Positions 1 through 64,000 of a stretch of DNA of 64,000 nt are shown here, one piece after another (position 1 is the first letter of the stretch; the number at the start of each line of letters is the position of its first letter). The stretch is taken from positions 1 through 64,000 of the forward strand of contig NZ_BATQ01000117.1 of the NCBI RefSeq assembly GCF_000739635.1, in the 5' to 3' direction. The translations under genes were made by a program, and so were the position numbers. Below the pieces are notes generated by a model. That model was not told the origin of the DNA, did no database searches, and saw nothing but the letters and a program-made list of their open reading frames with translations. Source of the DNA: Verrucomicrobium sp. BvORR034. Its GTDB lineage: Bacteria > Verrucomicrobiota > Verrucomicrobiia > Verrucomicrobiales > Verrucomicrobiaceae.

Positions 1-772
1 AAGAGACATTCCTGCCCCAGCCCCCCACGCCCCTCTCCCACTCCGGCCCCCCAACAAGTCCGCGGGGCCGGAGCCCCTGCCTCCTGTACTCCGCGGCCAA
101 GTCACCTCACAGCCTGTCCCCATGATAAAGGAGGCGGGGGTTCCCAGCCCCGCTCACGCCCCAAACGTCCCACAACACCGCCTCATCACCCTCAGTTCCC
201 AACAGCCCCGGGCTGTAGGGCATCCCGACCTGTCGGGATTGCCAAATCAGGGGTCGCTCACCTCGCGATCCCCGCCCTTGTACCACCCCAGATGACGCAA
301 CGCATTGGGTATTCCTTGGCTTGACCGCGTAAACGCGGAACTCCAACACTGAGGTCAGCTCGTTGGGCACTGAAAAGGCAGCCTCACCCCAAAAAGGGCT
401 GGACGCTGATTACACCGAACCGTCGTGATACCGCGCTTCGTCCAGCAAACGGGATAGGGTAGCGCCAACGAAGGAATAAGGAGTAAAGCCCACGCCCTCT
501 TTCGTCCCGGAGGGACGCTGGACTGTAGCCGGTGGTGCCAACCACCGGATCACCATCTACCCGCGCGATCGCGTCCCGGAGGGACGCCGGAACGTGTGGC
601 GCGGCCCCTCCTCTGGGACTATCACCGCCAAAATCTCCCGCACTTTCGCGCTCTCCCCGACCCAAAACCTCAATAATCTACATCATCAAAAACTCAGTAA
701 ATCTAAACTATATGCAAATAATTATGACAATTATGTTTTGTATCCACAATAGTATGGTTATATTTCGTAATT
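1..772. other. Gene-free 5' stretch with REP-like hairpins
   Basis: No convincing gene is visible. The short open frames here are low-complexity, carry no recognisable domain and read through palindromes. Positions 503-517 and 571-587 each carry the hairpin CGTCCCGGAGGGACG, and between them 529-548 forms a second hairpin (CCGGTGGT / ACCACCGG). From about 670 to 772 the DNA turns AT-rich and probably holds the promoter of the following kinase; a TATATT-like box lies near 760-766, without a convincing -35 partner. Confidence 0.6.
503..587. repeat. REP-like palindrome pair
   Basis: Two near-identical palindromes, CGTCCCGGAGGGACG at 503-517 and the same core extended by one base on each side at 571-587, flank a third hairpin at 529-548. 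This hairpin-spacer-hairpin layout resembles REP/BIME elements mobilised by REP-associated tyrosine transposases in other bacteria; no such transposase is in the window, so the mobilising enzyme is inference. Confidence 0.6.
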
Positions 773-2470
773 ATGGGTCGAGAGTCTCACGCGAGGGAAA
801 GCTCAGATGACAATAGCGGCATGCCAAATTCTCCCGAGGAGAAGGTTTTGTCCGACCCTACGCCCCTTCCACCCTACCATCTGGCTCGTTTTCACGCCCT
901 CGCCGACCTGATCCCGGATGCCTTTCTGGTGCTGGACTCAAGCAACCGTATTCTGGCGGCCAATGCAAAGTTTCTGGAGATTTTTGGTCTCGCCCCAGAA
1001 CTCCCCTGCCCATCCGGACTGAAAGATCTTCAGGGGCAGTTGGAGGGCTGCTTCGCCTCGCCAGAGGCCTTTGCAAAGAAGTGGCAGATCCTGCTCAATG
1101 ATCCGGCTTCCCTCTACAACGAGGAATGGGAGCTGATCAAACCCGCGCCAAAGATCCTCAAGCTTTCCACCATCCTCGTCAGCCCCATTCCAGGCACGCC
1201 AGCCACCGAAAGGGTCGTTTTCTGGAGAGACCGCACGGATATCCGCAATCTGGAAGGCGCACTTCAGCAGGCCCAGAAGATGGAGGCCATCGGAATTCTT
1301 GCTGGCGGGATCGCTCACAATTTCAACAACCTGCTGACGGCCATCACCGGCAATCTTGGGATCGCGCTCCAGCAGCTCAACGCCAATCCATCTGGGCAAT
1401 CCACCGCGGAAGTGATCTCCCTGTTGGCCGATGCCTTCAAGGCAGCCGCAGGCGGGCGGGAGCTGGTAAAACAGATGCTTTGCCACGCCCGGCACAACAA
1501 GCACTCCGTTGAGAGCACCGACATCCGCACCATTGTGACTGAGGTGCGGGATCTCCTGAAGCACTCTATCTCTGTCTTGGTCCAGGTGGAGGTACAGACA
1601 CCTCGCACCCTTTGGCCCGCGATGGCTGATCGCAGCGATCTCCAGCAGGTCCTCATGAACCTGTGTGTGAATGCGGTGGACGCCATGAAAGGCCGCAGCA
1701 ACAGCGAAATTCTCATCACCGCCTCCAACCGGGCGCGCACCGCTCCCCCTGAAGGCCTGTCCAACGGTGCCAAGCTTGGCGACTACGTCTGCATTGAGGT
1801 GCAGGACAACGGCCCTGGCATTCCCTCGGAGGTCATGAGCCGCTTGTTTGAACCCTTCTTCACCACGAAGCCCCGCGGCGAAGGAACAGGCCTGGGACTG
1901 TCCTCCTCCCGCGATATCGTCGAAAAACTGGGGGGCTGGGTTGAATGCGAATCTCACTTGGGCCAAGGAGCCGTCTTCTCTGTCTTCCTGCCCCGGAGCA
2001 CCTCGATGCCCGACATGGCCACAACGAGTGTCGTAACAGCCAATCCAATCCCACCCAAACCCTCAGGCACAGAAGTGATTTTGGTGGTGGATGACGACCC
2101 GCTTGTCCGCAACGTCAGCAAGCGCCTCCTCAGCGGTGCCGGCTACCAGGTCTTCACCGCCTGCGATGGCCAGGAAGCGGTGGACTGGATGAAAACTCCC
2201 GGCAACGTGGCTGATCTCGTTCTTCTAGATGTCGCCATGCCCCGTCTTTCCGGCCCTGACGCCATGGTGGAGATCCGGAAAATGATCCCCTCCCAGCCCG
2301 TGGTCCTCTGCAGCGGCTTCCTCTTTGACCCCGCCGCCTTCCGCGATGCCCACGGCATGCTCCCCGATGCCAGCCTCTATAAACCCTACGAAGTAGGAGA
2401 ACTGACCGGCACCGTCCGCAGCGTGCTCGACAAACATTCCTCAGGTCCCCCTCCGGCCCTGCCCTCGTAA
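773..2470 (+). CDS. Hybrid sensor histidine kinase with C-terminal receiver
   Basis: A 565-residue soluble two-component hybrid kinase that should autophosphorylate and pass phosphate to its own receiver. In order: a PAS-like domain (about residues 40-155), a HisKA domain with the H-box GGIAHNFNNLL (phospho-accepting His about residue 182), a HATPase domain with the N-box NLCVNAVDAM, G1 box DNGPGIP and G2 box GTGLGLS, then a receiver (about 435-555) with acidic residues VVDDDP and phospho-acceptor Asp in LLDVAMP. No transmembrane segment is visible. The start at 773 is the longest; ATG at 821 is a real alternative because the AT-rich promoter region runs almost up to 773. It stands alone, so its output partner is unknown; 20 bp after its stop a dispersed palindromic repeat begins. 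Confidence 0.93.
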   Translation: MGRESHARESSDDNSGMPNSPEEKVLSDPTPLPPYHLARFHALADLIPDAFLVLDSSNRILAANAKFLEIFGLAPELPCPSGLKDLQGQLEGCFASPEAFAKKWQILLNDPASLYNEEWELIKPAPKILKLSTILVSPIPGTPATERVVFWRDRTDIRNLEGALQQAQKMEAIGILAGGIAHNFNNLLTAITGNLGIALQQLNANPSGQSTAEVISLLADAFKAAAGGRELVKQMLCHARHNKHSVESTDIRTIVTEVRDLLKHSISVLVQVEVQTPRTLWPAMADRSDLQQVLMNLCVNAVDAMKGRSNSEILITASNRARTAPPEGLSNGAKLGDYVCIEVQDNGPGIPSEVMSRLFEPFFTTKPRGEGTGLGLSSSRDIVEKLGGWVECESHLGQGAVFSVFLPRSTSMPDMATTSVVTANPIPPKPSGTEVILVVDDDPLVRNVSKRLLSGAGYQVFTACDGQEAVDWMKTPGNVADLVLLDVAMPRLSGPDAMVEIRKMIPSQPVVLCSGFLFDPAAFRDAHGMLPDASLYKPYEVGELTGTVRSVLDKHSSGPPPALPS

Positions 2471-2489
2471 GGGAAATGATGTTGGCACC

Positions 2490-2722
2490 AAGAACCTTGC
2501 GTGTTGCAACACGCCAGAACAGACCGCCACAACTCCTCCGGAGTAGTCTCTCTACTCTCACCTACCCAACGTAACCTCACTGGAAGCTCGTTAACGTTGG
2601 GCTTGTAGCCATATCCTCTTCGAGGAAAAGGTACCCAGGGTTGACTGGCTTAGGGCTAGTCCAACTACTGGGCTGTGCTCCAAATCCCCTTCGGGTATGA
2701 ACTGCGGACTGAGCAGGAGTTG
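2490..2722. repeat. Dispersed palindromic repeat, copy A (rearranged)
   Basis: The left part (2490-2628) matches the reverse complement of the right half of the copies at 3343-3600 and 58928-59182 (shared blocks CGCCACAACTCC, TGGAAGCTCGT, AACGTTGGGCTTGTAGCC, ATCCTCTTCGAGGA). The right part (2630-2722) matches their left half in direct orientation (GGTACCCAGGGTTGACT, CAAATCCCCTTCGGG, AACTGCGGACTGAGCAG). The two halves are therefore joined the other way round compared with the other copies. Confidence 0.75.
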
Positions 2723-2920
2723 GTTCCTTGGCTGTCACCCCAAAAAAGCGCGCAGGGGTGGTCTATTCTCCTCACGTCGATAACTACAAGGACCTCAGGT
2801 ATGTCCTGGCATAAGGAAAGGCGCTGGTCGATCTTGTGCCTGAGGCAGGCTGAACGGACGAGGTCGTCATCAGCCCTGCTGACCTCTCGGGATTGCAGGA
2901 AATCACAGGGGCACCAAAGC

Positions 2921-3043
2921 GGCGTCGAGCCACCAGCTACTCCAAGACGCTGACGCGTTCATCGGCCATGCCACATAGGGCAACCCCTTGATTGGGACAT
3001 ACAAGTGTCGCGAAGCGTCTTGGAGTGCGTGCGGCTCGACGCC
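2921..3043. repeat. Imperfect inverted repeat with about 35-bp arms
   Basis: The arm at 2921-2956 begins GGCGTCGAGCC and ends CTCCAAGACGCTGACGCG; the arm at 3009-3043 is its approximate reverse complement. The 52-bp spacer has no coding features. The sequence preceding the left arm, ACCAAAGCGGCG, recurs in the inverted repeat at 45283-45468, so both are probably decayed members of one family. Confidence 0.6.
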
Positions 3044-3342
3044 GATCTCGCCTACCGGATACACATGCCAACTTCACCCCTCATCTCCGCCAGCCTGCCA
3101 TCCTCAGCGTGCCTACGGACACTCTGGGTCTGCGACAAAGCATTCTGCCGAGCAACCCACAACACCAATTGCTAGTTGTCGACGTAAGGAGACGCTAACT
3201 GAAGCGCCTGTAGCGATGCACTTGCTCAAGTCGCCGCCTATCCCAGCTGCCCAAGATGCATTCGGCTGATACTGCCAGTCAAGGAGGGTCAGGGGACGGA
3301 GCATCTACGCAACGCTTTCAGCGTTGGACCTCTTTTCCATAC

Positions 3343-3600
3343 ATACCCAACGTCGACTCGCTTGAGGCTCGTCCAACATTGGGCTGTGCTACACATCCCA
3401 TTCTGGGATGAGCTTTGGACTGCGGCTGGCAGGCCGACAAGAAACCGGCTCAGTCGAAGTTCTTCCTCGAAGAGGATGGGGCTACAAGCCCAACGTTGAC
3501 GAGCTTCCAGCGAGTCTACGTTGGGTACGGGTGTTGGAGGTTTTTACTCCGAAGGAGTTGTGGCGGTCTGGGAGCCTTGCGCATCCAAGGTTCCTTGGCA
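3343..3600. repeat. Dispersed palindromic repeat, copy B
   Basis: About 258 bp. Its left end (3351-3390) and its right part (3484-3526, read in reverse) are near-complements around TACCCAACGT...GACTCGCT...AGCTCGTC...TTGGGCT, so the unit can fold on itself. Inner hairpins include TCCTCGAAGAGGA and ACTCCGAAGGAGT. Copy C at 58928-59182 shares the same order of blocks. Confidence 0.8.
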
Positions 3601-3670
3601 GGCACTAACTGAAGCGTCTACAGCGATGGTCCCGCTCAGATCCAACCGCCTATCCAACACCCCGCCGCTC

Positions 3671-3710
3671 ACTCCATCACTCCATCACTCCATCACTCCA
3701 TCACTCCATC
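3671..3710. repeat. Tandem octamer (ACTCCATC)5
   Basis: Five perfect head-to-tail copies of ACTCCATC lie just beyond the 3' end of the CPBP protease gene. No coding or regulatory role is visible; such short arrays are prone to slippage. Confidence 0.9.
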
Positions 3711-3717
3711 CCCACCC

Positions 3718-4470
3718 TCACCAAAATCCCCACTGCCGTGTCCACATAACATAAAGCCCCAACAACAAATTGGCCACGGCATGCATCACGACGCAGGCCC
3801 CTAAACTCCGGGACTTCACGGTCAGCCAGTACATCAACGCCCCAAATCCCAACGCACCCAACCAATCCACGGGGGCATGGGCCGCCATAAAACAACCCGT
3901 GACAATCGCAAACGTCCGCCAGTCATGCCGGCCAAAGGGTACTTTCCTGAAATCGCCGCCATCCGCCTGGACATACCGCATCAGGAAACCGCGCCAGAAA
4001 ATCTCCTCAATCAAGGGCACGACGACGACCATGCGAATGAAGCGCATCACCACAACGGCTGCATAGGCCGCACCGTTTCCTTCGAAAAGACTCGGATCAA
4101 ACCCGTCCTTGCGCTCTGCCAGCCCCAGCCATTCCATCCATTCCGGAACTTTCGTTCCCGAAGCGGCGAGATTCTCATAAAGCAGCGCCGGGCCACACCA
4201 CCAGACAATGCCCAGCGTCCCCAACCCGACCGCCCAGCCAAGCCCCCGCCAGGGGGCCAGCTGATAGTGCGACCGGAAGGCCAGCAGAAGCCCCCCTGCC
4301 ACCAGCGTTTGCAGCGGGTAGATCCAGTGTTCTGGAGCATGCCTCCACCAGGGGAGTTGGAGATTCTCCACCCCCACGAGCGGCTGCAAGGCCCCGATCA
4401 GCATGAACACCGCCAGGGGCACGACATGCGCCGCCACAGGAGAGCGGCGTATGTCGGTCCACAACGGCAT
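3718..4470 (-). CDS. CPBP (CAAX-type) intramembrane metalloprotease
   Basis: A 250-residue multi-spanning membrane protein of the CPBP/Abi family of intramembrane endopeptidases. The family motifs are present in order: EEIFWRGF (the EExxxR motif), a Phe/His motif in TGCFMAAHAPVDW, and the C-terminal HAVAN (HxxxN). Several hydrophobic helices are apparent. It resembles the PEP-CTERM-associated CAAX-protease-related subfamily, which would fit the PEP-CTERM protein encoded at 44379; this subfamily assignment is from memory and tentative. The ATG at 4470 is preferred over upstream in-frame starts because those would run into the aminotransferase gene, which ends 20 bp upstream; the two are probably cotranscribed. 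Confidence 0.88.
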   Translation of the reverse strand: MPLWTDIRRSPVAAHVVPLAVFMLIGALQPLVGVENLQLPWWRHAPEHWIYPLQTLVAGGLLLAFRSHYQLAPWRGLGWAVGLGTLGIVWWCGPALLYENLAASGTKVPEWMEWLGLAERKDGFDPSLFEGNGAAYAAVVVMRFIRMVVVVPLIEEIFWRGFLMRYVQADGGDFRKVPFGRHDWRTFAIVTGCFMAAHAPVDWLGALGFGALMYWLTVKSRSLGACVVMHAVANLLLGLYVMWTRQWGFW

Positions 4471-4489
4471 GCAGATCAGTTGGGCTGCA

Positions 4490-5689
4490 TCAGGCTCCAG
4501 CCTTGCGATACTTGGCGACGAAAGCCGCCATCCCGTCCATGGCCTTCTCCAGGAGATCCGGCGCGGTGGCGTAGCAACACCGTACACACAACTCTCCACT
4601 CGGGCCGAAGGCATCGCCCGGCACCACGGCCACGCTCTGCTCCTCCAGCAGCTTCAGCGCAAACTCGCGGCCCGTGAGGCCCGTCGAGCTCACATCCGGG
4701 AAGACGTAAAACGCCCCGCCTGGGTTAAAGCAATGGAGGCCCATTTCATTGAGCCGCTTCACCACAAAGTTGCGGCGCTCTTCGTAGCTCTGGCGCATGC
4801 CCTCATAAGCCTCAGCCCCAAGACGCAGCGCCTCCACCCCTGCCATCTGGCTCATGATCGGAGCGCAGAGCATGCAGTACTGGTGGATCTTCATCATCGC
4901 CTCACGCAGCGGCGCCGGCGCACAGGCATAGCCCAAGCGCCAACCCGTCATGGCGAACGCCTTGGAAAACCCATGCAGCAGCACTGTGCGCTCCCGCATG
5001 CCGGGATACTCCACGATGCTCTTGTGCTTGGCCCCGTCATAGAGCAGCTCGCTGTAGATCTCATCCGTGAAGCAGAGCAAATCATGCTTCACACAGAGGG
5101 CGGCAATCTTCTCCAGTTCCTCCGGGGGCTCCACAGCGCCGGTCGGGTTGGTGGGAAAGTTCAATGCGATGACCTTCGTGCGCGAGGTGATCGCCTTTTC
5201 CACATCAGAAGCCTTGAGGGCAAAGTTGTCCTCCAGACGGGTGTTCACTGGCACCGGCACGCCATACGCCATCGTGATGCTCGGTCCGTAGGACACATAG
5301 CAGGGCTGGTGAAAAATCACCTCATCACCCGGGTTGAGCACGGCGCGGAAGGCCAGATCCAACGCCTCACTGACGCCGACGGTGACCAGGATCTCCGTCT
5401 TCGGGTCATAGGAAACACGGAAGTGCTCCTCCACGTACTTGCTGATGCCGATACGAAGCGACTCCAGCCCCAGGTTCGAGGTATAGCTGGTCTGCCCCTT
5501 TTCCAGGGAGCGGATCGCGGCCTCACGGATGGGCCAGGGAGTCGGCTTGTCAGGCTCACCCACCCCGAGGGAGATGACATCACTACGACCAATGACGAGC
5601 TCGAAGAAGTCACGAATGCCCGAGCGGGGAATCCCGCTGAGCTGGGTGGACAGCTTGCTCTCCAAATCCAGTTTGCGAGGATGGCTCAT
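4490..5689 (-). CDS. PLP-dependent class I/II aminotransferase
   Basis: A 399-residue fold-type I aminotransferase (aspartate/aromatic/alanine type) that transfers an amino group between an amino acid and a 2-oxo acid using pyridoxal phosphate. The Schiff-base lysine lies in SKAFAMTGWRLGY; FPTNPTGA and the C-terminal CVRCCYA (substrate-carboxylate Arg) are also visible. Its start overlaps the stop of the Lrp/AsnC regulator gene (ATGA, 5686-5689), so the two are translationally coupled and the regulator probably responds to an amino-acid substrate or product. The exact substrate cannot be read from sequence. Confidence 0.93.
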   Translation of the reverse strand: MSHPRKLDLESKLSTQLSGIPRSGIRDFFELVIGRSDVISLGVGEPDKPTPWPIREAAIRSLEKGQTSYTSNLGLESLRIGISKYVEEHFRVSYDPKTEILVTVGVSEALDLAFRAVLNPGDEVIFHQPCYVSYGPSITMAYGVPVPVNTRLEDNFALKASDVEKAITSRTKVIALNFPTNPTGAVEPPEELEKIAALCVKHDLLCFTDEIYSELLYDGAKHKSIVEYPGMRERTVLLHGFSKAFAMTGWRLGYACAPAPLREAMMKIHQYCMLCAPIMSQMAGVEALRLGAEAYEGMRQSYEERRNFVVKRLNEMGLHCFNPGGAFYVFPDVSSTGLTGREFALKLLEEQSVAVVPGDAFGPSGELCVRCCYATAPDLLEKAMDGMAAFVAKYRKAGA

Positions 5690-6165
5690 GGCGACACAAG
5701 AAGAGGGCCGTCGGTGGGCGGCGTGTTGAGCATGAAGCCGTCATGCTTGTACGTACGCAACTGGAAGTGCGTGGCGGTGGACAGCACCACATCCAGGGTG
5801 CTCAGCTTCTCGGCCACAAAGCGGGCCACGTCATAGAGGTCCTTGCCCTCCACCACCACCGCCAGGTCATAGGCGCCGCTCATCAGGTAGCAACCACGGA
5901 CCTGCTCATACTGCGACACCCGGCGGGCAAAGCGGTCAAATCCGCCGCCGCTTTCCGGGGTGATGCGCACCTCAATGAAAGCCGTCACACCGGAGTGATC
6001 CGTCTTTTCACGGTCCACCACGGCATGGTACCCCAGAATGACGCCTTCTTTCTCAAGGGCGGCGATTCGGGCGGCGACTTCGGCTTCAGTGATGCCCAAA
6101 CGCGTAGCGATATCGCCCGCGCTGAGGCGTGCATTTTCTTTTAGGAGTTCCAATAGACGTTCCAT
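5686..6165 (-). CDS. Lrp/AsnC family transcriptional regulator
   Basis: A 159-residue Lrp/AsnC-type regulator: N-terminal helix-turn-helix (about residues 10-50, LSAGDIATRLGITEAEVAARIAALE split across both helices) followed by a RAM ligand-binding domain with the family pattern CYLMSGAYDLAVVVEG. It is the first gene of a pair with the aminotransferase, stop and start overlapping by 4 bp. A 17-bp palindrome (6175-6191) lies 10 bp upstream of its start and is a likely autoregulatory site. Confidence 0.93.
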   Translation of the reverse strand: MERLLELLKENARLSAGDIATRLGITEAEVAARIAALEKEGVILGYHAVVDREKTDHSGVTAFIEVRITPESGGGFDRFARRVSQYEQVRGCYLMSGAYDLAVVVEGKDLYDVARFVAEKLSTLDVVLSTATHFQLRTYKHDGFMLNTPPTDGPLLVSP

Positions 6166-6174
6166 AGGGACGGC

Positions 6175-6191
6175 AAACCTAACCTAGGTTT
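6175..6191. promoter_or_regulatory. Palindromic candidate operator for the Lrp-type regulator
   Basis: AAACCT-AACCT-AGGTTT has perfect 6-bp arms around a 5-bp centre and sits directly upstream of the regulator start at 6165. Lrp/AsnC proteins commonly bind such imperfect palindromes and repress their own gene. Binding is inference. Confidence 0.5.
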
Positions 6192-6332
6192 TACAGCTTG
6201 CGAGAGGATTCACGGCCCCGTTTCGATGCAAATGTGACTGTGTTGGAATACAGTTCACGGTCGCCGGACCAGCGCCGCACCGAATTCGGCACCAACGACT
6301 TGGCCCCCATAGTCTGCCCCCCCTCCGGGCAC

Positions 6333-6372
6333 AAAAAAGAGCGCAGGCCCGACAAACCGGGACCTGCGCTCT
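6333..6372 (-). terminator. Rho-independent terminator after phosphofructokinase
   Basis: On the minus strand a 10-bp stem AGAGCGCAGG / CCTGCGCTCT is followed by a run of T residues, 18 bp past the stop of the phosphofructokinase gene. Confidence 0.9.
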
Positions 6373-6390
6373 ATGAAAGCTACGTCAAAA

Positions 6391-7476
6391 TCAACGATCG
6401 CCAAAGCTGATGCCCACGGAGCGGGCAGCCTGCACCACTTCGCTGTCCGGCTGCACCAGACGGAGCTGGTTCACGGCCTCTTCAATGGAGACGTCACCGA
6501 CGTGGTAGCTCTGGTAGCTGACCATGCGGCCGAACTTCTTCTCGCGAATCAGATTCACCGCCTTCACGCCGAAACGGGTGCCAAGAATACGGTCCAAAGG
6601 CGTCGGCGAACCGCCACGCTGAAGGTGGCCCAGACGCACGTCGCGGGTTTCCTTGCCGGTAAGCTGCTCCACTTTGCGGCCCACATATTCACCAATGCCA
6701 CCCAGCTTCACCTGACGACGCTCTGCGTCCATCTGCTCGCGGGTCATGAGGCTGCCATCTTCCAGCTCTGCGCCTTCGGCCACAACGATCAGCACCGAGC
6801 GGTGACCGGTCGCATACAGGTGATTCACCTGACGGGCCACGTTGTCGATGTTGAACTTGATTTCAGGGAGCAGCACGATGTCTGCGCCGCCGCCGATGCC
6901 ACCCCAAAGGGCGATCCAGCCAGCGTGACGCCCCATCACTTCCACCACCATCACGCGCTGGTGACTGTCTGCGGTCGTATGCAGACGGTCCAGAGCGTCC
7001 ACCACCGTGGCTACCGCGGAGTCAAAGCCGAACGTCATCGCCGTGGCTTGCAGGTCGTTGTCGATCGTCTTGGGCACGCCCACAGCGGGCACGCCTTCGT
7101 TGCAAAGCTGCAGAGCGGTGGTCAGGGAACCGTCGCCCCCCACGATGATCAGTGCCTCAATGCCGAGATATTTGATGGTGGCCTTGGCCTGATCCATGAT
7201 CTCCACAGGCACGAGCGCCACGTTGTCCACGCCAATCTTGGCGGCAAAGTTTCCCTTGTTCGTGGTGCCCAGAATGGTGCCACCCAACTTGAGAATCCCG
7301 ACCGTACGGTCCACATCCAGCTTGATGTGCCCAGGGCCATTGGGCAGCAGCCCCTCAAATCCGTCGCGGAATCCGATAACCTCCCAGCCGAGTTCAGTGG
7401 CCGCCCCGACCACCCCATGAATCACTGCGTTAAGTCCGGGGCAATCGCCGCCGCTGTTGAGGATGCCAATGCGCAT
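6391..7476 (-). CDS. pfkA: 6-phosphofructokinase (ATP or PPi dependent)
   Basis: A 361-residue PFK-A family enzyme that phosphorylates fructose 6-phosphate to fructose 1,6-bisphosphate in glycolysis. Visible signatures: N-terminal GGDCPGLNAVI, GGDGS, the catalytic PKTIDNDL, and MGRHAGWIA. The Gly in GGDGS is the residue typical of ATP-dependent enzymes, while the Lys in PKTIDND is typical of PPi-dependent ones; this Gly/Lys combination is known from the actinobacterial group III type, which uses ATP, so ATP is the likelier donor but not proven. Length fits the family. It is followed by a terminator and lies 77 bp downstream of the carboxypeptidase-like gene on the same strand. Confidence 0.93.
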   Translation of the reverse strand: MRIGILNSGGDCPGLNAVIHGVVGAATELGWEVIGFRDGFEGLLPNGPGHIKLDVDRTVGILKLGGTILGTTNKGNFAAKIGVDNVALVPVEIMDQAKATIKYLGIEALIIVGGDGSLTTALQLCNEGVPAVGVPKTIDNDLQATAMTFGFDSAVATVVDALDRLHTTADSHQRVMVVEVMGRHAGWIALWGGIGGGADIVLLPEIKFNIDNVARQVNHLYATGHRSVLIVVAEGAELEDGSLMTREQMDAERRQVKLGGIGEYVGRKVEQLTGKETRDVRLGHLQRGGSPTPLDRILGTRFGVKAVNLIREKKFGRMVSYQSYHVGDVSIEEAVNQLRLVQPDSEVVQAARSVGISFGDR

Positions 7477-7553
7477 AGTTTAGGGAGTCTAGGTGTTGGT
7501 GTTGTTCTTAATCTGGTTGCTGTGGTGAGGAGAAATGACAGCGGGAAATGCGA

Positions 7554-8501
7554 TCAAAAGCCGCTTAGCAATTGTTTGGCATCCGTCACAGCCCGGCCTG
7601 ACTGAAGCCAGCCGTCATAGACGCCCCAAGCCTGCTGAAGCAGTCCTTGGGTCTCCGCAAAAGGGTCCGCCGAGCCCAGGACCACGGTCACCATGCGGTG
7701 ACGGTAGAGGACTTCACGGCCGTTTTCCTTCATGATCGTGCCGCGGCGTTCCTCTGAAACGATCACGCAGCCTCCCGAGCGGGGCGTGTTGCCAGTCTTG
7801 ATACCGTCGATCATGCCCACGCCCAGCAGCGCATTGGTATTCTGCATGGGCACACTCACCGGCTGCCCGCCGCGCAGAACCGTGATGTTGCGTGTCTTTT
7901 GGTTGGTGTAGAACCGGAAGGGAGCGCGGGAGATCGCATACATGCTGAGCCGGGCCATGTCTGCGGCGGTGGAGTATGGGACAGACCGGCTGTTCTCCAG
8001 CCCGTGCGGATTGGTAAACTTGGTGTTCACCATCCCTTCGCGGGCCGCGAGGTAGTTCATCTCCGTCACAAAGGCAGCCAGGGGATCCCCAGTCCGGCCT
8101 CGACGGTAGTTGACGTCCTGCCCGACGAAGAGCGCCAGCGTCGTCGCCGCGACATTGTCTGAGGACATCATGGAGGCGTACAGCAGGTCCCGCAGGGTGA
8201 TCTGATCGCCCGGCACCAATTGCAGAGGGTTCATGCCCGCGATTTGCAACGCCTCAGGCGAGACCGTTGCCAGCGTGTTGAGAGGCACTTTGGTGGCTTC
8301 CGACCAGTCCAGAGCGACCAGAGCCGTGGCCATCTTGGTCAACCCACCCACCGGACGCTTCAAGTTCCCGCCCGCCTCGACATGGATCTTCTTGTTGTAC
8401 ACGTCCACGGCGATCACGCTGGACTGGGCATGCACCATGCTGGCGCCTGCAAAACAGGCGACCACCGCGACACTTAACAATCTTGCAAAAGAGCGACGCA
8501 T
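7554..8501 (-). CDS. D-alanyl-D-alanine carboxypeptidase-like protein, nucleophile Ser replaced by Gly
   Basis: A 315-residue peptidase S11 (DacA/PBP5-like) homologue with an N-terminal signal peptide ending around MVHAQ, so it is exported. Of the three penicilloyl-serine motifs, SxN is present as SDN (in MMSSDNVAA) and KTG is present (DGIKTGNTPRSGG). The SxxK motif reads GLTK (in VGGLTKMAT): the acylated serine is glycine, confirmed by GGG in the minus-strand DNA. The C-terminal beta-sandwich and amphipathic anchor of PBP5 are absent. It may be a non-catalytic peptidoglycan-binding protein. The start at 8501 puts the signal peptide at the N-terminus; ATG at 8531 adds ten residues. Confidence 0.82.
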   Translation of the reverse strand: MRRSFARLLSVAVVACFAGASMVHAQSSVIAVDVYNKKIHVEAGGNLKRPVGGLTKMATALVALDWSEATKVPLNTLATVSPEALQIAGMNPLQLVPGDQITLRDLLYASMMSSDNVAATTLALFVGQDVNYRRGRTGDPLAAFVTEMNYLAAREGMVNTKFTNPHGLENSRSVPYSTAADMARLSMYAISRAPFRFYTNQKTRNITVLRGGQPVSVPMQNTNALLGVGMIDGIKTGNTPRSGGCVIVSEERRGTIMKENGREVLYRHRMVTVVLGSADPFAETQGLLQQAWGVYDGWLQSGRAVTDAKQLLSGF

Positions 8502-8531
8502 CTTGTCGTACACATGGTTGGGGTGAAACAT

Positions 8532-8875
8532 GGGAGCGGCACACTAGCGGGCATGGCGGAAGGGTCAAGGGTTCTTGGTTGCGCGCGGCCACCATTGATT
8601 CTCGAAATTCATCCCTGAGAACTTGTTGGGATGAAAATGCCGGGGGTGTTGCGAGGCATTTTGAGGCTGGACACACCCCGGCGAATCCTCACTTCGCTCA
8701 GTCAGTCCAATCTCACCTGCCACCGCTGGCATTTTCATCCCAACAGGTTCTGAAAGATTTTCCCTAGTGCGAATCCTTGGCGTGATGCCCTTGCAGCCGA
8801 CGCCCCTGCGATCTATCAAACAGCCCACGGCCACATTGGGTTGCACCGTCCCCTTTTTTCATCCCCACCATCATC
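8532..8875. other. Gene-free gap holding a MITE-like element
   Basis: Between the divergent carboxypeptidase-like gene and the NTF2-like gene. It contains the palindromic mobile element at 8619-8750 and otherwise nothing recognisable; the promoters of both flanking genes should lie on either side of that element. Confidence 0.5.
8619..8750. mobile_element. MITE-like element, copy 1 (132 bp)
   Basis: Terminal inverted repeats: left GAACTTGTTGGGATGAAAAT, right end the reverse complement GAACCTGTTGGGATGAAAAT (one mismatch), flanked on both sides by TGA, a plausible 3-bp target duplication. The interior shares GTTGCGAGGCATTTTGAG with copy 2 at 61602-61822. It has no coding capacity, so it must be moved in trans; IS5-like transposases make similar 3-bp TNA duplications, but that parentage is inference. 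Confidence 0.75.
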
Positions 8876-9292
8876 ATGTCCACCGCCCGCGAATCCGCTC
8901 TCGCCCTGGTCACCTCCTACTACGAAACCTTCAACTCCGGCGACCGCGAGGCCTTTTTGGCCCTGCTCACAGACGAAGTGCGGCACGACACCAACCAAGG
9001 TGGCCAGGAAGCAGGCAGGGAAAAATTCCGCACCTTCCTGGCACGGATGGACCGTTGCTACGCAGAGCAGGTCAAAGAACTCCAGGTGTTTGCCAGCGAG
9101 GACGGCACCCGCGCCGCTGCGGAGTTTTTCATTGATGGCACGTACCAGTCCACCGACGCGGGTCTGCCCGAGGCTACCGGACAGAAATACTACCTGCGTG
9201 TGGGCGCCTTCTTCGAGTTGGTGAGCGGCAAGGTCGACCGCATCACCAACTACTACAACCTCCAGGAATGGCTGCGACTCGTCGGAGCCTAG
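8876..9292 (+). CDS. NTF2/SnoaL-like ketosteroid isomerase-related protein
   Basis: A 138-residue single-domain protein with the NTF2-like cone fold pattern: an N-terminal helix ALVTSYYETFNSGDREAF, then LLTDEVRHD and C-terminal strands ending YYNLQEWLRLVG. No signal peptide. Such proteins are often small hydrolases, isomerases or binding proteins; the substrate cannot be told. It converges on the pterin dehydratase gene with only 15 bp between the stops. Confidence 0.8.
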   Translation: MSTARESALALVTSYYETFNSGDREAFLALLTDEVRHDTNQGGQEAGREKFRTFLARMDRCYAEQVKELQVFASEDGTRAAAEFFIDGTYQSTDAGLPEATGQKYYLRVGAFFELVSGKVDRITNYYNLQEWLRLVGA

Positions 9293-9307
9293 CTTCCCCG
9301 GAAGGGA

Positions 9308-9592
9308 TCAACTGGCAATCTGATCCACCTCGCGAGCCAGGGAGAAGTCCAGCTCCGTCAGACCGCTTTTGCTATGGGTGCTGAGACGGAGCGTCACCTT
9401 CCGCCACCCAATCTGAATGTCTGGGTGGTGATTCAGCGCCTCAGCCCGGGTGGCCACCTCGTTCACAAAGCTGATGCCCGCCAGATAGTACGGAAATGAA
9501 AACGTGCGGGTGATTTCGGCCCCCTCTTTCTTCCATTCCGGCACAGTGGCCAGTTCTGACTCCAGCGAGGGTTCATCGAGCAATTCAGGCAT
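9308..9592 (-). CDS. 4a-hydroxytetrahydrobiopterin dehydratase (PCD/DCoH)
   Basis: A 94-residue pterin-4a-carbinolamine dehydratase, which regenerates the pterin cofactor after aromatic hydroxylation. The family core is clear: [19 protein letters not shown], holding the two adjacent His and the HPD motif, followed by [15 protein letters not shown] at 9592 gives the usual family length; an upstream in-frame start would only add eleven non-conserved residues. No phenylalanine hydroxylase is in the window, so its role may be in molybdopterin or other pterin metabolism. Confidence 0.92.
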
Positions 9593-9726
9593 TTTTGACC
9601 ATGGCACGGTTTTCCAGACGTGCATCCTTTTTGCCTTGCAAGGTAGTTCGCCTCACCTATAAACAACCCCTCGCCGTGGTACACACGGCGGGCTTTTCTG
9701 CAACCATCACCTGCCGCCTAAATCCT

Positions 9727-10710
<984 letters not shown>

Positions 10711-10767
10711 TCCGCCTCCTTGCCTCTTTTCAGTCCGCCGCACGCATCCCCAGCCAGTCACCTCAAC

Positions 10768-11808
10768 ATGTCAGAATTCACGCCCAAATCGGCCCCAGAG
10801 ATTGATCTCACCCCTCCTCCCCAAGGCAAGGTTGAAGAGTTCCTGGAGCAGCACATCAAAAAGATCCTCGTGGGCGTGGCCTTGTTGGCTGTGGTCCTGT
10901 TGACTGTCGCCATTTCGCGTCACTTCAAACACAAGACTGAGGTGGAAGCAGCCGAGCGTTTCACCGCCGCCTCTACGATTGAAGATTGCGATGTGGTGAT
11001 CGCCAAGTATCCCGGTTCCACAGCAGCAGGCAACGCCCTGCTGCTGAAGGCCGACCTGCTCTGGAAAGAAGGCAAAAAGGAGACCTCTACCGAAGTTCTC
11101 CAGGAATTCGTCAAATCGCACGCCCAGCACACGCTGCATGCCAGCGCTCTGCTCGCACTTGGCAGCAAGCAGATGGCCTTGGGAGACAAGGACGGGGCCG
11201 CCCAGTCCTTTGAAACCTTGAAGAAATCCCATTCCGCGAGCGAACTGCTGCCAGCTGCAGATATTTACAGTGCAGACATCCTCTGGGCTGATGGCAAGCC
11301 CACCGAGGCCAAGGCCCTCCTGGAAGGCATGTTGAGCCGCTATCCCGGCAAAATGACCGCCTTCACGAATCAGGTGGATGAGCGCATCAAGATGATTGAT
11401 GCCGGCCTTCCCCAGACTGAAGTGGATCCGCCTCCAGCACCGAAGGCCCCTGAAACGCCCGGCCTGCCGATGCCGACCATTCCAGGTCTCCCCGGCCTCC
11501 CCGGTGGCCCGCTTTCTATTCCCGGGCTCCAGACACCTTCCCTTTCAACGCCTCCCGCAGTTCCGAGTCTGCAAACACCGGCGCCTGCACCTGCTCCAGA
11601 AGCTTCCGCATCCCCTGCAGTACCTGCTCCTGCTCCTGTGCCGGCTCCTGAAGCACCTGCGACTCCGGCCCCAGCGCCAGCACCCGCTCCGGCCCCAGAA
11701 GCTCCCGCGACTCCTGCTCCTGCACCGGCACCGATTCCCACCCCGGCGGCCCCTGCCCCTGCACCTGCTCCGGCCCCAGAAGCTCCCGCGGCACCTGCGC
11801 CCCAGTAG
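10768..11808 (+). CDS. Membrane-anchored TPR protein with Pro/Ala-rich tail
   Basis: A 346-residue protein with one N-terminal transmembrane helix (about residues 31-50, ILVGVALLAVVLLTVAI), then a helical TPR-like region (about 60-215) resembling YfgM/BamD-type tetratricopeptide domains. Residues about 225-346 are low complexity, rich in PAPAPAPE and PEAPATPAP repeats, probably an extended periplasmic spacer. It starts 58 bp after cysK and is followed by a terminator, so it may be cotranscribed with cysK. YfgM-type proteins assist envelope protein maturation; that role here is only suggested by shape. Confidence 0.75.
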   Translation: MSEFTPKSAPEIDLTPPPQGKVEEFLEQHIKKILVGVALLAVVLLTVAISRHFKHKTEVEAAERFTAASTIEDCDVVIAKYPGSTAAGNALLLKADLLWKEGKKETSTEVLQEFVKSHAQHTLHASALLALGSKQMALGDKDGAAQSFETLKKSHSASELLPAADIYSADILWADGKPTEAKALLEGMLSRYPGKMTAFTNQVDERIKMIDAGLPQTEVDPPPAPKAPETPGLPMPTIPGLPGLPGGPLSIPGLQTPSLSTPPAVPSLQTPAPAPAPEASASPAVPAPAPVPAPEAPATPAPAPAPAPAPEAPATPAPAPAPIPTPAAPAPAPAPAPEAPAAPAPQ

Positions 11809-11833
11809 TTCAGCTACTTTTTCAGATTCCCAC

Positions 11834-11868
11834 AAGCCGGTCCGGCACTCGCCAGACCGGCTTTTTTT
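11834..11868 (+). terminator. Rho-independent terminator
   Basis: Stem AAGCCGGTC / GACCGGCTT with a 12-base loop, followed by seven T residues, 26 bp after the stop of the TPR protein gene. Confidence 0.92.
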
Positions 11869-12080
11869 GTGGCAACCTGGTCCCCTTCCGCCCGATCAAC
11901 TCGCTTTTCAAAGCTCTTTGGCCCAGTCCAAGCGTAACAAAGTTGAAGGGATGCACAGGTGGAATGCCGTCACCTGCCCGTGGCAAAATGAAGTAAACTT
12001 TCCTTGCCGCCAAAGTTGACTTCGCCCGTGCCTCGCGCTCCTTGTGAAAGTTTTCACAATCAGATTCTTACGCCGGAAAA

Positions 12081-13091
12081 ATGAAGCTTCCCTCGTTCTT
12101 GAAACCCCGCCCGGCGTTTCCATTTGAGCTTGTCAAACCGGAGATCGAACGGGTCGAAGAACTGCTGATGGAGCAGGCCCGCGCCTTTGACCCCAATGTC
12201 GAAGGCTACATCTCCTACGTCTGCAACACTTCGGGCAAACGCATCCGCCCTGCCCTGGCCGTCTTGGCTGGGGGTGCCACTGGCGGCGTGACCAACGAGC
12301 ATCGGCAGCTGTCGATCATCCTGGAGATGATCCACATCGCCTCTCTGGTTCACGATGACATCATGGACGGTGCCACTATCCGCCGCGAAATGCCGACCGC
12401 TGCCGCCAAGTGGGGCAACGCCCTCAGCGTCCTGCTGGGAGACAGCCTCTTTGCCTACGCTCTCGAGCTGGCCACGCAGTTTAATGAGTCATCCATCTGC
12501 CGCAAGATCGCCCGGGCCTCCCGCGATGTGGCTTGCGGTGAAATTCTCCAGACCCAGCGGCGCTTTGATTTCACCCTCTCGATGGAGGAGTACTTCAAGA
12601 TCATCGAGATGAAGACGGCAGCGTTGTTCGCCAGCGCCACTGAGCTGGGTGCCCGCCTCAATGGCCGCAGCGATTCCGTGGTGACCTCCATGTACAACTA
12701 CGGGAACCGGCTCGGCACAGCCTACCAGATCTACGACGACTGCATCGACCTCGTCGGCGATGAGAAGGAGATTGGCAAGACACTCGGCACCGACCTCGCC
12801 AAGGGCAAGCTGACCCTCCCGATGCTCTTCCTCCTGCGTGACGCCACCGAGGCCCAACGCACCAAGCTGCAACGCATGGTGCTCAAAGGTGAACCCATGG
12901 ACACCACCATCCTCGCCAGCATCGCCGACTACGCCGGGGCCATCGAGCATGCGGTCAACACGGCCAAGGAAATGCTGGAAGAAGCCAGGAAGGACCTGAT
13001 CTGCCTCGATGCCTCCCCTCACAAGGAAGCGCTGGTCACGATCACCCAGTACCTTGACGGCCTGCTCGACCAGTGCCGCACCTCGGTGTGA
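12081..13091 (+). CDS. Polyprenyl (octaprenyl-type) diphosphate synthase
   Basis: A 336-residue trans-isoprenyl diphosphate synthase that extends allylic diphosphates with isopentenyl diphosphate, supplying quinone side chains. Both aspartate-rich motifs are present: first LVHDDIMDGATIRR, second YQIYDDCIDLVGDE, plus the GKRIRPAL substrate-binding motif. Two small residues and bulky positions that set chain length cannot be judged by eye, so the product length (IspB-like) is not certain. It stands between a terminator and the convergent transglutaminase gene. Confidence 0.92.
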   Translation: MKLPSFLKPRPAFPFELVKPEIERVEELLMEQARAFDPNVEGYISYVCNTSGKRIRPALAVLAGGATGGVTNEHRQLSIILEMIHIASLVHDDIMDGATIRREMPTAAAKWGNALSVLLGDSLFAYALELATQFNESSICRKIARASRDVACGEILQTQRRFDFTLSMEEYFKIIEMKTAALFASATELGARLNGRSDSVVTSMYNYGNRLGTAYQIYDDCIDLVGDEKEIGKTLGTDLAKGKLTLPMLFLLRDATEAQRTKLQRMVLKGEPMDTTILASIADYAGAIEHAVNTAKEMLEEARKDLICLDASPHKEALVTITQYLDGLLDQCRTSV

Positions 13092-13131
13092 TTGCTGCTC
13101 GCGCCGTTCCAAGCGACGACAGTCCATTCGT

Positions 13132-14061
13132 TCATGAAACAATTCCGGCAGGAGCTGGCACCTCACTCGGTCGCAGCTCTTGCGCGGCACCCAGTTCCTC
13201 CCGCTGAATCAGGACGCTGACCTTCATGCCAGCGTAGCTTCCGGGAGGGCCTGAGAAGATGCCGCTCACCGGCATCACCCCACGAGGATGGGCACTCGCC
13301 CCCAACGCAATGTGCTTGTTGGAAACCTGCTCACCGAGTGTGGGATCGAACCCGCACCAGCCGCAGTCTGGCAGGTACACCTCGATCCAGGCGTGAGTGG
13401 CTCCGTGTCCGGCCGTGGATGCCCGGGTGTCGAGGTATCCGCTGGTGAATCGCGCAGCAATGCCCAAGGTGCGGCAGGCTTCCATCATCAGGGTGGCCAT
13501 ATCCCGACACGATCCCGTGCGGAGCGACAAGGTCTGAGTGGGACTTTGCACGCCCGCCTCTTCACGACGTCGATATCCCGTTCCTGAATGAATGGCCTGG
13601 TTGATCTGAACGACGGCCCCCATGGCGGAGGCCGCGGGAGACCGCCTTAACACCTCGTTGACCCAACTCCGGACAACCTCAGACTCGTCGGGATAGCTCA
13701 GCTTCAGATAGCCGTCGACCACGGCCGTTTCGATCAGCGGATACGCCACGGGCAGCGCTACCACGGAACAACGGCTCCCCTCCATAGGAGCCTCATCGCT
13801 CAGGGCGTCCACGACGTCCATCTTCACCTCGCTCACAATTTCCAACCGGTCTGACTCTTCTTCGATCTCAGCCAGAGCGACATGGTTTCCATAGAGGTCG
13901 TTCATCCAGAAAAACCGCGCCTTGGGCTGAAGAGCCAGATGATGTTGCAGAACCGTTGTGCGGTGGCCTTCCCTCGGCCTGAGCACCAGGCGATGAAGCC
14001 CAAACTTCACCGGAGCCGCATATCGGTACTCCGTGCGATGAACGATGCGAAATCTGGTCAT
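13132..14061 (-). CDS. Transglutaminase-like protein 1
   Basis: A 309-residue protein with the bacterial transglutaminase-like N-terminal domain (starting MTRFRIVHRTEYRY) and a transglutaminase core. The Cys-His-Asp triad is intact: Cys in TGSCRDMA, His in GATHAWIEV, Asp in CGFDPT. No signal peptide, so it is probably cytoplasmic. These domains act as peptidases or amide-bond-forming enzymes, and bacterial ones often sit beside ATP-grasp/alpha-E proteins, as here. Gene 2 of the same fold lies 18 bp upstream on the same strand. Confidence 0.9.
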   Translation of the reverse strand: MTRFRIVHRTEYRYAAPVKFGLHRLVLRPREGHRTTVLQHHLALQPKARFFWMNDLYGNHVALAEIEEESDRLEIVSEVKMDVVDALSDEAPMEGSRCSVVALPVAYPLIETAVVDGYLKLSYPDESEVVRSWVNEVLRRSPAASAMGAVVQINQAIHSGTGYRRREEAGVQSPTQTLSLRTGSCRDMATLMMEACRTLGIAARFTSGYLDTRASTAGHGATHAWIEVYLPDCGWCGFDPTLGEQVSNKHIALGASAHPRGVMPVSGIFSGPPGSYAGMKVSVLIQREELGAAQELRPSEVPAPAGIVS

Positions 14062-14079
14062 GATGTGGACTGAAAGTAT

Positions 14080-14967
14080 CTAAGCCGCCACGCTGCGCGG
14101 CCCCCTACCCGGTTCGGCTGAGGTGAGAGAAATAGCCTGTTCCCGGATCTCAGATGGGCTCATCTTCTGGTAGAAGTCGTCCACGGCCAGACAGCTCACC
14201 TTTTGGTGGTTGAGCTGGAGCGGCCCGAATGAGGTGGAAATGGAAACGTCCGCAGCATCTCTCCCCGTACCGATCCGGACCATTCCGTCTGGCGAGGCCA
14301 GCCCCGTAGCGTCCCACACCAACCAGCGCCCCCCAATCCAGGTCTCAAAACAGGCATGGAAATCCGGCGGCTCCAGTTCATACGCATACCCGGTAAAATA
14401 CCGTGAGGGGATGTTCATGGCCCGGCAGAGAGCAATGCCCAAATGCGCAAAGTCCCGGCATACCCCTGCCCGCTCCACGAGCGTGTCCACCGCGGAGGTG
14501 CTCGCATGAGTGGACCCGCTTGTATAGCTCACGTGATTTCGGATCCAGTCGCAGACGGCCAGCACCTTCTCATACGGCGTGGCGGCCCCATCGAACTCAC
14601 TGGCCGTCAGATCACCCAGCCGGTCTGACTGGCAATAGCGGCTGGGATAGAGGTAATTCAGCAGCTCAAGATCAAAGTGCCCGGGATCGGTTTCAGGGAG
14701 CATCCGTCCATCCAGCCTCTCCACGGACACCTCCACCGTGGCCTCGTATCGGATCTGGTAGATTCCGGGAACCTCCAGAGTGATGAGATCGAACCGGTTG
14801 CCGGTGCTGGCACAAACGTGCGTTTCAAAAGGGATTCCCCCTGTGATCACAAACCGTTCCTGCTCCACCCGCTGCCGCTCACAATCGCCAGCTCGGATGT
14901 TCAGCAGGAAGGTAACAGGAAGGGTAGCGGTGTATTCCAGCTCGCTGGCAACGTTAAATCGCGTCAT
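14080..14967 (-). CDS. Transglutaminase-like protein 2
   Basis: A 295-residue protein with transglutaminase core; triad residues are Cys in ERAGVCRDFAH, His in PDFHACFETW and Asp in LVWDATG. Its N-terminal region starts MTRFNVASELEY and differs from that of the neighbour. ATG at 14967 is preferred over a GTG at 15084 because it begins the conserved domain and avoids overlap with the divergent radC gene. It is the promoter-proximal member of a two-gene operon with transglutaminase-like protein 1. Confidence 0.9.
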   Translation of the reverse strand: MTRFNVASELEYTATLPVTFLLNIRAGDCERQRVEQERFVITGGIPFETHVCASTGNRFDLITLEVPGIYQIRYEATVEVSVERLDGRMLPETDPGHFDLELLNYLYPSRYCQSDRLGDLTASEFDGAATPYEKVLAVCDWIRNHVSYTSGSTHASTSAVDTLVERAGVCRDFAHLGIALCRAMNIPSRYFTGYAYELEPPDFHACFETWIGGRWLVWDATGLASPDGMVRIGTGRDAADVSISTSFGPLQLNHQKVSCLAVDDFYQKMSPSEIREQAISLTSAEPGRGPRSVAA

Positions 14968-15041
14968 GATGATAAAGGCTTGGCAAAAGTTGAGGCAAGG
15001 TGCCGCTTGACCGGGCCAGCTCTCCCGGCGTTGTTTGTCCG

Positions 15042-15737
15042 ATGCAATTGCGCATTCAGGACCTGCCCGAAAACGATCGCCCACGTGAGCGCCTCCTCAA
15101 CACCGGGGCAGACTCCCTCACCAACGCCGAACTTCTGGCGATCTTCATCAATACGGGTCTGCCTGGAGAAAATGCTGTTCAAGTCGCTCAGCGGCTGCTC
15201 AAGACATACCGCACGCTTCGCAATCTGTCTCGACGATCGGCCAAAGAATTGCAGAAAGAGTTTAAGGGGCTGGGCCCCGCCAAGACGGCTCATTTGGTGG
15301 CCGCCTTCGAATTGGGCCGACGCGCCGCGCAGGAGGAGGTGCTTGAGGACAAGATGGACTCCCCAGAGCTGGTGTACCGCTATCTGGGTGCCGACATGGC
15401 GCGACAGGGCTACGAAACCCTTCGGATTCTGGTGCTCAATACCAAACTCTGCCTGGTGCATGATGAGGTGGTCTTTCAAGGCACGCTCAACGAAAGCCCC
15501 GCGCACCCTCGTGAAATTATTCGCGCCGCCCTCATCCACCGCGCTCACGCTTTTATCCTGGCGCACAACCACCCCAGCGGAGACCCGGCCCCCAGTGAAG
15601 CCGATCGCCGTTTCACCCGTCGTATCAATGAGGCGGCTCAGCTCATGCAGATCGAGCTCCTCGACCACGTCGTCATCGGCGCCCCCAGACCAGGCGCCAA
15701 GCCCTACTTCAGCTTCAAAGAAAGCGGCATGATCTGA
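15042..15737 (+). CDS. radC: RadC family JAB/MPN-domain protein
   Basis: A 231-residue protein with an N-terminal helix-hairpin-helix-like region (about residues 25-85) and a C-terminal JAB/MPN+ domain with the JAMM zinc motif HNHPSGDPAPSEAD (about 170-183). RadC was once linked to DNA repair, but its biochemical activity in bacteria is unsettled. ATG at 15042 (MQLRIQDLPENDRPRER) matches the family N-terminus; it is divergent from the transglutaminase pair. Confidence 0.93.
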   Translation: MQLRIQDLPENDRPRERLLNTGADSLTNAELLAIFINTGLPGENAVQVAQRLLKTYRTLRNLSRRSAKELQKEFKGLGPAKTAHLVAAFELGRRAAQEEVLEDKMDSPELVYRYLGADMARQGYETLRILVLNTKLCLVHDEVVFQGTLNESPAHPREIIRAALIHRAHAFILAHNHPSGDPAPSEADRRFTRRINEAAQLMQIELLDHVVIGAPRPGAKPYFSFKESGMI

Positions 15738-16050
15738 GAGTGCCGCCTCACCTCCTCATGGCAGTTCGTCAGATCGCAGCTCGTAGCTCGTAGCTCGTAG
15801 CTCGTAGCTCGTAGCTCGTAGCTGCACTTGTAAAAGTGCGGTGGGCGCACAACCCTGTAGCGGGAACAACACACGCCCCCGCCTGACCGCGTTTTCACAA
15901 ACGCAGCTACACGCGAGTGCGGTGGGCGGCGCGGCCCTACAGCCCCATCCAAGCCCACCACAACCACCAGCACCAGGACCGCGCTCTCACGAACGCGATC
16001 ACAGGTACACCAGCGAAGCAACGCTGCCCTGCCTCGAAACTACCCTCTCC
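15738..16050. other. Gene-free gap with tandem heptamer and repeat remnants
   Basis: Between radC and aqpZ, which converge. It contains the AGCTCGT array at 15778-15819 and two copies of AGTGCGGTGGGCG (15835 and 15917 regions) separated by GCGTTTTCACAAACGC-type palindromes, probably decayed dispersed repeats. No gene or terminator is convincing. Confidence 0.5.
15778..15819. repeat. Tandem heptamer (AGCTCGT)6
   Basis: Six perfect head-to-tail copies of AGCTCGT followed by a partial seventh, downstream of radC. Each unit contains the palindrome AGCT. No function is visible. Confidence 0.9.
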
Positions 16051-16746
16051 CTAATTCTTCGCGCAGACCACCTTGTGGAAGATCCCCGCTGCAACCGCTC
16101 CCAAGATCGGAGCCACCCAGAAGAGCCACAGTTGAGAGATCGCCCAACCACCCACCACCACGGCGGTTCCCGTGCTGCGGGCGGGGTTGACCGAAGTATT
16201 CGTGATGGGAATGCTGATCAGGTGGATCAGCGTCAAGCCAAGTCCAATGGCGATGGGTGCGAACCCCGCAGGGGCACGTTCATCTGTAGAACCCAGGATG
16301 ATGATCAAGAACATGAACGTCATCACGAACTCGGTCAGGAAGCCCGCCGCAAGGCTGTAGCCACCCGGCGAATGCTCCGCGAAACCGTTGGATGCGAACC
16401 CGCCTTCCAGACTGAATCCCGCCTTTCCATTAGCGATCGTATAGAGGGTAAAACCAGCCACAATCCCCCCTGCGACCTGGGCCACCACGTAGGGGATCAG
16501 ATCCTTGGCCGGAAAACGGCCTCCCACCAACAAGCCGATGGAAACGGCAGGGTTCAGGTGACAACCGGAGATATGGCCAATGCTGTAGGCCATCGTCAAT
16601 ACCGTAAGCCCGAAGGCAAACGACACCCCTACCAGACCGATACCTACCTCAGGAAAGGCAGCGGCCAGGACTGCACTTCCGCAGCCTCCCAGCACCAGCC
16701 AGAAGGTGCCTAGAAATTCCACAATGGCTTTCTTCGCAATGGACAT
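16051..16746 (-). CDS. aqpZ: Aquaporin Z-like water channel
   Basis: A 231-residue major intrinsic protein with six predicted membrane helices and both pore-lining NPA boxes ([10 protein letters not shown] and SVNPARSTG). The second box is followed by Arg, the selectivity-filter residue, and the [11 protein letters not shown] start and [13 protein letters not shown] context are those of AqpZ-type orthodox aquaporins rather than glycerol facilitators. It would equilibrate water across the inner membrane under osmotic shifts. It stands alone. Confidence 0.93.
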
Positions 16747-17248
16747 GAGTTGAGTTCCTTTCTCTATGATTTTTTGTTGACGCTGCTGTCTTGCATTTCA
16801 CTTCTAACGTTCCCCCGCCGCACAAGTCGGCAGAGGGAAATACTCCTGCTCGATCCACAGGGGAGATGAGTCCTGGGAAGAACCTGCCAACCCAAGAAGA
16901 CGTACCTGCATCATCTCCTGCCCGGATCTCTCAGAGACCAATCCCTTCGCGATCTGGTTTTTCGTATTCATTAGCTGAGAGGTGCCCACCGAGGAACTTC
17001 TAGGGTTAGAAGCCTGCCCGATGCGGGTTTAGGGTTGCTTCAATTTATGAATCATATCTCAACCATGAGATCAATTTCTATCCAAATTCCGCAAAAGTTC
17101 GGACAAACCACCCTTCGTTGCCATTTGGGGCGGTGGGATAGTTTCTTGGATCGCTCCCGACTCCCTGAGCTGCTCTAGCACCTCAAGGTTGCGCTCCCCG
17201 CGCTCCCGCCTAAACTTTTAGCCGACGTTTCCGACGCAACTGCCACCC
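16747..17248. other. 502-bp gap between divergent aqpZ and lpxA
   Basis: No gene is supported. The AT-richer part around 17035-17100 contains a short inverted repeat ATCTCA-ACCA-TGAGAT (17056-17071) and is the most likely place for promoters of one or both divergent genes; no clear -35/-10 pair was identified. Confidence 0.4.
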
Positions 17249-18046
17249 ATGATTCACCCGACCGCCCTTGTATCCGCTGAAGCCCAAATTGACCCCAGCG
17301 CAGAGATCGGAGCCTACGTGATCATTGAGGGGCCCGTGCAAATTGGTGCAGGTTGCCGGATCGCCCCCCACGCTCAAATTGTAGGAGACACCGTCATTGG
17401 CGAAGGCACCGCTATCGGCCGGGCTGCCGTCATCGGCGAGTTCCCCCAGGACATCGGATTCACCCCAGCGATCCAGAGCGGGGTCCGCATTGGCCGGAAC
17501 AACGTCATCAGGGAGCACGTCACGATTCACCGGGGTTCCAAGGAAGGAGGGCTCACCGAGGTGGGAGATGGCAACTTCATCATGGTGGGGGCGCACCTCG
17601 GCCACGACGTCAAGCTCGGGAGCAAAAACATCATTGCCAATGCGGCACTGATTGCCGGCCACGTGCACTTGGGAAACAACACCTTCCTGGGCGGCGGTGC
17701 CGTCTTCCACCAGTTTCTGCGCATCGGCGACTACTGTGTGGTGCAGGGCAACAGTTCCTTCAGCAAGGACATTCCCCACTATTGCTCCGCCGGACGCACC
17801 AACCTGATCACCGGGATGAACATCATCGGTCTCCGCCGTCAGGGCTTCTCTTCGGACGACCGGAAACACATCAAGGAGCTTTTCGATCTCATCTACCGCA
17901 GCGGGAGAAACCTCAAGCAGGCCGTTGCAGAGGCTCGCACCCGCACCTGGCCGGACCACGCTGAAAAATTCCTGCAGTTCTTCGAGGCCCCCAGCAAAAA
18001 AGGCGTGGGCACACTGCGCATGCGTTCTGAAGCCGACGACGAGTAG
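17249..18046 (+). CDS. lpxA: Acyl-ACP--UDP-N-acetylglucosamine O-acyltransferase
   Basis: A 265-residue left-handed beta-helix acyltransferase that starts lipid A synthesis by moving a 3-hydroxyacyl chain to UDP-GlcNAc. Hexapeptide repeats run from about residue 3 to 185 (IHPTALVSAEAQIDPSAEIG and onward), the catalytic His lies in MVGAHLGHDVKLG, and the C-terminal helical region NIIGLRRQGFS is typical of LpxA. It is away from other lpx genes, sitting alone between aqpZ and a transglutaminase gene. Confidence 0.95.
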   Translation: MIHPTALVSAEAQIDPSAEIGAYVIIEGPVQIGAGCRIAPHAQIVGDTVIGEGTAIGRAAVIGEFPQDIGFTPAIQSGVRIGRNNVIREHVTIHRGSKEGGLTEVGDGNFIMVGAHLGHDVKLGSKNIIANAALIAGHVHLGNNTFLGGGAVFHQFLRIGDYCVVQGNSSFSKDIPHYCSAGRTNLITGMNIIGLRRQGFSSDDRKHIKELFDLIYRSGRNLKQAVAEARTRTWPDHAEKFLQFFEAPSKKGVGTLRMRSEADDE

Positions 18047-18074
18047 AAGGGCACTCCCGCTTTCCGGGCAGCCC

Positions 18075-18950
18075 CTACCGCGGCGTCACATCCACGGCGA
18101 CCTTCAGGCTCTGTTCCCCGCTGCCGTAAACCACCCCACGCAGGGGTGACACGTCTGCGAAGTCACGTCCGAAAGCAACGGTGATGTGGCGCTCCTGGGG
18201 CCGGCATCGGTTGGTGGGATCAAGATCCTGCCACTGATGCACCGGACCGCACCACACACTCACCCATGCATGAGAGGCATCCGCTCCCACCAGCTTGGGT
18301 TTGCCCGGAGGAGGCAGGGTCTCCAGATAGCCCGATACATAGCGGGCGGGGATGCCCAGTGAGCGAATACAGGCAATCAAGATGTGGGCAAAGTCCTGGC
18401 ACACCCCCCGACGCTTCTCAAACGCCTCGTGCACCGGGGTGGCCACATCCGTGGCGGCCGGATCGAATTTGAAGTCACGGAAAATCCGCTCGTTGAGATC
18501 CAACGCCGCCTTGAGAACCGTCACCCCGGGCTTGAAGGACTCTAGGGCATAGTCAGCAAACTGTTTTCCCGGTTTCACCATCACCGAGGCGAACGCATAC
18601 TCTCCCGCTGCCACGTCAGGCGTCAGGAAATCACCCCGAACCGCCTCGCGCAGTTCCTCCCACGGAGGCGTCTCCCCGGGTGCCGCCAACACAGGTGGAT
18701 GCACCACCACGAAGCTGTGCGCCGTGACAGTCAGTGTTTTGTGCGCCCCATGCAGCGCGAAGAACAGGCACTGGTTGCCGAAGTAGTCCCGGTGGCCCGC
18801 CAGACTCATCGGCTCCGGCTCCACATCCACCCCATGCCACTCACAATGCTGGTGCAGCATCTCACGGGGAGCGAGACGTGCCAGATGATGTCCGATGCTG
18901 ACGGACTCATCATAGGTGTAGGTGGAGCGATGGTGAATCTCGTAGCGCAA
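18075..18950 (-). CDS. Transglutaminase-like protein 3
   Basis: About 291 residues: transglutaminase-like N-terminal domain (RYEIHHRSTYTYDESV) and core with an intact triad, Cys in RRGVCQDFAH, His in DASHAWVSVW, Asp in QDLDPTNRC. No ATG suits the start; TTG at 18950 begins exactly at the domain, and GTG at 19016 would add 22 unconserved residues and start 6 bp after the upstream gene. It directly follows the ATP-grasp/alpha-E gene and the DUF2126 gene on the same strand, making a three-gene operon. Confidence 0.88.
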   Translation of the reverse strand: MRYEIHHRSTYTYDESVSIGHHLARLAPREMLHQHCEWHGVDVEPEPMSLAGHRDYFGNQCLFFALHGAHKTLTVTAHSFVVVHPPVLAAPGETPPWEELREAVRGDFLTPDVAAGEYAFASVMVKPGKQFADYALESFKPGVTVLKAALDLNERIFRDFKFDPAATDVATPVHEAFEKRRGVCQDFAHILIACIRSLGIPARYVSGYLETLPPPGKPKLVGADASHAWVSVWCGPVHQWQDLDPTNRCRPQERHITVAFGRDFADVSPLRGVVYGSGEQSLKVAVDVTPR

Positions 18951-19021
18951 AACTCTTGTGGTTTGAAGTGAGGATCCAGAACTAGAAATGCACGGAGCCC
19001 CTTCGGGCCACCGCACCAGAG

Positions 19022-21529
19022 CTAGCTGACACGTCGGAGGGCATGACTGAAATAGTGCTGGCTGATGGTATCGGAAAGGGACTCCAGTCCGGCCTGCAGG
19101 CGGGTACAGAGACGGACCAGCAGACCGGGGCTGCGATCCTCCGCTCCCGCCAGCGCGGTCAGGTCCACACCTGCCAGCTCGGAGAGCATCATATCCACCT
19201 GCTTCTTTTCACTCCCCGTCATGCCTTCCATGCCATCACGCGGGAGTTGAGAAGCATGTCGGGTAAGCTGGTAGAGCTGCCAGATCAACGAACGCGGGTT
19301 CGAATCATCGGCAATCAGAAGGTCCAGCACCGGCCCCAATTGTGGACGGGCGTGATACCGCCGCCGATAGGTCATGGCGCTGTCGCAGATCTCCAAGAGA
19401 GGTCCAAGAACGGCATCATTCCGCGGCGAGGGATGAATGGTCGCATGAATCAGCCGGACCAGTCCACGGGCCCTCTCCAGGCGCCGACCGAGATCCAGGA
19501 ACCGCCAGCCATGGCCGCGGGTCATGTTCTCCATCTCCATGCCGGAGAAAGCAGCCAGGTCCAGGACCACCGCATTCAGCATCTCCAGCACCTCAGGCAC
19601 CTTCAACCGCGTGGCCTGGGAGCGGGTATGGCGCTCCAACTGGTTGAACAACCGCCAAGTGTCATCAGAGAGACGGTCACGCAAGGCCGTGGCATTGTAG
19701 CGCACCCGGTTGAGCAGATCTCTTACGCTGTCTTCACGCCGGGAGTTTTCCAGCAACGCCAACAGTTCCCCGCGCAACTCACCCGGCACCACCTTCTTGC
19801 CAAACCGGTCCGGAAGCCTTCCCAGGGAAACCATCCACGGCACCAAGGCAGCGAGTTCCCTGGCCTGCTCCTCACTCCCCTCCCCAGCGAATCTTTGCAC
19901 CACACCCCGCAGCACCCGCACACCGTCTTCCAGCCGCTCAACATAACGCCCCAACCAGAAGAAATGGTCCGCCACACGGCTGGGCACCTCGCCCGCCTGA
20001 CGCTCTGGACGGATGGCAACCGTAGGTGAGAGCAACAGCGTCAACTGCTCCACCGGACCATCTGCGAGCACCCAGGTGTCCTTGCTCACCCCGCCAGACT
20101 GCATGGAGACGACCAGCCCCTTACGGGACGGACTCACCCGGGTCAATCCACCCGGCATGACCGCGAAATCATTGCCGCAAGGTACGATGTAACAACGCAA
20201 AACCAGAGGACGCGACTCGATCCGCCCCATGTCAAACACCGGGGCTGAGGACAAGGAAAGAACCTCCTGGGCCGCATATTCATGCGGAGCCATCCGCACC
20301 TTCGCCAGCAGAGCCTCTCTTTCAGCTTCGGTCAGGTCGGCACCGAACACGGGCTGCCCTGCTCCACCGACAAAGGCGCGCTTTAAGACAAAGCGATCCA
20401 GATTCTTCTCCACGTGCTTGAGCTCTTTCGGCTGGCCGCACCACCACGTCACCGCATTGGCCAGCTTCAGATCCTCGCCAAGCAAATGGCGGGAAAGACC
20501 CGGCAGAAATGGCAGCAGGGCTGGCGTCTCCACCACCCCGGCACCCATGCCGTTGACGATTGCCACGGTCCCCGCCCGCCAGGCCTCCATCAGGCCGGGC
20601 ACTCCCAGCCACGTGTCCGTGCGGAGTTCGAGGGGATCACAGAAAGTGTCATCCACCCGGCGCACAATCACATCGACCTGGCGCAGGCCTTCCAGTGTCT
20701 TCAGGAACACCTTCCTCCCCCGCACGGTCAGGTCCGCGCCCTCCACCAGGGGAAAGCCGAGATAACGCGCCTTGTAGGCGTGTTCGAAATAGGTCTCGTT
20801 CAGAGGTCCAGGGGTGAGCAGCACCACGGTGGGATCACCCCGGTGTTGGGGTGCCAGATCCCGCAGCGAATCGCGCTCCATCTGGAAGAAAGAAGCCAGT
20901 CGCTGCACATTCATGTCCCGGAACTCATCCGGGAACAGACTGGTCAGCACGATCCGGTTCTCAAGGGCATAGCCCTTCCCCGACGGGGCCTGGGTGCGAT
21001 CCGCCAGGACGATCCATCGCCCATCCGCGCCCCGGGCAAGGTCCACGGCATGGTGAAAGAGAAACGAGCCCCCAGCCGGCTTGATCCCGTGACTCGCACG
21101 CAAAAAGCCTGGGTTGGCAAAAACCAGACCCGGAGGGATCCAGCCTTCCTTCAGGAGGCGCTGTTCGCCATACAGGTCATTCACGACCTGCCGAAGCAGC
21201 CGGGAACGCTGCTTCAGCCCAGCCTCAAGCAGGCGCCATTCCTCTGGCCCAATGATGTGGGGAAAGATGTCCAGTTGCCACAGGCGGCTCAGGGCCTGCT
21301 GGTCATTGTAGATCGTGTAGGTCGCCCCGTGATCACGGAGCAACTGGTTCGCCGCCTCGCGCTTCTGCGCCAGATCAACAGGCTGCATCCGGGCCAGACT
21401 TTCCAGAAAAGCACCCCAAGCGGGGCGTGTAGCACCGTCGGGCCGCCAGACTTCGTGAAAGCCGTCGCCAGCCGCCCGGGCGGACGTGAGCATTTCAGCA
21501 ATGCTCACGCTGTCAGGTGAGGGATCCAT
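19022..21529 (-). CDS. Circularly permuted ATP-grasp / alpha-E fusion protein
   Basis: An 835-residue fusion. Residues about 45-480 match the circularly permuted type-2 ATP-grasp family (COG2308-like), with GWIPPGLVFANPGFLRA, an ADRTQAPSGKGYALENR segment and RRVDDTFCDPLELR. Residues about 515-830 match the all-helical alpha-E domain (COG2307-like), beginning PSRVADHFFWLGRYVERLED. In many bacteria these are separate adjacent genes; here they are one chain. Comparative genomics has linked this set, with a transglutaminase, to predicted ATP-dependent peptide ligation. The ATG at 21529 is chosen over an upstream GTG. It lies 42 bp downstream of the DUF2126 gene. Confidence 0.9.
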   Translation of the reverse strand: MDPSPDSVSIAEMLTSARAAGDGFHEVWRPDGATRPAWGAFLESLARMQPVDLAQKREAANQLLRDHGATYTIYNDQQALSRLWQLDIFPHIIGPEEWRLLEAGLKQRSRLLRQVVNDLYGEQRLLKEGWIPPGLVFANPGFLRASHGIKPAGGSFLFHHAVDLARGADGRWIVLADRTQAPSGKGYALENRIVLTSLFPDEFRDMNVQRLASFFQMERDSLRDLAPQHRGDPTVVLLTPGPLNETYFEHAYKARYLGFPLVEGADLTVRGRKVFLKTLEGLRQVDVIVRRVDDTFCDPLELRTDTWLGVPGLMEAWRAGTVAIVNGMGAGVVETPALLPFLPGLSRHLLGEDLKLANAVTWWCGQPKELKHVEKNLDRFVLKRAFVGGAGQPVFGADLTEAEREALLAKVRMAPHEYAAQEVLSLSSAPVFDMGRIESRPLVLRCYIVPCGNDFAVMPGGLTRVSPSRKGLVVSMQSGGVSKDTWVLADGPVEQLTLLLSPTVAIRPERQAGEVPSRVADHFFWLGRYVERLEDGVRVLRGVVQRFAGEGSEEQARELAALVPWMVSLGRLPDRFGKKVVPGELRGELLALLENSRREDSVRDLLNRVRYNATALRDRLSDDTWRLFNQLERHTRSQATRLKVPEVLEMLNAVVLDLAAFSGMEMENMTRGHGWRFLDLGRRLERARGLVRLIHATIHPSPRNDAVLGPLLEICDSAMTYRRRYHARPQLGPVLDLLIADDSNPRSLIWQLYQLTRHASQLPRDGMEGMTGSEKKQVDMMLSELAGVDLTALAGAEDRSPGLLVRLCTRLQAGLESLSDTISQHYFSHALRRVS

Positions 21530-21571
21530 GGGGGCAGTTGATACGGCGTGAGGCACGCCGTATCTAGAACG

Positions 21572-24500
21572 CTAACCTTGGGTACGCAAATCCAGCGTGA
21601 ACGGAAACTCGCGTGAGCGAATCGGCTCTGGCAGATTCAACATGCCCCAGGTGTGCCCGATGGATTCAAACCGGGAAAGTCGGCGGCTCTCAGCCTCATA
21701 GGCATTCACTGGCAGGGTCTCGTAGCTGCGACCGCCCGGATGCACGACATGGTAGCGGCATCCGCCCAGTGAGCGCTGGTTCCAAGTGTCCACGAGATCG
21801 AAGGTCAACGGGGTATGGACTCCGATCGTCGGCTGCAGGCAGTTCGGTGGCTGCCAGGCCCGATAGCGTACTCCGCAGACATATTCGCCATTCACACCGG
21901 TGGGATGCAGGGGCAGCTTCCGGCCATTTACGGCCACCACATGACGCTCATCCACCATGCCCGTGACCTTGACCTGGAGTCGTTCCAGGGAGCTGTCCAC
22001 ATAGCGCACCGCGCCGCCCGTAGAGCCCTCCTCCCCCAGAACATGCCACGGCTCCAAGGCCGCGCGCAGTTCCACGTGCACGTTCCGCTGGGAGAACTCT
22101 CCAATCAGCGGGAACCGGAATTCCCGGTGGGGGGCAAACCAGTCTGCCACCATCTCGATGCCGTCGGCTCGGAGGTCGTTGATGACATCCGCAAAGTCAT
22201 CCCAGAGGAAATGCGGCAGCATCCAGCGATCATGGATGTCGGTGCCCCATCGTACGGGGGTGCTGGAATAGGGATTGTCCCAAAACTTCGCCACGAGCGC
22301 CCGCAGCAGAAGCTGCTGCGCCAGGCTCATGCGACTGTGCGGAGGCATCTCATAGCTCCGTAGTTCCACCAAACCAAGCCTTCCGGTCGAACTGTCGGGG
22401 CTGAAGAGCTTGTCGATGCAGAACTCCGCCCGGTGGGTGTTGCCGGTGGAATCGATGAGCAGGTTGCGGAAGAGACGGTCCACCAACCACGGTGGCAGGT
22501 CTTTGCCCTTCTCCGGCACCTGCTGGAAGGCCAAATTCAGTTCGTAGAGCGAGTCGTTGCGGGCTTCGTCCACCCGCGGAGCCTGGCTGGTGGGCCCAAT
22601 GAACAGACCCGTAAACAGGTAGCTTAGCGAGGGGTGATTTTGCCAATAACCGAGCAGGGATTTCAAAAGATCTGGCCGACGTAGCACGGGAGAGTCCGCT
22701 GGAGTCTCCCCACCAATGATGATGTGATTGCCCCCGCCCGTCCCCGTATGGCGACCATCGAGCATGAACTTCTCCGTCCCCAACCGCGTGAGCCGGGCTT
22801 CCTCATAGAGGGTCTCCGTTTTGTCCACGAGCTCATCCCAGGTGGCCGACGGGTGGAGATTCACTTCGATCACGCCAGGGTCAGGCGTAACCTTCAACAC
22901 CTGCAATCTCGGGTCATACGAAGGTGGCGCCCCTTCGAAGACTACGGGCATGCCCAGATCGGACACGGCAGCCTCGATGATTTCCACCAGTTCCAGATAG
23001 TCTTCCGTGGTCTCCACGGGCGGCATGAAGATGTGAAGACGGCCATTCCGCGGCTCCACGCACAGAGCCGTGCGCACGATCCAAGGAGCGCTCTGCTGAG
23101 GGTCCGGTCGGCGAGTGTGCTCCAAGTCGGCCGCCTTTTGACGCGCCACCAGCTCATCCAAAGCTCCCGAACCGTCACCTTTGTCAGAAGCCTCCTTTTC
23201 CCCAGCCGCTCCAGCACCACCAAGAGAGTCAGGATAGGGAGAGGTGGGGGCATTTACCCCAGTCTTAAATCGATACAGCGGCCCACTCCCCGACGCGGAG
23301 GTGATCTCCGGATCGCGACCGATGAACCGCTGTCCAGTGTGCTCCTTGCGGGAAGGCAGGGGCGACAACTTCTCCATCGGGTCCCGCTCATAGACCCAAG
23401 GGTACTCCCGCTCCTCGACCCACGGCAGAGAATCCAGCGGCAGTCGCAACCCCATGGGCGAGTCTCCCGGCGTGAGGTAAAGCGTCTCACGGCGGAGAAA
23501 CCACGGCCCACTTACCCAAGCTGGCTGTCCTTTGTCCGCGCTGCGTTGGACCGGCAAGGCGTACCCGGTGACCGAACCCAGTCCGCGCTCAAAGATGCGG
23601 CGAATGCGCTCGCGCTCCTCCTTGTCCGCCAAATTGGCCTTGAGCGGATCCACGTTGGACGGCAGCCGACGTTCGCGCCAGATGTAGTAGTAAACGTCCT
23701 CGTAGGCCGGGATGAGCCACTGGGGATCCACCCCCAAGCCCTCCATGATCCGATCAACGAGCCTTTTGGCGTCATCCACGCTATAGCCATAGTCAACCGA
23801 CTCATCCGCGATCAGATTCGGGTCGCTCCAGATCGGCTCGCCATCCTTGCGCCACCAGCAACCGAGTGACCAGCGTGGCAGACTCTCTCCAGGATACCAC
23901 TTGCCCTGTCCGTAGTGCAGAAACCCGCCATCGGACGCGTACTTGGTCCTCAGACGCTTCAGAAGCTCACCCGCCAGTTCCCGCTTCTTCAAGCCGTTGG
24001 CGGTAAAGTTCCACTCGTCGCCGTCCGGATCGTCAATCGAGACAAAGGTCGGCTCGCCCCCCATCGTCAGCCGCACGTCGCCCCGGCGCAGCTTGTCATC
24101 CACGGATCGGCCCAGGGCCACGATCTTTTTCCATTCCTCCTCAGAGTAGGGCTTCGTCACCCTCGGGGATTCATAGATGCGAGTGACCTCCATCTCATGA
24201 TGGAGCGTGCTCTCGCACTTCTCCAGCACCCCGGTCAGCGGGGCTGCCGTGCCAGGCTCCGGGGTGCACGCCACCGGCAAATGCCCCTCTCCCGCAAAGA
24301 GCCCAGAAGTCGGGTCGAGCCCGATCCAACCCGCCCCTGGCAGGTAAACTTCGCACCATGCGTGCAAATCCGTGAAGTCTTTTTCCGCCCCGCTTGGGCC
24401 GTCCAAAGCCTTTACATCCGCCTTAAGCTGAATGAGATAACCGCTCACAAAGCGAGCAGCAAAACCAAGAGCTCGCAACACGTTGACCAGGAGCCACCCC

Positions 24501-25048
24501 GTGTCCCGGCAGGACCCACTCCGAATCTTCAGAGTCTCCTCAGGCGTCTGCACCCCAGGCTCCATCCGGATGGTGTAGCTCACGTCCTGGCTAACCTGGA
24601 GGTTCAGCGCGACCAGGAAATCGATCATTCGCATCTGCTTGCCCTGCCAGTCGAGGGCGTACTGATGCACCTCAGGGCTGACGGTCTCCGTCTGCACGTA
24701 GGGGGACAAGTCACGGAACAACCAAGGCTCGTACTGGAAGGGAAAGTTTTCTGCAGAGGGCTCCAGAAAGAAGTCGAAGGGATTGTACACCGCCATCTCC
24801 GCGACCAGATCGACGATGATGTCGAGTTTCTGCGTCTTTTCAGGGAAGACCAGCCGGGCCAGATAGTTGGCATGAGAGTCCTGCTGCCAGTTGAGGAACT
24901 GATCGGCGGGCTCCACCTTGAGCGAGTAGCTCAAGACCTTGGTCCGACAATGCGGCGCCGGTCGCAACCGGATCGTCTGCGGCCCAAGGGAGATTGGACG
25001 ATCATAAGAATAGGTCGTGCGATGATGAAGGGCGACGTGAATGGACAT
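21572..25048 (-). CDS. Transglutaminase / DUF2126 fusion protein
   Basis: An 1158-residue protein. The N-terminus (SIHVALHHRTTYSYDRPISL) and core (about residues 160-245) form a transglutaminase-like unit with Cys in RSGSCRDTG, His in DLHAWCEVY and Asp in IGLDPTSG. Most of the rest (about 315-1110) is DUF2126, with conserved stretches such as TMGGEPTFVSIDDPDG, GTGGGNHIIIGG and MPPHSRMSLAQQLLLRALVA. This fusion is a standard partner of ATP-grasp/alpha-E proteins and is the first gene of the operon. DUF2126 has distant likeness to amidoligase folds, so peptide-bond chemistry is plausible, not shown. Confidence 0.92.
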   Translation of the reverse strand: MSIHVALHHRTTYSYDRPISLGPQTIRLRPAPHCRTKVLSYSLKVEPADQFLNWQQDSHANYLARLVFPEKTQKLDIIVDLVAEMAVYNPFDFFLEPSAENFPFQYEPWLFRDLSPYVQTETVSPEVHQYALDWQGKQMRMIDFLVALNLQVSQDVSYTIRMEPGVQTPEETLKIRSGSCRDTGWLLVNVLRALGFAARFVSGYLIQLKADVKALDGPSGAEKDFTDLHAWCEVYLPGAGWIGLDPTSGLFAGEGHLPVACTPEPGTAAPLTGVLEKCESTLHHEMEVTRIYESPRVTKPYSEEEWKKIVALGRSVDDKLRRGDVRLTMGGEPTFVSIDDPDGDEWNFTANGLKKRELAGELLKRLRTKYASDGGFLHYGQGKWYPGESLPRWSLGCWWRKDGEPIWSDPNLIADESVDYGYSVDDAKRLVDRIMEGLGVDPQWLIPAYEDVYYYIWRERRLPSNVDPLKANLADKEERERIRRIFERGLGSVTGYALPVQRSADKGQPAWVSGPWFLRRETLYLTPGDSPMGLRLPLDSLPWVEEREYPWVYERDPMEKLSPLPSRKEHTGQRFIGRDPEITSASGSGPLYRFKTGVNAPTSPYPDSLGGAGAAGEKEASDKGDGSGALDELVARQKAADLEHTRRPDPQQSAPWIVRTALCVEPRNGRLHIFMPPVETTEDYLELVEIIEAAVSDLGMPVVFEGAPPSYDPRLQVLKVTPDPGVIEVNLHPSATWDELVDKTETLYEEARLTRLGTEKFMLDGRHTGTGGGNHIIIGGETPADSPVLRRPDLLKSLLGYWQNHPSLSYLFTGLFIGPTSQAPRVDEARNDSLYELNLAFQQVPEKGKDLPPWLVDRLFRNLLIDSTGNTHRAEFCIDKLFSPDSSTGRLGLVELRSYEMPPHSRMSLAQQLLLRALVAKFWDNPYSSTPVRWGTDIHDRWMLPHFLWDDFADVINDLRADGIEMVADWFAPHREFRFPLIGEFSQRNVHVELRAALEPWHVLGEEGSTGGAVRYVDSSLERLQVKVTGMVDERHVVAVNGRKLPLHPTGVNGEYVCGVRYRAWQPPNCLQPTIGVHTPLTFDLVDTWNQRSLGGCRYHVVHPGGRSYETLPVNAYEAESRRLSRFESIGHTWGMLNLPEPIRSREFPFTLDLRTQG

Positions 25049-25300
25049 GTGAGCAAACGTAAAGCATGCCTTGTGCCAAACCAAGGGCGGCTCCCTGACG
25101 AATCTGCAACGGCGTCAAAGAGTAACGCAACTTGCCTGGCTAACATCAAGAACGGCCAAAGAGGCAGGCCGGTTGGCCCAGATTTTTCTTTTCCTTTTCC
25201 TTGCTGCCCCGGCTGGCATCGCCTATTTCATACGTTTTAACAACCTCTCCCACTCCCCCTGTCCAGCGCCCGCATGAGACCTCTCACGACTCCCCGCGCC

Positions 25301-27760
25301 ATGAAGCTAGCCTTATCTCTCGCCAGTTGCGCCCTACTCCTCTCCGCCAACGCCCACGGCCAGGCCGATGTGCTGGGGGCTCTGACCAGCAACATCAACA
25401 TCGAGGGTATGGAAACTGGCTTCGACCCCATGACGGGCGTAGCCACCGCAAAGGGGGACGTACACATCAAATATGAAGATGTGGAAATCAAGGCTGGTCA
25501 GGCTGAGTACAACGCCAACACTGGCGATGTCGTGGCCCGGGATAATGTGACAGTCGTGAAGGACGGGGAGATCTTTCGCGGAGAGAACATCATCTACAAC
25601 GTCAAGACGGAAGAACTGAAGGCCAACAGCGTTCGCAGTTCCCTGCCCCCCATCTTCTACCAGACCGAAGGTTTCAAGACCAACTCCGGCAAGGTGGAAC
25701 GCATTGACGGCACCAACGCCTGGTTCACCACGCATGACAGCCAGGTCCAGAACTACCGGGTCCGCGCCAAGTCCATCACGATCTATCCTGGTGACCGCGT
25801 CATCATGAAGGGCGTGAAGGTGTATGCTGGCAAGACCCCGGTCTTCTGGTTCCCCTACATCGTCCAGCCGCTCGATGACGAACTCGGCTACTTCTTCCAG
25901 CCTGGTTACACCAGCCAGTGGGGCGCCTTCCTGCTCAACCAGTATGGCGTGATGCATGGCGACCACACCCTCGCCAAGTACCATCTGGACCTTCGCAGCT
26001 CCCGTGGCGTCGGCATTGGTGCTGACTTCTATTCGGAAAAGTGGCGCAAAAATCCCCACATCGGTCAGCTCAAGCTTTACTACGCTTACGACACCGACCC
26101 CCTCACTGGCGTCAACGACTCGACTCGCTCCGATGCCTTGGTGGATGAGAACCGCTATCGCATTGGCTTCCAGCACCGCATCTACATTCCAGGCCCTCAG
26201 GAAAGCACCTGGTACCTTGACTTCGACCTCACCAAACTGAGCGACGAGTTCATGCTGGAGGATTATTTCCTCAACGACTTCCGTCTTGAGCCCCAGCCGG
26301 ACAACATCATCAATCTGGTCAAACGGGACGACCGCTTCACGGCCTCCCTCCTGGCCCGTATGCAGCTCAATGAGTTCTACCATGCAGATGAGCGCGTCGA
26401 GCTGGCTTTCGACTTCACCCGCTCCCGCATCCTGAACACCAACTTCTACTATCAGGGTGAGACGAGCTTGGGAGCCTACCGCGACAAGCTTTCCGACAAC
26501 GAACGCGCTGTTCTTCAGAGCAAGATTGCGCAGCAGGAAAGCTATCTGAGCACCGCCTACGGTGCCAATGGCGGCACCACTGGGCTTCTTGACGCAAACG
26601 GCAACGCGCTCCCCTCCACCACCACCGCCCTGGCTGGCAGTACGCTGGTGAGCAATGACGCCGCCGTGATTCGCGCCGTGCCCAAGCAGCTGTTGACTCG
26701 TGATGACGTCGAGAACGACCTCGAACTGCTCCAGGCTGAGCTGAATGAGAACAAGTTCCTCCGCGCCCACACTTACCACGAGTTCCTCTATCCCATCAGC
26801 TTCGGCCAGGGCGATTGGATCAGCTTCGTTCCCCGCCTCGGCGGTGGCGTGACCTACTACAACGATGTCGAAGGCGGCACGTCGGATGTTGGCAATGATA
26901 CCCGCCCCATCTTCGCCGCAGGGTTCGACCTCTCCGCGAAGTTCAGCAAGACCTGGGAAGACGTGCAGAACCGCCGGATCGGTCTGGATGGGCTCCGCCA
27001 CATCATTCAGCCCTACCTCAACTACTCCTATGTTGAGGCCGACACCATCGAAGGTCTTGGCACCATCGACCGTCTCACCCCGTCCACCCGCCCCCGTCCA
27101 ATCGACGTTCCCTTCTTCACGGCCATTGACGACCTGAAGAGCTGGAACATCGCCCGCATCGGTGTGCGCAACCTCTTCCAGACCAAGCGCGACGGAGGCA
27201 CTCACAACTACGCTGGCATCAACACCTACGTGGATCTCTTCATCGAAGATCCCGAGTTTGATCGCGATGTGTCCAACCTCTACAACGACCTCTTCTGGTC
27301 CCCCCTCCCCTGGTTGGCTCTCTCCATCGACAGCCAGCTCCCCATCGGCAGCAGCGACTACAACTTCACCGAGGTCAACTCGAACATCACCTGGATGCCC
27401 ACCAAGACCTTCTCCTGGTCCTTGGGCCACCAGTTGCTGACCGACAACCCGATCTTCGTGGACAGCAGCCTGATCTACTCCCGCATCTACACAAAGATCA
27501 ACTCGAACTGGGGCTTCTCCATGAACCACATCTACGAGATGGAGGACAGCACCCTTCAGTACCAGAGCTACAGCATCCACCGCGACCTTGCGAGCTGGAC
27601 GATGTCTCTGGGCGGCCTGATCCGCGAAAATCGCGGCCAGAAGAACGGCAAGGACAACGAGTACGGCTTGGTGCTCTCCCTTACGCTCAAGGATTTCCCT
27701 CAGGTCAGCATCCCGCTTGACCTTGACCCAAATCCGACTGGCCAGGGCGGACGCGAGTAG
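25301..27760 (+). CDS. lptD: LPS-assembly outer-membrane protein LptD
   Basis: An 819-residue outer-membrane protein that would insert lipopolysaccharide into the outer leaflet. After a signal peptide (MKLALSLASCALLLSANAHG) comes an OstA/LptA-like beta-jellyroll (about residues 30-130, GVATAKGDVHIKYEDVEIKA) and then a large LptD-type barrel region with PVFWFPYIVQPLDDELGYFF and a C-terminal run of alternating strands. The mature chain shows no cysteine, unlike the disulfide-dependent E. coli protein. About residues 400-505 form a helical, Gln/Leu/Asn-rich insertion. ATG at 25301 places the signal peptide at the N-terminus; ATG at 25274 would add nine residues. Confidence 0.88.
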   Translation: MKLALSLASCALLLSANAHGQADVLGALTSNINIEGMETGFDPMTGVATAKGDVHIKYEDVEIKAGQAEYNANTGDVVARDNVTVVKDGEIFRGENIIYNVKTEELKANSVRSSLPPIFYQTEGFKTNSGKVERIDGTNAWFTTHDSQVQNYRVRAKSITIYPGDRVIMKGVKVYAGKTPVFWFPYIVQPLDDELGYFFQPGYTSQWGAFLLNQYGVMHGDHTLAKYHLDLRSSRGVGIGADFYSEKWRKNPHIGQLKLYYAYDTDPLTGVNDSTRSDALVDENRYRIGFQHRIYIPGPQESTWYLDFDLTKLSDEFMLEDYFLNDFRLEPQPDNIINLVKRDDRFTASLLARMQLNEFYHADERVELAFDFTRSRILNTNFYYQGETSLGAYRDKLSDNERAVLQSKIAQQESYLSTAYGANGGTTGLLDANGNALPSTTTALAGSTLVSNDAAVIRAVPKQLLTRDDVENDLELLQAELNENKFLRAHTYHEFLYPISFGQGDWISFVPRLGGGVTYYNDVEGGTSDVGNDTRPIFAAGFDLSAKFSKTWEDVQNRRIGLDGLRHIIQPYLNYSYVEADTIEGLGTIDRLTPSTRPRPIDVPFFTAIDDLKSWNIARIGVRNLFQTKRDGGTHNYAGINTYVDLFIEDPEFDRDVSNLYNDLFWSPLPWLALSIDSQLPIGSSDYNFTEVNSNITWMPTKTFSWSLGHQLLTDNPIFVDSSLIYSRIYTKINSNWGFSMNHIYEMEDSTLQYQSYSIHRDLASWTMSLGGLIRENRGQKNGKDNEYGLVLSLTLKDFPQVSIPLDLDPNPTGQGGRE

Positions 27761-27789
27761 TCCCAGCGCCTGAAAGGCAATATCTCTTG

Positions 27790-27821
27790 AAAACCCGGCA
27801 TCTTCGGATGCCGGGTTTTTT
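27790..27821 (+). terminator. Rho-independent terminator after lptD
   Basis: Stem AAACCCGGCATC / GATGCCGGGTTT around TTCG, a very stable tetraloop, followed by T residues. Confidence 0.95.
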
Positions 27822-28308
27822 GTTGAGTTCGCACGATGAATCAGACTGCCCTTCGCGAACAGCTCCGGCGCACTCCGATGGTCCCGTCGGCTCAGTCGCC
27901 ACAGGAACGCGCGATTAAATCGCCCCGTCCCAACCTCCACTCCCAGCACGCTCTTGCTCAGGTTGTGGACACGACAACGCCTCGACCTGACAAACGATCG
28001 GGGTGCCACCAACGGACTCCCCAGAAACCCCCTTCGCTCCCCAATCCAACGGGCCGTTCGGACTACTCCGCCGCAGCTCGCCAATCACCCTCAGCTATAC
28101 CGGCAGAGTGAACACTTAGCAGGGCGAAACCTTCCGCGAAATTGGCACCATCTCGCCCCTGCAATCCTTGCCAATTTGTGATATTCAGACATCCGCAGGT
28201 TGTTTTGGTATCTTTTCTCCCGTCCTTCGGGCTTGTGCCCTCCCCCAACCTCCGCATTAGTCCCGTCCTGCTCCGGCTCAAGGCCGACCGTATCTCTCCA
28301 CTCTTTGC
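27822..28308. other. 487-bp gap before ugd
   Basis: No gene is supported on either strand, and no repeat was recognised. The AT-richer segment around 28160-28215 is the likely location of the ugd promoter, without a clear -35/-10 pair. Confidence 0.4.
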
Positions 28309-29622
28309 ATGAAACTCACGATCATTGGCTCCGGTTACGTTGGACTCACTACAGGCGCCTGCTTCGCAGAAGTCGGCCATCACGTTGTTTGCGTGGACAA
28401 TGACGAACGCAAAATCAAGAGCCTGTTGGAAGGCAAGATTCCGATCTACGAACCCGGCCTGGAAACGATCGTCCGTAAGAATGTTGTCTCCAAGAGGCTG
28501 CAGTTCACCACGAGCACAGAAGAAGGCGTGGATCACGGTGAGGTGATCTTCATTGCGGTGCCCACCCCACCCCAGGCCGATGGCAGCGTGGATCTCAGCT
28601 TCATCGAAAAAGTGGCTCGCGAAATCGCGGTCTGCCTCGGCAGCTATCGCGTGATCGTGGACAAGAGCACGGTGCCCGTGAAGACCGGCGAGCGCGTCGC
28701 CCAGACGATCCGCCGTTACGCCAAGCCCGGAGTGGAGTTTGACGTCGTGAGCAATCCCGAGTTCCTGCGTGAAGGCAGCGCTGTGGAAGATCTCATGAGC
28801 CCCGACCGCATCGTCATTGGCGGCAACAGCGACCGCGCCCTGGCGGTGATGCAGAAGGTCTATGAGCCTTTTGTCGCCCCGGTGCTCGTGACCGACATCA
28901 ACAGCGCAGAGCTTATCAAGCATGCCGCAAACAGTTTCCTGGCACTGAAAATTTCCTATGTGAACGCACTGTCCGAGCTTTGCGAAGTCAGCGGTGCGGA
29001 TGTGGAGAAAGTCGCCGAAGGCATCGGCATGGACAAGCGCATCGGCCGCAGTTTCCTTAATGCCGGCCTGGGTTACGGGGGGTCCTGCTTCCCCAAGGAC
29101 ATCGCCGCCTTCATAGCCATTGCAGAGCAGCTGGGCACCCCTTTCAATCTGCTCAAGGAGGTTCAGAAGATCAACGCCCGCCAGCTCAATCGCTTCCTCG
29201 ACAGCGTGCGGGAAGCCCTTTGGGTGCTTAAGGACAAGAAGATCGCCGTCTGGGGTCTCAGCTTCAAACCCAACACGGACGACGTCCGCTCCAGCGTCGC
29301 CATCAATCTTGTGGAAACCCTGGTCAAAGAGGGCGCTGATGTCACGGCCTACGATCCCAAGGCCATGGACAAGTTCCGTGAGCTTCCCATCGCCGGCAAG
29401 GTCACGCTCACCGACAATCCGGTTGAAGCGGCCCGTGGTGCCGAGGCCCTCATCGTGGCCACCGAATGGCCGGAGTTCGCCACAGTGGATCTCCAGGAAC
29501 TTCGCGACGCCATGCGTACACCCCTTATCTTCGACGGGCGCAATCTGCTCGACCCGACCGCAGCAGCAAGCTACGGATTCCAGTACCGTGGCATCGGCCG
29601 GGGCACCCTTGCAGCAGAATGA
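28309..29622 (+). CDS. ugd: UDP-glucose 6-dehydrogenase
   Basis: A 437-residue NAD-dependent enzyme that oxidises UDP-glucose to UDP-glucuronate for surface polysaccharide synthesis. N-terminal Rossmann motif GSGYVGLTTGACFAEVGH, the catalytic cysteine in GLGYGGSCFPKDIAAF, and the C-terminal UDP-binding part with GLSFKPNTDDVRSSVA are all present. Its stop overlaps the rsmB start (ATGA), so the two are translationally coupled. Confidence 0.96.
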   Translation: MKLTIIGSGYVGLTTGACFAEVGHHVVCVDNDERKIKSLLEGKIPIYEPGLETIVRKNVVSKRLQFTTSTEEGVDHGEVIFIAVPTPPQADGSVDLSFIEKVAREIAVCLGSYRVIVDKSTVPVKTGERVAQTIRRYAKPGVEFDVVSNPEFLREGSAVEDLMSPDRIVIGGNSDRALAVMQKVYEPFVAPVLVTDINSAELIKHAANSFLALKISYVNALSELCEVSGADVEKVAEGIGMDKRIGRSFLNAGLGYGGSCFPKDIAAFIAIAEQLGTPFNLLKEVQKINARQLNRFLDSVREALWVLKDKKIAVWGLSFKPNTDDVRSSVAINLVETLVKEGADVTAYDPKAMDKFRELPIAGKVTLTDNPVEAARGAEALIVATEWPEFATVDLQELRDAMRTPLIFDGRNLLDPTAAASYGFQYRGIGRGTLAAE

Positions 29623-30863
29623 GCGTCATCCCCCTCAATTCCCGACAGCTCGCGCTTCAGATTCTCGTCGAATGGGAGCGCAGTGAAATCTATGCGGCAG
29701 ACCTGATCGAAAAGGCTGCCGCCACCCATCGACTTGATCATCGCGACACAGCGCTCCTTCAGACGCTGGTGATGGGCACGCTTCGCAACATCGACCTGCT
29801 GGACATCTGGCTGGAACGAGTGTGCGACAACCAGCACCTTGAAACCAGCGTCCACTGGCTGCTCAGGCTCGGCATTGCCCAGCTTCTTCTGCTGGAGATG
29901 CCAGCCCATGCCGTGGTGAACGAAACGGTGAACCAGGCAGGTAAGGCCCGTGGGCTGGTCAACGCCGTGCTTCGCCGGGTGGACCGGGAGAGAATCCCGC
30001 TCCTGGCCCGCATGGATCGCCTTTCCATCGCCGAGCGCACCTCGCATCCGTCCTGGCTTGCGGAGAGATGGACCAAGCAGTTTGGCAAGTCAGCGGCAGA
30101 ATCCCTCTGCGAGTGGGACCAGCAGCCCGCGTCAACGTATGTGCGGGTGAATCAATTGCACCCCCAGCCGCTCACCCCGGAAGAGGTGCTCCCGCTGGAA
30201 CCTATTTCTTTCCCAGGGTTCTACCGCGCCGACACCTTGCCGCGTGAGTGGCTGGCCAGCGGTCGGTGTTATGCTCAGGATCCCAGCACCGCAATCTCCT
30301 GCGAACTCCTCGCCCCTCAACCGGGCGAGACGATTCTTGATGCTTGCGCCGCACCAGGCGGCAAGTCCGCGTATCTGGCGCAGAAGATGCAGAATCAAGG
30401 ACAGATCCTGACCTGTGACTCTGTGTCCCGCAGGCTCCAGCGCATGCAGCAGAATCTGGAGCGACTGAACGTTACCATTGCAGAGAACCGACAGGTGGAT
30501 TGGACCAAACCGTTGCCACCCATCTGGAAGGGCGTTCAAGTCGATCGGATTCTTCTTGATGCCCCCTGTAGCAATACGGGCGTGATGCGTCGTCGCGTGG
30601 ATGTCCGTTGGCGGTTGGATCCTGAAGTCTTCGTCGAGATGGCCCAACTGCAGACCAAGATTCTGTCCACTCTGACACCTCTCCTGAAGTCCGGCGGAAG
30701 CTTGGTTTACAGCACTTGCAGTCTCGATCGCGAGGAGAACGAGGACATCATTGCTTCGTTCCTGGTCGCTCATCCGGAATTCAAGCTGGTGGAAACTCGG
30801 AGCTCCCTCCCCTGGAGAGATGGATTCGACGGCGCGTTCGCTGCGCTTTTGTTGAAAAGTTAG
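29619..30863 (+). CDS. rsmB: 16S rRNA m5C967 methyltransferase RsmB
   Basis: A 414-residue protein: an N-terminal NusB-like RNA-binding domain (about residues 5-135, with NETVNQAGKARGLVNAVLRR) and a C-terminal SAM-dependent RNA m5C methyltransferase domain with the SAM loop LDACAAPGGKSAYLAQ and the catalytic cysteine pair in DAPCSNTGVMRRRVDVRW and YSTCSLDREENED. ATG at 29619 is chosen because it overlaps the ugd stop and begins the NusB-like domain. Confidence 0.94.
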   Translation: MSVIPLNSRQLALQILVEWERSEIYAADLIEKAAATHRLDHRDTALLQTLVMGTLRNIDLLDIWLERVCDNQHLETSVHWLLRLGIAQLLLLEMPAHAVVNETVNQAGKARGLVNAVLRRVDRERIPLLARMDRLSIAERTSHPSWLAERWTKQFGKSAAESLCEWDQQPASTYVRVNQLHPQPLTPEEVLPLEPISFPGFYRADTLPREWLASGRCYAQDPSTAISCELLAPQPGETILDACAAPGGKSAYLAQKMQNQGQILTCDSVSRRLQRMQQNLERLNVTIAENRQVDWTKPLPPIWKGVQVDRILLDAPCSNTGVMRRRVDVRWRLDPEVFVEMAQLQTKILSTLTPLLKSGGSLVYSTCSLDREENEDIIASFLVAHPEFKLVETRSSLPWRDGFDGAFAALLLKS

Positions 30864-30923
30864 GGCTGTTTGACGTAGAATAGGAATCGGGCGGAGCTCT
30901 CACTCCGCCAGAATACCCCCTTC

Positions 30924-31301
30924 ATGCGCGCCGACCTCTATCTGCACCACGTCCGCATTTTCAAGACCCGCTCACTTGCCACCCAGGCCTGCACCCGTGG
31001 GCTGGTGCAAATTGGCGGTCAACCGATGAAGCCCGCCAGAGAGTTGAAACTCGGCGAAGTTCTCGACATTCAGCGCGGCGACCTGAGTTTGGTCGTTCGT
31101 GTGCTTGATTTCCCCGCCACACGCGTGGGCGCACCGCTGGTGAAGCTCTTCATGGAGGATCTGACGCCAGTGCAGAACTATCAGAAGGCAGCCGAAGCCC
31201 GGCGGGAAAAAGTCATGCTCACACCGCATGCCTTGGCTGCCAAACCTGACAAAAAACAACTGCGCCTCATCCGCGAGCTGATGGAACGCAATCAGGCCTG
31301 A
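30924..31301 (+). CDS. S4-domain RNA-binding protein (Hsp15-like)
   Basis: A 125-residue basic protein with an N-terminal S4 domain (RADLYLHHVRIFKTRSLATQ, then QIGGQPMKPARELKLGEVLDI), as in Hsp15/HslR, which recycles stalled 50S-peptidyl-tRNA. The C-terminal half is Lys/Arg-rich. It follows rsmB by 60 bp, a ribosome-related pairing. Ortholog status to HslR is not certain, so no symbol is given. Confidence 0.85.
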   Translation: MRADLYLHHVRIFKTRSLATQACTRGLVQIGGQPMKPARELKLGEVLDIQRGDLSLVVRVLDFPATRVGAPLVKLFMEDLTPVQNYQKAAEARREKVMLTPHALAAKPDKKQLRLIRELMERNQA

Positions 31302-31390
31302 TGGGACGTCGCCACCTAAGTGGCCTCAACCTGGTTCAATGAAGCAGGCGTTGCTTTGTTGAACCCTGCCAAATCTACGTATGCTTCAGC

Positions 31391-31771
31391 ATGGACAAAG
31401 CTGATCTCCAAGAACGCCTCTCCCCAGAACAATGGCGGGTGACCCAGGAACAAGGGACAGAGTATCCGTTCACTGGCAAATTCTGCGATCACAAGGCCGA
31501 CGGCACCTACACGTGTGTCTGCTGCGGTGAAGACCTGTTCCACTCGGCCACGAAATACGACTCCGGATCCGGCTGGCCCAGCTTCTGGAGCCAGGTGAAT
31601 CGAGAGGCCGTTTCGATGCACGAAGACGAAACCCATGGCATGAGCCGCACCGAGATCGTCTGCGGCAAATGTGGTGCCCACTTGGGACATGTATTTCCCG
31701 ATGGCCCTCAACCCACCGGATTGAGGTATTGCGTGAATTCGTTGTCGCTGGAGTTCAGGGCGGCCGGCTAA
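31391..31771 (+). CDS. msrB: Peptide-methionine (R)-S-oxide reductase MsrB
   Basis: A 126-residue MsrB that reduces the R-isomer of methionine sulfoxide in proteins. Structural zinc ligands form two CxxC pairs (Cys42/Cys45 and Cys91/Cys94), GWPSFW lines the active site, and the catalytic cysteine is Cys114 in [11 protein letters not shown]. There is no signal peptide and no fused MsrA domain. It lies 89 bp after the S4-protein gene. Confidence 0.95.
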
Positions 31772-31774
31772 CGA

Positions 31775-31824
31775 GTGACACTGGCTTCCAGCCAGTGCGT
31801 GTTACCGGCGTCCCGCCGGTTCAG
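31775..31824. repeat. Twin-hairpin repeat, copy 1
   Basis: 50-bp unit with two consecutive hairpins, CACTGGCT-TCC-AGCCAGTG and ACCGGCG-TCC-CGCCGGT, separated by CGTGTT. Copy 2 lies 319 bp away in the same orientation with the first stem changed on both arms. Confidence 0.8.
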
Positions 31825-32093
31825 TTGGGAAGGCACATCCTACGCGCACCGCTCCGGCTCCTTGCTTTGCCACTCGCCTTGCCAGGCCCCCCTTATGCAG
31901 AGCCCCTGTGAGGTTGCTCTGTTACCACGGGGCCGGATAATTCAGATTTGGGGATCATGTTTCGGCGGCGACTGGGTCGATAGGAAGACCTTCGAGCAAG
32001 GAAGCTCATCGCTGAAGGCGATGAATTTCATTGCTCGATGCCCACCAACTAAATTCCCATCCATCTGCATGGCCTCACTTCACTGCGTCCTGC

Positions 32094-32143
32094 GTGACAC
32101 CGGCTTCCAGCCGGTGCGTGCTACCGGCGTCCCGCCGGTTCAG
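32094..32143. repeat. Twin-hairpin repeat, copy 2
   Basis: Same unit as at 31775-31824. The first stem reads CACCGGCT-TCC-AGCCGGTG: relative to copy 1 a T-A pair has become a C-G pair, a compensated change that preserves the hairpin. Confidence 0.8.
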
Positions 32144-32199
32144 TCCGAGACGCCACGCCAGATGCAACCAGCGCGGGAACCAACCGAAACGCCTGCGCC

Positions 32200-34257
32200 C
32201 TACGAGTCCACCACTTCCTCTTCTTCCGCCTCACCCGAGGCGCTCTTGCGCAACCGGGTGATCTTTTCCACCGACTTCTCGGTGACGAGATTGCCCTTGG
32301 AATCACGCCCTTTGATGGCGAGGTCTCCAAACTTGTAGGGAAAGGCATCCACCCGCATGCGCAGTTCGTGCTTGAGCTTGATGTTCAAGATCTGGGCGTT
32401 GCTTTCTTCCTCCGTCTCATGCCGTGAGAAGAACATGACTTTCGTCCCGGGGGACTCTTGCGTCAGAGGATACTCCTTGTCGCGGGTAATACCGCCCACA
32501 CGGAACCGCTTCGCATACACACGGCCCTGCTTGCCGTCGCGGTAGATCAACGAATACACCGCCTGCTCGTCTCGCTTGAAGATGGCCAGGTAGACCGGGT
32601 TCTTACCCACGTGGAATTTCGGCGCCACTTTCACGACGCTCATCACGCCTTCGCGGGTGATGAAGAGGACCTCGTCCATCGTGGAGCACTTGCTCACCGG
32701 CTCCCCTTCCCGTTTCAGGCCATAGCCAGCGAAACCTTCTTTCGGATCGAGATAGAGCGTCTCGTTGGCAATGGCCACGTCTGAGGCCGCCACCCGGTCA
32801 AAGCCAGCAATCACGGTGCGACGTTCACGCTCCTTGCCATAGGTCTTCTTGATCCGCTCGAAGTACGATGTGGCGTACCGGGTCAACCCCTTGAGGTAGC
32901 GCTGCACCTGGTCAATGTCGTTCTCCAATGCACGGATCAGCTCATCCGCCTCGAAGGAGTTGAACTTGGAGATGCGCTTGATCTTGATCTCCGTGAGCTT
33001 GGTGATGTCGTCCTCGGTGATCTCGCGCTTCAAAAGTCCAAGATAGGGATTCAGCCCTTTCCAGATCGCCCCAATCACTCCATCCCAGGTCGTGCACTCT
33101 TCAATGTCACGGTAGATGCGCTTCTCGATGAAGATCTTCTCCAGCGAGCTGAAATGCCATTTCTCCTCCAGCTCTCCGAGCTCGATTTCCAGCTCCTGCT
33201 TGAGCACCTCCCGGGTGTGCTCCGCGTTGGCCTTGAGGATGTCGGTGACGGCGAGGAAGTGGGGCTTGTCATCCTTGATGACCACCGCGTTGACCGAAAT
33301 GCTGACCTCACAATCCGTGAAGGCATAGAGCGCCTGGATCGCCTGGTCAGGGTCGGTGCCGCTGGGCAGGTGCACCAGAATTTCCACGAACTCCGCGGTG
33401 TTGTCCTCCACCTTCTGAATCTTGATCTTGCCCTTTTCGTTCGCGGCAACAATGGACTCCTGGATACTGCCCGCGGTGGTTCCAAAGGGAATTTCCGTGA
33501 TGCGCACCATGTTGCGCTTCGGCACGGTCTCAATCTTGGCCCTCACCCTCACCTTGCCACCGCGCTGACCATCATTGTAGTCGGCGGCATCCATGGTGCC
33601 CCCTTGGGGGAAATCCGGAAAGACCTGGAACGGCTCACCGCGCAGTGCTGCAATGCAGGCATCACACAGTTCATTGAAATTGTGGGGCAGCACGCGGCAG
33701 GAGAGGCCGACGGCGATCCCTTCTACGCCCTGCGCGAGCAGCAGCGGAAACTTCACTGGCAGCGTCACCGGCTCCTTGTTGCGTCCGTCGTAGCTGGAGG
33801 CCCAGTCCGTCACTTTCGGGCTAAAGACGACATCAAGCGCGAACTTCGTAAGCCGCGATTCGATGTACCGCGAGGCAGCTGCGCCATCCCCAGTGAGGAT
33901 GTTCCCCCAGTTTCCCTGGGTGTCTATCAGCAGCTCTTTTTGACCGAGCTGAACCATGGCATCCCCGATGGAAGCATCCCCGTGAGGGTGATACTTCATC
34001 GTGTTCCCCACCACGTTTGCCACCTTGTTATAGCGTCCGTCCTCCAGCTCACGCATGGAGTGCAGAATACGACGCTGCACCGGCTTGAGCCCATCGTTGA
34101 TGTGCGGCACCGCACGCTCCAGGATCACGTAGGAGGCGTAGTCCAGGAACCAGTCACCATAGAGTTCATCCACAAGCTTGGTGTGCAGTTCTCCAGGATG
34201 GGAGGGACCGGAGGTGGGGGGAAGGGAATCAGGAGTCACGCTCGGAACAAAAGGCAA
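32200..34257 (-). CDS. parC: DNA topoisomerase IV subunit A
   Basis: About 685 residues. Type IIA topoisomerase A subunit with the breakage-reunion domain: the active-site tyrosine is in AAASRYIESR, preceded by KPVQRRILHSM and the GyrA/ParC box YHPHGDASIGDAMV. The C-terminal part (about 470-670) has the degenerate beta-pinwheel repeats typical of ParC and Bacteroidetes-type A subunits rather than the full GyrA pinwheel. It follows parE by 54 bp on the same strand. No ATG fits: TTG at 34257 and GTG at 34239 are the best start candidates, with no Shine-Dalgarno site at either. Confidence 0.92.
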   Translation of the reverse strand: MPFVPSVTPDSLPPTSGPSHPGELHTKLVDELYGDWFLDYASYVILERAVPHINDGLKPVQRRILHSMRELEDGRYNKVANVVGNTMKYHPHGDASIGDAMVQLGQKELLIDTQGNWGNILTGDGAAASRYIESRLTKFALDVVFSPKVTDWASSYDGRNKEPVTLPVKFPLLLAQGVEGIAVGLSCRVLPHNFNELCDACIAALRGEPFQVFPDFPQGGTMDAADYNDGQRGGKVRVRAKIETVPKRNMVRITEIPFGTTAGSIQESIVAANEKGKIKIQKVEDNTAEFVEILVHLPSGTDPDQAIQALYAFTDCEVSISVNAVVIKDDKPHFLAVTDILKANAEHTREVLKQELEIELGELEEKWHFSSLEKIFIEKRIYRDIEECTTWDGVIGAIWKGLNPYLGLLKREITEDDITKLTEIKIKRISKFNSFEADELIRALENDIDQVQRYLKGLTRYATSYFERIKKTYGKERERRTVIAGFDRVAASDVAIANETLYLDPKEGFAGYGLKREGEPVSKCSTMDEVLFITREGVMSVVKVAPKFHVGKNPVYLAIFKRDEQAVYSLIYRDGKQGRVYAKRFRVGGITRDKEYPLTQESPGTKVMFFSRHETEEESNAQILNIKLKHELRMRVDAFPYKFGDLAIKGRDSKGNLVTEKSVEKITRLRKSASGEAEEEEVVDS

Positions 34258-34311
34258 AAATCAAAACTCGATACTCAACGGGCAAACTTCAAGACGAGGC
34301 GGAAAACGAGA

Positions 34312-36228
34312 TCAGAAGGGAGCCTCCAGAGAGATCACCTGCTTCTGCTTCTTCTTGCGCTCCTCTTCATCACGAGCCTTGTCTTCCAGCTCGATATCGT
34401 GCTCCACCCGCAGGTTCTGCACAATGTACTCCTGGCGGTCAGGGGTGTTCTTGCCCATGTAGAAGGTCAGCAGTTCCTTGATGCTCTTGTGCTCTGGCAT
34501 GAGCACAGGCTCCAGCCGCATCTTGGGACCGATGAAGTGCTTGAACTCATCCGGTGAGATTTCGCCCAACCCTTTGAACCGGGTGATCTCAGCGGCCTTG
34601 CCACACTTCGCGATCGCCTTGAAGCGCTCTTCATCGCTGTAGCAGTAAAAGGTCTCCTTCTTGTTGCGCACACGGAACAGCGGCGTCTGCAGGATGTAAA
34701 GGTGCCCACGCCGGATGAGTTCCGGGTAAAACTGCAGGAAGAAGGTGATCATGAGCAGCCGAATGTGCATGCCATCCACATCAGCATCTGTCGCCATCAC
34801 CACGTTCTGATAACGCAGTTCTTCGAGATCTTCCTCAATGTTCAGTGCGTTCTGGAGGAGGTTGAACTCCTCATTCTCATAGCAGACCTTGCGGGTGAGG
34901 CCAAAGCAGTTGAGCGGTTTGCCCCGCAGGCTGAACACGGCCTGGAAGTTCACATCCCGGCTCTTGGTGATGCTTCCGCTCGCGGAGTCCCCTTCCGTGA
35001 TGAAGAGCGTGCTCTTCTCACGGTCGGCATGCTTGGTGTCCAGATGGACGCGGCAGTCACGGAGCTTCTTGTTGTGCACCTTGGCCTTGCGGGCGCTCTC
35101 GCGGGCAATCTTCTGGATGCCGCTGATTTCCTTGCGCTCCTTCTCGTTAGCCTGGATTTTCTCCAGCATGGCCTTGGCAACGTCGCCATGCTTGTGCAGG
35201 TAGTTGTCCAGCTGCGAGGTGACGAAGTTGACGATCGTGGTCCGCAGACTGCGGCCATTGGGCTCCATGGTGGTGCTGCCCAGCTTCGTTTTCGTCTGGG
35301 ACTCGAAAACTGGCTCCTGCACCTTCACACTCACCGCCGCAACTAGGCTCCCGCGCACGTCACTGGGATCGAACTGCTTCTTAAAGAACTCCCGCGCCTC
35401 GGCCACCAGCGCCTCACGGAAGGCTGCCAGATGCGTCCCCCCTTGCGTGGTGTGCTGGCCGTTCACAAAGCTGTAGCACTCCTCGCCATACCCCACGCCA
35501 TGCGTGAAGGCCACCTCCACCTCCTTCGAGGCGAGATAGATGATCGGGTACTGCGGCTCCTCTGTCAGCTTGGCATTGAGGAGGTCAATGAGACCGTCCT
35601 TGCTCCGAAACTTCTCACCGTTCAACGTCAGCGTCAGGCCTGGATTCAACCAGGCATAGAAACGCAGCATCTCCCGGATGAAATCCAGGCGGAAGGCATA
35701 GTCGCCGGCGAATGAAGTCGGGTCCGGATGAAACGTGATCTTCGTGCCATCCCGGTCCGCCGTGGCCACCGGGTTCTTCATTTCCTTGACCACCAGCCCC
35801 TGTGAGAACTCGATGGCGCGGGTCTTGCCCTCACGATAGGCCTGGATGTCAAAGCGGTCGGACAAGGCGTTCACCGCCTTGATACCCACCCCGTTCAAGC
35901 CCACGCTCCGCTTAAAGACTTCACTGTCGTACTTGGCACCCGTGTTGATCTGGGCGGCGCACTCCATCAGCTTGCCCAAAGGGACGCCGCGTCCGTAGTC
36001 GCGAATCGTGCAAACATTCTCTTCAATCGTGATCTCAACCTCCTTGCCGTACCCCATGACATGCTCGTCGATGGTGTTGTCGATCACCTCTTTGAGCAGC
36101 ACGTAGATGCCATCTTCAGGAGCAGTGCCGTCCCCCAGCTTGCCGATGTACATGCCGGGGCGCAGACGAATGTGCTCCCGCCAGTCGAGTGAACGAATGG
36201 AGTCTTCGGTATATCCGTGGTCAGCCAT
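34312..36228 (-). CDS. parE: DNA topoisomerase IV subunit B
   Basis: A 638-residue GHKL ATPase subunit. It begins [20 protein letters not shown] with the [11 protein letters not shown]-box, ATP loop GRGVPLGK and [13 protein letters not shown], then the TOPRIM domain with ITEGDSASG and [10 protein letters not shown]. Sequence type is that of ParE/GyrB from Bacteroidetes-like lineages. ATG at 36228 begins the conserved MADHGYTED; an upstream in-frame start would add 21 unconserved residues. It is the first gene of the parE-parC pair, which decatenates daughter chromosomes. Confidence 0.94.
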
Positions 36229-36339
36229 GAGAGAAGGGGGGAAAGTGGGAGAGGTTGAACATTTCGTTAACCCGATTCCCCCCAACGTCAAGCAATGGTA
36301 TTCATTTGACCAGTAGGGGAGGACGGGCTCAGGAAGCCT

Positions 36340-36480
36340 TTACTTTTTCGCCTCAGCAGTCGCCGGGCGCACGTCAGGCTCCACCCTGACTAACCGCAGA
36401 TCAAGGCTGAGCAGCCAGAACCATCCCAGGCTGACCGCAATCAGAATGAGGGAGATCCACCATGGCCACGCACGAAACAT
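36340..36480 (-). CDS. Possible small single-span membrane protein
   Basis: A 46-residue frame, MFRAWPWW followed by a hydrophobic helix ISLILIAVSLGWFWLLSL and a charged tail. It lies in the otherwise empty 330-bp space between parE and kdsB, has ATG start and TAA stop, and the amino-acid pattern (Trp-rich interface, central helix, polar tail) is that of real small membrane proteins. No family is recognised and no clear ribosome binding site is visible. Confidence 0.45.
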   Translation of the reverse strand: MFRAWPWWISLILIAVSLGWFWLLSLDLRLVRVEPDVRPATAEAKK

Positions 36481-36562
36481 AGATTGAGTTTGCCGGGGAA
36501 ACCGGTCACCGCAAGCAGGATGTCCGTCCACCCTCAATTGGCGGGGGCGGAAGGTGCGGAAA

Positions 36563-39002
<2,440 letters not shown>

Positions 39003-39037
39003 GGCCTGATCTCGCCCGATTGATCCCGGAATTATCT

Positions 39038-39076
39038 ACCCTCCTGTCCGCCCGTCGGCAGGAGGGTTTATTTTTT
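39038..39076 (+). terminator. Rho-independent terminator after pyrG
   Basis: Stem ACCCTCCTG / CAGGAGGGT with a 12-base loop, followed by TTTATTTTTT. It insulates the WXG100 locus from pyrG. Confidence 0.93.
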
Positions 39077-39139
39077 GGAATGAAGGCGAGGCGACCACGC
39101 TTTCCCGAGCAAGGCGCTTTTCCGAACGGGCTGGGATTT

Positions 39140-39170
39140 TTGCCTCGCCCCTTCTCCCTCGAATATGCAT
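39140..39170 (+). promoter_or_regulatory. Possible promoter of the WXG100/FtsK locus
   Basis: TTGCCT at 39140-39145 and TATGCA at 39164-39169 are 18 bp apart, about 80 bp upstream of the first gene of the locus and after the pyrG terminator. Match to a sigma-70 consensus is moderate. Confidence 0.3.
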
Positions 39171-39246
39171 AAATGGTACAACCAAAGGCAAATTGCGACG
39201 GTTCTAATCAAGGTCCGCGACGAGTCACAGACGTACTTTCATACAT

Positions 39247-39519
39247 ATGGCACAGGCAATCATGGATCCAGAGGAGGTGCGGCGCTTCGCCAAGGAGCTG
39301 AAGCGCTTCAACGACGACGTGCAGACCAAGGCCTCGGCTTTGAATGCCCGTTTCACGGCGCTGAGCGGCACCTGGCAGGATCAGGAGCATGAGAAGTTTG
39401 CCGAGGAGTTCATCACCACCATGAAAGCCCTCAGAAAATTCGTGGAGATCTCTGAGAAGCACACCCCATTTCTCCTGCGAAAGGCGCAACGCATCGAACA
39501 ATACCTCGATCAACGTTAA
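39247..39519 (+). CDS. WXG100-type small secreted-protein-like (first copy)
   Basis: A 90-residue, all-helical protein with the hallmarks of the WXG100/ESAT-6 family: two amphipathic helices and a central turn with Trp43 in GTWQDQEHEKF, in place of the classical WxG. Length (about 100) and Trp position fit the family. Such proteins dimerise as helical hairpins and are exported by ESX/type VII systems, driven by an FtsK/SpoIIIE ATPase, like the one encoded 0.8 kb downstream. The Trp-x-Asp variant has been noted in Gram-negative members. No signal peptide is present, as expected. Confidence 0.85.
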   Translation: MAQAIMDPEEVRRFAKELKRFNDDVQTKASALNARFTALSGTWQDQEHEKFAEEFITTMKALRKFVEISEKHTPFLLRKAQRIEQYLDQR

Positions 39520-39537
39520 GCTGCTTTCCGGCATATC

Positions 39538-40074
39538 ATGGCTGATCAGGCAAAAATCACCTCACTCGACGCCCTCCAGAGCTTCCGGGCGCACCTCGTC
39601 ATTTTCATCACGAAGGCCCGGCGCTCACTTGACCAGTCAGGGGACGAAGTCCGCCGTGCCCGCGCCTGGGTGCAAACGGAACAGCGCACTCATTGGGAGG
39701 GGCAGATTCGTCGGCGACGGCGCATGCTGGAGCAGGCGGAGGGAGAACTGATGACCGCCCGGATGTCCGAGTTCGTGGACTCCCCTTCCCAACAACAGGC
39801 CGCTGTGCGGAAGGCCAAGGCAGCCGTCGCCGAGGCGGAGCAGAAACTGGAGCGGGTCAAAGCGTGGAACCGGAACTTCGACAGCACCTTTGATCCCCAT
39901 GTTCGGAAGATGGAAATGCTGCGGGACTATGTAGATCACGACCTGCCCAAAGCCGTCGCCTACTTGGACCAAGTTCAGAAGATTCTGGAGTCCTACCATC
40001 AGATGGGAGGCCCCGCGCCCTCCGGGCCAAGCACCGCCTTGCCGAGTGCGGCGGAATCTGAACAACCTTCCTGA
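39538..40074 (+). CDS. Coiled-coil protein of the WXG100/FtsK locus
   Basis: A 178-residue protein, no family recognised. Residues about 10-155 are almost entirely helical and charged (RRRRRMLEQAEGELM, KAKAAVAEAEQKLERVKAWN), predicted to form a long coiled coil; the C-terminal 25 residues are Pro/Ser-rich and disordered. It lies 18 bp after the first WXG100 gene and 73 bp before the second, same strand. It could be a chaperone, needle-like or structural partner, or itself a substrate; nothing in the sequence decides. Confidence 0.75.
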   Translation: MADQAKITSLDALQSFRAHLVIFITKARRSLDQSGDEVRRARAWVQTEQRTHWEGQIRRRRRMLEQAEGELMTARMSEFVDSPSQQQAAVRKAKAAVAEAEQKLERVKAWNRNFDSTFDPHVRKMEMLRDYVDHDLPKAVAYLDQVQKILESYHQMGGPAPSGPSTALPSAAESEQPS

Positions 40075-40147
40075 GGTTTTGTCCCTTAAGACTCCTCGTT
40101 CGCCACGGCGTTTTCGATTCTTTTCAGCCGCTTCTATTTCCTATCGC

Positions 40148-40360
40148 ATGAGCACTCGCGTCAGCGCCTCCAATCTCGCCCAAGCCCTCCGTGAACTAAC
40201 GGTGGAATGGCAGCAAACGCGGTCCAGTTGGCGGGACCAAAAGGCCCTCGAATTTCAAGAACACTACCTCGAAAAACTTCCGCATTTGGTGACCCATGCG
40301 CGGAACGTCATGGAGGAGATGGACAATTTGCTTAGAAAGGTGAAAAACGACTGTGAGTAA
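40148..40360 (+). CDS. Second, shorter WXG100-like protein
   Basis: A 70-residue helical protein whose turn SSWRDQKALEF repeats the Trp-x-Asp-Gln-x4-Phe pattern of the gene at 39247 (Trp28, Asp30, Phe36; spacing identical). The first helix is about 15 residues shorter than in the classical family. ATG at 40148 is chosen; frames further upstream are Arg-rich and unlike a helix. Its last codons overlap the GTG start of the ATPase gene by 8 bp, arguing for translational coupling. It may form a heterodimer with the first copy. Confidence 0.75.
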   Translation: MSTRVSASNLAQALRELTVEWQQTRSSWRDQKALEFQEHYLEKLPHLVTHARNVMEEMDNLLRKVKNDCE

Positions 40361-43300
40361 CGGGTTGGATCTCAGAGCCAGCCGGAGTGTCGAGTTGCTC
40401 GGCGCACTGGAAAGTAAAGTGGCAGACTTCGCCAAGCGCGAGGATCTGCTGCAAAAGGAACTGCGCACCCAGCGCAATACCGTCACGCAAAAACATCAGG
40501 TCACCATTGATCAGGCCCAGAGCCGGCTCGACCGCGAAGTTTCCGAGGCCCAAGCCCATCTGGAGGCAGAATCAGCGCGGCTCAAACGCGTCTATGAACG
40601 TCGGCGCGCCCGTGTGGAACGTTCCCACCTGGTGCTCACCCGGCATCTGCCTCGCCGCGTGCGTGAAGTGCGGGAGAGCTGGCTGGGCGAACTGCAAATG
40701 CGTCGCTTCCGCCTGGAACGTCAGTTGGAAGCCTCCGGCGTGGTCAATCCGGAGTTCACCCGTCGCCTGGCCACCTATCAGTCCCAGTTCACCGATCTGT
40801 TGCACCGCACGCGGGATGCCTTCGCAGGCTCCAGTTCGTTCATCAGCATGATCCGGGTGCGTCGCAAGGCCCCTCTTCCGGGCCCCGTGCCTGCGGGTGA
40901 GGAGGCAGAATGGCTCAACAACCTGCAGGCCCATCTGGCCGCCGGGGAGAAGCAGCTGGAAGAGTTCAAGCAGTTCCCCCTCCCCCGGCTGTTTGCAAAG
41001 GTCCCGCTCACCTTCTTTGCCCTCGGCATCATTTTGATCGGCCTGGGCGCCTTGTATGGGATGGGGCTCCATCCGAAGGACTACAGCGTCGTCGCCACCG
41101 GATGCGCCGTGGCCTTCGTCTCCGTCTGGATCATTTACCTCATCGGCATGTCCAAGGTGAAACCAGTGGCAAAGGAACTCGCCGCATCCATCAAGGAAGC
41201 CCGCTTCCTCCAGGACAGCTGCCGGGCCACCGTGGACTCTCATACCCAGCAGGGACGCGGAGCCCTGCAAGACGCGTTTGACCGTGAAGTGGCGGCGATC
41301 GAGGAACAGAAGCTCCGCGCCGACGATGTCGCCCAGGAGTTCGAGGAACGCACCAAGGCCAAACTCGCGGCACAATACCCGCGCTTGCTGGCAAAGATTG
41401 ACCACACCCTGGCCAGCCGCCTGGCACGCGTGGAAGCCGACCAATCCCACAGGATCGAATCCGTCACGAATACGGACTCCGCCGCCATCTCCCAGTTGCG
41501 CGCTGCCCAGCAGGCCGATGTTGCCTCGCTGGAGTCCGGCGAGAGCGCACGCTGGCATCAAATCGAGACCGAATGGAAGAGCGAGATCACCCCGATCTAT
41601 GATGCCATCAGCCAGATGAACTCGGCCACCGCCGCGAGGTTCCCCCAATGGCACCCGGGCTATGCAGAGGGCTGGAAGCCCCCGACTGACTTCACCCCCG
41701 CCACACGCTTCGCCCAGCTTGAAGTGGATCTGGCCCGCCCAACCGCCACTCTGCCCAAGGATCCACGATTGGCCCTCCCCGGACCATCGAAGCTCTCCAT
41801 CCCGCTTTCGCTCTCCTTCCCCTATCAGGGCTCTCTGTTGTTCGAGACCAATGAACCCGGTGGCACCACCGCCATTGATGCGCTGAACAACATCATCCTC
41901 CGCCTCCTGGCCACCACCCCTCCCGGCAAGCTCAGCTTCACAATCATTGACCCGGTGGGACTGGGCCAGAGTTTCGCCGGCCTCATGCACCTTTCCGACT
42001 ACGAGGAAACGCTCATCAATCGCCGCATCTGGACGCAACGCGACCAGATCGAGGAGCGTCTCGCTGAGTTGAGCGAGCACATTGAGAAGGTCATCCAGAT
42101 GTACCTTCGGAATGAGTATGCCTCCATCACGGAGTACAATGAGCAAGCGGGAAGCGTGGCGGAGAAGTATCACTTCCTCGTCATCGCCGACTTCCCGGTG
42201 AACTTCAGCGAGACCGCAGCCAAGCGCCTTCAGAGCATCGCCACCAGCGGCCCTCGCTGTGGCATCTACACTCTCATTCATTGGGATCAGCGCCACCCCC
42301 TGCCCGATGGCTTCACGCCAGATGAACTGCGTCAGAACAGCATCTGCATGCGCAAGGAACGGAACGGCTTTGTCCTGGCCAATGATGTGGTGAAGAAGTC
42401 TGGGGCCACTCTGGTCTTCGACGCTCCGCCCAATCCGGACCTCGCCGTGCAACTCGTGCACCGGATCGGGAAAAGCAGCATCGACTCCAACATCGTCCAG
42501 GTGCCCTTTTCCCAGATTGCCCCGCCACCAGGAGACCTCTGGGCGGGCGAAACCACCAACGAACTGCGCATTGCCATCGGTCGCACCGGGGCCACCAAAC
42601 TCCAGTACCTGGCCATCGGCAAAGGCACCCGGCAACACGCCCTCTTCGCCGGCAAGACGGGTTCAGGGAAATCGACGCTCTTCCACGTCATCATCACCAA
42701 CCTCGCGCTCACCTGCAGTCCGGAGGAAGTGGAGTTCTATCTCATCGACTTCAAGAAAGGGGTCGAGTTCAAATGCTATGCCTCGAAAAAACTGCCCCAC
42801 GCGAAGGTGGTCGCCATTGAGAGTGATCGCGACTTCGCTCTAAGCGTGCTTCAGCGCGTGGATGGAGAATTGAAACGTCGTGGAGACATGTTCCGCAAGC
42901 TCGGGGTACAGGACGTCGCCGGCTATAAGCGCGCCGGTGGCACTGAGCCCATGCCGCGATCCCTGCTGCTCATTGACGAGTTCCAAGAGTTCTTCGTGGA
43001 CGATGACACCATCGCCCAGACGGCCTCTCTGCTCTTTGACCGTATCGTCCGCCAAGGCCGAGCCTTTGGCATTCATGTACTGCTGGGTTCACAGACACTG
43101 GGCGGCGCCTACTCGCTGGCTCGCGCCACTCTGGGCCAGATGGTCATTCGTGTGGCCCTCCAGTGCAATGAAGCAGATGCCTATCTCATCATGGATGAGA
43201 ACAACGCCGCACCGCGTCTCCTCACCCGTCCGGGCGAGGGCATCTACAATGATGCCGCTGGCGCGATTGAAGGGAACAGTCCGTTCCAGGTGGTCTGGCT

Positions 43301-44243
43301 GGGAGATGACGAACGCGACGAGTGGCTGGACAAGGTCCACGATCTGGCCGTAGAGCGCGGTCACGAATACACCTCCCCCATTGTCTTCGAAGGCAACGCC
43401 CCCGCCGATCTTCGCGAGAACCAACTGCTCCGCTTTGCCCTCGACACCAAGCCGGCCAATCAGCCCCTGGCTGGCAAAGCCTGGCTGGGAGCGCCGAATT
43501 CCATCAAGGGACCTACGGAAGCCGCCTTCCACCGCCAAAGCGGCAACCACCTGCTCATTGTCGGGCAGAGGGACGAAGCCGCCCTCACCTTGTTGGGCAC
43601 CTCATTGCTTTCCTTGGCCGCCCAGTATCCCGTGGGGGGAGCCAGGTTTGTGGTGCTCCACGGGTGCACCCCAGGCACGACGGATTCAGACTTCATCGAG
43701 CGGGTCATCGCAACGGTGCCCCACGAAATCACTGTCTCACGCGGGCAGGACATCGGCACGATCATGTCGGAACTGTCCACCGAGATGAAGGCTCGCAGCA
43801 GCGGTGAAGTCGAAGCCACCCGTGCCCCTGCGGTCTTTCTGCTCATTCACGGCCTGCACAAGTACAAGAAACTGCGTCAGGAGGATGACTTCAGCTTCTC
43901 CATGAGCAGCGACGACGAGGGCGGAGGCAATCCGGGCAGTCAGTTCGTGGATCTCATCACCGAGGGCAGCTCGCTCGGGATGCACGTCCTCACGACGGTG
44001 GATACATTTAACAACGTCAACCGGTCCCTGAGCCGGAAGGCGCTGAGCGAGTTTGAGATGCGGGTGGTCTTCCAAATGAGCGCCAACGATTCCGCGAGCC
44101 TGATTGACTCGCCCAAGGCCAGCAATCTGGGGCTGCACCGGGCTCTGTTCTACAACGAGCACGAAGGCACCCTGGAAACCTTCCGTCCCTACGCGATGCC
44201 CGATGCGGGTTGGATTGAGGAGGCAGGACAGAAGTTAAGGTGA
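40353..44243 (+). CDS. Membrane FtsK/SpoIIIE-type ATPase (EssC/EccC-like)
   Basis: A 1296-residue protein. Order: coiled coil (about 10-110), two transmembrane helices (about 217-240 and 245-266), a second coiled coil (270-400), then three FtsK-fold domains. The first (about 485-740) is degenerate: ETNEPGG stands where Walker A should be, though the YNEQAGS...HFLVIADFP pattern is clear. The second (about 745-1045) is intact: Walker A GKTGSGKST (Lys773), Walker B LLLIDEF (Asp875, Glu876). The third (about 1060-1290) lacks both (VGQRDEA, LLIHGL). This is the three-ATPase build of type VII motor EssC/EccC but without FHA domains. Start is GTG, overlapping the preceding WXG100-like gene. Confidence 0.88.
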   Translation: MSNGLDLRASRSVELLGALESKVADFAKREDLLQKELRTQRNTVTQKHQVTIDQAQSRLDREVSEAQAHLEAESARLKRVYERRRARVERSHLVLTRHLPRRVREVRESWLGELQMRRFRLERQLEASGVVNPEFTRRLATYQSQFTDLLHRTRDAFAGSSSFISMIRVRRKAPLPGPVPAGEEAEWLNNLQAHLAAGEKQLEEFKQFPLPRLFAKVPLTFFALGIILIGLGALYGMGLHPKDYSVVATGCAVAFVSVWIIYLIGMSKVKPVAKELAASIKEARFLQDSCRATVDSHTQQGRGALQDAFDREVAAIEEQKLRADDVAQEFEERTKAKLAAQYPRLLAKIDHTLASRLARVEADQSHRIESVTNTDSAAISQLRAAQQADVASLESGESARWHQIETEWKSEITPIYDAISQMNSATAARFPQWHPGYAEGWKPPTDFTPATRFAQLEVDLARPTATLPKDPRLALPGPSKLSIPLSLSFPYQGSLLFETNEPGGTTAIDALNNIILRLLATTPPGKLSFTIIDPVGLGQSFAGLMHLSDYEETLINRRIWTQRDQIEERLAELSEHIEKVIQMYLRNEYASITEYNEQAGSVAEKYHFLVIADFPVNFSETAAKRLQSIATSGPRCGIYTLIHWDQRHPLPDGFTPDELRQNSICMRKERNGFVLANDVVKKSGATLVFDAPPNPDLAVQLVHRIGKSSIDSNIVQVPFSQIAPPPGDLWAGETTNELRIAIGRTGATKLQYLAIGKGTRQHALFAGKTGSGKSTLFHVIITNLALTCSPEEVEFYLIDFKKGVEFKCYASKKLPHAKVVAIESDRDFALSVLQRVDGELKRRGDMFRKLGVQDVAGYKRAGGTEPMPRSLLLIDEFQEFFVDDDTIAQTASLLFDRIVRQGRAFGIHVLLGSQTLGGAYSLARATLGQMVIRVALQCNEADAYLIMDENNAAPRLLTRPGEGIYNDAAGAIEGNSPFQVVWLGDDERDEWLDKVHDLAVERGHEYTSPIVFEGNAPADLRENQLLRFALDTKPANQPLAGKAWLGAPNSIKGPTEAAFHRQSGNHLLIVGQRDEAALTLLGTSLLSLAAQYPVGGARFVVLHGCTPGTTDSDFIERVIATVPHEITVSRGQDIGTIMSELSTEMKARSSGEVEATRAPAVFLLIHGLHKYKKLRQEDDFSFSMSSDDEGGGNPGSQFVDLITEGSSLGMHVLTTVDTFNNVNRSLSRKALSEFEMRVVFQMSANDSASLIDSPKASNLGLHRALFYNEHEGTLETFRPYAMPDAGWIEEAGQKLR

Positions 44244-44271
44244 CCCTTCCCAAAGCCTGACGGCGCATTAG

Positions 44272-44307
44272 ACCCGTTTCCGGACCCCTTCTGGAGACGG
44301 GTTTTTC
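44272..44307 (+). terminator. Rho-independent terminator after the ATPase gene
   Basis: Stem ACCCGTTTCC / GGAGACGGGT (one G-T pair) followed by five T residues, closing the WXG100/FtsK operon. Confidence 0.88.
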
Positions 44308-44378
44308 ATTGTGCAGTAGCGCTGCTAATAAATAGATGTTGCCTTTAGCATTACTTTTTCTTATCTTTATGGCGACTC

Positions 44379-45086
44379 ATGAAAACCCTGCTAATCATCC
44401 TGGCGGCAGGGCTCTGGATCGGTGCTTCCACAGCATCGGCTCAGGTGCTCATTGCGAACGCGTTGGACCGGACTCCTGCGGAGACGGTCACGCAAACAGC
44501 CCTTGTCGCCACGGTGGGCACCACCAACAGTGCCAATCTTGGCGCTGGATGGACTGCCTCCAACACCTTCGTCGGAGTCGCGTCCAGCCAGACGCTGACG
44601 CTGAACCCGGGGATTGCAAATGACTCCGGAGGACTGTTCCAGATTGCCCAGAGCGGGTTGGCGGGGGTCGCAGGAAGCTTCTCAGCCACCAAGGCCTTTA
44701 CGGGAATCACCCTGCTGGATAACACCACCTATAATCTCACCATCAGCGGCAACTCATCGTCTACGGTCGCCATCCTCAGCGCACTGAACGTCAATATTCT
44801 GGTGAATGGAGGTGTCGTCTACCAGACGCCGACCAGCACCCTGCTTGGACTCTTGGACCAAACTGCCACGGAGTCCTTTGTCTTCAGTTTTACAACGGGT
44901 GACGTGGACAATGTCCAACCCGTCAACGTCCAGATCGCAGGCGGCACCCTGGTCGGAGCTCTCGGCCAAAGCGCCTCTCTCACCAAAATCAACCTGGCCG
45001 TCGCCCCTGTTCCAGAACCCGGCAGCCTCCTGCTGTTCCTCACGGGCATTGCAGCGATCATGCGGCGTCAGCGTCCGCGGCGGTAG
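44379..45086 (+). CDS. PEP-CTERM sorting-domain protein
   Basis: A 235-residue exported protein: signal peptide ending near STASAQ, a Thr/Asn/Ser-rich beta-type mature part, and a classic C-terminal PEP-CTERM tail, VPEPGSLLLFLTGIAAIM followed by RRQRPRR. Such tails are recognised and cut by an exosortase, and the protein is usually sent to the surface or an exopolysaccharide matrix. No exosortase is in this window. The mature part is not similar to anything I recognise. Confidence 0.9.
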   Translation: MKTLLIILAAGLWIGASTASAQVLIANALDRTPAETVTQTALVATVGTTNSANLGAGWTASNTFVGVASSQTLTLNPGIANDSGGLFQIAQSGLAGVAGSFSATKAFTGITLLDNTTYNLTISGNSSSTVAILSALNVNILVNGGVVYQTPTSTLLGLLDQTATESFVFSFTTGDVDNVQPVNVQIAGGTLVGALGQSASLTKINLAVAPVPEPGSLLLFLTGIAAIMRRQRPRR

Positions 45087-45577
45087 CTTGGGGACGGAGT
45101 CGCTGTGAAGCGCCGCTTCCGCTTGCCTGATTCACTCGCGTCACTCAATGCTTGGCCTTTGACCTCCCCCCTCTGTTCCGCCAGCAGGGTTGGAGTCCCG
45201 CATCGATGCGGTCAGGAGGCGCGCGACCCAGGAGATATCCCCGCCCTGCTGCCCTCGCCCGGGTTCGAGGAAGCTTCGTCGATCCACCAAAGCGGCGGTT
45301 CCTGCACGCACTCCACAGCTGCTTCGCAACCAGGTGATGGGTGCGCATTCGCCTTGGACGAGAATCCGGCTTCCGACATCGGAGGCGCTGCGTACCATCA
45401 CCAGAACGTCTCCACCACCTAAGCGCGCAGCGCTTTTGGGAGTGCGCGCGGGAACCGCCGCTATGGCGGAGCTTGTGATGGCCCACTACGACAAAAGCCA
45501 AGCAGGGCTTACCGATCGCCACGGACCTCACTACGCACCATATACATCTCCCCCCCAAACTCATTGCCCCTCAACCA
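45087..45577. other. Gene-free gap with inverted repeat
   Basis: Open frames on both strands here have no domains, are rich in Arg/Pro/Ser and cross the inverted repeat at 45283-45468; they look like translated repeat. No regulatory site is clear. Confidence 0.5.
45283..45468. repeat. Inverted repeat with 31-bp arms
   Basis: Arm 45283-45313 (CCACCAAAGCGGCGG ... CGCACTCC) and its approximate reverse complement at 45438-45468 (GGAGTGCGCGCGGGAACCGC ...), about 125 bp apart. The motif ACCAAAGCGGCG links it to the inverted repeat at 2921-3043. Confidence 0.65.
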
Positions 45578-45943
45578 TCACTCCGGACCCGAATTCAGAA
45601 TCCCGCGAACATTCACCCGCTCGACGTAGTGCGTCATGAGCACACCGCACGGCCGGGCCATCAGTTCAAAAACCGCCACAGCCACCAGGAGATTTCGAGC
45701 GGTCCGTCTCTGGTCATCCCGCGACCACAAACAAGTCAGAATGAAAAGCGCAATCGCCGCCACGATGCCGACCACCAGCCAAAAGAGCACGTCCCCGATA
45801 GGCTGATCGTCAAAACCCCAAAGCACCTGTCGCAGCGGCACAAAGAACAGAAGCAGCGCCATAGGAAGGAACAAACTCACGCCCAAACCTGCGACAACAA
45901 GCATCCACCGGCAAAGCCGAACGCGTTGAGTGTTTGTCTCCAT
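45578..45943 (-). CDS. Hypothetical three-helix membrane protein
   Basis: A 121-residue protein with about three hydrophobic helices (WMLVVAGLGVSLFLPMALLL, VLFWLVVGIVAAIALFILTC, NLLVAVAVFELMA) and short polar links. No family is recognised. ATG at 45943 gives a positively charged N-terminus before the first helix. It is divergent from the VOC protein gene 59 bp away. Confidence 0.7.
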   Translation of the reverse strand: METNTQRVRLCRWMLVVAGLGVSLFLPMALLLFFVPLRQVLWGFDDQPIGDVLFWLVVGIVAAIALFILTCLWSRDDQRRTARNLLVAVAVFELMARPCGVLMTHYVERVNVRGILNSGPE

Positions 45944-46002
45944 GGCAGCAGATTCGACACTGGAGCCCACCAATCGCTCAATTCCCCTCCGCCCTCCGTC
46001 TC

Positions 46003-46380
46003 ATGCCACGTCGCTTCGATCACGTTGACCTTCGCGTATCCAGTCTGGCCAAAGTGCAGCCTTTTTACGAAGCGCTCCTGCCAGCCCTTGGGTTCACCCG
46101 GGACGCGAAGATTGAAGACTGGCTCCAGTTTGAAGCTTCAGAGGGACCAGTGACCGAGTTCTTTGGCGTCACTGAATCTGCGCAACACCAGGCCAACGAA
46201 AACCGCATTGCCTTCTGGGCGGAGTCGCCTTCAGAGGTGGACCGGCTCGGAGCGATCGCCGTGGCTGCCGGGGCTCTTGCTGTAGAAGGTCCCGACCATG
46301 AGGCACCGCACTACTACGCGATTTTCTTCGAGGATCCGTGCGGCAACCGCCTTGAGATCTGCCACCGGCTGCCGAGCTAA
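46003..46380 (+). CDS. VOC/glyoxalase-family protein
   Basis: A 125-residue vicinal-oxygen-chelate fold protein: beta-alpha-beta-beta-beta modules starting FDHVDLRVSSLAKVQPFYEALLPALGF and ending HYYAIFFEDPCGNRLEIC, the usual family end with a metal-ligand Glu. Such proteins isomerise, dioxygenate or bind metal-chelating substrates; the substrate is not evident. It converges on the rhodanese gene with 11 bp between stops. Confidence 0.88.
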   Translation: MPRRFDHVDLRVSSLAKVQPFYEALLPALGFTRDAKIEDWLQFEASEGPVTEFFGVTESAQHQANENRIAFWAESPSEVDRLGAIAVAAGALAVEGPDHEAPHYYAIFFEDPCGNRLEICHRLPS

Positions 46381-46391
46381 GCACCTCTGAC

Positions 46392-46835
46392 CTACTTCTG
46401 AGCAGAGCCCAACGACTGGGCATCTTTCCACCCGCCGCGCAACACATAGATCTCCTGCGCGCCCACACGATCCTTCAAGTATTGGCGGATCTTGCGGCTG
46501 GCCTGACAAGCCTCGCCACTACAGTAAACCACAATCGGTTTGGTGTTGTCCTGCAGCTTCTCAAAGAGATCAAACATGAGGCTGTCGGCTTCCTGTTCGT
46601 TGAGCAAGACCGCCCCGGGAACATGACCTGCCTCATAGTCGGTCCTCGGCCGGGCATCGATCCACAAGACCTCTCCCTTCCATTTCTCCTGCACGAGGGC
46701 CAGCGTCACCTCATCGTCAGCCAGCCTCTCGTCCGCGACATACCACGCCGGGGCACGAGGGTGCCAACGTTGCGTAACAGCAGCCGCCACCAGTGTCAGT
46801 ACCAGGATCATCCCTGCTTGGACGAATATCTTCAT
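46392..46835 (-). CDS. Membrane-anchored rhodanese-like protein
   Basis: A 147-residue protein with an N-terminal signal anchor (FVQAGMILVLTLVAAAVTQ) and a rhodanese domain (about residues 35-140). The active-site cysteine is in VVYCSGEACQASR, and GHVPGAVLL and WIDARPRTDYEAGH are family signatures. It probably handles sulfane sulfur in the periplasm. It starts 13 bp after the DUF1573 gene, so the two form an operon; DUF1573/rhodanese pairs are common in this phylum. Confidence 0.88.
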   Translation of the reverse strand: MKIFVQAGMILVLTLVAAAVTQRWHPRAPAWYVADERLADDEVTLALVQEKWKGEVLWIDARPRTDYEAGHVPGAVLLNEQEADSLMFDLFEKLQDNTKPIVVYCSGEACQASRKIRQYLKDRVGAQEIYVLRGGWKDAQSLGSAQK

Positions 46836-46848
46836 TCCCTGTCCTCGA

Positions 46849-47541
46849 CTACTTCCCCGCCGCCTTCTTCTTCTCCGCCAGTTCCGGACGCACGATGTTG
46901 AAGAACGCCATCTGGCGGCTGTACTTGGGGATCTTGCTGTCAGTCTCAATCTTCAGCGCTCCGATGGTGACATCGGAGGTTGAAGCAGGTTTCATGGTGA
47001 TCACGTACTCGCGCCCGGGGGTCACTTCCTTGGACTCGAAGGTGACGTTCTCCCGCGTGGCCGAAAGCTTGGTGATCCTCATCGGATCCGTACCGGTCAT
47101 CTTCACCACAAAAGTCTTCGCCTGTGGCTTCTCTCCCACAGTCCACTCCAGAAGCTTGGGTTCGATGCTGATCACTTCAGGTACATCCAGCACGAAGTTC
47201 ACGACCTTCTCAGGTTCCTGGTCGTCATCTGTATGCAAGCGCAGTGACTTTTCATGGCGGCCCACAAAGCTGCTCACCTTGAACTTGGCCTTCCCTTGGC
47301 CCTTCTCTCCGGGAGCGTACACGCGCTTGTCCAGGCTCGCCTCCAGACAGGAACAGGTGCTCTCCAGACGCACAATGGTGAGAGGCTTGCTGCCCGTGTT
47401 CTTAAACGTGAAGGTCTGTTCGACCTCGTCGTCCTCGGGCCGGGGTTTGAGCTCGATGGGTTCATTGTCCACCACCAGTCCGGCCTGCAACCGGGCAGAG
47501 ACAAGGACAGCCAGCAAAAAAGCGTAGAGGGAAGAGCGCAT
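46849..47541 (-). CDS. DUF1573 domain protein
   Basis: A 230-residue exported protein: signal peptide ending near RLQAG, then one or two Ig-like DUF1573 domains with the conserved FTFKNTGSKPLTIVRLESTCSCL, where the CSC pair is typical of the family. The function of DUF1573 is unknown; the fold suggests an adhesion or periplasmic binding role. The ATG at 47541 begins the signal peptide. It leads the rhodanese operon. Confidence 0.9.
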   Translation of the reverse strand: MRSSLYAFLLAVLVSARLQAGLVVDNEPIELKPRPEDDEVEQTFTFKNTGSKPLTIVRLESTCSCLEASLDKRVYAPGEKGQGKAKFKVSSFVGRHEKSLRLHTDDDQEPEKVVNFVLDVPEVISIEPKLLEWTVGEKPQAKTFVVKMTGTDPMRITKLSATRENVTFESKEVTPGREYVITMKPASTSDVTIGALKIETDSKIPKYSRQMAFFNIVRPELAEKKKAAGK

Positions 47542-47640
47542 GGATGTCTTTAGTCTGACACGAGGAATTCACCCAGTCCACGCGGTTTTCCGTGCGCTTG
47601 CATTGACGGGTGACAGATGCTGTCTAAACCTTGCCGCCCC

Positions 47641-49560
47641 ATGGCGCGCGAACCTGCTCCGCTGAACTGGAAAAGCTTTATCCTTCTGCTCATCCTCGCC
47701 TTGGGGCTCGGATCTCTGTACAGATTCACGGATCTGGCGAAGAAGCCCATGCATACGGATGAGGCGATTCTGGCGCTGAAAACGCACGAGTACGCCCAGA
47801 GCCGCACCTTTGAATACGATCCGAAGGACTACCACGGCCCGTTTTTGCATCACGCGGCAGATCTCACCGGCAAGTGGCGCGGATGGGATCCCACCGTCAT
47901 GGATGAGGGGGAACTCCGCTGGGTGGTGGCGGTGTTTGGCCTGGGCTTGGTGCTTCTGCCCCTGCTGATGATCGACGGCTTGGGCCGAACGGGAGCGGTC
48001 GTCGCAGCATTGCTGGCGGCGGTCTCGCCCATGCTGAACTACTACAGCCGCTATTATATCATGGAGGTGCCGTTCGTCTTCCAGACGGGGCTCTTCATCG
48101 CCTCGCTCTGGCGATGGTCTCAGAAGCGAAACTTCCTTTGGCTGCTGCTGGCGGGGCTCTGCCTGGGGTTCATGCATGCCACGAAAGAGACCTTTGTCCT
48201 CAACCTGGCGGCGATGGCGGCCGCTTGGGGGCTCGTGTCCCTCCGCATCGGTTCCTTTGAGCCACGGAACGCCCGCCTTTCCTATGCGGGAGCCCGCCCT
48301 ACGATTCCCGACTGGCTCGCCTGGCTCATCGTGGCAGGGGTCGGCGCAGTGACTTCCATCTGGATGTTCTCCAATGGATTCAAGGAATGGCAGGGCGTGC
48401 ACGACAGCATTGTCACCTATGACAGCTATCTGCGACGCTCCGGCGGCAGCGGCCATGAGAAGCCGTGGCACTACTACCTGCAACTCATGACCTGGCGGAA
48501 GGACGGTTTTGTCTGGTCTGAAGCCCTCATTCCGGTGCTGGCCCTGATTGGCATGATGGACGCCCTGCTGGACAAACGGCGGGCCAACAACGTCCGGGCC
48601 TTCCTGGTGTTCCTTTCAATCTACGGGCTCGTCCTGCTCGCGATCTACTCCATCATTCCCTACAAGACTCCCTGGTCGGTGATGGCAGTTCAGTACACCT
48701 TCGTCCTGCTGGCGGGCTTGGGCATGCGCCGGCTCTTCCGTGCGGTGCAGGTACCTTTGTTCAAGACGGTGCTGATCATCCTGTTCGCCACGGGCATCTA
48801 CCACCTGTGCAGCCAGACGAACCTCGCGACGGATTACTCCTTTCCCGGTACCACCCGCTATGCTGCTGACAGCCGGAACCCGTACGTCTATTCCCATACG
48901 ACTACGAACCTGCTGGCGCTCTCCAAGCGCATCCACGAACTGGCCGCCCGCCACCCCGCTGGGAAATCCACCCCTGTCCAGATTATCCAGGCGGAACATG
49001 GATGGCCCCTTCCCTGGTACCTGCGTGATCTCACGCAAGTCGGCTACCAAAATCAAATCCCAACCAAACTGGAAGCTCCCATCATCGTCACCGACAAAGG
49101 GAGGGGCGAAGAGATCCTGACCAAATTGCAGGGTGAATACATCTCCAGCGATTACGGGCTACGCCCGGGAGTGATGCTGTCTCTGCTCGTGGAAAAGTAC
49201 CTCTGGGAAGCCTATCTCAATCCTGAGCTGCCTGCGGTCCCGCCGAACAAGGCAGAATTGGCGGTGGAAGAGGACGCTGCCCCCCCGGTTCCCGCCTCCC
49301 TGCCGGTGCTTCCACCCGGAGACACCACAGGCAGCACGGATCTCGCCGCACCTGCCACCCCGGAATCCTCAATTCGCCACCTTCCCGTTCCCGCCGGGCG
49401 CACCGGGCCGCTACCAGCGGCTCTCTCCCCTGCCCTGGCGCGGCCCGCCGAACCAGCACTGGGCGATGCCCCCGTGCGGAAGGCGGAACCCGTGCCCGAG
49501 ATTCCCCCGGAAGGCGAAGCCACTCCCAAGCCCAAGCGCTCCAAAAGATCCCGTCAATGA
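47641..49560 (+). CDS. Agl23-like (TIGR03663 type) polytopic membrane protein
   Basis: A 639-residue integral membrane protein with about ten helices in residues 10-400, resembling dolichol-phosphate-mannosyl-dependent (GT39/PMT-like) glycosyltransferases; the conserved KPMHTDEAILALKTHEY, with the Asp/Glu catalytic-type pair, and LNYYSRYYIMEVPF are visible. This family is named for its link to flippase activity and glycosylation. The C-terminal 130 residues are Pro/Ala-rich and disordered. ATG at 47641 is chosen over an upstream one at 47617 as it directly precedes the first helix. The stop overlaps the ApbE gene start by 4 bp. Confidence 0.82.
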   Translation: MAREPAPLNWKSFILLLILALGLGSLYRFTDLAKKPMHTDEAILALKTHEYAQSRTFEYDPKDYHGPFLHHAADLTGKWRGWDPTVMDEGELRWVVAVFGLGLVLLPLLMIDGLGRTGAVVAALLAAVSPMLNYYSRYYIMEVPFVFQTGLFIASLWRWSQKRNFLWLLLAGLCLGFMHATKETFVLNLAAMAAAWGLVSLRIGSFEPRNARLSYAGARPTIPDWLAWLIVAGVGAVTSIWMFSNGFKEWQGVHDSIVTYDSYLRRSGGSGHEKPWHYYLQLMTWRKDGFVWSEALIPVLALIGMMDALLDKRRANNVRAFLVFLSIYGLVLLAIYSIIPYKTPWSVMAVQYTFVLLAGLGMRRLFRAVQVPLFKTVLIILFATGIYHLCSQTNLATDYSFPGTTRYAADSRNPYVYSHTTTNLLALSKRIHELAARHPAGKSTPVQIIQAEHGWPLPWYLRDLTQVGYQNQIPTKLEAPIIVTDKGRGEEILTKLQGEYISSDYGLRPGVMLSLLVEKYLWEAYLNPELPAVPPNKAELAVEEDAAPPVPASLPVLPPGDTTGSTDLAAPATPESSIRHLPVPAGRTGPLPAALSPALARPAEPALGDAPVRKAEPVPEIPPEGEATPKPKRSKRSRQ

Positions 49561-50405
49561 CGCCACTCTACCGCGCCCGCCATGAGGCGATGGCCACTGA
49601 ATTCGAAATCATCATCGCCCAGGACGATGTTGATGCGACCTATGCTGGCAACGTAGCAGATGCGGTCTTCGCGGAGATTGATCGGTTGGAGGACGAGTTG
49701 AGCCGGTTTCGCCCAATGAGCGACATCTGGCGGGTGAACCACCTCCGCAAGGGAGAGAGGGCTCCGGTCGGATTGGCGGCAGCCGACTGCCTCGCTCTCG
49801 CCAAAGCAGTGCACGCCGAGACCAATGGGGCCTTCGACATCACGGTGGGCCCGCTGATGAAGATCTTCCGCAACAGCGACGGCACGCCCAGGACGCCCTC
49901 CCCGGAAGAAGTAGAGTTCGCCCGGCAGCGCGTAGGCATTCACGTCTTTGATCTCGATGAGACCGGCTTCGTCACCTCCCACGTGGACTATCCTCTTCTG
50001 GACCTGGGAGCCGTGGGCAAAGGGTATGCCCTGGATCAGGTGGTGACCGTCCTGGAAGATTGGAGCGTGCAGAATGTGCTTCTCAACGCGGGTGACAGCA
50101 GCATCCTCGCGATTGGGGCCCCGCCAGGAGAGCAGGGCTGGGTCGTCAGCGTAGGCGGAGAAAACAAGATCCCCCTCCGACTCACGGATCGTGCCGTGAG
50201 CGGTAGCGGTTTCCAAGTCAAAGGGAACCACATCATGAACCCACGCACGTTCCAACCCATGCCGGTACGGAAAGAACGTGTCTGGGCGAGCGCCCCCACC
50301 GCCGCGCTCTCGGATGCGCTCTCGACAGCCTTTGCCGTGATGACCCGCCAGGAAACCACCGCCTTCTGTGCCCGGCACCAGGAAGTGGAAGCCATTTGGG
50401 AATAG
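49557..50405 (+). CDS. apbE: FAD:protein FMN transferase (ApbE family)
   Basis: A 282-residue ApbE-like enzyme that attaches FMN to Thr/Ser of target flavoproteins such as Na+-translocating NADH dehydrogenase or Rnf subunits. Family motifs are present: EIDRLEDELSRFRPMSDIWRVN, FDITVGPLMK, LDLGAVGKGYALDQV, LNAGDSSILAIG, NHIMNPRTFQP and ASAPTAALSDALSTAF. It lacks a lipoprotein signal, unlike many ApbE proteins. It is translationally coupled to the Agl23-like gene. Confidence 0.93.
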   Translation: MTPLYRARHEAMATEFEIIIAQDDVDATYAGNVADAVFAEIDRLEDELSRFRPMSDIWRVNHLRKGERAPVGLAAADCLALAKAVHAETNGAFDITVGPLMKIFRNSDGTPRTPSPEEVEFARQRVGIHVFDLDETGFVTSHVDYPLLDLGAVGKGYALDQVVTVLEDWSVQNVLLNAGDSSILAIGAPPGEQGWVVSVGGENKIPLRLTDRAVSGSGFQVKGNHIMNPRTFQPMPVRKERVWASAPTAALSDALSTAFAVMTRQETTAFCARHQEVEAIWE

Positions 50406-51011
50406 CGAGGCAACATCGCAACCGGGCCGATCGAGCTTCTCACACTCTTCCTCTATATATAGGGAGTCGTCTCGCGGTCCATCGCCCCCCTTGCCGCCGC
50501 CTTCTGACCCGGTGCCTTGATCAGGACCCCAAAAATCGGCCCGACCGCCCGTCCCCGCCTCGTGACAGGCATCGAAGATCAAGAAACCAAAGAATTTCAC
50601 TTTTTTCGGCTTCCTGCCCTCCCCTTCGCTCATTTCATTTTTGAAAGGCGGATCCAATCAAACTCTCAAGATGAGGGATTCCACGCCAAGCCCTGATTTT
50701 TCGGCATCTGGGACAAATTTTTAATTGGCGATAACCCAGAAAAAGGAAGCTCCACTCAATATTGAAACTTCATACTCTCAGGCCCGGATTTTGAAAATTA
50801 TTGAGTTTGCAGTATATTTTTTGAAAAAGGTCGCGTTTTTGCTTGATATTTTGCAGCCATTGACTATAAAATGGCGTGTGCCCTCAACAAATAGGGGGAA
50901 TTACCAGTGTGGTTTTTAGAAAAATATCTTGTAATTCTATGTACTTAGAAGGTATAGTAATCTCAACACCACGACGTTCAGGCTTTGCAAACCTTTAATT
51001 CCTCATCACTC
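50406..51011. other. 606-bp leader with AT-rich island before marR
   Basis: The first 240 bp are GC-rich with no feature; from about 50650 to 51000 base composition drops sharply to AT-rich, unlike anything else in the window. Two promoter-like pairs lie inside it (TTGAAA/TATATT at 50791-50818 and TTGATA/TATAAA at 50843-50870). A 64-codon frame here starts with TTG and is an artefact of the base composition. Confidence 0.55.
50843..50870 (+). promoter_or_regulatory. Sigma-70-like promoter upstream of marR
   Basis: TTGATA (50843-50848), 16-bp spacer, TATAAA (50865-50870), in an AT-rich tract about 140 bp before the MarR start. A second pair, TTGAAA (50791-50796) with TATATT (50813-50818), lies just upstream, so tandem promoters are possible. 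Confidence 0.6.
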
Positions 51012-51464
51012 ATGGCAACTCCCGTATCCAAAGCAGCCAACCTTAGCGATCCTGGCAAGCTCGCTGACTTCATCCTCTTCAGTCAGCGGGAATTCCTGCT
51101 GAACCTCTCCAAGGATCTCAGCCGCGGCAATGTATCCTTCGCCCAGTTCTACCTGATGAGCTACCTCAGCACATCCAAGGAACTGACCATGACCGACATC
51201 GCCCGCAAGATGGGCCACTCCACCGCTGCAGCCACCGGTCTTGTAGATCGTCTGGAAAAGCTCGGCTACGTGGAGCGCATGCACGCTGCAGACGACCGCC
51301 GCAAGGTGCTGGTTCGCATCACGCAAAAAGGCATGGAACTCGTAGGCAAACTGCGCGGCGCCCTTCAGGACCGTGTTGCCGAGGCCATGAGCGTCTCCAA
51401 CAGCCCGGACATGAGTTCCTTCGTTGGGACCATCAGCGGTGCTGAAGCCGCCCAGGCCCGATAG
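51012..51464 (+). CDS. MarR family transcriptional regulator
   Basis: A 150-residue winged-helix regulator of the MarR family. The DNA-binding part includes ELTMTDIARKMGHSTAAATG and the wing ends GYVERMHAADDRRKVLVRIT, with the typical DxR pattern. The target operon and ligand are unknown; its long AT-rich leader suggests it is itself controlled. ATG at 51012 is chosen; a TTG nine codons upstream is less likely. Confidence 0.9.
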   Translation: MATPVSKAANLSDPGKLADFILFSQREFLLNLSKDLSRGNVSFAQFYLMSYLSTSKELTMTDIARKMGHSTAAATGLVDRLEKLGYVERMHAADDRRKVLVRITQKGMELVGKLRGALQDRVAEAMSVSNSPDMSSFVGTISGAEAAQAR

Positions 51465-51519
51465 TCAGCCGTCTGGCAAACAGACACTTTAGAACAAGGG
51501 TTGTTACCCACAACCCTGT

Positions 51520-51550
51520 AAAAAAAGCGGAGCATCAGCTCCGCTTTTTT
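51520..51550. terminator. Bidirectional terminator between marR and carbonic anhydrase
   Basis: AAAAAAAGCGGAGC-ATCA-GCTCCGCTTTTTT is a near-perfect stem with A runs on one side and T runs on the other, so it can stop transcription from both the marR (+) and carbonic anhydrase (-) genes. Confidence 0.93.
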
Positions 51551-51589
51551 CGTGTCTGCATTGCAGCTCGAAACCTACCGTCCAAAGGG

Positions 51590-52303
51590 TTACTTCGCGG
51601 TCAGGAACTCCACCGCACCCGTGTCCAGGTCATAGTGAGCTCCCACCACTGTCACCTTCCCCGCTGCCACTTTGTCGCTCAAGAACGGCCCTGACTTCTC
51701 CAGAGCCTTCACGACATTCATCACGTTCGCTTTGGCAGTCGTTTCCGCATCGGCATTGGCCGTGGCCACGACTGCCGGCTCGATCGCCTTCACCAGAGAC
51801 TGCACATGCCCCGGGGCCTCGCTTTTGGCGGCAATCGTCTCGCGTGCGGCTTTCACCGCCCCGCAACGCTCATGGCCAAGCACCACGATCAGTGGGCTGC
51901 CTAGGTGTTCGACAGCGTACTCGATGCTCCCCAGGATTTCGTCGCTCAGCACATTGCCTGCGACCCGGATCACAAACAAATCTCCCAACCCCTGATCAAA
52001 GACCACCTCAGGTGCGGTGCGGGAATCCGCGCAGCCCAGCACAATGGCGAAGGGATGCTGCCCGGTCGCCAGTTGTGTTCTCCACTTGGGCGTCAGGTGG
52101 GGATGCTCCGGCTTGTTGGCGACGAAGTGGTTGTTGCCGTCCTTTAAGCGCTGCAAGGCCTGCGCAGGTGTGAGCTGCGCCTCATCAGCCGCCTGGGCAT
52201 GGGTGTCAGTCTTTGCAGGCGCTTGGTCAGCAGCAATCGTGGAGGTTGTAAACGCGCCACTGCCAAGCAAGGCGGCGGCAAAGAGAGCACGATGGATTTT
52301 CAT
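51590..52303 (-). CDS. Periplasmic beta-carbonic anhydrase
   Basis: A 237-residue beta-class carbonic anhydrase. Zinc ligands Cys91 (in LGCADSR), His144 and Cys147 (in LGHERCGAVKA), with the Asp93-Arg95 dyad, are intact. The N-terminal signal peptide (MKIHRALFAAALLGSGAFTT...) places it in the periplasm, where it would interconvert CO2 and bicarbonate. ATG at 52303 starts the signal peptide; a longer frame upstream would bury it. Confidence 0.93.
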   Translation of the reverse strand: MKIHRALFAAALLGSGAFTTSTIAADQAPAKTDTHAQAADEAQLTPAQALQRLKDGNNHFVANKPEHPHLTPKWRTQLATGQHPFAIVLGCADSRTAPEVVFDQGLGDLFVIRVAGNVLSDEILGSIEYAVEHLGSPLIVVLGHERCGAVKAARETIAAKSEAPGHVQSLVKAIEPAVVATANADAETTAKANVMNVVKALEKSGPFLSDKVAAGKVTVVGAHYDLDTGAVEFLTAK

Positions 52304-52413
52304 GTTGGGTTCAGAATGGACTTGGAGACACAGCAGGGGCGACGCGCTGGCCAGCAGCCTTTGCGCCATCGTCTAATGTATCTACCCCCTTCTTTTTGAT
52401 CCGCTGCAGTTTG

Positions 52414-52427
52414 TGACAGTTCTGTCA
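52414..52427. promoter_or_regulatory. Palindrome TGACAGTTCTGTCA
   Basis: Six-base perfect arms around TT in the 138-bp space between the carbonic anhydrase gene (same strand) and the end of the first sulfatase. It lies about 110 bp upstream of the carbonic anhydrase start and lacks a T run, so an operator is likelier than a terminator. Confidence 0.3.
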
Positions 52428-52441
52428 AACTGCCCGCCCCT

Positions 52442-53917
52442 TCACTCCACTTTTCCCGGTAGCCGGGCGCCGCTGGGAGCGCGCTGGGTGAGCGAATCAC
52501 CCAGATCTGCCCGCATGCCTTCTGCGAGTTTCTCCAGTTCCGCCACCACTTCGGGGTTGGCAGCCGCCACGTCCGTGCGTTCGGCAATGTCACTCACCAA
52601 ATCGTAGAGCTCCTGCTTCTCCAGCTTTCGCTGTTCATAGAGGGCCGGAACCCCGCCCTTTCCACCGGGGCGTCCGTTCAGTGTGCGGTAGCTGTGTGGC
52701 AGGTAGAGCTTCCAGCGCCCCTTCATCACGGCCTGCAGTTCATTGTCATTGTAGTAGAAGTAGTAGGCCTCATGCGGGTTCTTCGCCCCGTCCGTGGCCG
52801 AGAGAAGCGGCCAGATGTCGCGCCCGTCGATCTTGTGATCCGGCAGCTGGCTTCCCGTCAGGGCCGCCACGGTGGGCAGGATGTCGATGGTCATGGCGGG
52901 CTCGGTCACAACCTTGCCAGACGGGATCTTACCCGGCCAGCGCGCCACAAAGGGCTCCCTCACCCCACCTTCCCAGACGGTGCCTTTGCCTTCCCTCAGC
53001 GGACCCGCAGAGCCGGAATGCGTGCCATAGCTGAGCCATGGACCGTTGTCGGAGGTAAAGATCACCAGAGTCTTTTCATCGAGCCCGTTCTCCTTGAGCG
53101 CCTTCAGCACCTCCCCCACAGACCAGTCGATTTCCTCAATCACGTCGCCATAGACGCCGTTCGCGGATTTGCCCTGGTACTTGTCACTCACAAAGAGCGG
53201 CACATGCGGCATGCTGTGGGCCAGGTACAGGAGGAATGGCTTTTCCTTGTTCGCGTTGATGAACTTCACAGCCCGCTGGGTGTACCAGGTGGTCAGGCGG
53301 GGCTGCTCCACTGCGGTCACTTCCGGCAGGACGATCCGGTCCCCGTCCACCAGGGGCAGCACCGGGAAGCCTCGGCGTTTCTTGCGCTGTTCCGGATTCA
53401 GATTCACCAACTCGGGGTGATAAGGCCACATGTCATTGGAGTACGGCAGGCCGAGATATTCATCGAACCCATGATGGACGGGCAGGAACTGGGGAGCGTC
53501 CCCCAGATGCCACTTGCCAAACGCCGCCGTGGCATAGCCGTTCTGCTTCACCAGTTCTGCCAAGGTGGTCTCCTCTTTGCTGATGCCCACCTTGGCTCCC
53601 GGTCCGAGCGCCCCTTTGATTCCCACCCGGTTGGGGTAGCACCCGGTCATGAGCGCCATGCGAGACGCGGAGCAGACGGGCTGCGCAACGTAGAACCTCT
53701 CAAACTTCACCCCCTCTGCTGCCATGCGATCCAGATTCGGCGTCGCTTGCCCCTTGGCTCCGAAGCAGCCGAGGTCACCATACCCCATATCATCCGCGAA
53801 GATCACGACAACATTGGGTGATCCTTGTGCGGCACTAGCAGGGGTAGCCGTGTGAAAGCTGAACAGCGCACCCGCCAATGCGGCGGCGTAGTGGATCAAT
53901 CCATGAAGTTGTTTCAT
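52442..53917 (-). CDS. Sulfatase (arylsulfatase A type) 1
   Basis: A 491-residue exported type I sulfatase that hydrolyses sulfate esters. Signal peptide, then metal/FGly site: [19 protein letters not shown] (first Asp pair), the formylglycine motif Cys82 in [23 protein letters not shown], and VIFTSDNGP. The Cys-x-Ala-x-Arg form needs a maturation enzyme not in the window. Substrate class cannot be set from sequence. It is downstream of sulfatase 2 by 47 bp and likely cotranscribed. Confidence 0.93.
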
Positions 53918-53964
53918 GACAGATAGTTGGAGTAGGATGAGGGATGCTGTCTGATTAATGTCCG

Positions 53965-55440
53965 TCAGTCGGCATCGGCATCGCCTTTGCCCTTCTTTTT
54001 TCCACCTTTTTTGCCCGCGGCCTTGGCGGTCTGCGGAGTGTTTGCCGTGGGCAGGGGCGCTTTCACATCCTTCCTCCAGGCTTCAAGGCGCTCGTGCAGT
54101 GCCTTCACGCGGTCCGGCTCTTGAGCCGCCAGATTGGTCTTCTCACCAGGGTCCTGTTGCAGATTGTAGAGCTCGCGGCGTCCGTCTTCGAAGAACTCGA
54201 TCAACTTCCAGTCGCCCTGCCGGATTGAACCGCCGGGGGTGGTGCGCCAGGTGTCTCCGCCTGCCCCCAGATAGCCAGGGAAGTGCCAGAAGATCGCGTC
54301 CCGACCGCGAGGAGCTGCTCCAGGTTGGATCAACTCGTTCACATAGCTGACGCCATCCAGAGGCTGCTCAGCCACAGCAGGAGCCTTTGCCCCGGCCAGT
54401 TCCACCAGCGTGGGATAGAGATCCACAGAGTTGATGGGCGTGGTGTTGACCTGTCCGGCCTTGATGTGCTCCTTCCACTGGAACACGTAGGGCACCCGCA
54501 CGCCCCCTTCATAGAGCATCCCTTTGCCGCCCCTCAGCGGAGCGTTGTCGGTGATGCCTTTGCCCTCGATCCCCTCACGCTCATAGCCGCCCACCCCGCC
54601 ATTGTCGCTGGAGAAGACCACCAGCGTGTTCTCGGAAAGTTTCAGGTCGTCCAGCAGCTTCAAGATGCGGCCCACACTCTCATCCACACTGGCCAGCATG
54701 GCGGCATAGACTGGGCTGTGATGTCCGCCCACGGCGGGTTTGTCCTTGAACCGGGCAATCAGGTCCGCTTTGGCCTCATAGGGAGAATGCACACCATAGT
54801 GTGGGAGGTAGAGGAAGAACGGACCTTCTTTGTGCCGCTGGATGAAGTCCACCGCCCGGTCGGTGAGGAAGTCCGCCAGATAGGCGTCCTTGGGGACGTC
54901 CACTTTCGGGTTGGTATCAAAGTTGATGTGTCGTCCATTGGAAACAATGGCCTCGTCGAAGCCCCGCTTGGAAGGATGGTAGGCTTCACCGTTGCCCAGG
55001 TGCCACTTTCCAAACATCGCCGTCGCATATCCAGCATTCTTCAGCGTCTGGGCCAGCGTCACCTTCTCAAGCGGCAGGTTCACGACGTTGTCCACCGGGC
55101 GCAGAGAGCGGGTCTGCCAGGGAAATCGATCAATCCCTCCGACGGTGTAAACTCCGGTCCGGGGTCCGTATTGCCCGCTCATCAGAGCGGCACGAGTGGG
55201 CTGGCAGTTGGGCCCGCAGGAGTATCCCTGCGTAAACTTCACGCCTTGGGCCGCCATCTGGTTGATATGGGGGGTCTCGTAGTACTTGCTGCCAAAGGTG
55301 GCCACATCGGTGTACCCGAGATCATCGGCCAGGATGAAAATAATGTTGGGGCGGGTGGGAGTTTCAGCACGCAGGCCAGAAGAGGGCGCGGTCACCGAGC
55401 CCAGCACCAGTGCTGCAACAGAAGCGAGGAGTCTTTTCAT
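53965..55440 (-). CDS. Sulfatase (arylsulfatase A type) 2
   Basis: A 491-residue exported type I sulfatase with Cys79 in the formylglycine motif [12 protein letters not shown], the first Asp pair in [26 protein letters not shown] and VVFSSDNGG. The C-terminus carries an unusual Lys/Gly tail, [18 protein letters not shown]. It has the same length as sulfatase 1 but is not a close duplicate. It leads the pair and is divergent from the GNAT gene with a 91-bp gap. Confidence 0.93.
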
Positions 55441-55531
55441 AAGTCAGGAGAGGCGCGGTGAAACGTCGAGAACAGCATCGTCTCTCAAGAGATTGCCATG
55501 CCGGGAAAACTGGTCCTCAATTCCCCTGCTC

Positions 55532-56242
55532 ATGATCACTCCCGCACCTCCCACTGGCACGCCCCTCCCCAACTGGTGCCCGCCACCCCGTCCTGAACGC
55601 GCCCCCATGCAAGGCCGGTGGTGCCTCCTGGAGCCGCTGACGGTGGCTCATGCGGCGGACCTGTTTGCGGCGGCCTCAGCGGACACCATGGGACACTCCT
55701 GGACCTACCTGCACTATGGTCCCTTCCAGACTGAGGCTGAGTACACGGCCTGGGTGGCCGAGCGTGCCGTGAGCACAGATCCCCTGTTCTTCGCCCTCGT
55801 GGATACCGACACAGGCCGCGCAGTCGGAGTGGCCAGCTACTTGAGGATCGATCCCACCAACGGGGTGATCGAGGTGGGCCACCTGTACTTCAGTCCTGCC
55901 CTGCAGGGTACCACCGCCGCCACGGAGGCGATGTACTTGATGATGCGTCATGCCTTCGACCTCGGGTATCGCCGGTACGAATGGAAATGCGACTCCCTCA
56001 ATGCCCCCTCCCGCCGAGCGGCGCTTCGTCTGGGCTTCCAGTTTGAGGGGATCTTCCGCCAGGCCATTGTCGTGACAGGGCGAAATCGCGATACGGCATG
56101 GTTTTCTGTCATTGATGGAGAGTGGCCACTCCTGCGGGAACGCTTCGAGAAATGGCTGGCTCCAGAGAACTTCGACGCCCAAGGCCGACAGCTCTGTCCG
56201 CTTTCCGAAATAGTGCCACTGAGCGCCACGCAGGCCCGCTGA
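55532..56242 (+). CDS. GNAT-family N-acetyltransferase (RimJ/RimL-like)
   Basis: A 236-residue protein with an acetyl-CoA-dependent GNAT fold: LEPLTVAHAADLFAAA, IEVGHLYFSPALQGTTAATEAMYLMM (acetyl-CoA-binding P-loop part) and WKCDSLNAPSRRAALRLGFQFEGIFR, which is characteristic of RimJ/RimL-type acetyltransferases. The substrate may be a protein N-terminus or an amino group on a small molecule. ATG at 55532 is chosen. Confidence 0.9.
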   Translation: MITPAPPTGTPLPNWCPPPRPERAPMQGRWCLLEPLTVAHAADLFAAASADTMGHSWTYLHYGPFQTEAEYTAWVAERAVSTDPLFFALVDTDTGRAVGVASYLRIDPTNGVIEVGHLYFSPALQGTTAATEAMYLMMRHAFDLGYRRYEWKCDSLNAPSRRAALRLGFQFEGIFRQAIVVTGRNRDTAWFSVIDGEWPLLRERFEKWLAPENFDAQGRQLCPLSEIVPLSATQAR

Positions 56243-56270
56243 CAAAATCGAAAATGTCTGTGTCATCATC

Positions 56271-56288
56271 TTCGCGTCATGTTCGCAT
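56271..56288 (+). promoter_or_regulatory. Tandem direct repeat, candidate response-regulator site
   Basis: TTCGCGT at 56271-56277 and TTCGCAT at 56282-56288 repeat with an 11-bp period, one helical turn, about 70 bp upstream of the PepSY-like gene. OmpR/PhoB-type regulators bind such tandem half-sites; the regulator encoded just downstream is of this class. Inference. Confidence 0.45.
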
Positions 56289-56356
56289 GGCAGGATGTCG
56301 CGTGGTCACCACTGATGGAGCCACACTCCAAGCAAACCCTATAAAAACATCCGACT

Positions 56357-56845
56357 ATGAAAACCAAATCCTTACTCTTCGTTCCTGCCGCCGCTCTTCT
56401 CGCCGCCCTCGGCTGCGTCCCTGCGCTCTCCGCCAAGGATATCACGCTGGCAGAATGCCCGGCTTCAGTGCAGCAGGCGATCAATCAAAATCTCGCCGGT
56501 GGCACCTTGGATGAAGTGGATCTCGTCAGCATCCAGGGGCAAAACCTGTACGTGGCCGAGGTCAAACTCCCCACCGCCAAGCGCGAACGCAAGCTCTACC
56601 TGAACGCCAGCGGCACCGTGATCAAGGTGCGTGACGACATCGCCCTGAGCGAGGCCCCTGCCGCCGTGCAGGACGCCGCCAAGAAACTGGCCAGTACCAC
56701 AGGCAGTGTCGAGGATGTGGAAAAGGAAACCGAAGGCGACAAGGTGACGTACCGTGTGGAGATTGACCGCCAGGACAAGGACGGCGGCGACATCAAGGCG
56801 GTCTTCAGCGCGGACGGCAGCATCCTCACCCAGAAAGCTGACTGA
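56357..56845 (+). CDS. PepSY-like periplasmic protein
   Basis: A 162-residue exported protein, signal peptide MKTKSLLFVPAAALLAALG then two copies of a PepSY-like beta-alpha-beta unit (about residues 30-95 and 98-160, each with an amphipathic helix and short strands such as LYVAEVKLPTAKRERKLYLN and VTYRVEIDRQDKDG). PepSY-type proteins often inhibit or sense periplasmic proteases. It lies 19 bp before a two-component pair, so it may be that system's sensor accessory or target. Confidence 0.75.
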   Translation: MKTKSLLFVPAAALLAALGCVPALSAKDITLAECPASVQQAINQNLAGGTLDEVDLVSIQGQNLYVAEVKLPTAKRERKLYLNASGTVIKVRDDIALSEAPAAVQDAAKKLASTTGSVEDVEKETEGDKVTYRVEIDRQDKDGGDIKAVFSADGSILTQKAD

Positions 56846-56864
56846 TCCTCATCCTCCTTGCCCA

Positions 56865-57542
56865 ATGCGACTGCTCTTCATTGAAGACGCCACCCGATTG
56901 CGCAAGACCGTGGCCCGGGCGCTCACTCGCCTGGGCCATGCTGTTGATGAAGCTTCTTCCGCTGAGGAGGGGGCAGAACTGGCAGAGCTGGCCGAATATG
57001 ATGCCGTGATCCTGGACATCATGCTGCCCGGTCAGTCTGGCCTGGAACTCCTGGCCACCTGGCGGAGGCAGCAGGTGGAGACGCCCGTGCTTCTTCTGAC
57101 GGCGCTCGACAGCGTGGACGACCGGGTTCGAGGTCTCGTCACCGGTGCGGATGATTATCTCATCAAACCCTTTGCCATTGTCGAGCTGGCAGCGCGCCTT
57201 GAGGCCCTCGTCAGACGTCGTCATGGCAAACCTGACTCCAGGCTCCAGATCGGTCCGCTGGAGATAGACTTCGCGGCCCGGTCGGTTAGTCTCTTGGGCA
57301 ATCCGATCACGCTGACCGCACGGGAGTTTGCCCTCCTGGAATGCCTGGCCAGACATCCGGGGCAAATCTTCAGTCGCGAGCAGATTGAAGCCCGGCTCTA
57401 CAATGAAACGGACAGTCCTCTGAGCAATGCGGTGGATGCAGCCGTGTATTCGCTGCGGAGAAAGCTCTCTCCGCCTGGCGCACCCCAGCTCATCCACACT
57501 CGTAGGGGTCTTGGCTACGTGCTGGATCCCTCAGTTTCATGA
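56865..57542 (+). CDS. OmpR/PhoB-family response regulator
   Basis: A 225-residue response regulator: receiver domain (about 1-115) with the acidic pair in FIEDATRLRK, phospho-acceptor Asp in AVILDIMLPGQSG and Lys in YLIKPF, followed by a winged-helix DNA-binding domain (about 125-220, ending HTRRGLGYVLD). ATG at 56865 begins the receiver. Its stop overlaps the kinase start (ATGA). Confidence 0.94.
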   Translation: MRLLFIEDATRLRKTVARALTRLGHAVDEASSAEEGAELAELAEYDAVILDIMLPGQSGLELLATWRRQQVETPVLLLTALDSVDDRVRGLVTGADDYLIKPFAIVELAARLEALVRRRHGKPDSRLQIGPLEIDFAARSVSLLGNPITLTAREFALLECLARHPGQIFSREQIEARLYNETDSPLSNAVDAAVYSLRRKLSPPGAPQLIHTRRGLGYVLDPSVS

Positions 57543-58942
57543 GTTCACTCCTCACACGACTCACTCTGGCACTCTGCGTGGCCGCAGGGTTCCTCCTTCC
57601 TGCCGGCGGCTGCTTTGTGTACTTCACCGCAGAGCGTCTGCTATTGAGAAACTTCGATGGCATCCTGGCCGCGAAGGCGGATGCCCTGATCACCACTTCT
57701 GAAATGGACCGGGGCAAACTTGAGACCGACCTTGAGGTCCAGGAGTTTGCCGGCTTTGGTTCCGCGGCGGGCGGCGACTATTTCGAATTTCGCACCCCAG
57801 ACGGTGCGCTACTGGCCCGCTCCCCCTCCTTGCGGCGGGATCGGCTTCCGTCACTATCTGCTCCGCTGACGCGCAAGCCGCAATCTGGATTCCTCGACCT
57901 GCCCGACGGACGCCCGGGGCGCGCGCTCTGGCTCGTGGTACCCGTGAAGTCCCGCGATCACCCCGAAGGTGCTACGCTGGTGGAGCTGGGGGTCGCCAGC
58001 GACAGCGCCTCTCTAAGCCAGACCCTGCATACCCTTGGGATGGTGGTCGCTGGTACTGCCACAGTGGGATTGCTCGTAGGACTGCTCGTACTGCGCGGTG
58101 TGGTGCGGAGAAGCCTGCAGCCCGTTTCCGACCTTGCCAAGGAGGTTCAGGAAATACCCGTGGATGAACCGGCGCGTGCGATTGACGCGACCGCGCTCCC
58201 TGCCGAGCTGGTCCCCGTGGGAAGGCGGGTCAATGACCTGCTCTCCCGCGCCCGCGAGGCCATTGAACGCGAGCGCCGCTTCAGCAGCCACGCCGCTCAT
58301 GAATTGCGCACCCCTCTCGCAGAGCTGCGGGCCATCATCGAGCTCATGGCTGAGTGGCCAGATGAACGGACCACGGAGCAGTTTGAAGAAGCTCAAAAGG
58401 TGCTCAAGGGATTGGAGCAGTTGTTGCAAAAGCTCACCCTGCTCTCCCGCGCTGAAGCAGGTCGGCAGCCAGTGCACCTAGAATCCCTGGATCCGGCAGC
58501 GCTGGGCGAGGGAGCGGTGGAGCGCTTCAGAGCTGCCGCGGAGTTGCGCGGGCTCAGCCTTGTATTGAAACCGGGATCCGGCCCTCTGCGGTCTGATCCG
58601 GTGATTTGGGAGGCGATCGCCAACAACCTGCTGGAGAATGCCGTCTCCCACGCCCCCGCCGGTGCGACCATCACCGTGGAGTCCTCCGCTGAGCAGTTGG
58701 CGGTTTCCAATCCTGCACCTGGGCTCTCCAGTGCGGATCTGCCCCATTTGATGGAGCGATTCTGGAAGAAGCATTCCCGGCACGGCGAGGGAGAGGAAAT
58801 CATCAGTCACTCAGGACTCGGACTCTCCCTGGTGGCGATCTATGCCCAACTGCTGGGCACGGCGGCGACAGCAGAGTTGCAACCTGGCGGAATCCTTACC
58901 ATCAGGGTGCCGTGGTCGCGAACTGAAGGTACCCAGGGTTGA
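57539..58942 (+). CDS. Membrane sensor histidine kinase; stop codon supplied by repeat
   Basis: A 467-residue kinase: transmembrane helix (about 7-28), periplasmic sensor (about 30-160), second helix (about 165-190), HAMP, HisKA with phospho-His in FSSHAAHELRTPL, and HATPase with N-box NNLLENAVSHAP and GLGLSLVAIY. The last residues (TEGTQG) and the TGA come from the first bases of palindromic repeat copy C, so the repeat truncated or replaced the native end. It is coupled to the response regulator by ATGA overlap. Confidence 0.92.
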   Translation: MSSLLTRLTLALCVAAGFLLPAGGCFVYFTAERLLLRNFDGILAAKADALITTSEMDRGKLETDLEVQEFAGFGSAAGGDYFEFRTPDGALLARSPSLRRDRLPSLSAPLTRKPQSGFLDLPDGRPGRALWLVVPVKSRDHPEGATLVELGVASDSASLSQTLHTLGMVVAGTATVGLLVGLLVLRGVVRRSLQPVSDLAKEVQEIPVDEPARAIDATALPAELVPVGRRVNDLLSRAREAIERERRFSSHAAHELRTPLAELRAIIELMAEWPDERTTEQFEEAQKVLKGLEQLLQKLTLLSRAEAGRQPVHLESLDPAALGEGAVERFRAAAELRGLSLVLKPGSGPLRSDPVIWEAIANNLLENAVSHAPAGATITVESSAEQLAVSNPAPGLSSADLPHLMERFWKKHSRHGEGEEIISHSGLGLSLVAIYAQLLGTAATAELQPGGILTIRVPWSRTEGTQG

Positions 58943-59182
58943 CTCGCTTAAGGCTCGTCCAACCACTGGGCTGTGCTACAAATCCCCTTCGGGGATTAAC
59001 TGCGGACTGAGCAGAAGTCTGCACAGTGGAGATGCTCAGTCGAAGCTCTTCCTCGAAGAGGATGCGGCTCCAAGCCCAACGTTGGCGAGCTTCCAGCGAG
59101 TCTACGTTGGGTATGGGTGTTTGAGGTTTATACTCCGAAGGAGTTGTGGCGGTCAGACTGCCTTGCGCGTTCAAAGTTCCCT
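58928..59182. repeat. Dispersed palindromic repeat, copy C
   Basis: About 255 bp, same block order as copy B (3343-3600): GGTACCCAGGGTTGACTCGC at the left, CAAATCCCCTTCGGGGATTA, CTTCCTCGAAGAGGATG, CCAAGCCCAACGTTGGCGAG, CTACGTTGGGTATGGGTGTT, ACTCCGAAGGAGTTGTGGCGG, CTTGCGCGTTCAAAGTTCC. It overlaps the end of the kinase gene and ends about 48 bp before the lipoprotein gene start. Confidence 0.8.
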
Positions 59183-59229
59183 GTCAGATTTTTTCTTTAC
59201 ATGCTCACATCGCACAATAACCTGTGCTA

Positions 59230-60720
59230 ATGAGAATGGGACTGTGTTTTGCCTGGGCAACGCTGCTTCTCGCGGCCACGAGCTGTGTTGCTCACAAGCA
59301 ATATCGCTCAGACTACTCCACCACACAGCTGCGGCAGCCGCCAAAATCGTTGCCCAGCCCCCACTCCGTCTTGGACCCTGTCAGTGTTCCAGCCGACAGC
59401 CGCGAGCACCGCGTCTTCGAAGTGTATGGAGACACCTTCAAGCTCGCCCACATCGAGTGCGATGACCAGGGCAGCTACTGGGAGACCACGCCAGACAACG
59501 TCGAGTCCAACTCAGGCATTCGGCCCGGACGAGGACGCAATCAGATCGAGTTCCTGGAAGAGACCCTGGAGGCTGATCTGGCAAAGAACCGCGCCCGCTA
59601 TCGCAACGGGGTCATCCTTCTGGCCTTTGCCCATGGCTGGAACAACAACGCCCAGGAGAAGAATGACAACCTGCGGGAGTTCCGCAAGGCCGCGTACGAA
59701 GTGTGGGAGGATGAGAACACCAAGCCCGGAGCCCTCAAGCGCCCTGTCGTCGCCATCTACCTGAGCTGGCGCGGGCGCGTCATCCAGAACGCCACCTCCC
59801 TGGGCATCGAGAACGTCAAAGGGGCCAGCTTCCTCGCCAACATCCCCCACTACTTCAGCTTCTGGAATCGCAAAGGCACGGCGGAGGAGATTGGCTACCG
59901 CGCCATGGCAGAAAGCTTGAAACGCATTTCCCTGATCCGCCGGCGGTTCGAGGAAGCAGAGCCCCGCAGTGCGGCAGACAAGAACTCCCGGGCCATCATT
60001 GTGGGCCACAGTTTCGGAGCTGCGGCGGTGTTCTCCTCCGTCTCGCGATCCTATGAGGATGATCTCATGGAGTTGGTGTACGACCACGAACGGCGCAAGG
60101 AGCGCCCCTGGGTGCATCGCAACTGGGATCTGGTGGTACTGGTGAACCCCGCCTTCGAAGCCCTGCGTTATGTCACCATCGCCCGCTACAGTCGGGACCA
60201 ACGTCTCGTGGATCTGGCCGAATCCCGCCGCGTCCCCTACATCTACTTGCCGCGGATGATTGTCGTGGGCTCCAAAACAGACGTCCCCAACAAGACCCTG
60301 TTCCCCATCGGACAAACGCTGGGTAATCTCACCAGCTCCACGCAACGCACTCGTTGGATTGAGCAGGGAGAGCGGCTTCGCGTGGCCTTGGGAGCCTACC
60401 GCCCCTTTGCCACCCACGACCTTGTTAAATCGGGCGACAGTGCCATGTTACGGGCCATCCCCAAGCAGGAAGACAAATCCAGCTTGGGCGGGATGAAGCC
60501 CCTCTCCGCAGGCGAACACGGCCGGGCCTTCATGTCCCCTTTCCAGACCCAAGGGGTGGTGGACGACGCCAGCAGCATCGGTCCATTCATGGTCGCCCAG
60601 GCAGACAAGTCAGTCATCGATGGCCATGGCGACATCTGGAACGACCACTTCCGTCTCTTCATCACCCGGCTCATTGAAGCTCGGGAGACCACCGTGAATC
60701 AAATGTCACGTCGAAATTAA
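59230..60720 (+). CDS. Lipoprotein with alpha/beta-hydrolase-like domain
   Basis: A 496-residue protein: a lipoprotein-type signal (CFAWATLLLAATSC, Cys at the lipobox end) followed by an alpha/beta-hydrolase-like domain. AFAHGWNNNA fits the oxyanion region, and the nucleophile elbow is the GxSxG motif GHSFGAAAV. Possibly an esterase or lipase anchored in the envelope. ATG at 59230 is chosen. Confidence 0.75.
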   Translation: MRMGLCFAWATLLLAATSCVAHKQYRSDYSTTQLRQPPKSLPSPHSVLDPVSVPADSREHRVFEVYGDTFKLAHIECDDQGSYWETTPDNVESNSGIRPGRGRNQIEFLEETLEADLAKNRARYRNGVILLAFAHGWNNNAQEKNDNLREFRKAAYEVWEDENTKPGALKRPVVAIYLSWRGRVIQNATSLGIENVKGASFLANIPHYFSFWNRKGTAEEIGYRAMAESLKRISLIRRRFEEAEPRSAADKNSRAIIVGHSFGAAAVFSSVSRSYEDDLMELVYDHERRKERPWVHRNWDLVVLVNPAFEALRYVTIARYSRDQRLVDLAESRRVPYIYLPRMIVVGSKTDVPNKTLFPIGQTLGNLTSSTQRTRWIEQGERLRVALGAYRPFATHDLVKSGDSAMLRAIPKQEDKSSLGGMKPLSAGEHGRAFMSPFQTQGVVDDASSIGPFMVAQADKSVIDGHGDIWNDHFRLFITRLIEARETTVNQMSRRN

Positions 60721-60846
60721 AGCCGCGACCGTCAGCCCAACCACGCACAACTTGACGCCCTGCCGGGACCGTCCCAGTAGTAGGCGTCGGGCCAAGTCTG
60801 CCGATGCGCCCACCTCCGGAACAGAAGCTGTCGTCCACCTTTGATC

Positions 60847-61554
60847 ATGGTCCGTCCCTCCCTCTCCTCCGCCGTCCGAATCGCCTGTGCTGTGGCCGTT
60901 GTCACTTTGACCGCTGGGTGCAAAAAGGAATCACCAACTCCTCCAGCAACCCAGGCAACTGCCACGCCTGCGGCTGAAGCCGCCGCGTCTGGGGTGCCAT
61001 CGACCAGCACCGCCCCGACGACCGCCGAAACCGCGAATCTCCATCCCGCAGGAGCCTCAGAAGGGCCCTTCCAGATTACGACCAACCAGCCCTCTTACCA
61101 GACAGGCGACCGTCAGAAGGTCAGCGTCCGCACACCTGAGAGCGGCTGGCTCTATGTGGGAGCCATCAATGCAGACGGAGGTGTGCTCCTCTATTATCCC
61201 AACCCCTCCCAGCCCAGCGGCAAGGTGTTCAAGGACCGCACCATCAACCTTCCGCCGGAGTCGGGGCTTCGCGCAGAGGAAATGTGGGACATCAACACGG
61301 CGCTCCCCGAAGGCGTGAACAAGAGCCGTGAGATCGTCTTTGCCATTCTCTCCCATCAACCCATCGCGGATCTGAAGCTCGACTGGGGCGTGGATCAGCG
61401 CGACGCCCTCACTAAGGCTGGCATTCTAGCCGAAGGTGCCAAACCGACCACCCCCGGCTCCAAGTGTTTCCCTCCCACAGACAAACATCAGGTGGCGTGG
61501 CGTGAGTATGATATCACACGCGCACCGGAACATGTGGAGAAGCCTGCTCCGTGA
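60847..61554 (+). CDS. Lipoprotein with DUF4384-like domain
   Basis: A 235-residue lipoprotein: signal with lipobox LTAGC, a Thr/Ala/Pro-rich linker (about residues 25-75), and a DUF4384-like domain (about 75-200) recognised by SGWLYVGAINADGGVLLYYPNPSQPSGKV split by family gaps. The linker suggests the domain is held away from the membrane. Function unknown. It follows the hydrolase-like lipoprotein gene by 126 bp. Confidence 0.8.
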   Translation: MVRPSLSSAVRIACAVAVVTLTAGCKKESPTPPATQATATPAAEAAASGVPSTSTAPTTAETANLHPAGASEGPFQITTNQPSYQTGDRQKVSVRTPESGWLYVGAINADGGVLLYYPNPSQPSGKVFKDRTINLPPESGLRAEEMWDINTALPEGVNKSREIVFAILSHQPIADLKLDWGVDQRDALTKAGILAEGAKPTTPGSKCFPPTDKHQVAWREYDITRAPEHVEKPAP

Positions 61555-61601
61555 ATCTGGCAAGCGGCAGACGTTGCTCCGTCGCGGCTCACCATTGCTT
61601 A

Positions 61602-61822
61602 GAACCTGTTTGGATAAAAACGCTGGGTGTGTTGCGAGGCATTTTGAGTCTGGACAAGGCGCGAAGAGGGCGTAAATCGAGATTCACAACCGATGAGCAA
61701 CGCCGTCCAGGCTCAAAAGGACCGCAACCCGGAGGGGCAGTTCTCAGGCTCGGCGAAGCCGCTTTTATCTCATTCCCTTAATTGAACCTGCCACACCCGG
61801 ATGTTTTTATCCAAACAGGTTC
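61602..61822. mobile_element. MITE-like element, copy 2 (221 bp)
   Basis: Perfect 20-bp terminal inverted repeats GAACCTGTTTGGATAAAAAC, interior sharing GTTGCGAGGCATTTTGAG with copy 1 at 8619-8750 but longer. TA flanks both ends; the right TA is part of the stop codon of the HEAT-like gene. No open frame with transposase features. Confidence 0.8.
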
Positions 61823-63870
61823 TAAAGCTTCGGCTGCTGCTTCCACCAAATCATCCAAGGTTCCAGGTCGGGCCCCAGCTCTTCTCCAGAGATAAGTTCG
61901 AGAGCACCCACGACATTGGCACGATGTTCGCCACCTGTGTAGGAGCTCTTGCTGTTGTCAGTCTCCGGATCGAATTTGCAATCAAAGCTGCCGAGCAATA
62001 CCGGCACCGCTTCACGCGCTTTCATTCGGCCGAGGTGCTCCACTGACGCACAGACAACGTGCTTGTCATCGCTGGTGGCGACATAGGCCATGAACAAGGG
62101 GTTCAAGCTGGGGTCTTCCAGCTCGGCCATCTTCTTCACCACTTCGATGGCTCTCCATCGATCATTGAACGGCCCCTTCAGCAATTCCTCGAACCGGGCC
62201 CGTCGTTTGTCCGGCTCAAGCGCGGCCAGGGCGATCCTGGCGGCAAGGGATACCTCGGTCATCTGGCCCGGCTCCTTGTTGACCAATTTTTCAAGGTAAT
62301 CCCGGGCGCGAAGGTCTCCGAGTCTTCCCAATGCCGTCACCGCTTCAGGGGATTTCGAATGCTCCATGAGCAGGGGCACGGCCTCTTGAATTCGAAACTT
62401 TGCCACGGCCCTTGAAAGATCGTCAACATCAGGCCAGCTCGAAGGTTGCAACGCGAGAGTCCTGGTCCGCAAGGCATCCATGAGCAAAGGCGCAGCGCGC
62501 GGGTCACCCAGCCAAGTCAGCGCCAGCACTCCGTAGTCGCTGGGGTATTTCTTAAAGTTCGCCTCCAACACCGAGAACGCCCCTGGACACTTCGTTCGCG
62601 CCAGCGCCAACGGGAGCCGTTCCTCTACCGTCGCATGCTCAAGAACGGTGCGGGCAGCTACGCCCCCTGCCCCAGCAGAAGAGCGATCAAAAGTGAGCTT
62701 GCGGTCGTCCGTCAAAACCTTCTCCACCACGACCAGCACCCAAGGTGGAGTTTCGTGACCATAGCAGTGCAGAAGATGACTCAAGGCCCGGTGAAGTTCC
62801 CTGACCTCCCTCCACTCCGTGGTCTGCGCCCAGTTCTTGAGCAAGCTCGTCGCAGGCTCACTGCCCATTCGTGGGGCCGGCAGGGCGATCAAGAGTTTCA
62901 CCACCATCGGAGAAGCCTCGGCCATTCGCTTCTCCAGGATACTCCGCATCGGGAGTGGCTGGTAAAGGTCAACCGCAGCATCGAGTGCAATGTTGGACTG
63001 GCAAAGACCCTCGAACTGGGTGCCCCACAAGTCACGAGTGAGAGGGTGCCCAACGGCGTAACTGACGGGAGGGAGAATCGTCGGACACTCCAACTGCCCG
63101 CGCCGATGGACGTGCAATTTGATGGCCCGTCGCGTTGGAAATGGAGGAGTCTCCAGCACTCCCGTCCATGTTGAGGCCGACGTATTGGATGTCTTGATAG
63201 AAGACGGGCTCTTACCTCCCTTCGACATCGTCAAGGGTGGCCCATCAACGGCAACGGTTGAATTCTGACCTTCTCTGAGACGGAGGACGATCTTCACGTC
63301 TAGAGGATGTCTCCACGAATCACCTCCGGACCGATCGCCCCAGAGATAGACCAATGCCCCTTCCCCTGGCTGCAATACAACGGGTGGCCGTACGATGTCC
63401 TGCCCAGCGGAGTGTCCCGCATAGATCACGCCTCCTCTTTCCACCTTAGGACCGTCACCCTCCAGATGTTCGCCCGGCATCCAGGGTACCCGATGCCACG
63501 CCCCTTTCCGGTCATGCTTGTGCAATTCGAAGAGGCGCGCGAGTTGGGAATCAGGCGGGTTCCCCATGGGCACTCTCAATGGCGAACTGCCGACGTTGCG
63601 CAGCTGCACCAGCACCACATATCCAGCAGGTCCCCAAGGATCCACAAAGTCCACCCGCGCCGCCAATCCATTCACAGGTTCCGACCATCGGGCCATGGCG
63701 GATACTTCGGCGGCCATCTCCGTTGTCGTCGCTGATTTCCTGATCGGCACCTGGGTACCATCGTCCTGCTTCGCTTGGGCAGAGACGCAGGAGAGCATGC
63801 CACTCAATACGACGGCGATGCTCAGGCCGAGAACTGCCGCAACGCCATCTCGGAAAAGATGTTTCACCAT
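61822..63870 (-). CDS. Exported HEAT-repeat-like protein
   Basis: A 682-residue protein: N-terminal signal (MVKHLFRDGVAAVLGLSIAVVLSGMLSCVSAQA), a beta-rich region (about 60-210), then a helical HEAT/Armadillo-like region (about 280-660) with repeats such as VTALGRLGDLRARDYLEKLV and VEHLGRMKAREAVPVLLGSF. No catalytic domain is seen; it probably binds other proteins. ATG at 63870 has a strong Shine-Dalgarno GGAGG five bases upstream, which is unusual in this window. Its stop codon touches MITE copy 2. Confidence 0.82.
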   Translation of the reverse strand: MVKHLFRDGVAAVLGLSIAVVLSGMLSCVSAQAKQDDGTQVPIRKSATTTEMAAEVSAMARWSEPVNGLAARVDFVDPWGPAGYVVLVQLRNVGSSPLRVPMGNPPDSQLARLFELHKHDRKGAWHRVPWMPGEHLEGDGPKVERGGVIYAGHSAGQDIVRPPVVLQPGEGALVYLWGDRSGGDSWRHPLDVKIVLRLREGQNSTVAVDGPPLTMSKGGKSPSSIKTSNTSASTWTGVLETPPFPTRRAIKLHVHRRGQLECPTILPPVSYAVGHPLTRDLWGTQFEGLCQSNIALDAAVDLYQPLPMRSILEKRMAEASPMVVKLLIALPAPRMGSEPATSLLKNWAQTTEWREVRELHRALSHLLHCYGHETPPWVLVVVEKVLTDDRKLTFDRSSAGAGGVAARTVLEHATVEERLPLALARTKCPGAFSVLEANFKKYPSDYGVLALTWLGDPRAAPLLMDALRTRTLALQPSSWPDVDDLSRAVAKFRIQEAVPLLMEHSKSPEAVTALGRLGDLRARDYLEKLVNKEPGQMTEVSLAARIALAALEPDKRRARFEELLKGPFNDRWRAIEVVKKMAELEDPSLNPLFMAYVATSDDKHVVCASVEHLGRMKAREAVPVLLGSFDCKFDPETDNSKSSYTGGEHRANVVGALELISGEELGPDLEPWMIWWKQQPKL

Positions 63871-64000
63871 CATCACCTCCAAAAAATGCCACACATCGAA
63901 TAGCCCGGGCAATCGGCATCTTCATCGATTTTTCACAGCCCAGTTTGGCCACTAGCCGACGCTTAAGGTTGTCACGTTAGATTCGCGCACCAGAGTTCAC

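Follow-up and report, generated by a model that had tools for sequence, protein, structure and literature searches.

A four-gene operon of Verrucomicrobium sp. BvORR034 as a predicted stripped-down relative of type VII-like cassettes that may not secrete

The window analyzed here is a stretch of 64,000 nucleotides from Verrucomicrobium sp. BvORR034 (GCF_000739635.1, contig NZ_BATQ01000117.1, positions 1-64,000, forward strand). Inspection of the sequence and its open reading frames revealed four co-directional genes at 39247-44243, which form an operon in the order wxg1, cc, wxg2 and ATPase gene. The features are as follows.

39038-39067, + strand: terminator-like hairpin that closes the upstream pyrG; 11 pairs, then T-rich, after the stop codon of the CTP synthase gene
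39247-39519, + strand: wxg1, WXG100 protein of 90 aa with W43-x-D45 (Pfam WXG100)
39538-40074, + strand: cc, two-helix hairpin protein of 178 aa, helices at 2-76 and 84-156 (AlphaFold, pLDDT 90.6)
40148-40360, + strand: wxg2, short WXG-like hairpin protein of 70 aa with W28-x-D30 (family alignment, profile overlap)
40353-44243, + strand: EccC/EssC-like ATPase of 1296 aa (Pfam FtsK_SpoIIIE, 111 bits; motifs, model and tree)
44270-44304, + strand: terminator-like hairpin that closes the operon; 15 pairs

The length of Wxg2 is counted from an ATG, and an in-frame GTG lies further upstream. The start of the ATPase gene overlaps the end of wxg2 by 8 bases. The preliminary description of this DNA had proposed a four-gene operon, preceded and closed by terminators, that encodes two small helical proteins with a Trp-x-Asp turn, a protein forming a coiled coil, and a two-TM ATPase with three FtsK domains, and our analyses bear this out. 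The two hairpins flanking the operon were the longest of a scan for terminator-like structures. Because the scan as a whole was barely above chance (8 found, 5.5 expected), the flanking terminators were called from the position of the hairpins and the length of their stems.

Wxg1 belongs to the WXG100 family, as it matches PF06013 at 40.4 bits (cut-off 27.3). Its best match in the PDB is HP0062, a solved hairpin of Helicobacter pylori (3fx7, E 9e-11; 2gts, E 3e-10), ahead of EsxB (E 7e-8) and EsxA (E 0.004), so that Wxg1 is a WXG100 protein of the HP0062 type. This agrees with the earlier proposal that the small proteins are helical hairpins. All 90 full homologues of Wxg1 are exactly 90 aa long, and the W-x-D turn is present in every one of them. 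A single-sequence query with Wxg1 across all of PLSDB matched only the cassettes of Caballeronia and Helicobacter. Wxg2 alone remained below the cut-off (TIGR03930, E 0.004), and its family profile recovered Wxg1 homologues (E 0.001-0.009). The W-x-D turn of Wxg2 is invariant in a family alignment of 42 rows. Profile comparisons by hhalign were not significant for Wxg1 with Wxg2 or for Wxg1 with Cc. Kinship between the two WXG-type proteins is thus drawn from the HMM cross-hits and the common turn.

Cc is predicted to be a hairpin of two helices of about 75 residues each, followed by a tail that is variable and of low complexity throughout the family. It matched no Pfam domain and bears no nuclease fusion. 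A fold search returned only generic coiled coils (YscO, HlyD, SMC arms) at Z values within chance reach of helical models. By hhalign, the Cc profile aligned with ParB-like payload proteins in their N-terminal region (84%, E 7e-6), against 0.2% for a reversed control. This putative link to payload proteins is new here. Only the ParB-like group reaches significance as homologues; for the carriers of TerY-P payloads (7.9%) and of the Helicobacter payload (1.5%) the match was not significant, and they agree with Cc only in position and coiled-coil make-up. The place of Cc, the hairpin slot, is taken by a payload protein in several related cassettes. It is a WHH/colicin-DNase payload with an SMI1/KNR4 gene next door in a Helicobacter plasmid cassette, and payloads are also found in the slot in Caballeronia and in two Verrucomicrobial TerY-P islands. 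The payload is ParB-like in Rhodococcus and in a Verrucomicrobial second module. The cassettes outside Verrucomicrobia were drawn from plasmid collections, so that their spread is given here only as far as such collections reach.

The ATPase begins with a coiled coil that holds two hydrophobic helices (213-231 and 246-264), and three ATPase folds follow. The three folds were seen when the predicted model was compared with the PDB, in which 717 residues aligned with EccC (4nh0). The likeness of the model to EccC extends to the DUF domain, and in fold the motor also resembles FtsK DNA translocases. A P-loop (GKTGSGKS, residue 767) and a Walker B motif (LLLIDE) occur in the middle fold alone.

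In a tree of ATPases, the window members fall into a clade of 25 rows (99/97) together with the Helicobacter, TerY-P and TerD-fused ATPases, apart from EccC/EssC. Both EccC/EssC and this cassette clade are separated from FtsK/SspH/TcpA (100/98). The ATPase is therefore on the EccC/EssC branch of the FtsK/SpoIIIE superfamily, but as a separate clade beside EccC/EssC. The tree has long branches, is sparsely sampled and is not rooted within the clade. The genome's own FtsK (G000:C56) shares the RecA-like motor fold but falls in another clade, so that the ATPase does not group with division FtsK. Scores with the motor profile were 481-539 bits for the own family, about 400 for its distant clade, 147-248 for the cassette relatives, 67-81 for EccC/EssC and 45 for the own FtsK. 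SspH was considered as a link to defence and rejected, as only its motor domain matches and it lies in another clade. Of the earlier reading as a compact ESX locus, the EccC/EssC type of the ATPase stands; the ATPase nevertheless belongs to a separate clade with Helicobacter and Ter/TerY-P cassettes. We assign the operon to a family of WXG100/EssC-like ATPase cassettes with considerable confidence.

Three known systems can be compared with the operon. The CoCoNuT/TerY-P cassette likewise combines a coiled-coil protein and two proteins of WXG type with an EssC-like ATPase, which has a long coiled coil at its N-terminus and three ATPase folds, of which only the central one is active. The window operon differs in that its coiled-coil protein bears no nuclease, in that a DNA-mimic gene and flanking genes for VWA, phosphatase and kinase proteins are missing, in that its ATPase has two membrane helices, and in that it is inherited as a stand-alone unit. 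The second is the WXG100 system of Helicobacter, which is known from papers on HP0062/HP0066 of H. pylori and which we examined at the locus on plasmid pNHP190012_1. Its order is wxg1, coiled-coil protein, SMI1/KNR4, a 77-aa protein in the place of wxg2, and an FtsK-like ATPase of the same clade as ours. Its coiled-coil protein differs in ending in a WHH/colicin-type DNase, and its ATPase in having 823 aa and no helix pair. T7SSa and T7SSb (EccC, EssC, EsxA/EsxB) have in common with the operon WXG100 proteins, an ATPase from the same part of the FtsK superfamily, the DUF plus ATPase folds and membrane helices; the window ATPase differs from theirs in its clade, its single active site and a coiled coil in place of FHA.

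The operon is highly conserved. In each of the 92 loci that have the complete set of four genes the order is the same, an arrangement far beyond chance, and this order is also found in the most distant clade. WXG100 proteins had reportedly been noted in Verrucomicrobia already (by Sutcliffe, in 2011); the invariant operon, as predicted from these genomes, is new here. Conservation in Verrucomicrobia of a WXG100 protein together with an EccC/EssC-type ATPase is confirmed by the PF06013 match, the tree and these loci, and the absence from related genomes that the preliminary description would have counted against its reading did not occur. The operon is present in 36 of 57 related genomes, and the protein-based genome scan listed its best 80 loci. 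Besides remote motors of the FtsK type, viral collections yielded no more than a single faecal contig, which lacks annotation and matched over a longer stretch. Around the operon, no neighbor beyond the four genes is conserved.

This conservation bears on whether the complex still serves in an anti-phage or chemical stress response, acting on nucleic acid via partners. The sister of the window ATPase clade, and its closest relative outside Verrucomicrobia, is a Rhodococcus ATPase fused to TerD that lies among ter genes (96/80). Related cassettes lie in TerY-P and CARF islands, and the likeness of the motor to DNA translocases would fit as well. However, the operon has no linked defence genes in Verrucomicrobia and carries no payload. 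Fast-changing defence genes would not be expected to show such strong conservation or a fixed length. Co-occurrence with TerD was rejected as a functional link, as TerD is found in only 7 of the 57 genomes. We consider a present-day defence or stress module quite unlikely.

The same relatives bear on the history of the operon. If the payload-free operon is the older form, with payloads acquired afterwards in mobile cassettes, the machine would be the same and only its history would differ. The deep spread across Verrucomicrobiota, distant clade included, and the payload-bearing second modules that coexist with the payload-free operon in the same Verrucomicrobial genomes are consistent with this. 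On the other hand, the window clade stands beside the TerD-fused, payload-bearing Rhodococcus cassette, and Cc matches the payload-carrier domain of Rhodococcus; the sampling and rooting of the tree also weigh against it. An ancestral payload-free form thus appears doubtful, and the payload-free state is probably derived.

The membrane helices bear on the question of export. Most Verrucomicrobial ATPases keep them. The pair is missing in 16 of 103 family ATPases, which are nested in helix-bearing clades, so that at least two changes of the helix pair are forced within Verrucomicrobia. In ten of the 16 helix-less loci wxg1, cc and wxg2 are all visible; of the remaining six, most run off the end of the retrieved sequence. 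This loss of the membrane anchor is new here. The cassette relatives in Helicobacter and those linked to Ter/TerY-P have no helix pair either.

WXG100 proteins are known to be exported, and an SMI1/KNR4 neighbor such as that of the Helicobacter cassette is typical of delivered toxins. Under a working definition of type VII secretion as a WXG100 protein plus an EccC/EssC-type ATPase, the locus has both. The preliminary description had read it as a minimal export or surface system. In such a system the ATPase would pump the pair of WXG-type proteins, alone or together with Cc, over the inner membrane, and other proteins would provide the channel and outer-membrane passage. The WXG100 match of Wxg1, the side of the tree on which the ATPase lies, the two helices in most members and the EccC-like model with its DUF domain all fit this reading. 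One paper terms pairs of WXG and FtsK a minimal T7SS. PMC11090510 describes this cassette from elsewhere, where its ATPase lacks membrane helices and only the central domain is active; the authors think secretion likely, by another mechanism. In the form first proposed, however, the reading does not hold up well, because the tether was lost at least twice while the small genes were mostly kept. Moreover, conservation is higher in Wxg1 than in the ATPase (mean column identity 80% and 54% in family alignments), unlike what exposed substrates show. A search for missing partners had been suggested. EssB and EsaA were found in none of 29 related genomes, the window genome included in the negative result, while the controls rang in Bacillus subtilis. 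YukD/EccD was absent from the window genome; a single YukD match in 1 of 29 genomes was rejected as a hidden ESX partner, as the gene adjoins an E1-like gene. LXG toxins were found in none of 57 genomes, nor in the window genome. For EccB the count was 0 of 29 in a search left uncalibrated, since no control genome rang. Minimal export is in our judgement rather improbable.

Since the tether is dispensable, the work of the complex is more likely to be cytoplasmic, at or near the membrane, than classical type VII export. With the T7SS-side position of the ATPase and the helices retained in most Verrucomicrobia counted against it, this is a finely balanced preference. Because export is not established, the puzzle of outer-membrane passage may not exist.

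We propose that the operon is a stand-alone, payload-free and largely vertically inherited WXG100/EssC-like ATPase cassette, whose motor acts on a WXG/hairpin complex near the inner membrane. Wxg1 and Wxg2 would pair, and the long hairpin of Cc would dock on the pair. A hexameric ATPase, in most Verrucomicrobia tethered to the inner membrane by the helix pair inside its coiled coil, would engage this complex, and its single active ring would move or remodel it with ATP. Whereas in relatives the hairpin slot is filled by a payload, nuclease or ParB-like, the carrier hairpin would here act alone. Taken as a whole, this statement has about an even chance of being right. More tentatively, Verrucomicrobia might have domesticated a conflict cassette into a housekeeping machine that never secretes, dropping the nuclease payload and then, in some lineages, the tether too. 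If this were true, WXG100 in the Verrucomicrobial branch would be an adaptor for a cytoplasmic motor, not a secreted protein.

In summary, the operon is very probably a stripped-down relative of the type VII-like cassettes that, in islands for stress response and defence, carry payloads that cut DNA, and it may not secrete. Type VII secretion is usually considered proven once a WXG100 protein is found with an EccC/EssC ATPase. With its repeated loss of the tether and no channel partners found, this operon family tests how safe that inference is outside Gram-positives. It also provides, in harmless environmental bacteria, a natural payload-free version of the Helicobacter and defence-island cassettes, in which the core machine could be studied without the nuclease.

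The four genes lie between two terminator-like hairpins, and their coordinates agree with the placement made in the preliminary description:

39247-39519, + strand: wxg1, 90 aa
39538-40074, + strand: cc, 178 aa
40148-40360, + strand: wxg2, 70 aa
40353-44243, + strand: ATPase, 1296 aa

Pfam assigned wxg1 to WXG100 (40.4 bits), the only such match in the whole 8.6-Mb assembly. wxg2 carries the same W-x-D turn, and its profile cross-hits wxg1. Directly downstream, 44379-45086 encodes a putative secreted protein whose C-terminus is PEP-CTERM-like; this gene has no conserved place beside the operon elsewhere.

Homologues were collected from related genomes and GTDB contigs (the best 80 loci in the genome scan by protein). 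A full-scoring ATPase was found in 36 of 57 related genomes. Synteny comparison across Verrucomicrobia showed that the operon is present in relatives, with a single gene order in 92/92 loci having all four genes among the matches listed. A few odd orders were artefacts of stop-to-stop frames and disappeared once starts were trimmed. All 90 full wxg1 homologues are exactly 90 residues long and contain W-x-D. Column identity averages 80% for wxg1, 54% for the ATPase, 47% for wxg2 and 37% for cc. Even sampling of 384 genomes across the phylum gave wxg1 in 26 and cc in 25, which makes the operon patchy yet deep in its distribution; even the clade furthest away retains the four genes and their order unchanged. 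No neighbour outside the four genes is conserved across the loci compared. The operon is real and well conserved.

The ATPase model (residues 205-1296, mean pLDDT 79) shows a coiled coil followed by three ATPase folds, of which only the central one has a P-loop and Walker B. It aligned with EccC 4nh0 over 717 residues, most of its length, at rmsd 15, meaning that the match is domain by domain rather than one rigid body. Further matches were to FtsK motors and to the DUF region of EccC from ESX-3 and ESX-5. The preliminary description had named clustering of the ATPase with conjugation or division FtsK as a result that would refute its proposal; in the motor-domain tree, FtsK, SspH and TcpA group together on the opposite side (100/98), and on the ATPase's own side EccC/EssC (88/78) stand apart from the cassette clade (99/97). 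The sister of the window's clade is a TerD-fused Rhodococcus ATPase (96/80), exact placements being uncertain because of long branches. In related genomes, SspH-type ATPases (L130, L131, L132) adjoin a gene resembling cysteine desulfurase, an arrangement known from DNA phosphorothioation defence islands.

Plasmid searches revealed similar gene sets outside the phylum, and these bear cargo. Helicobacter sp. NHP19-012 has wxg1, then a coiled-coil protein of 340 aa that ends in a WHH/colicin-DNase, followed by an SMI1/KNR4 gene, a protein of 77 aa and the ATPase. The Caballeronia order is VWA, wxg1, a 436-aa coiled-coil protein (C-terminal part ExK-type by eye), a 113-aa gene, a 76-aa protein, ATPase, CARF, then VWA, PP2C and kinase. 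In Rhodococcus, the ATPase is fused to TerD (69 bits) and lies beside a protein of 314 aa whose end is ParB-like, a weak assignment (one homologue gave E 0.03 with PF02195); of the two small proteins that come next, the second matches wxg1. Some Verrucomicrobiota carry a cargo-bearing module besides the plain operon, with TerY-P genes in G223 and G292 and in the ParB-like form in G289.

cc was modelled as two helices of ~75 residues each. Its profile matched the N-terminal part of two ParB-like proteins (84%, E 7e-6, 135 columns; controls: reversed sequences 0.2%, unrelated coiled coil 1.4%), and its match to the remaining cargo proteins was not significant. Judged from this profile match, cc is the cargo-less counterpart of the carrier domain found with at least one type of cargo.

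Other related arrangements were also observed. L129 (G014:C4, 5367-11505) and L195 (Deinococcus plasmid, 8701-13503), whose ATPases are fully supported sisters in the motor-domain tree, share a third order: ATPase, two small WXG-like proteins, a long coiled-coil protein (560 or 326 aa) and another WXG-like protein. In L209 (2834-4102) and L208 (8554-9936), a longer frame that begins with a DNA-glycosylase-like part ends in a WXG100 domain (33.7 bits for L209), either a true fusion or two genes sharing one frame. An unverified faecal 'phage' contig (L199, MT836827.1, 2709-5339) has a longer ATPase match in two pieces (71% of query, ~29% identity). The window's own genome has six TerD-domain genes (contigs C152 and C128), all away from the operon; such genes are lacking in most related genomes.

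The preliminary description proposed a minimal export or surface system lacking EsaA and EssB in the window. This absence extends to all 29 genomes searched for each, and LXG was found in 0 of 57 genomes; YukD had no match in the window's own genome. Controls for these four matched in B. subtilis. EccB gave zero matches, its control genomes being equally without match. In G004 (L128, C1:3615500-3633500), 8865-10341 encodes a YukD-like protein with a ubiquitin fold and, after it, one that looks E1/ThiF-like by eye; this pair was rejected as an ESX locus, since it resembles a bacterial ubiquitin-like conjugation cluster. The membrane helix pair, or tether, is missing from 16 of 103 full ATPases and from those of the plasmid relatives. 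The gap spans about 67 residues in the clade that resembles Prosthecobacter and is shorter in two other clades; three changes are required on the tree, and well-supported branches force two of them. Ten of the 16 helix-less loci show all three small genes, and most others are truncated where the retrieved sequence stops; in L081 wxg2 alone is present, and L024 (G045:C5) is an orphan ATPase with no wxg1, cc or wxg2 upstream.

WXG100 presence alone in Verrucomicrobia is not new, because PMC6471051 cites Sutcliffe 2011 as reporting these proteins from Verrucomicrobiae and Lentisphaerae. In Helicobacter, WxG plus FtsK was termed a minimal T7SS (PMC4978471), and HP0062, whose solved structure is a helical hairpin containing a WRD turn, belongs to a gene cluster including an FtsK/SpoIIIE-domain protein (PMC3397514). 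In the TerY-P/CoCoNuT cassette, only the central domain is active and the membrane helices are absent; the authors expect secretion, by a different mechanism because of these missing helices (PMC11090510). For the present operon, export would not be the first-choice reading because of the tether losses and missing T7SS partners. The four products probably form one ATP-driven machine, and the operon represents a known type of cassette in a variant that lacks the payload.
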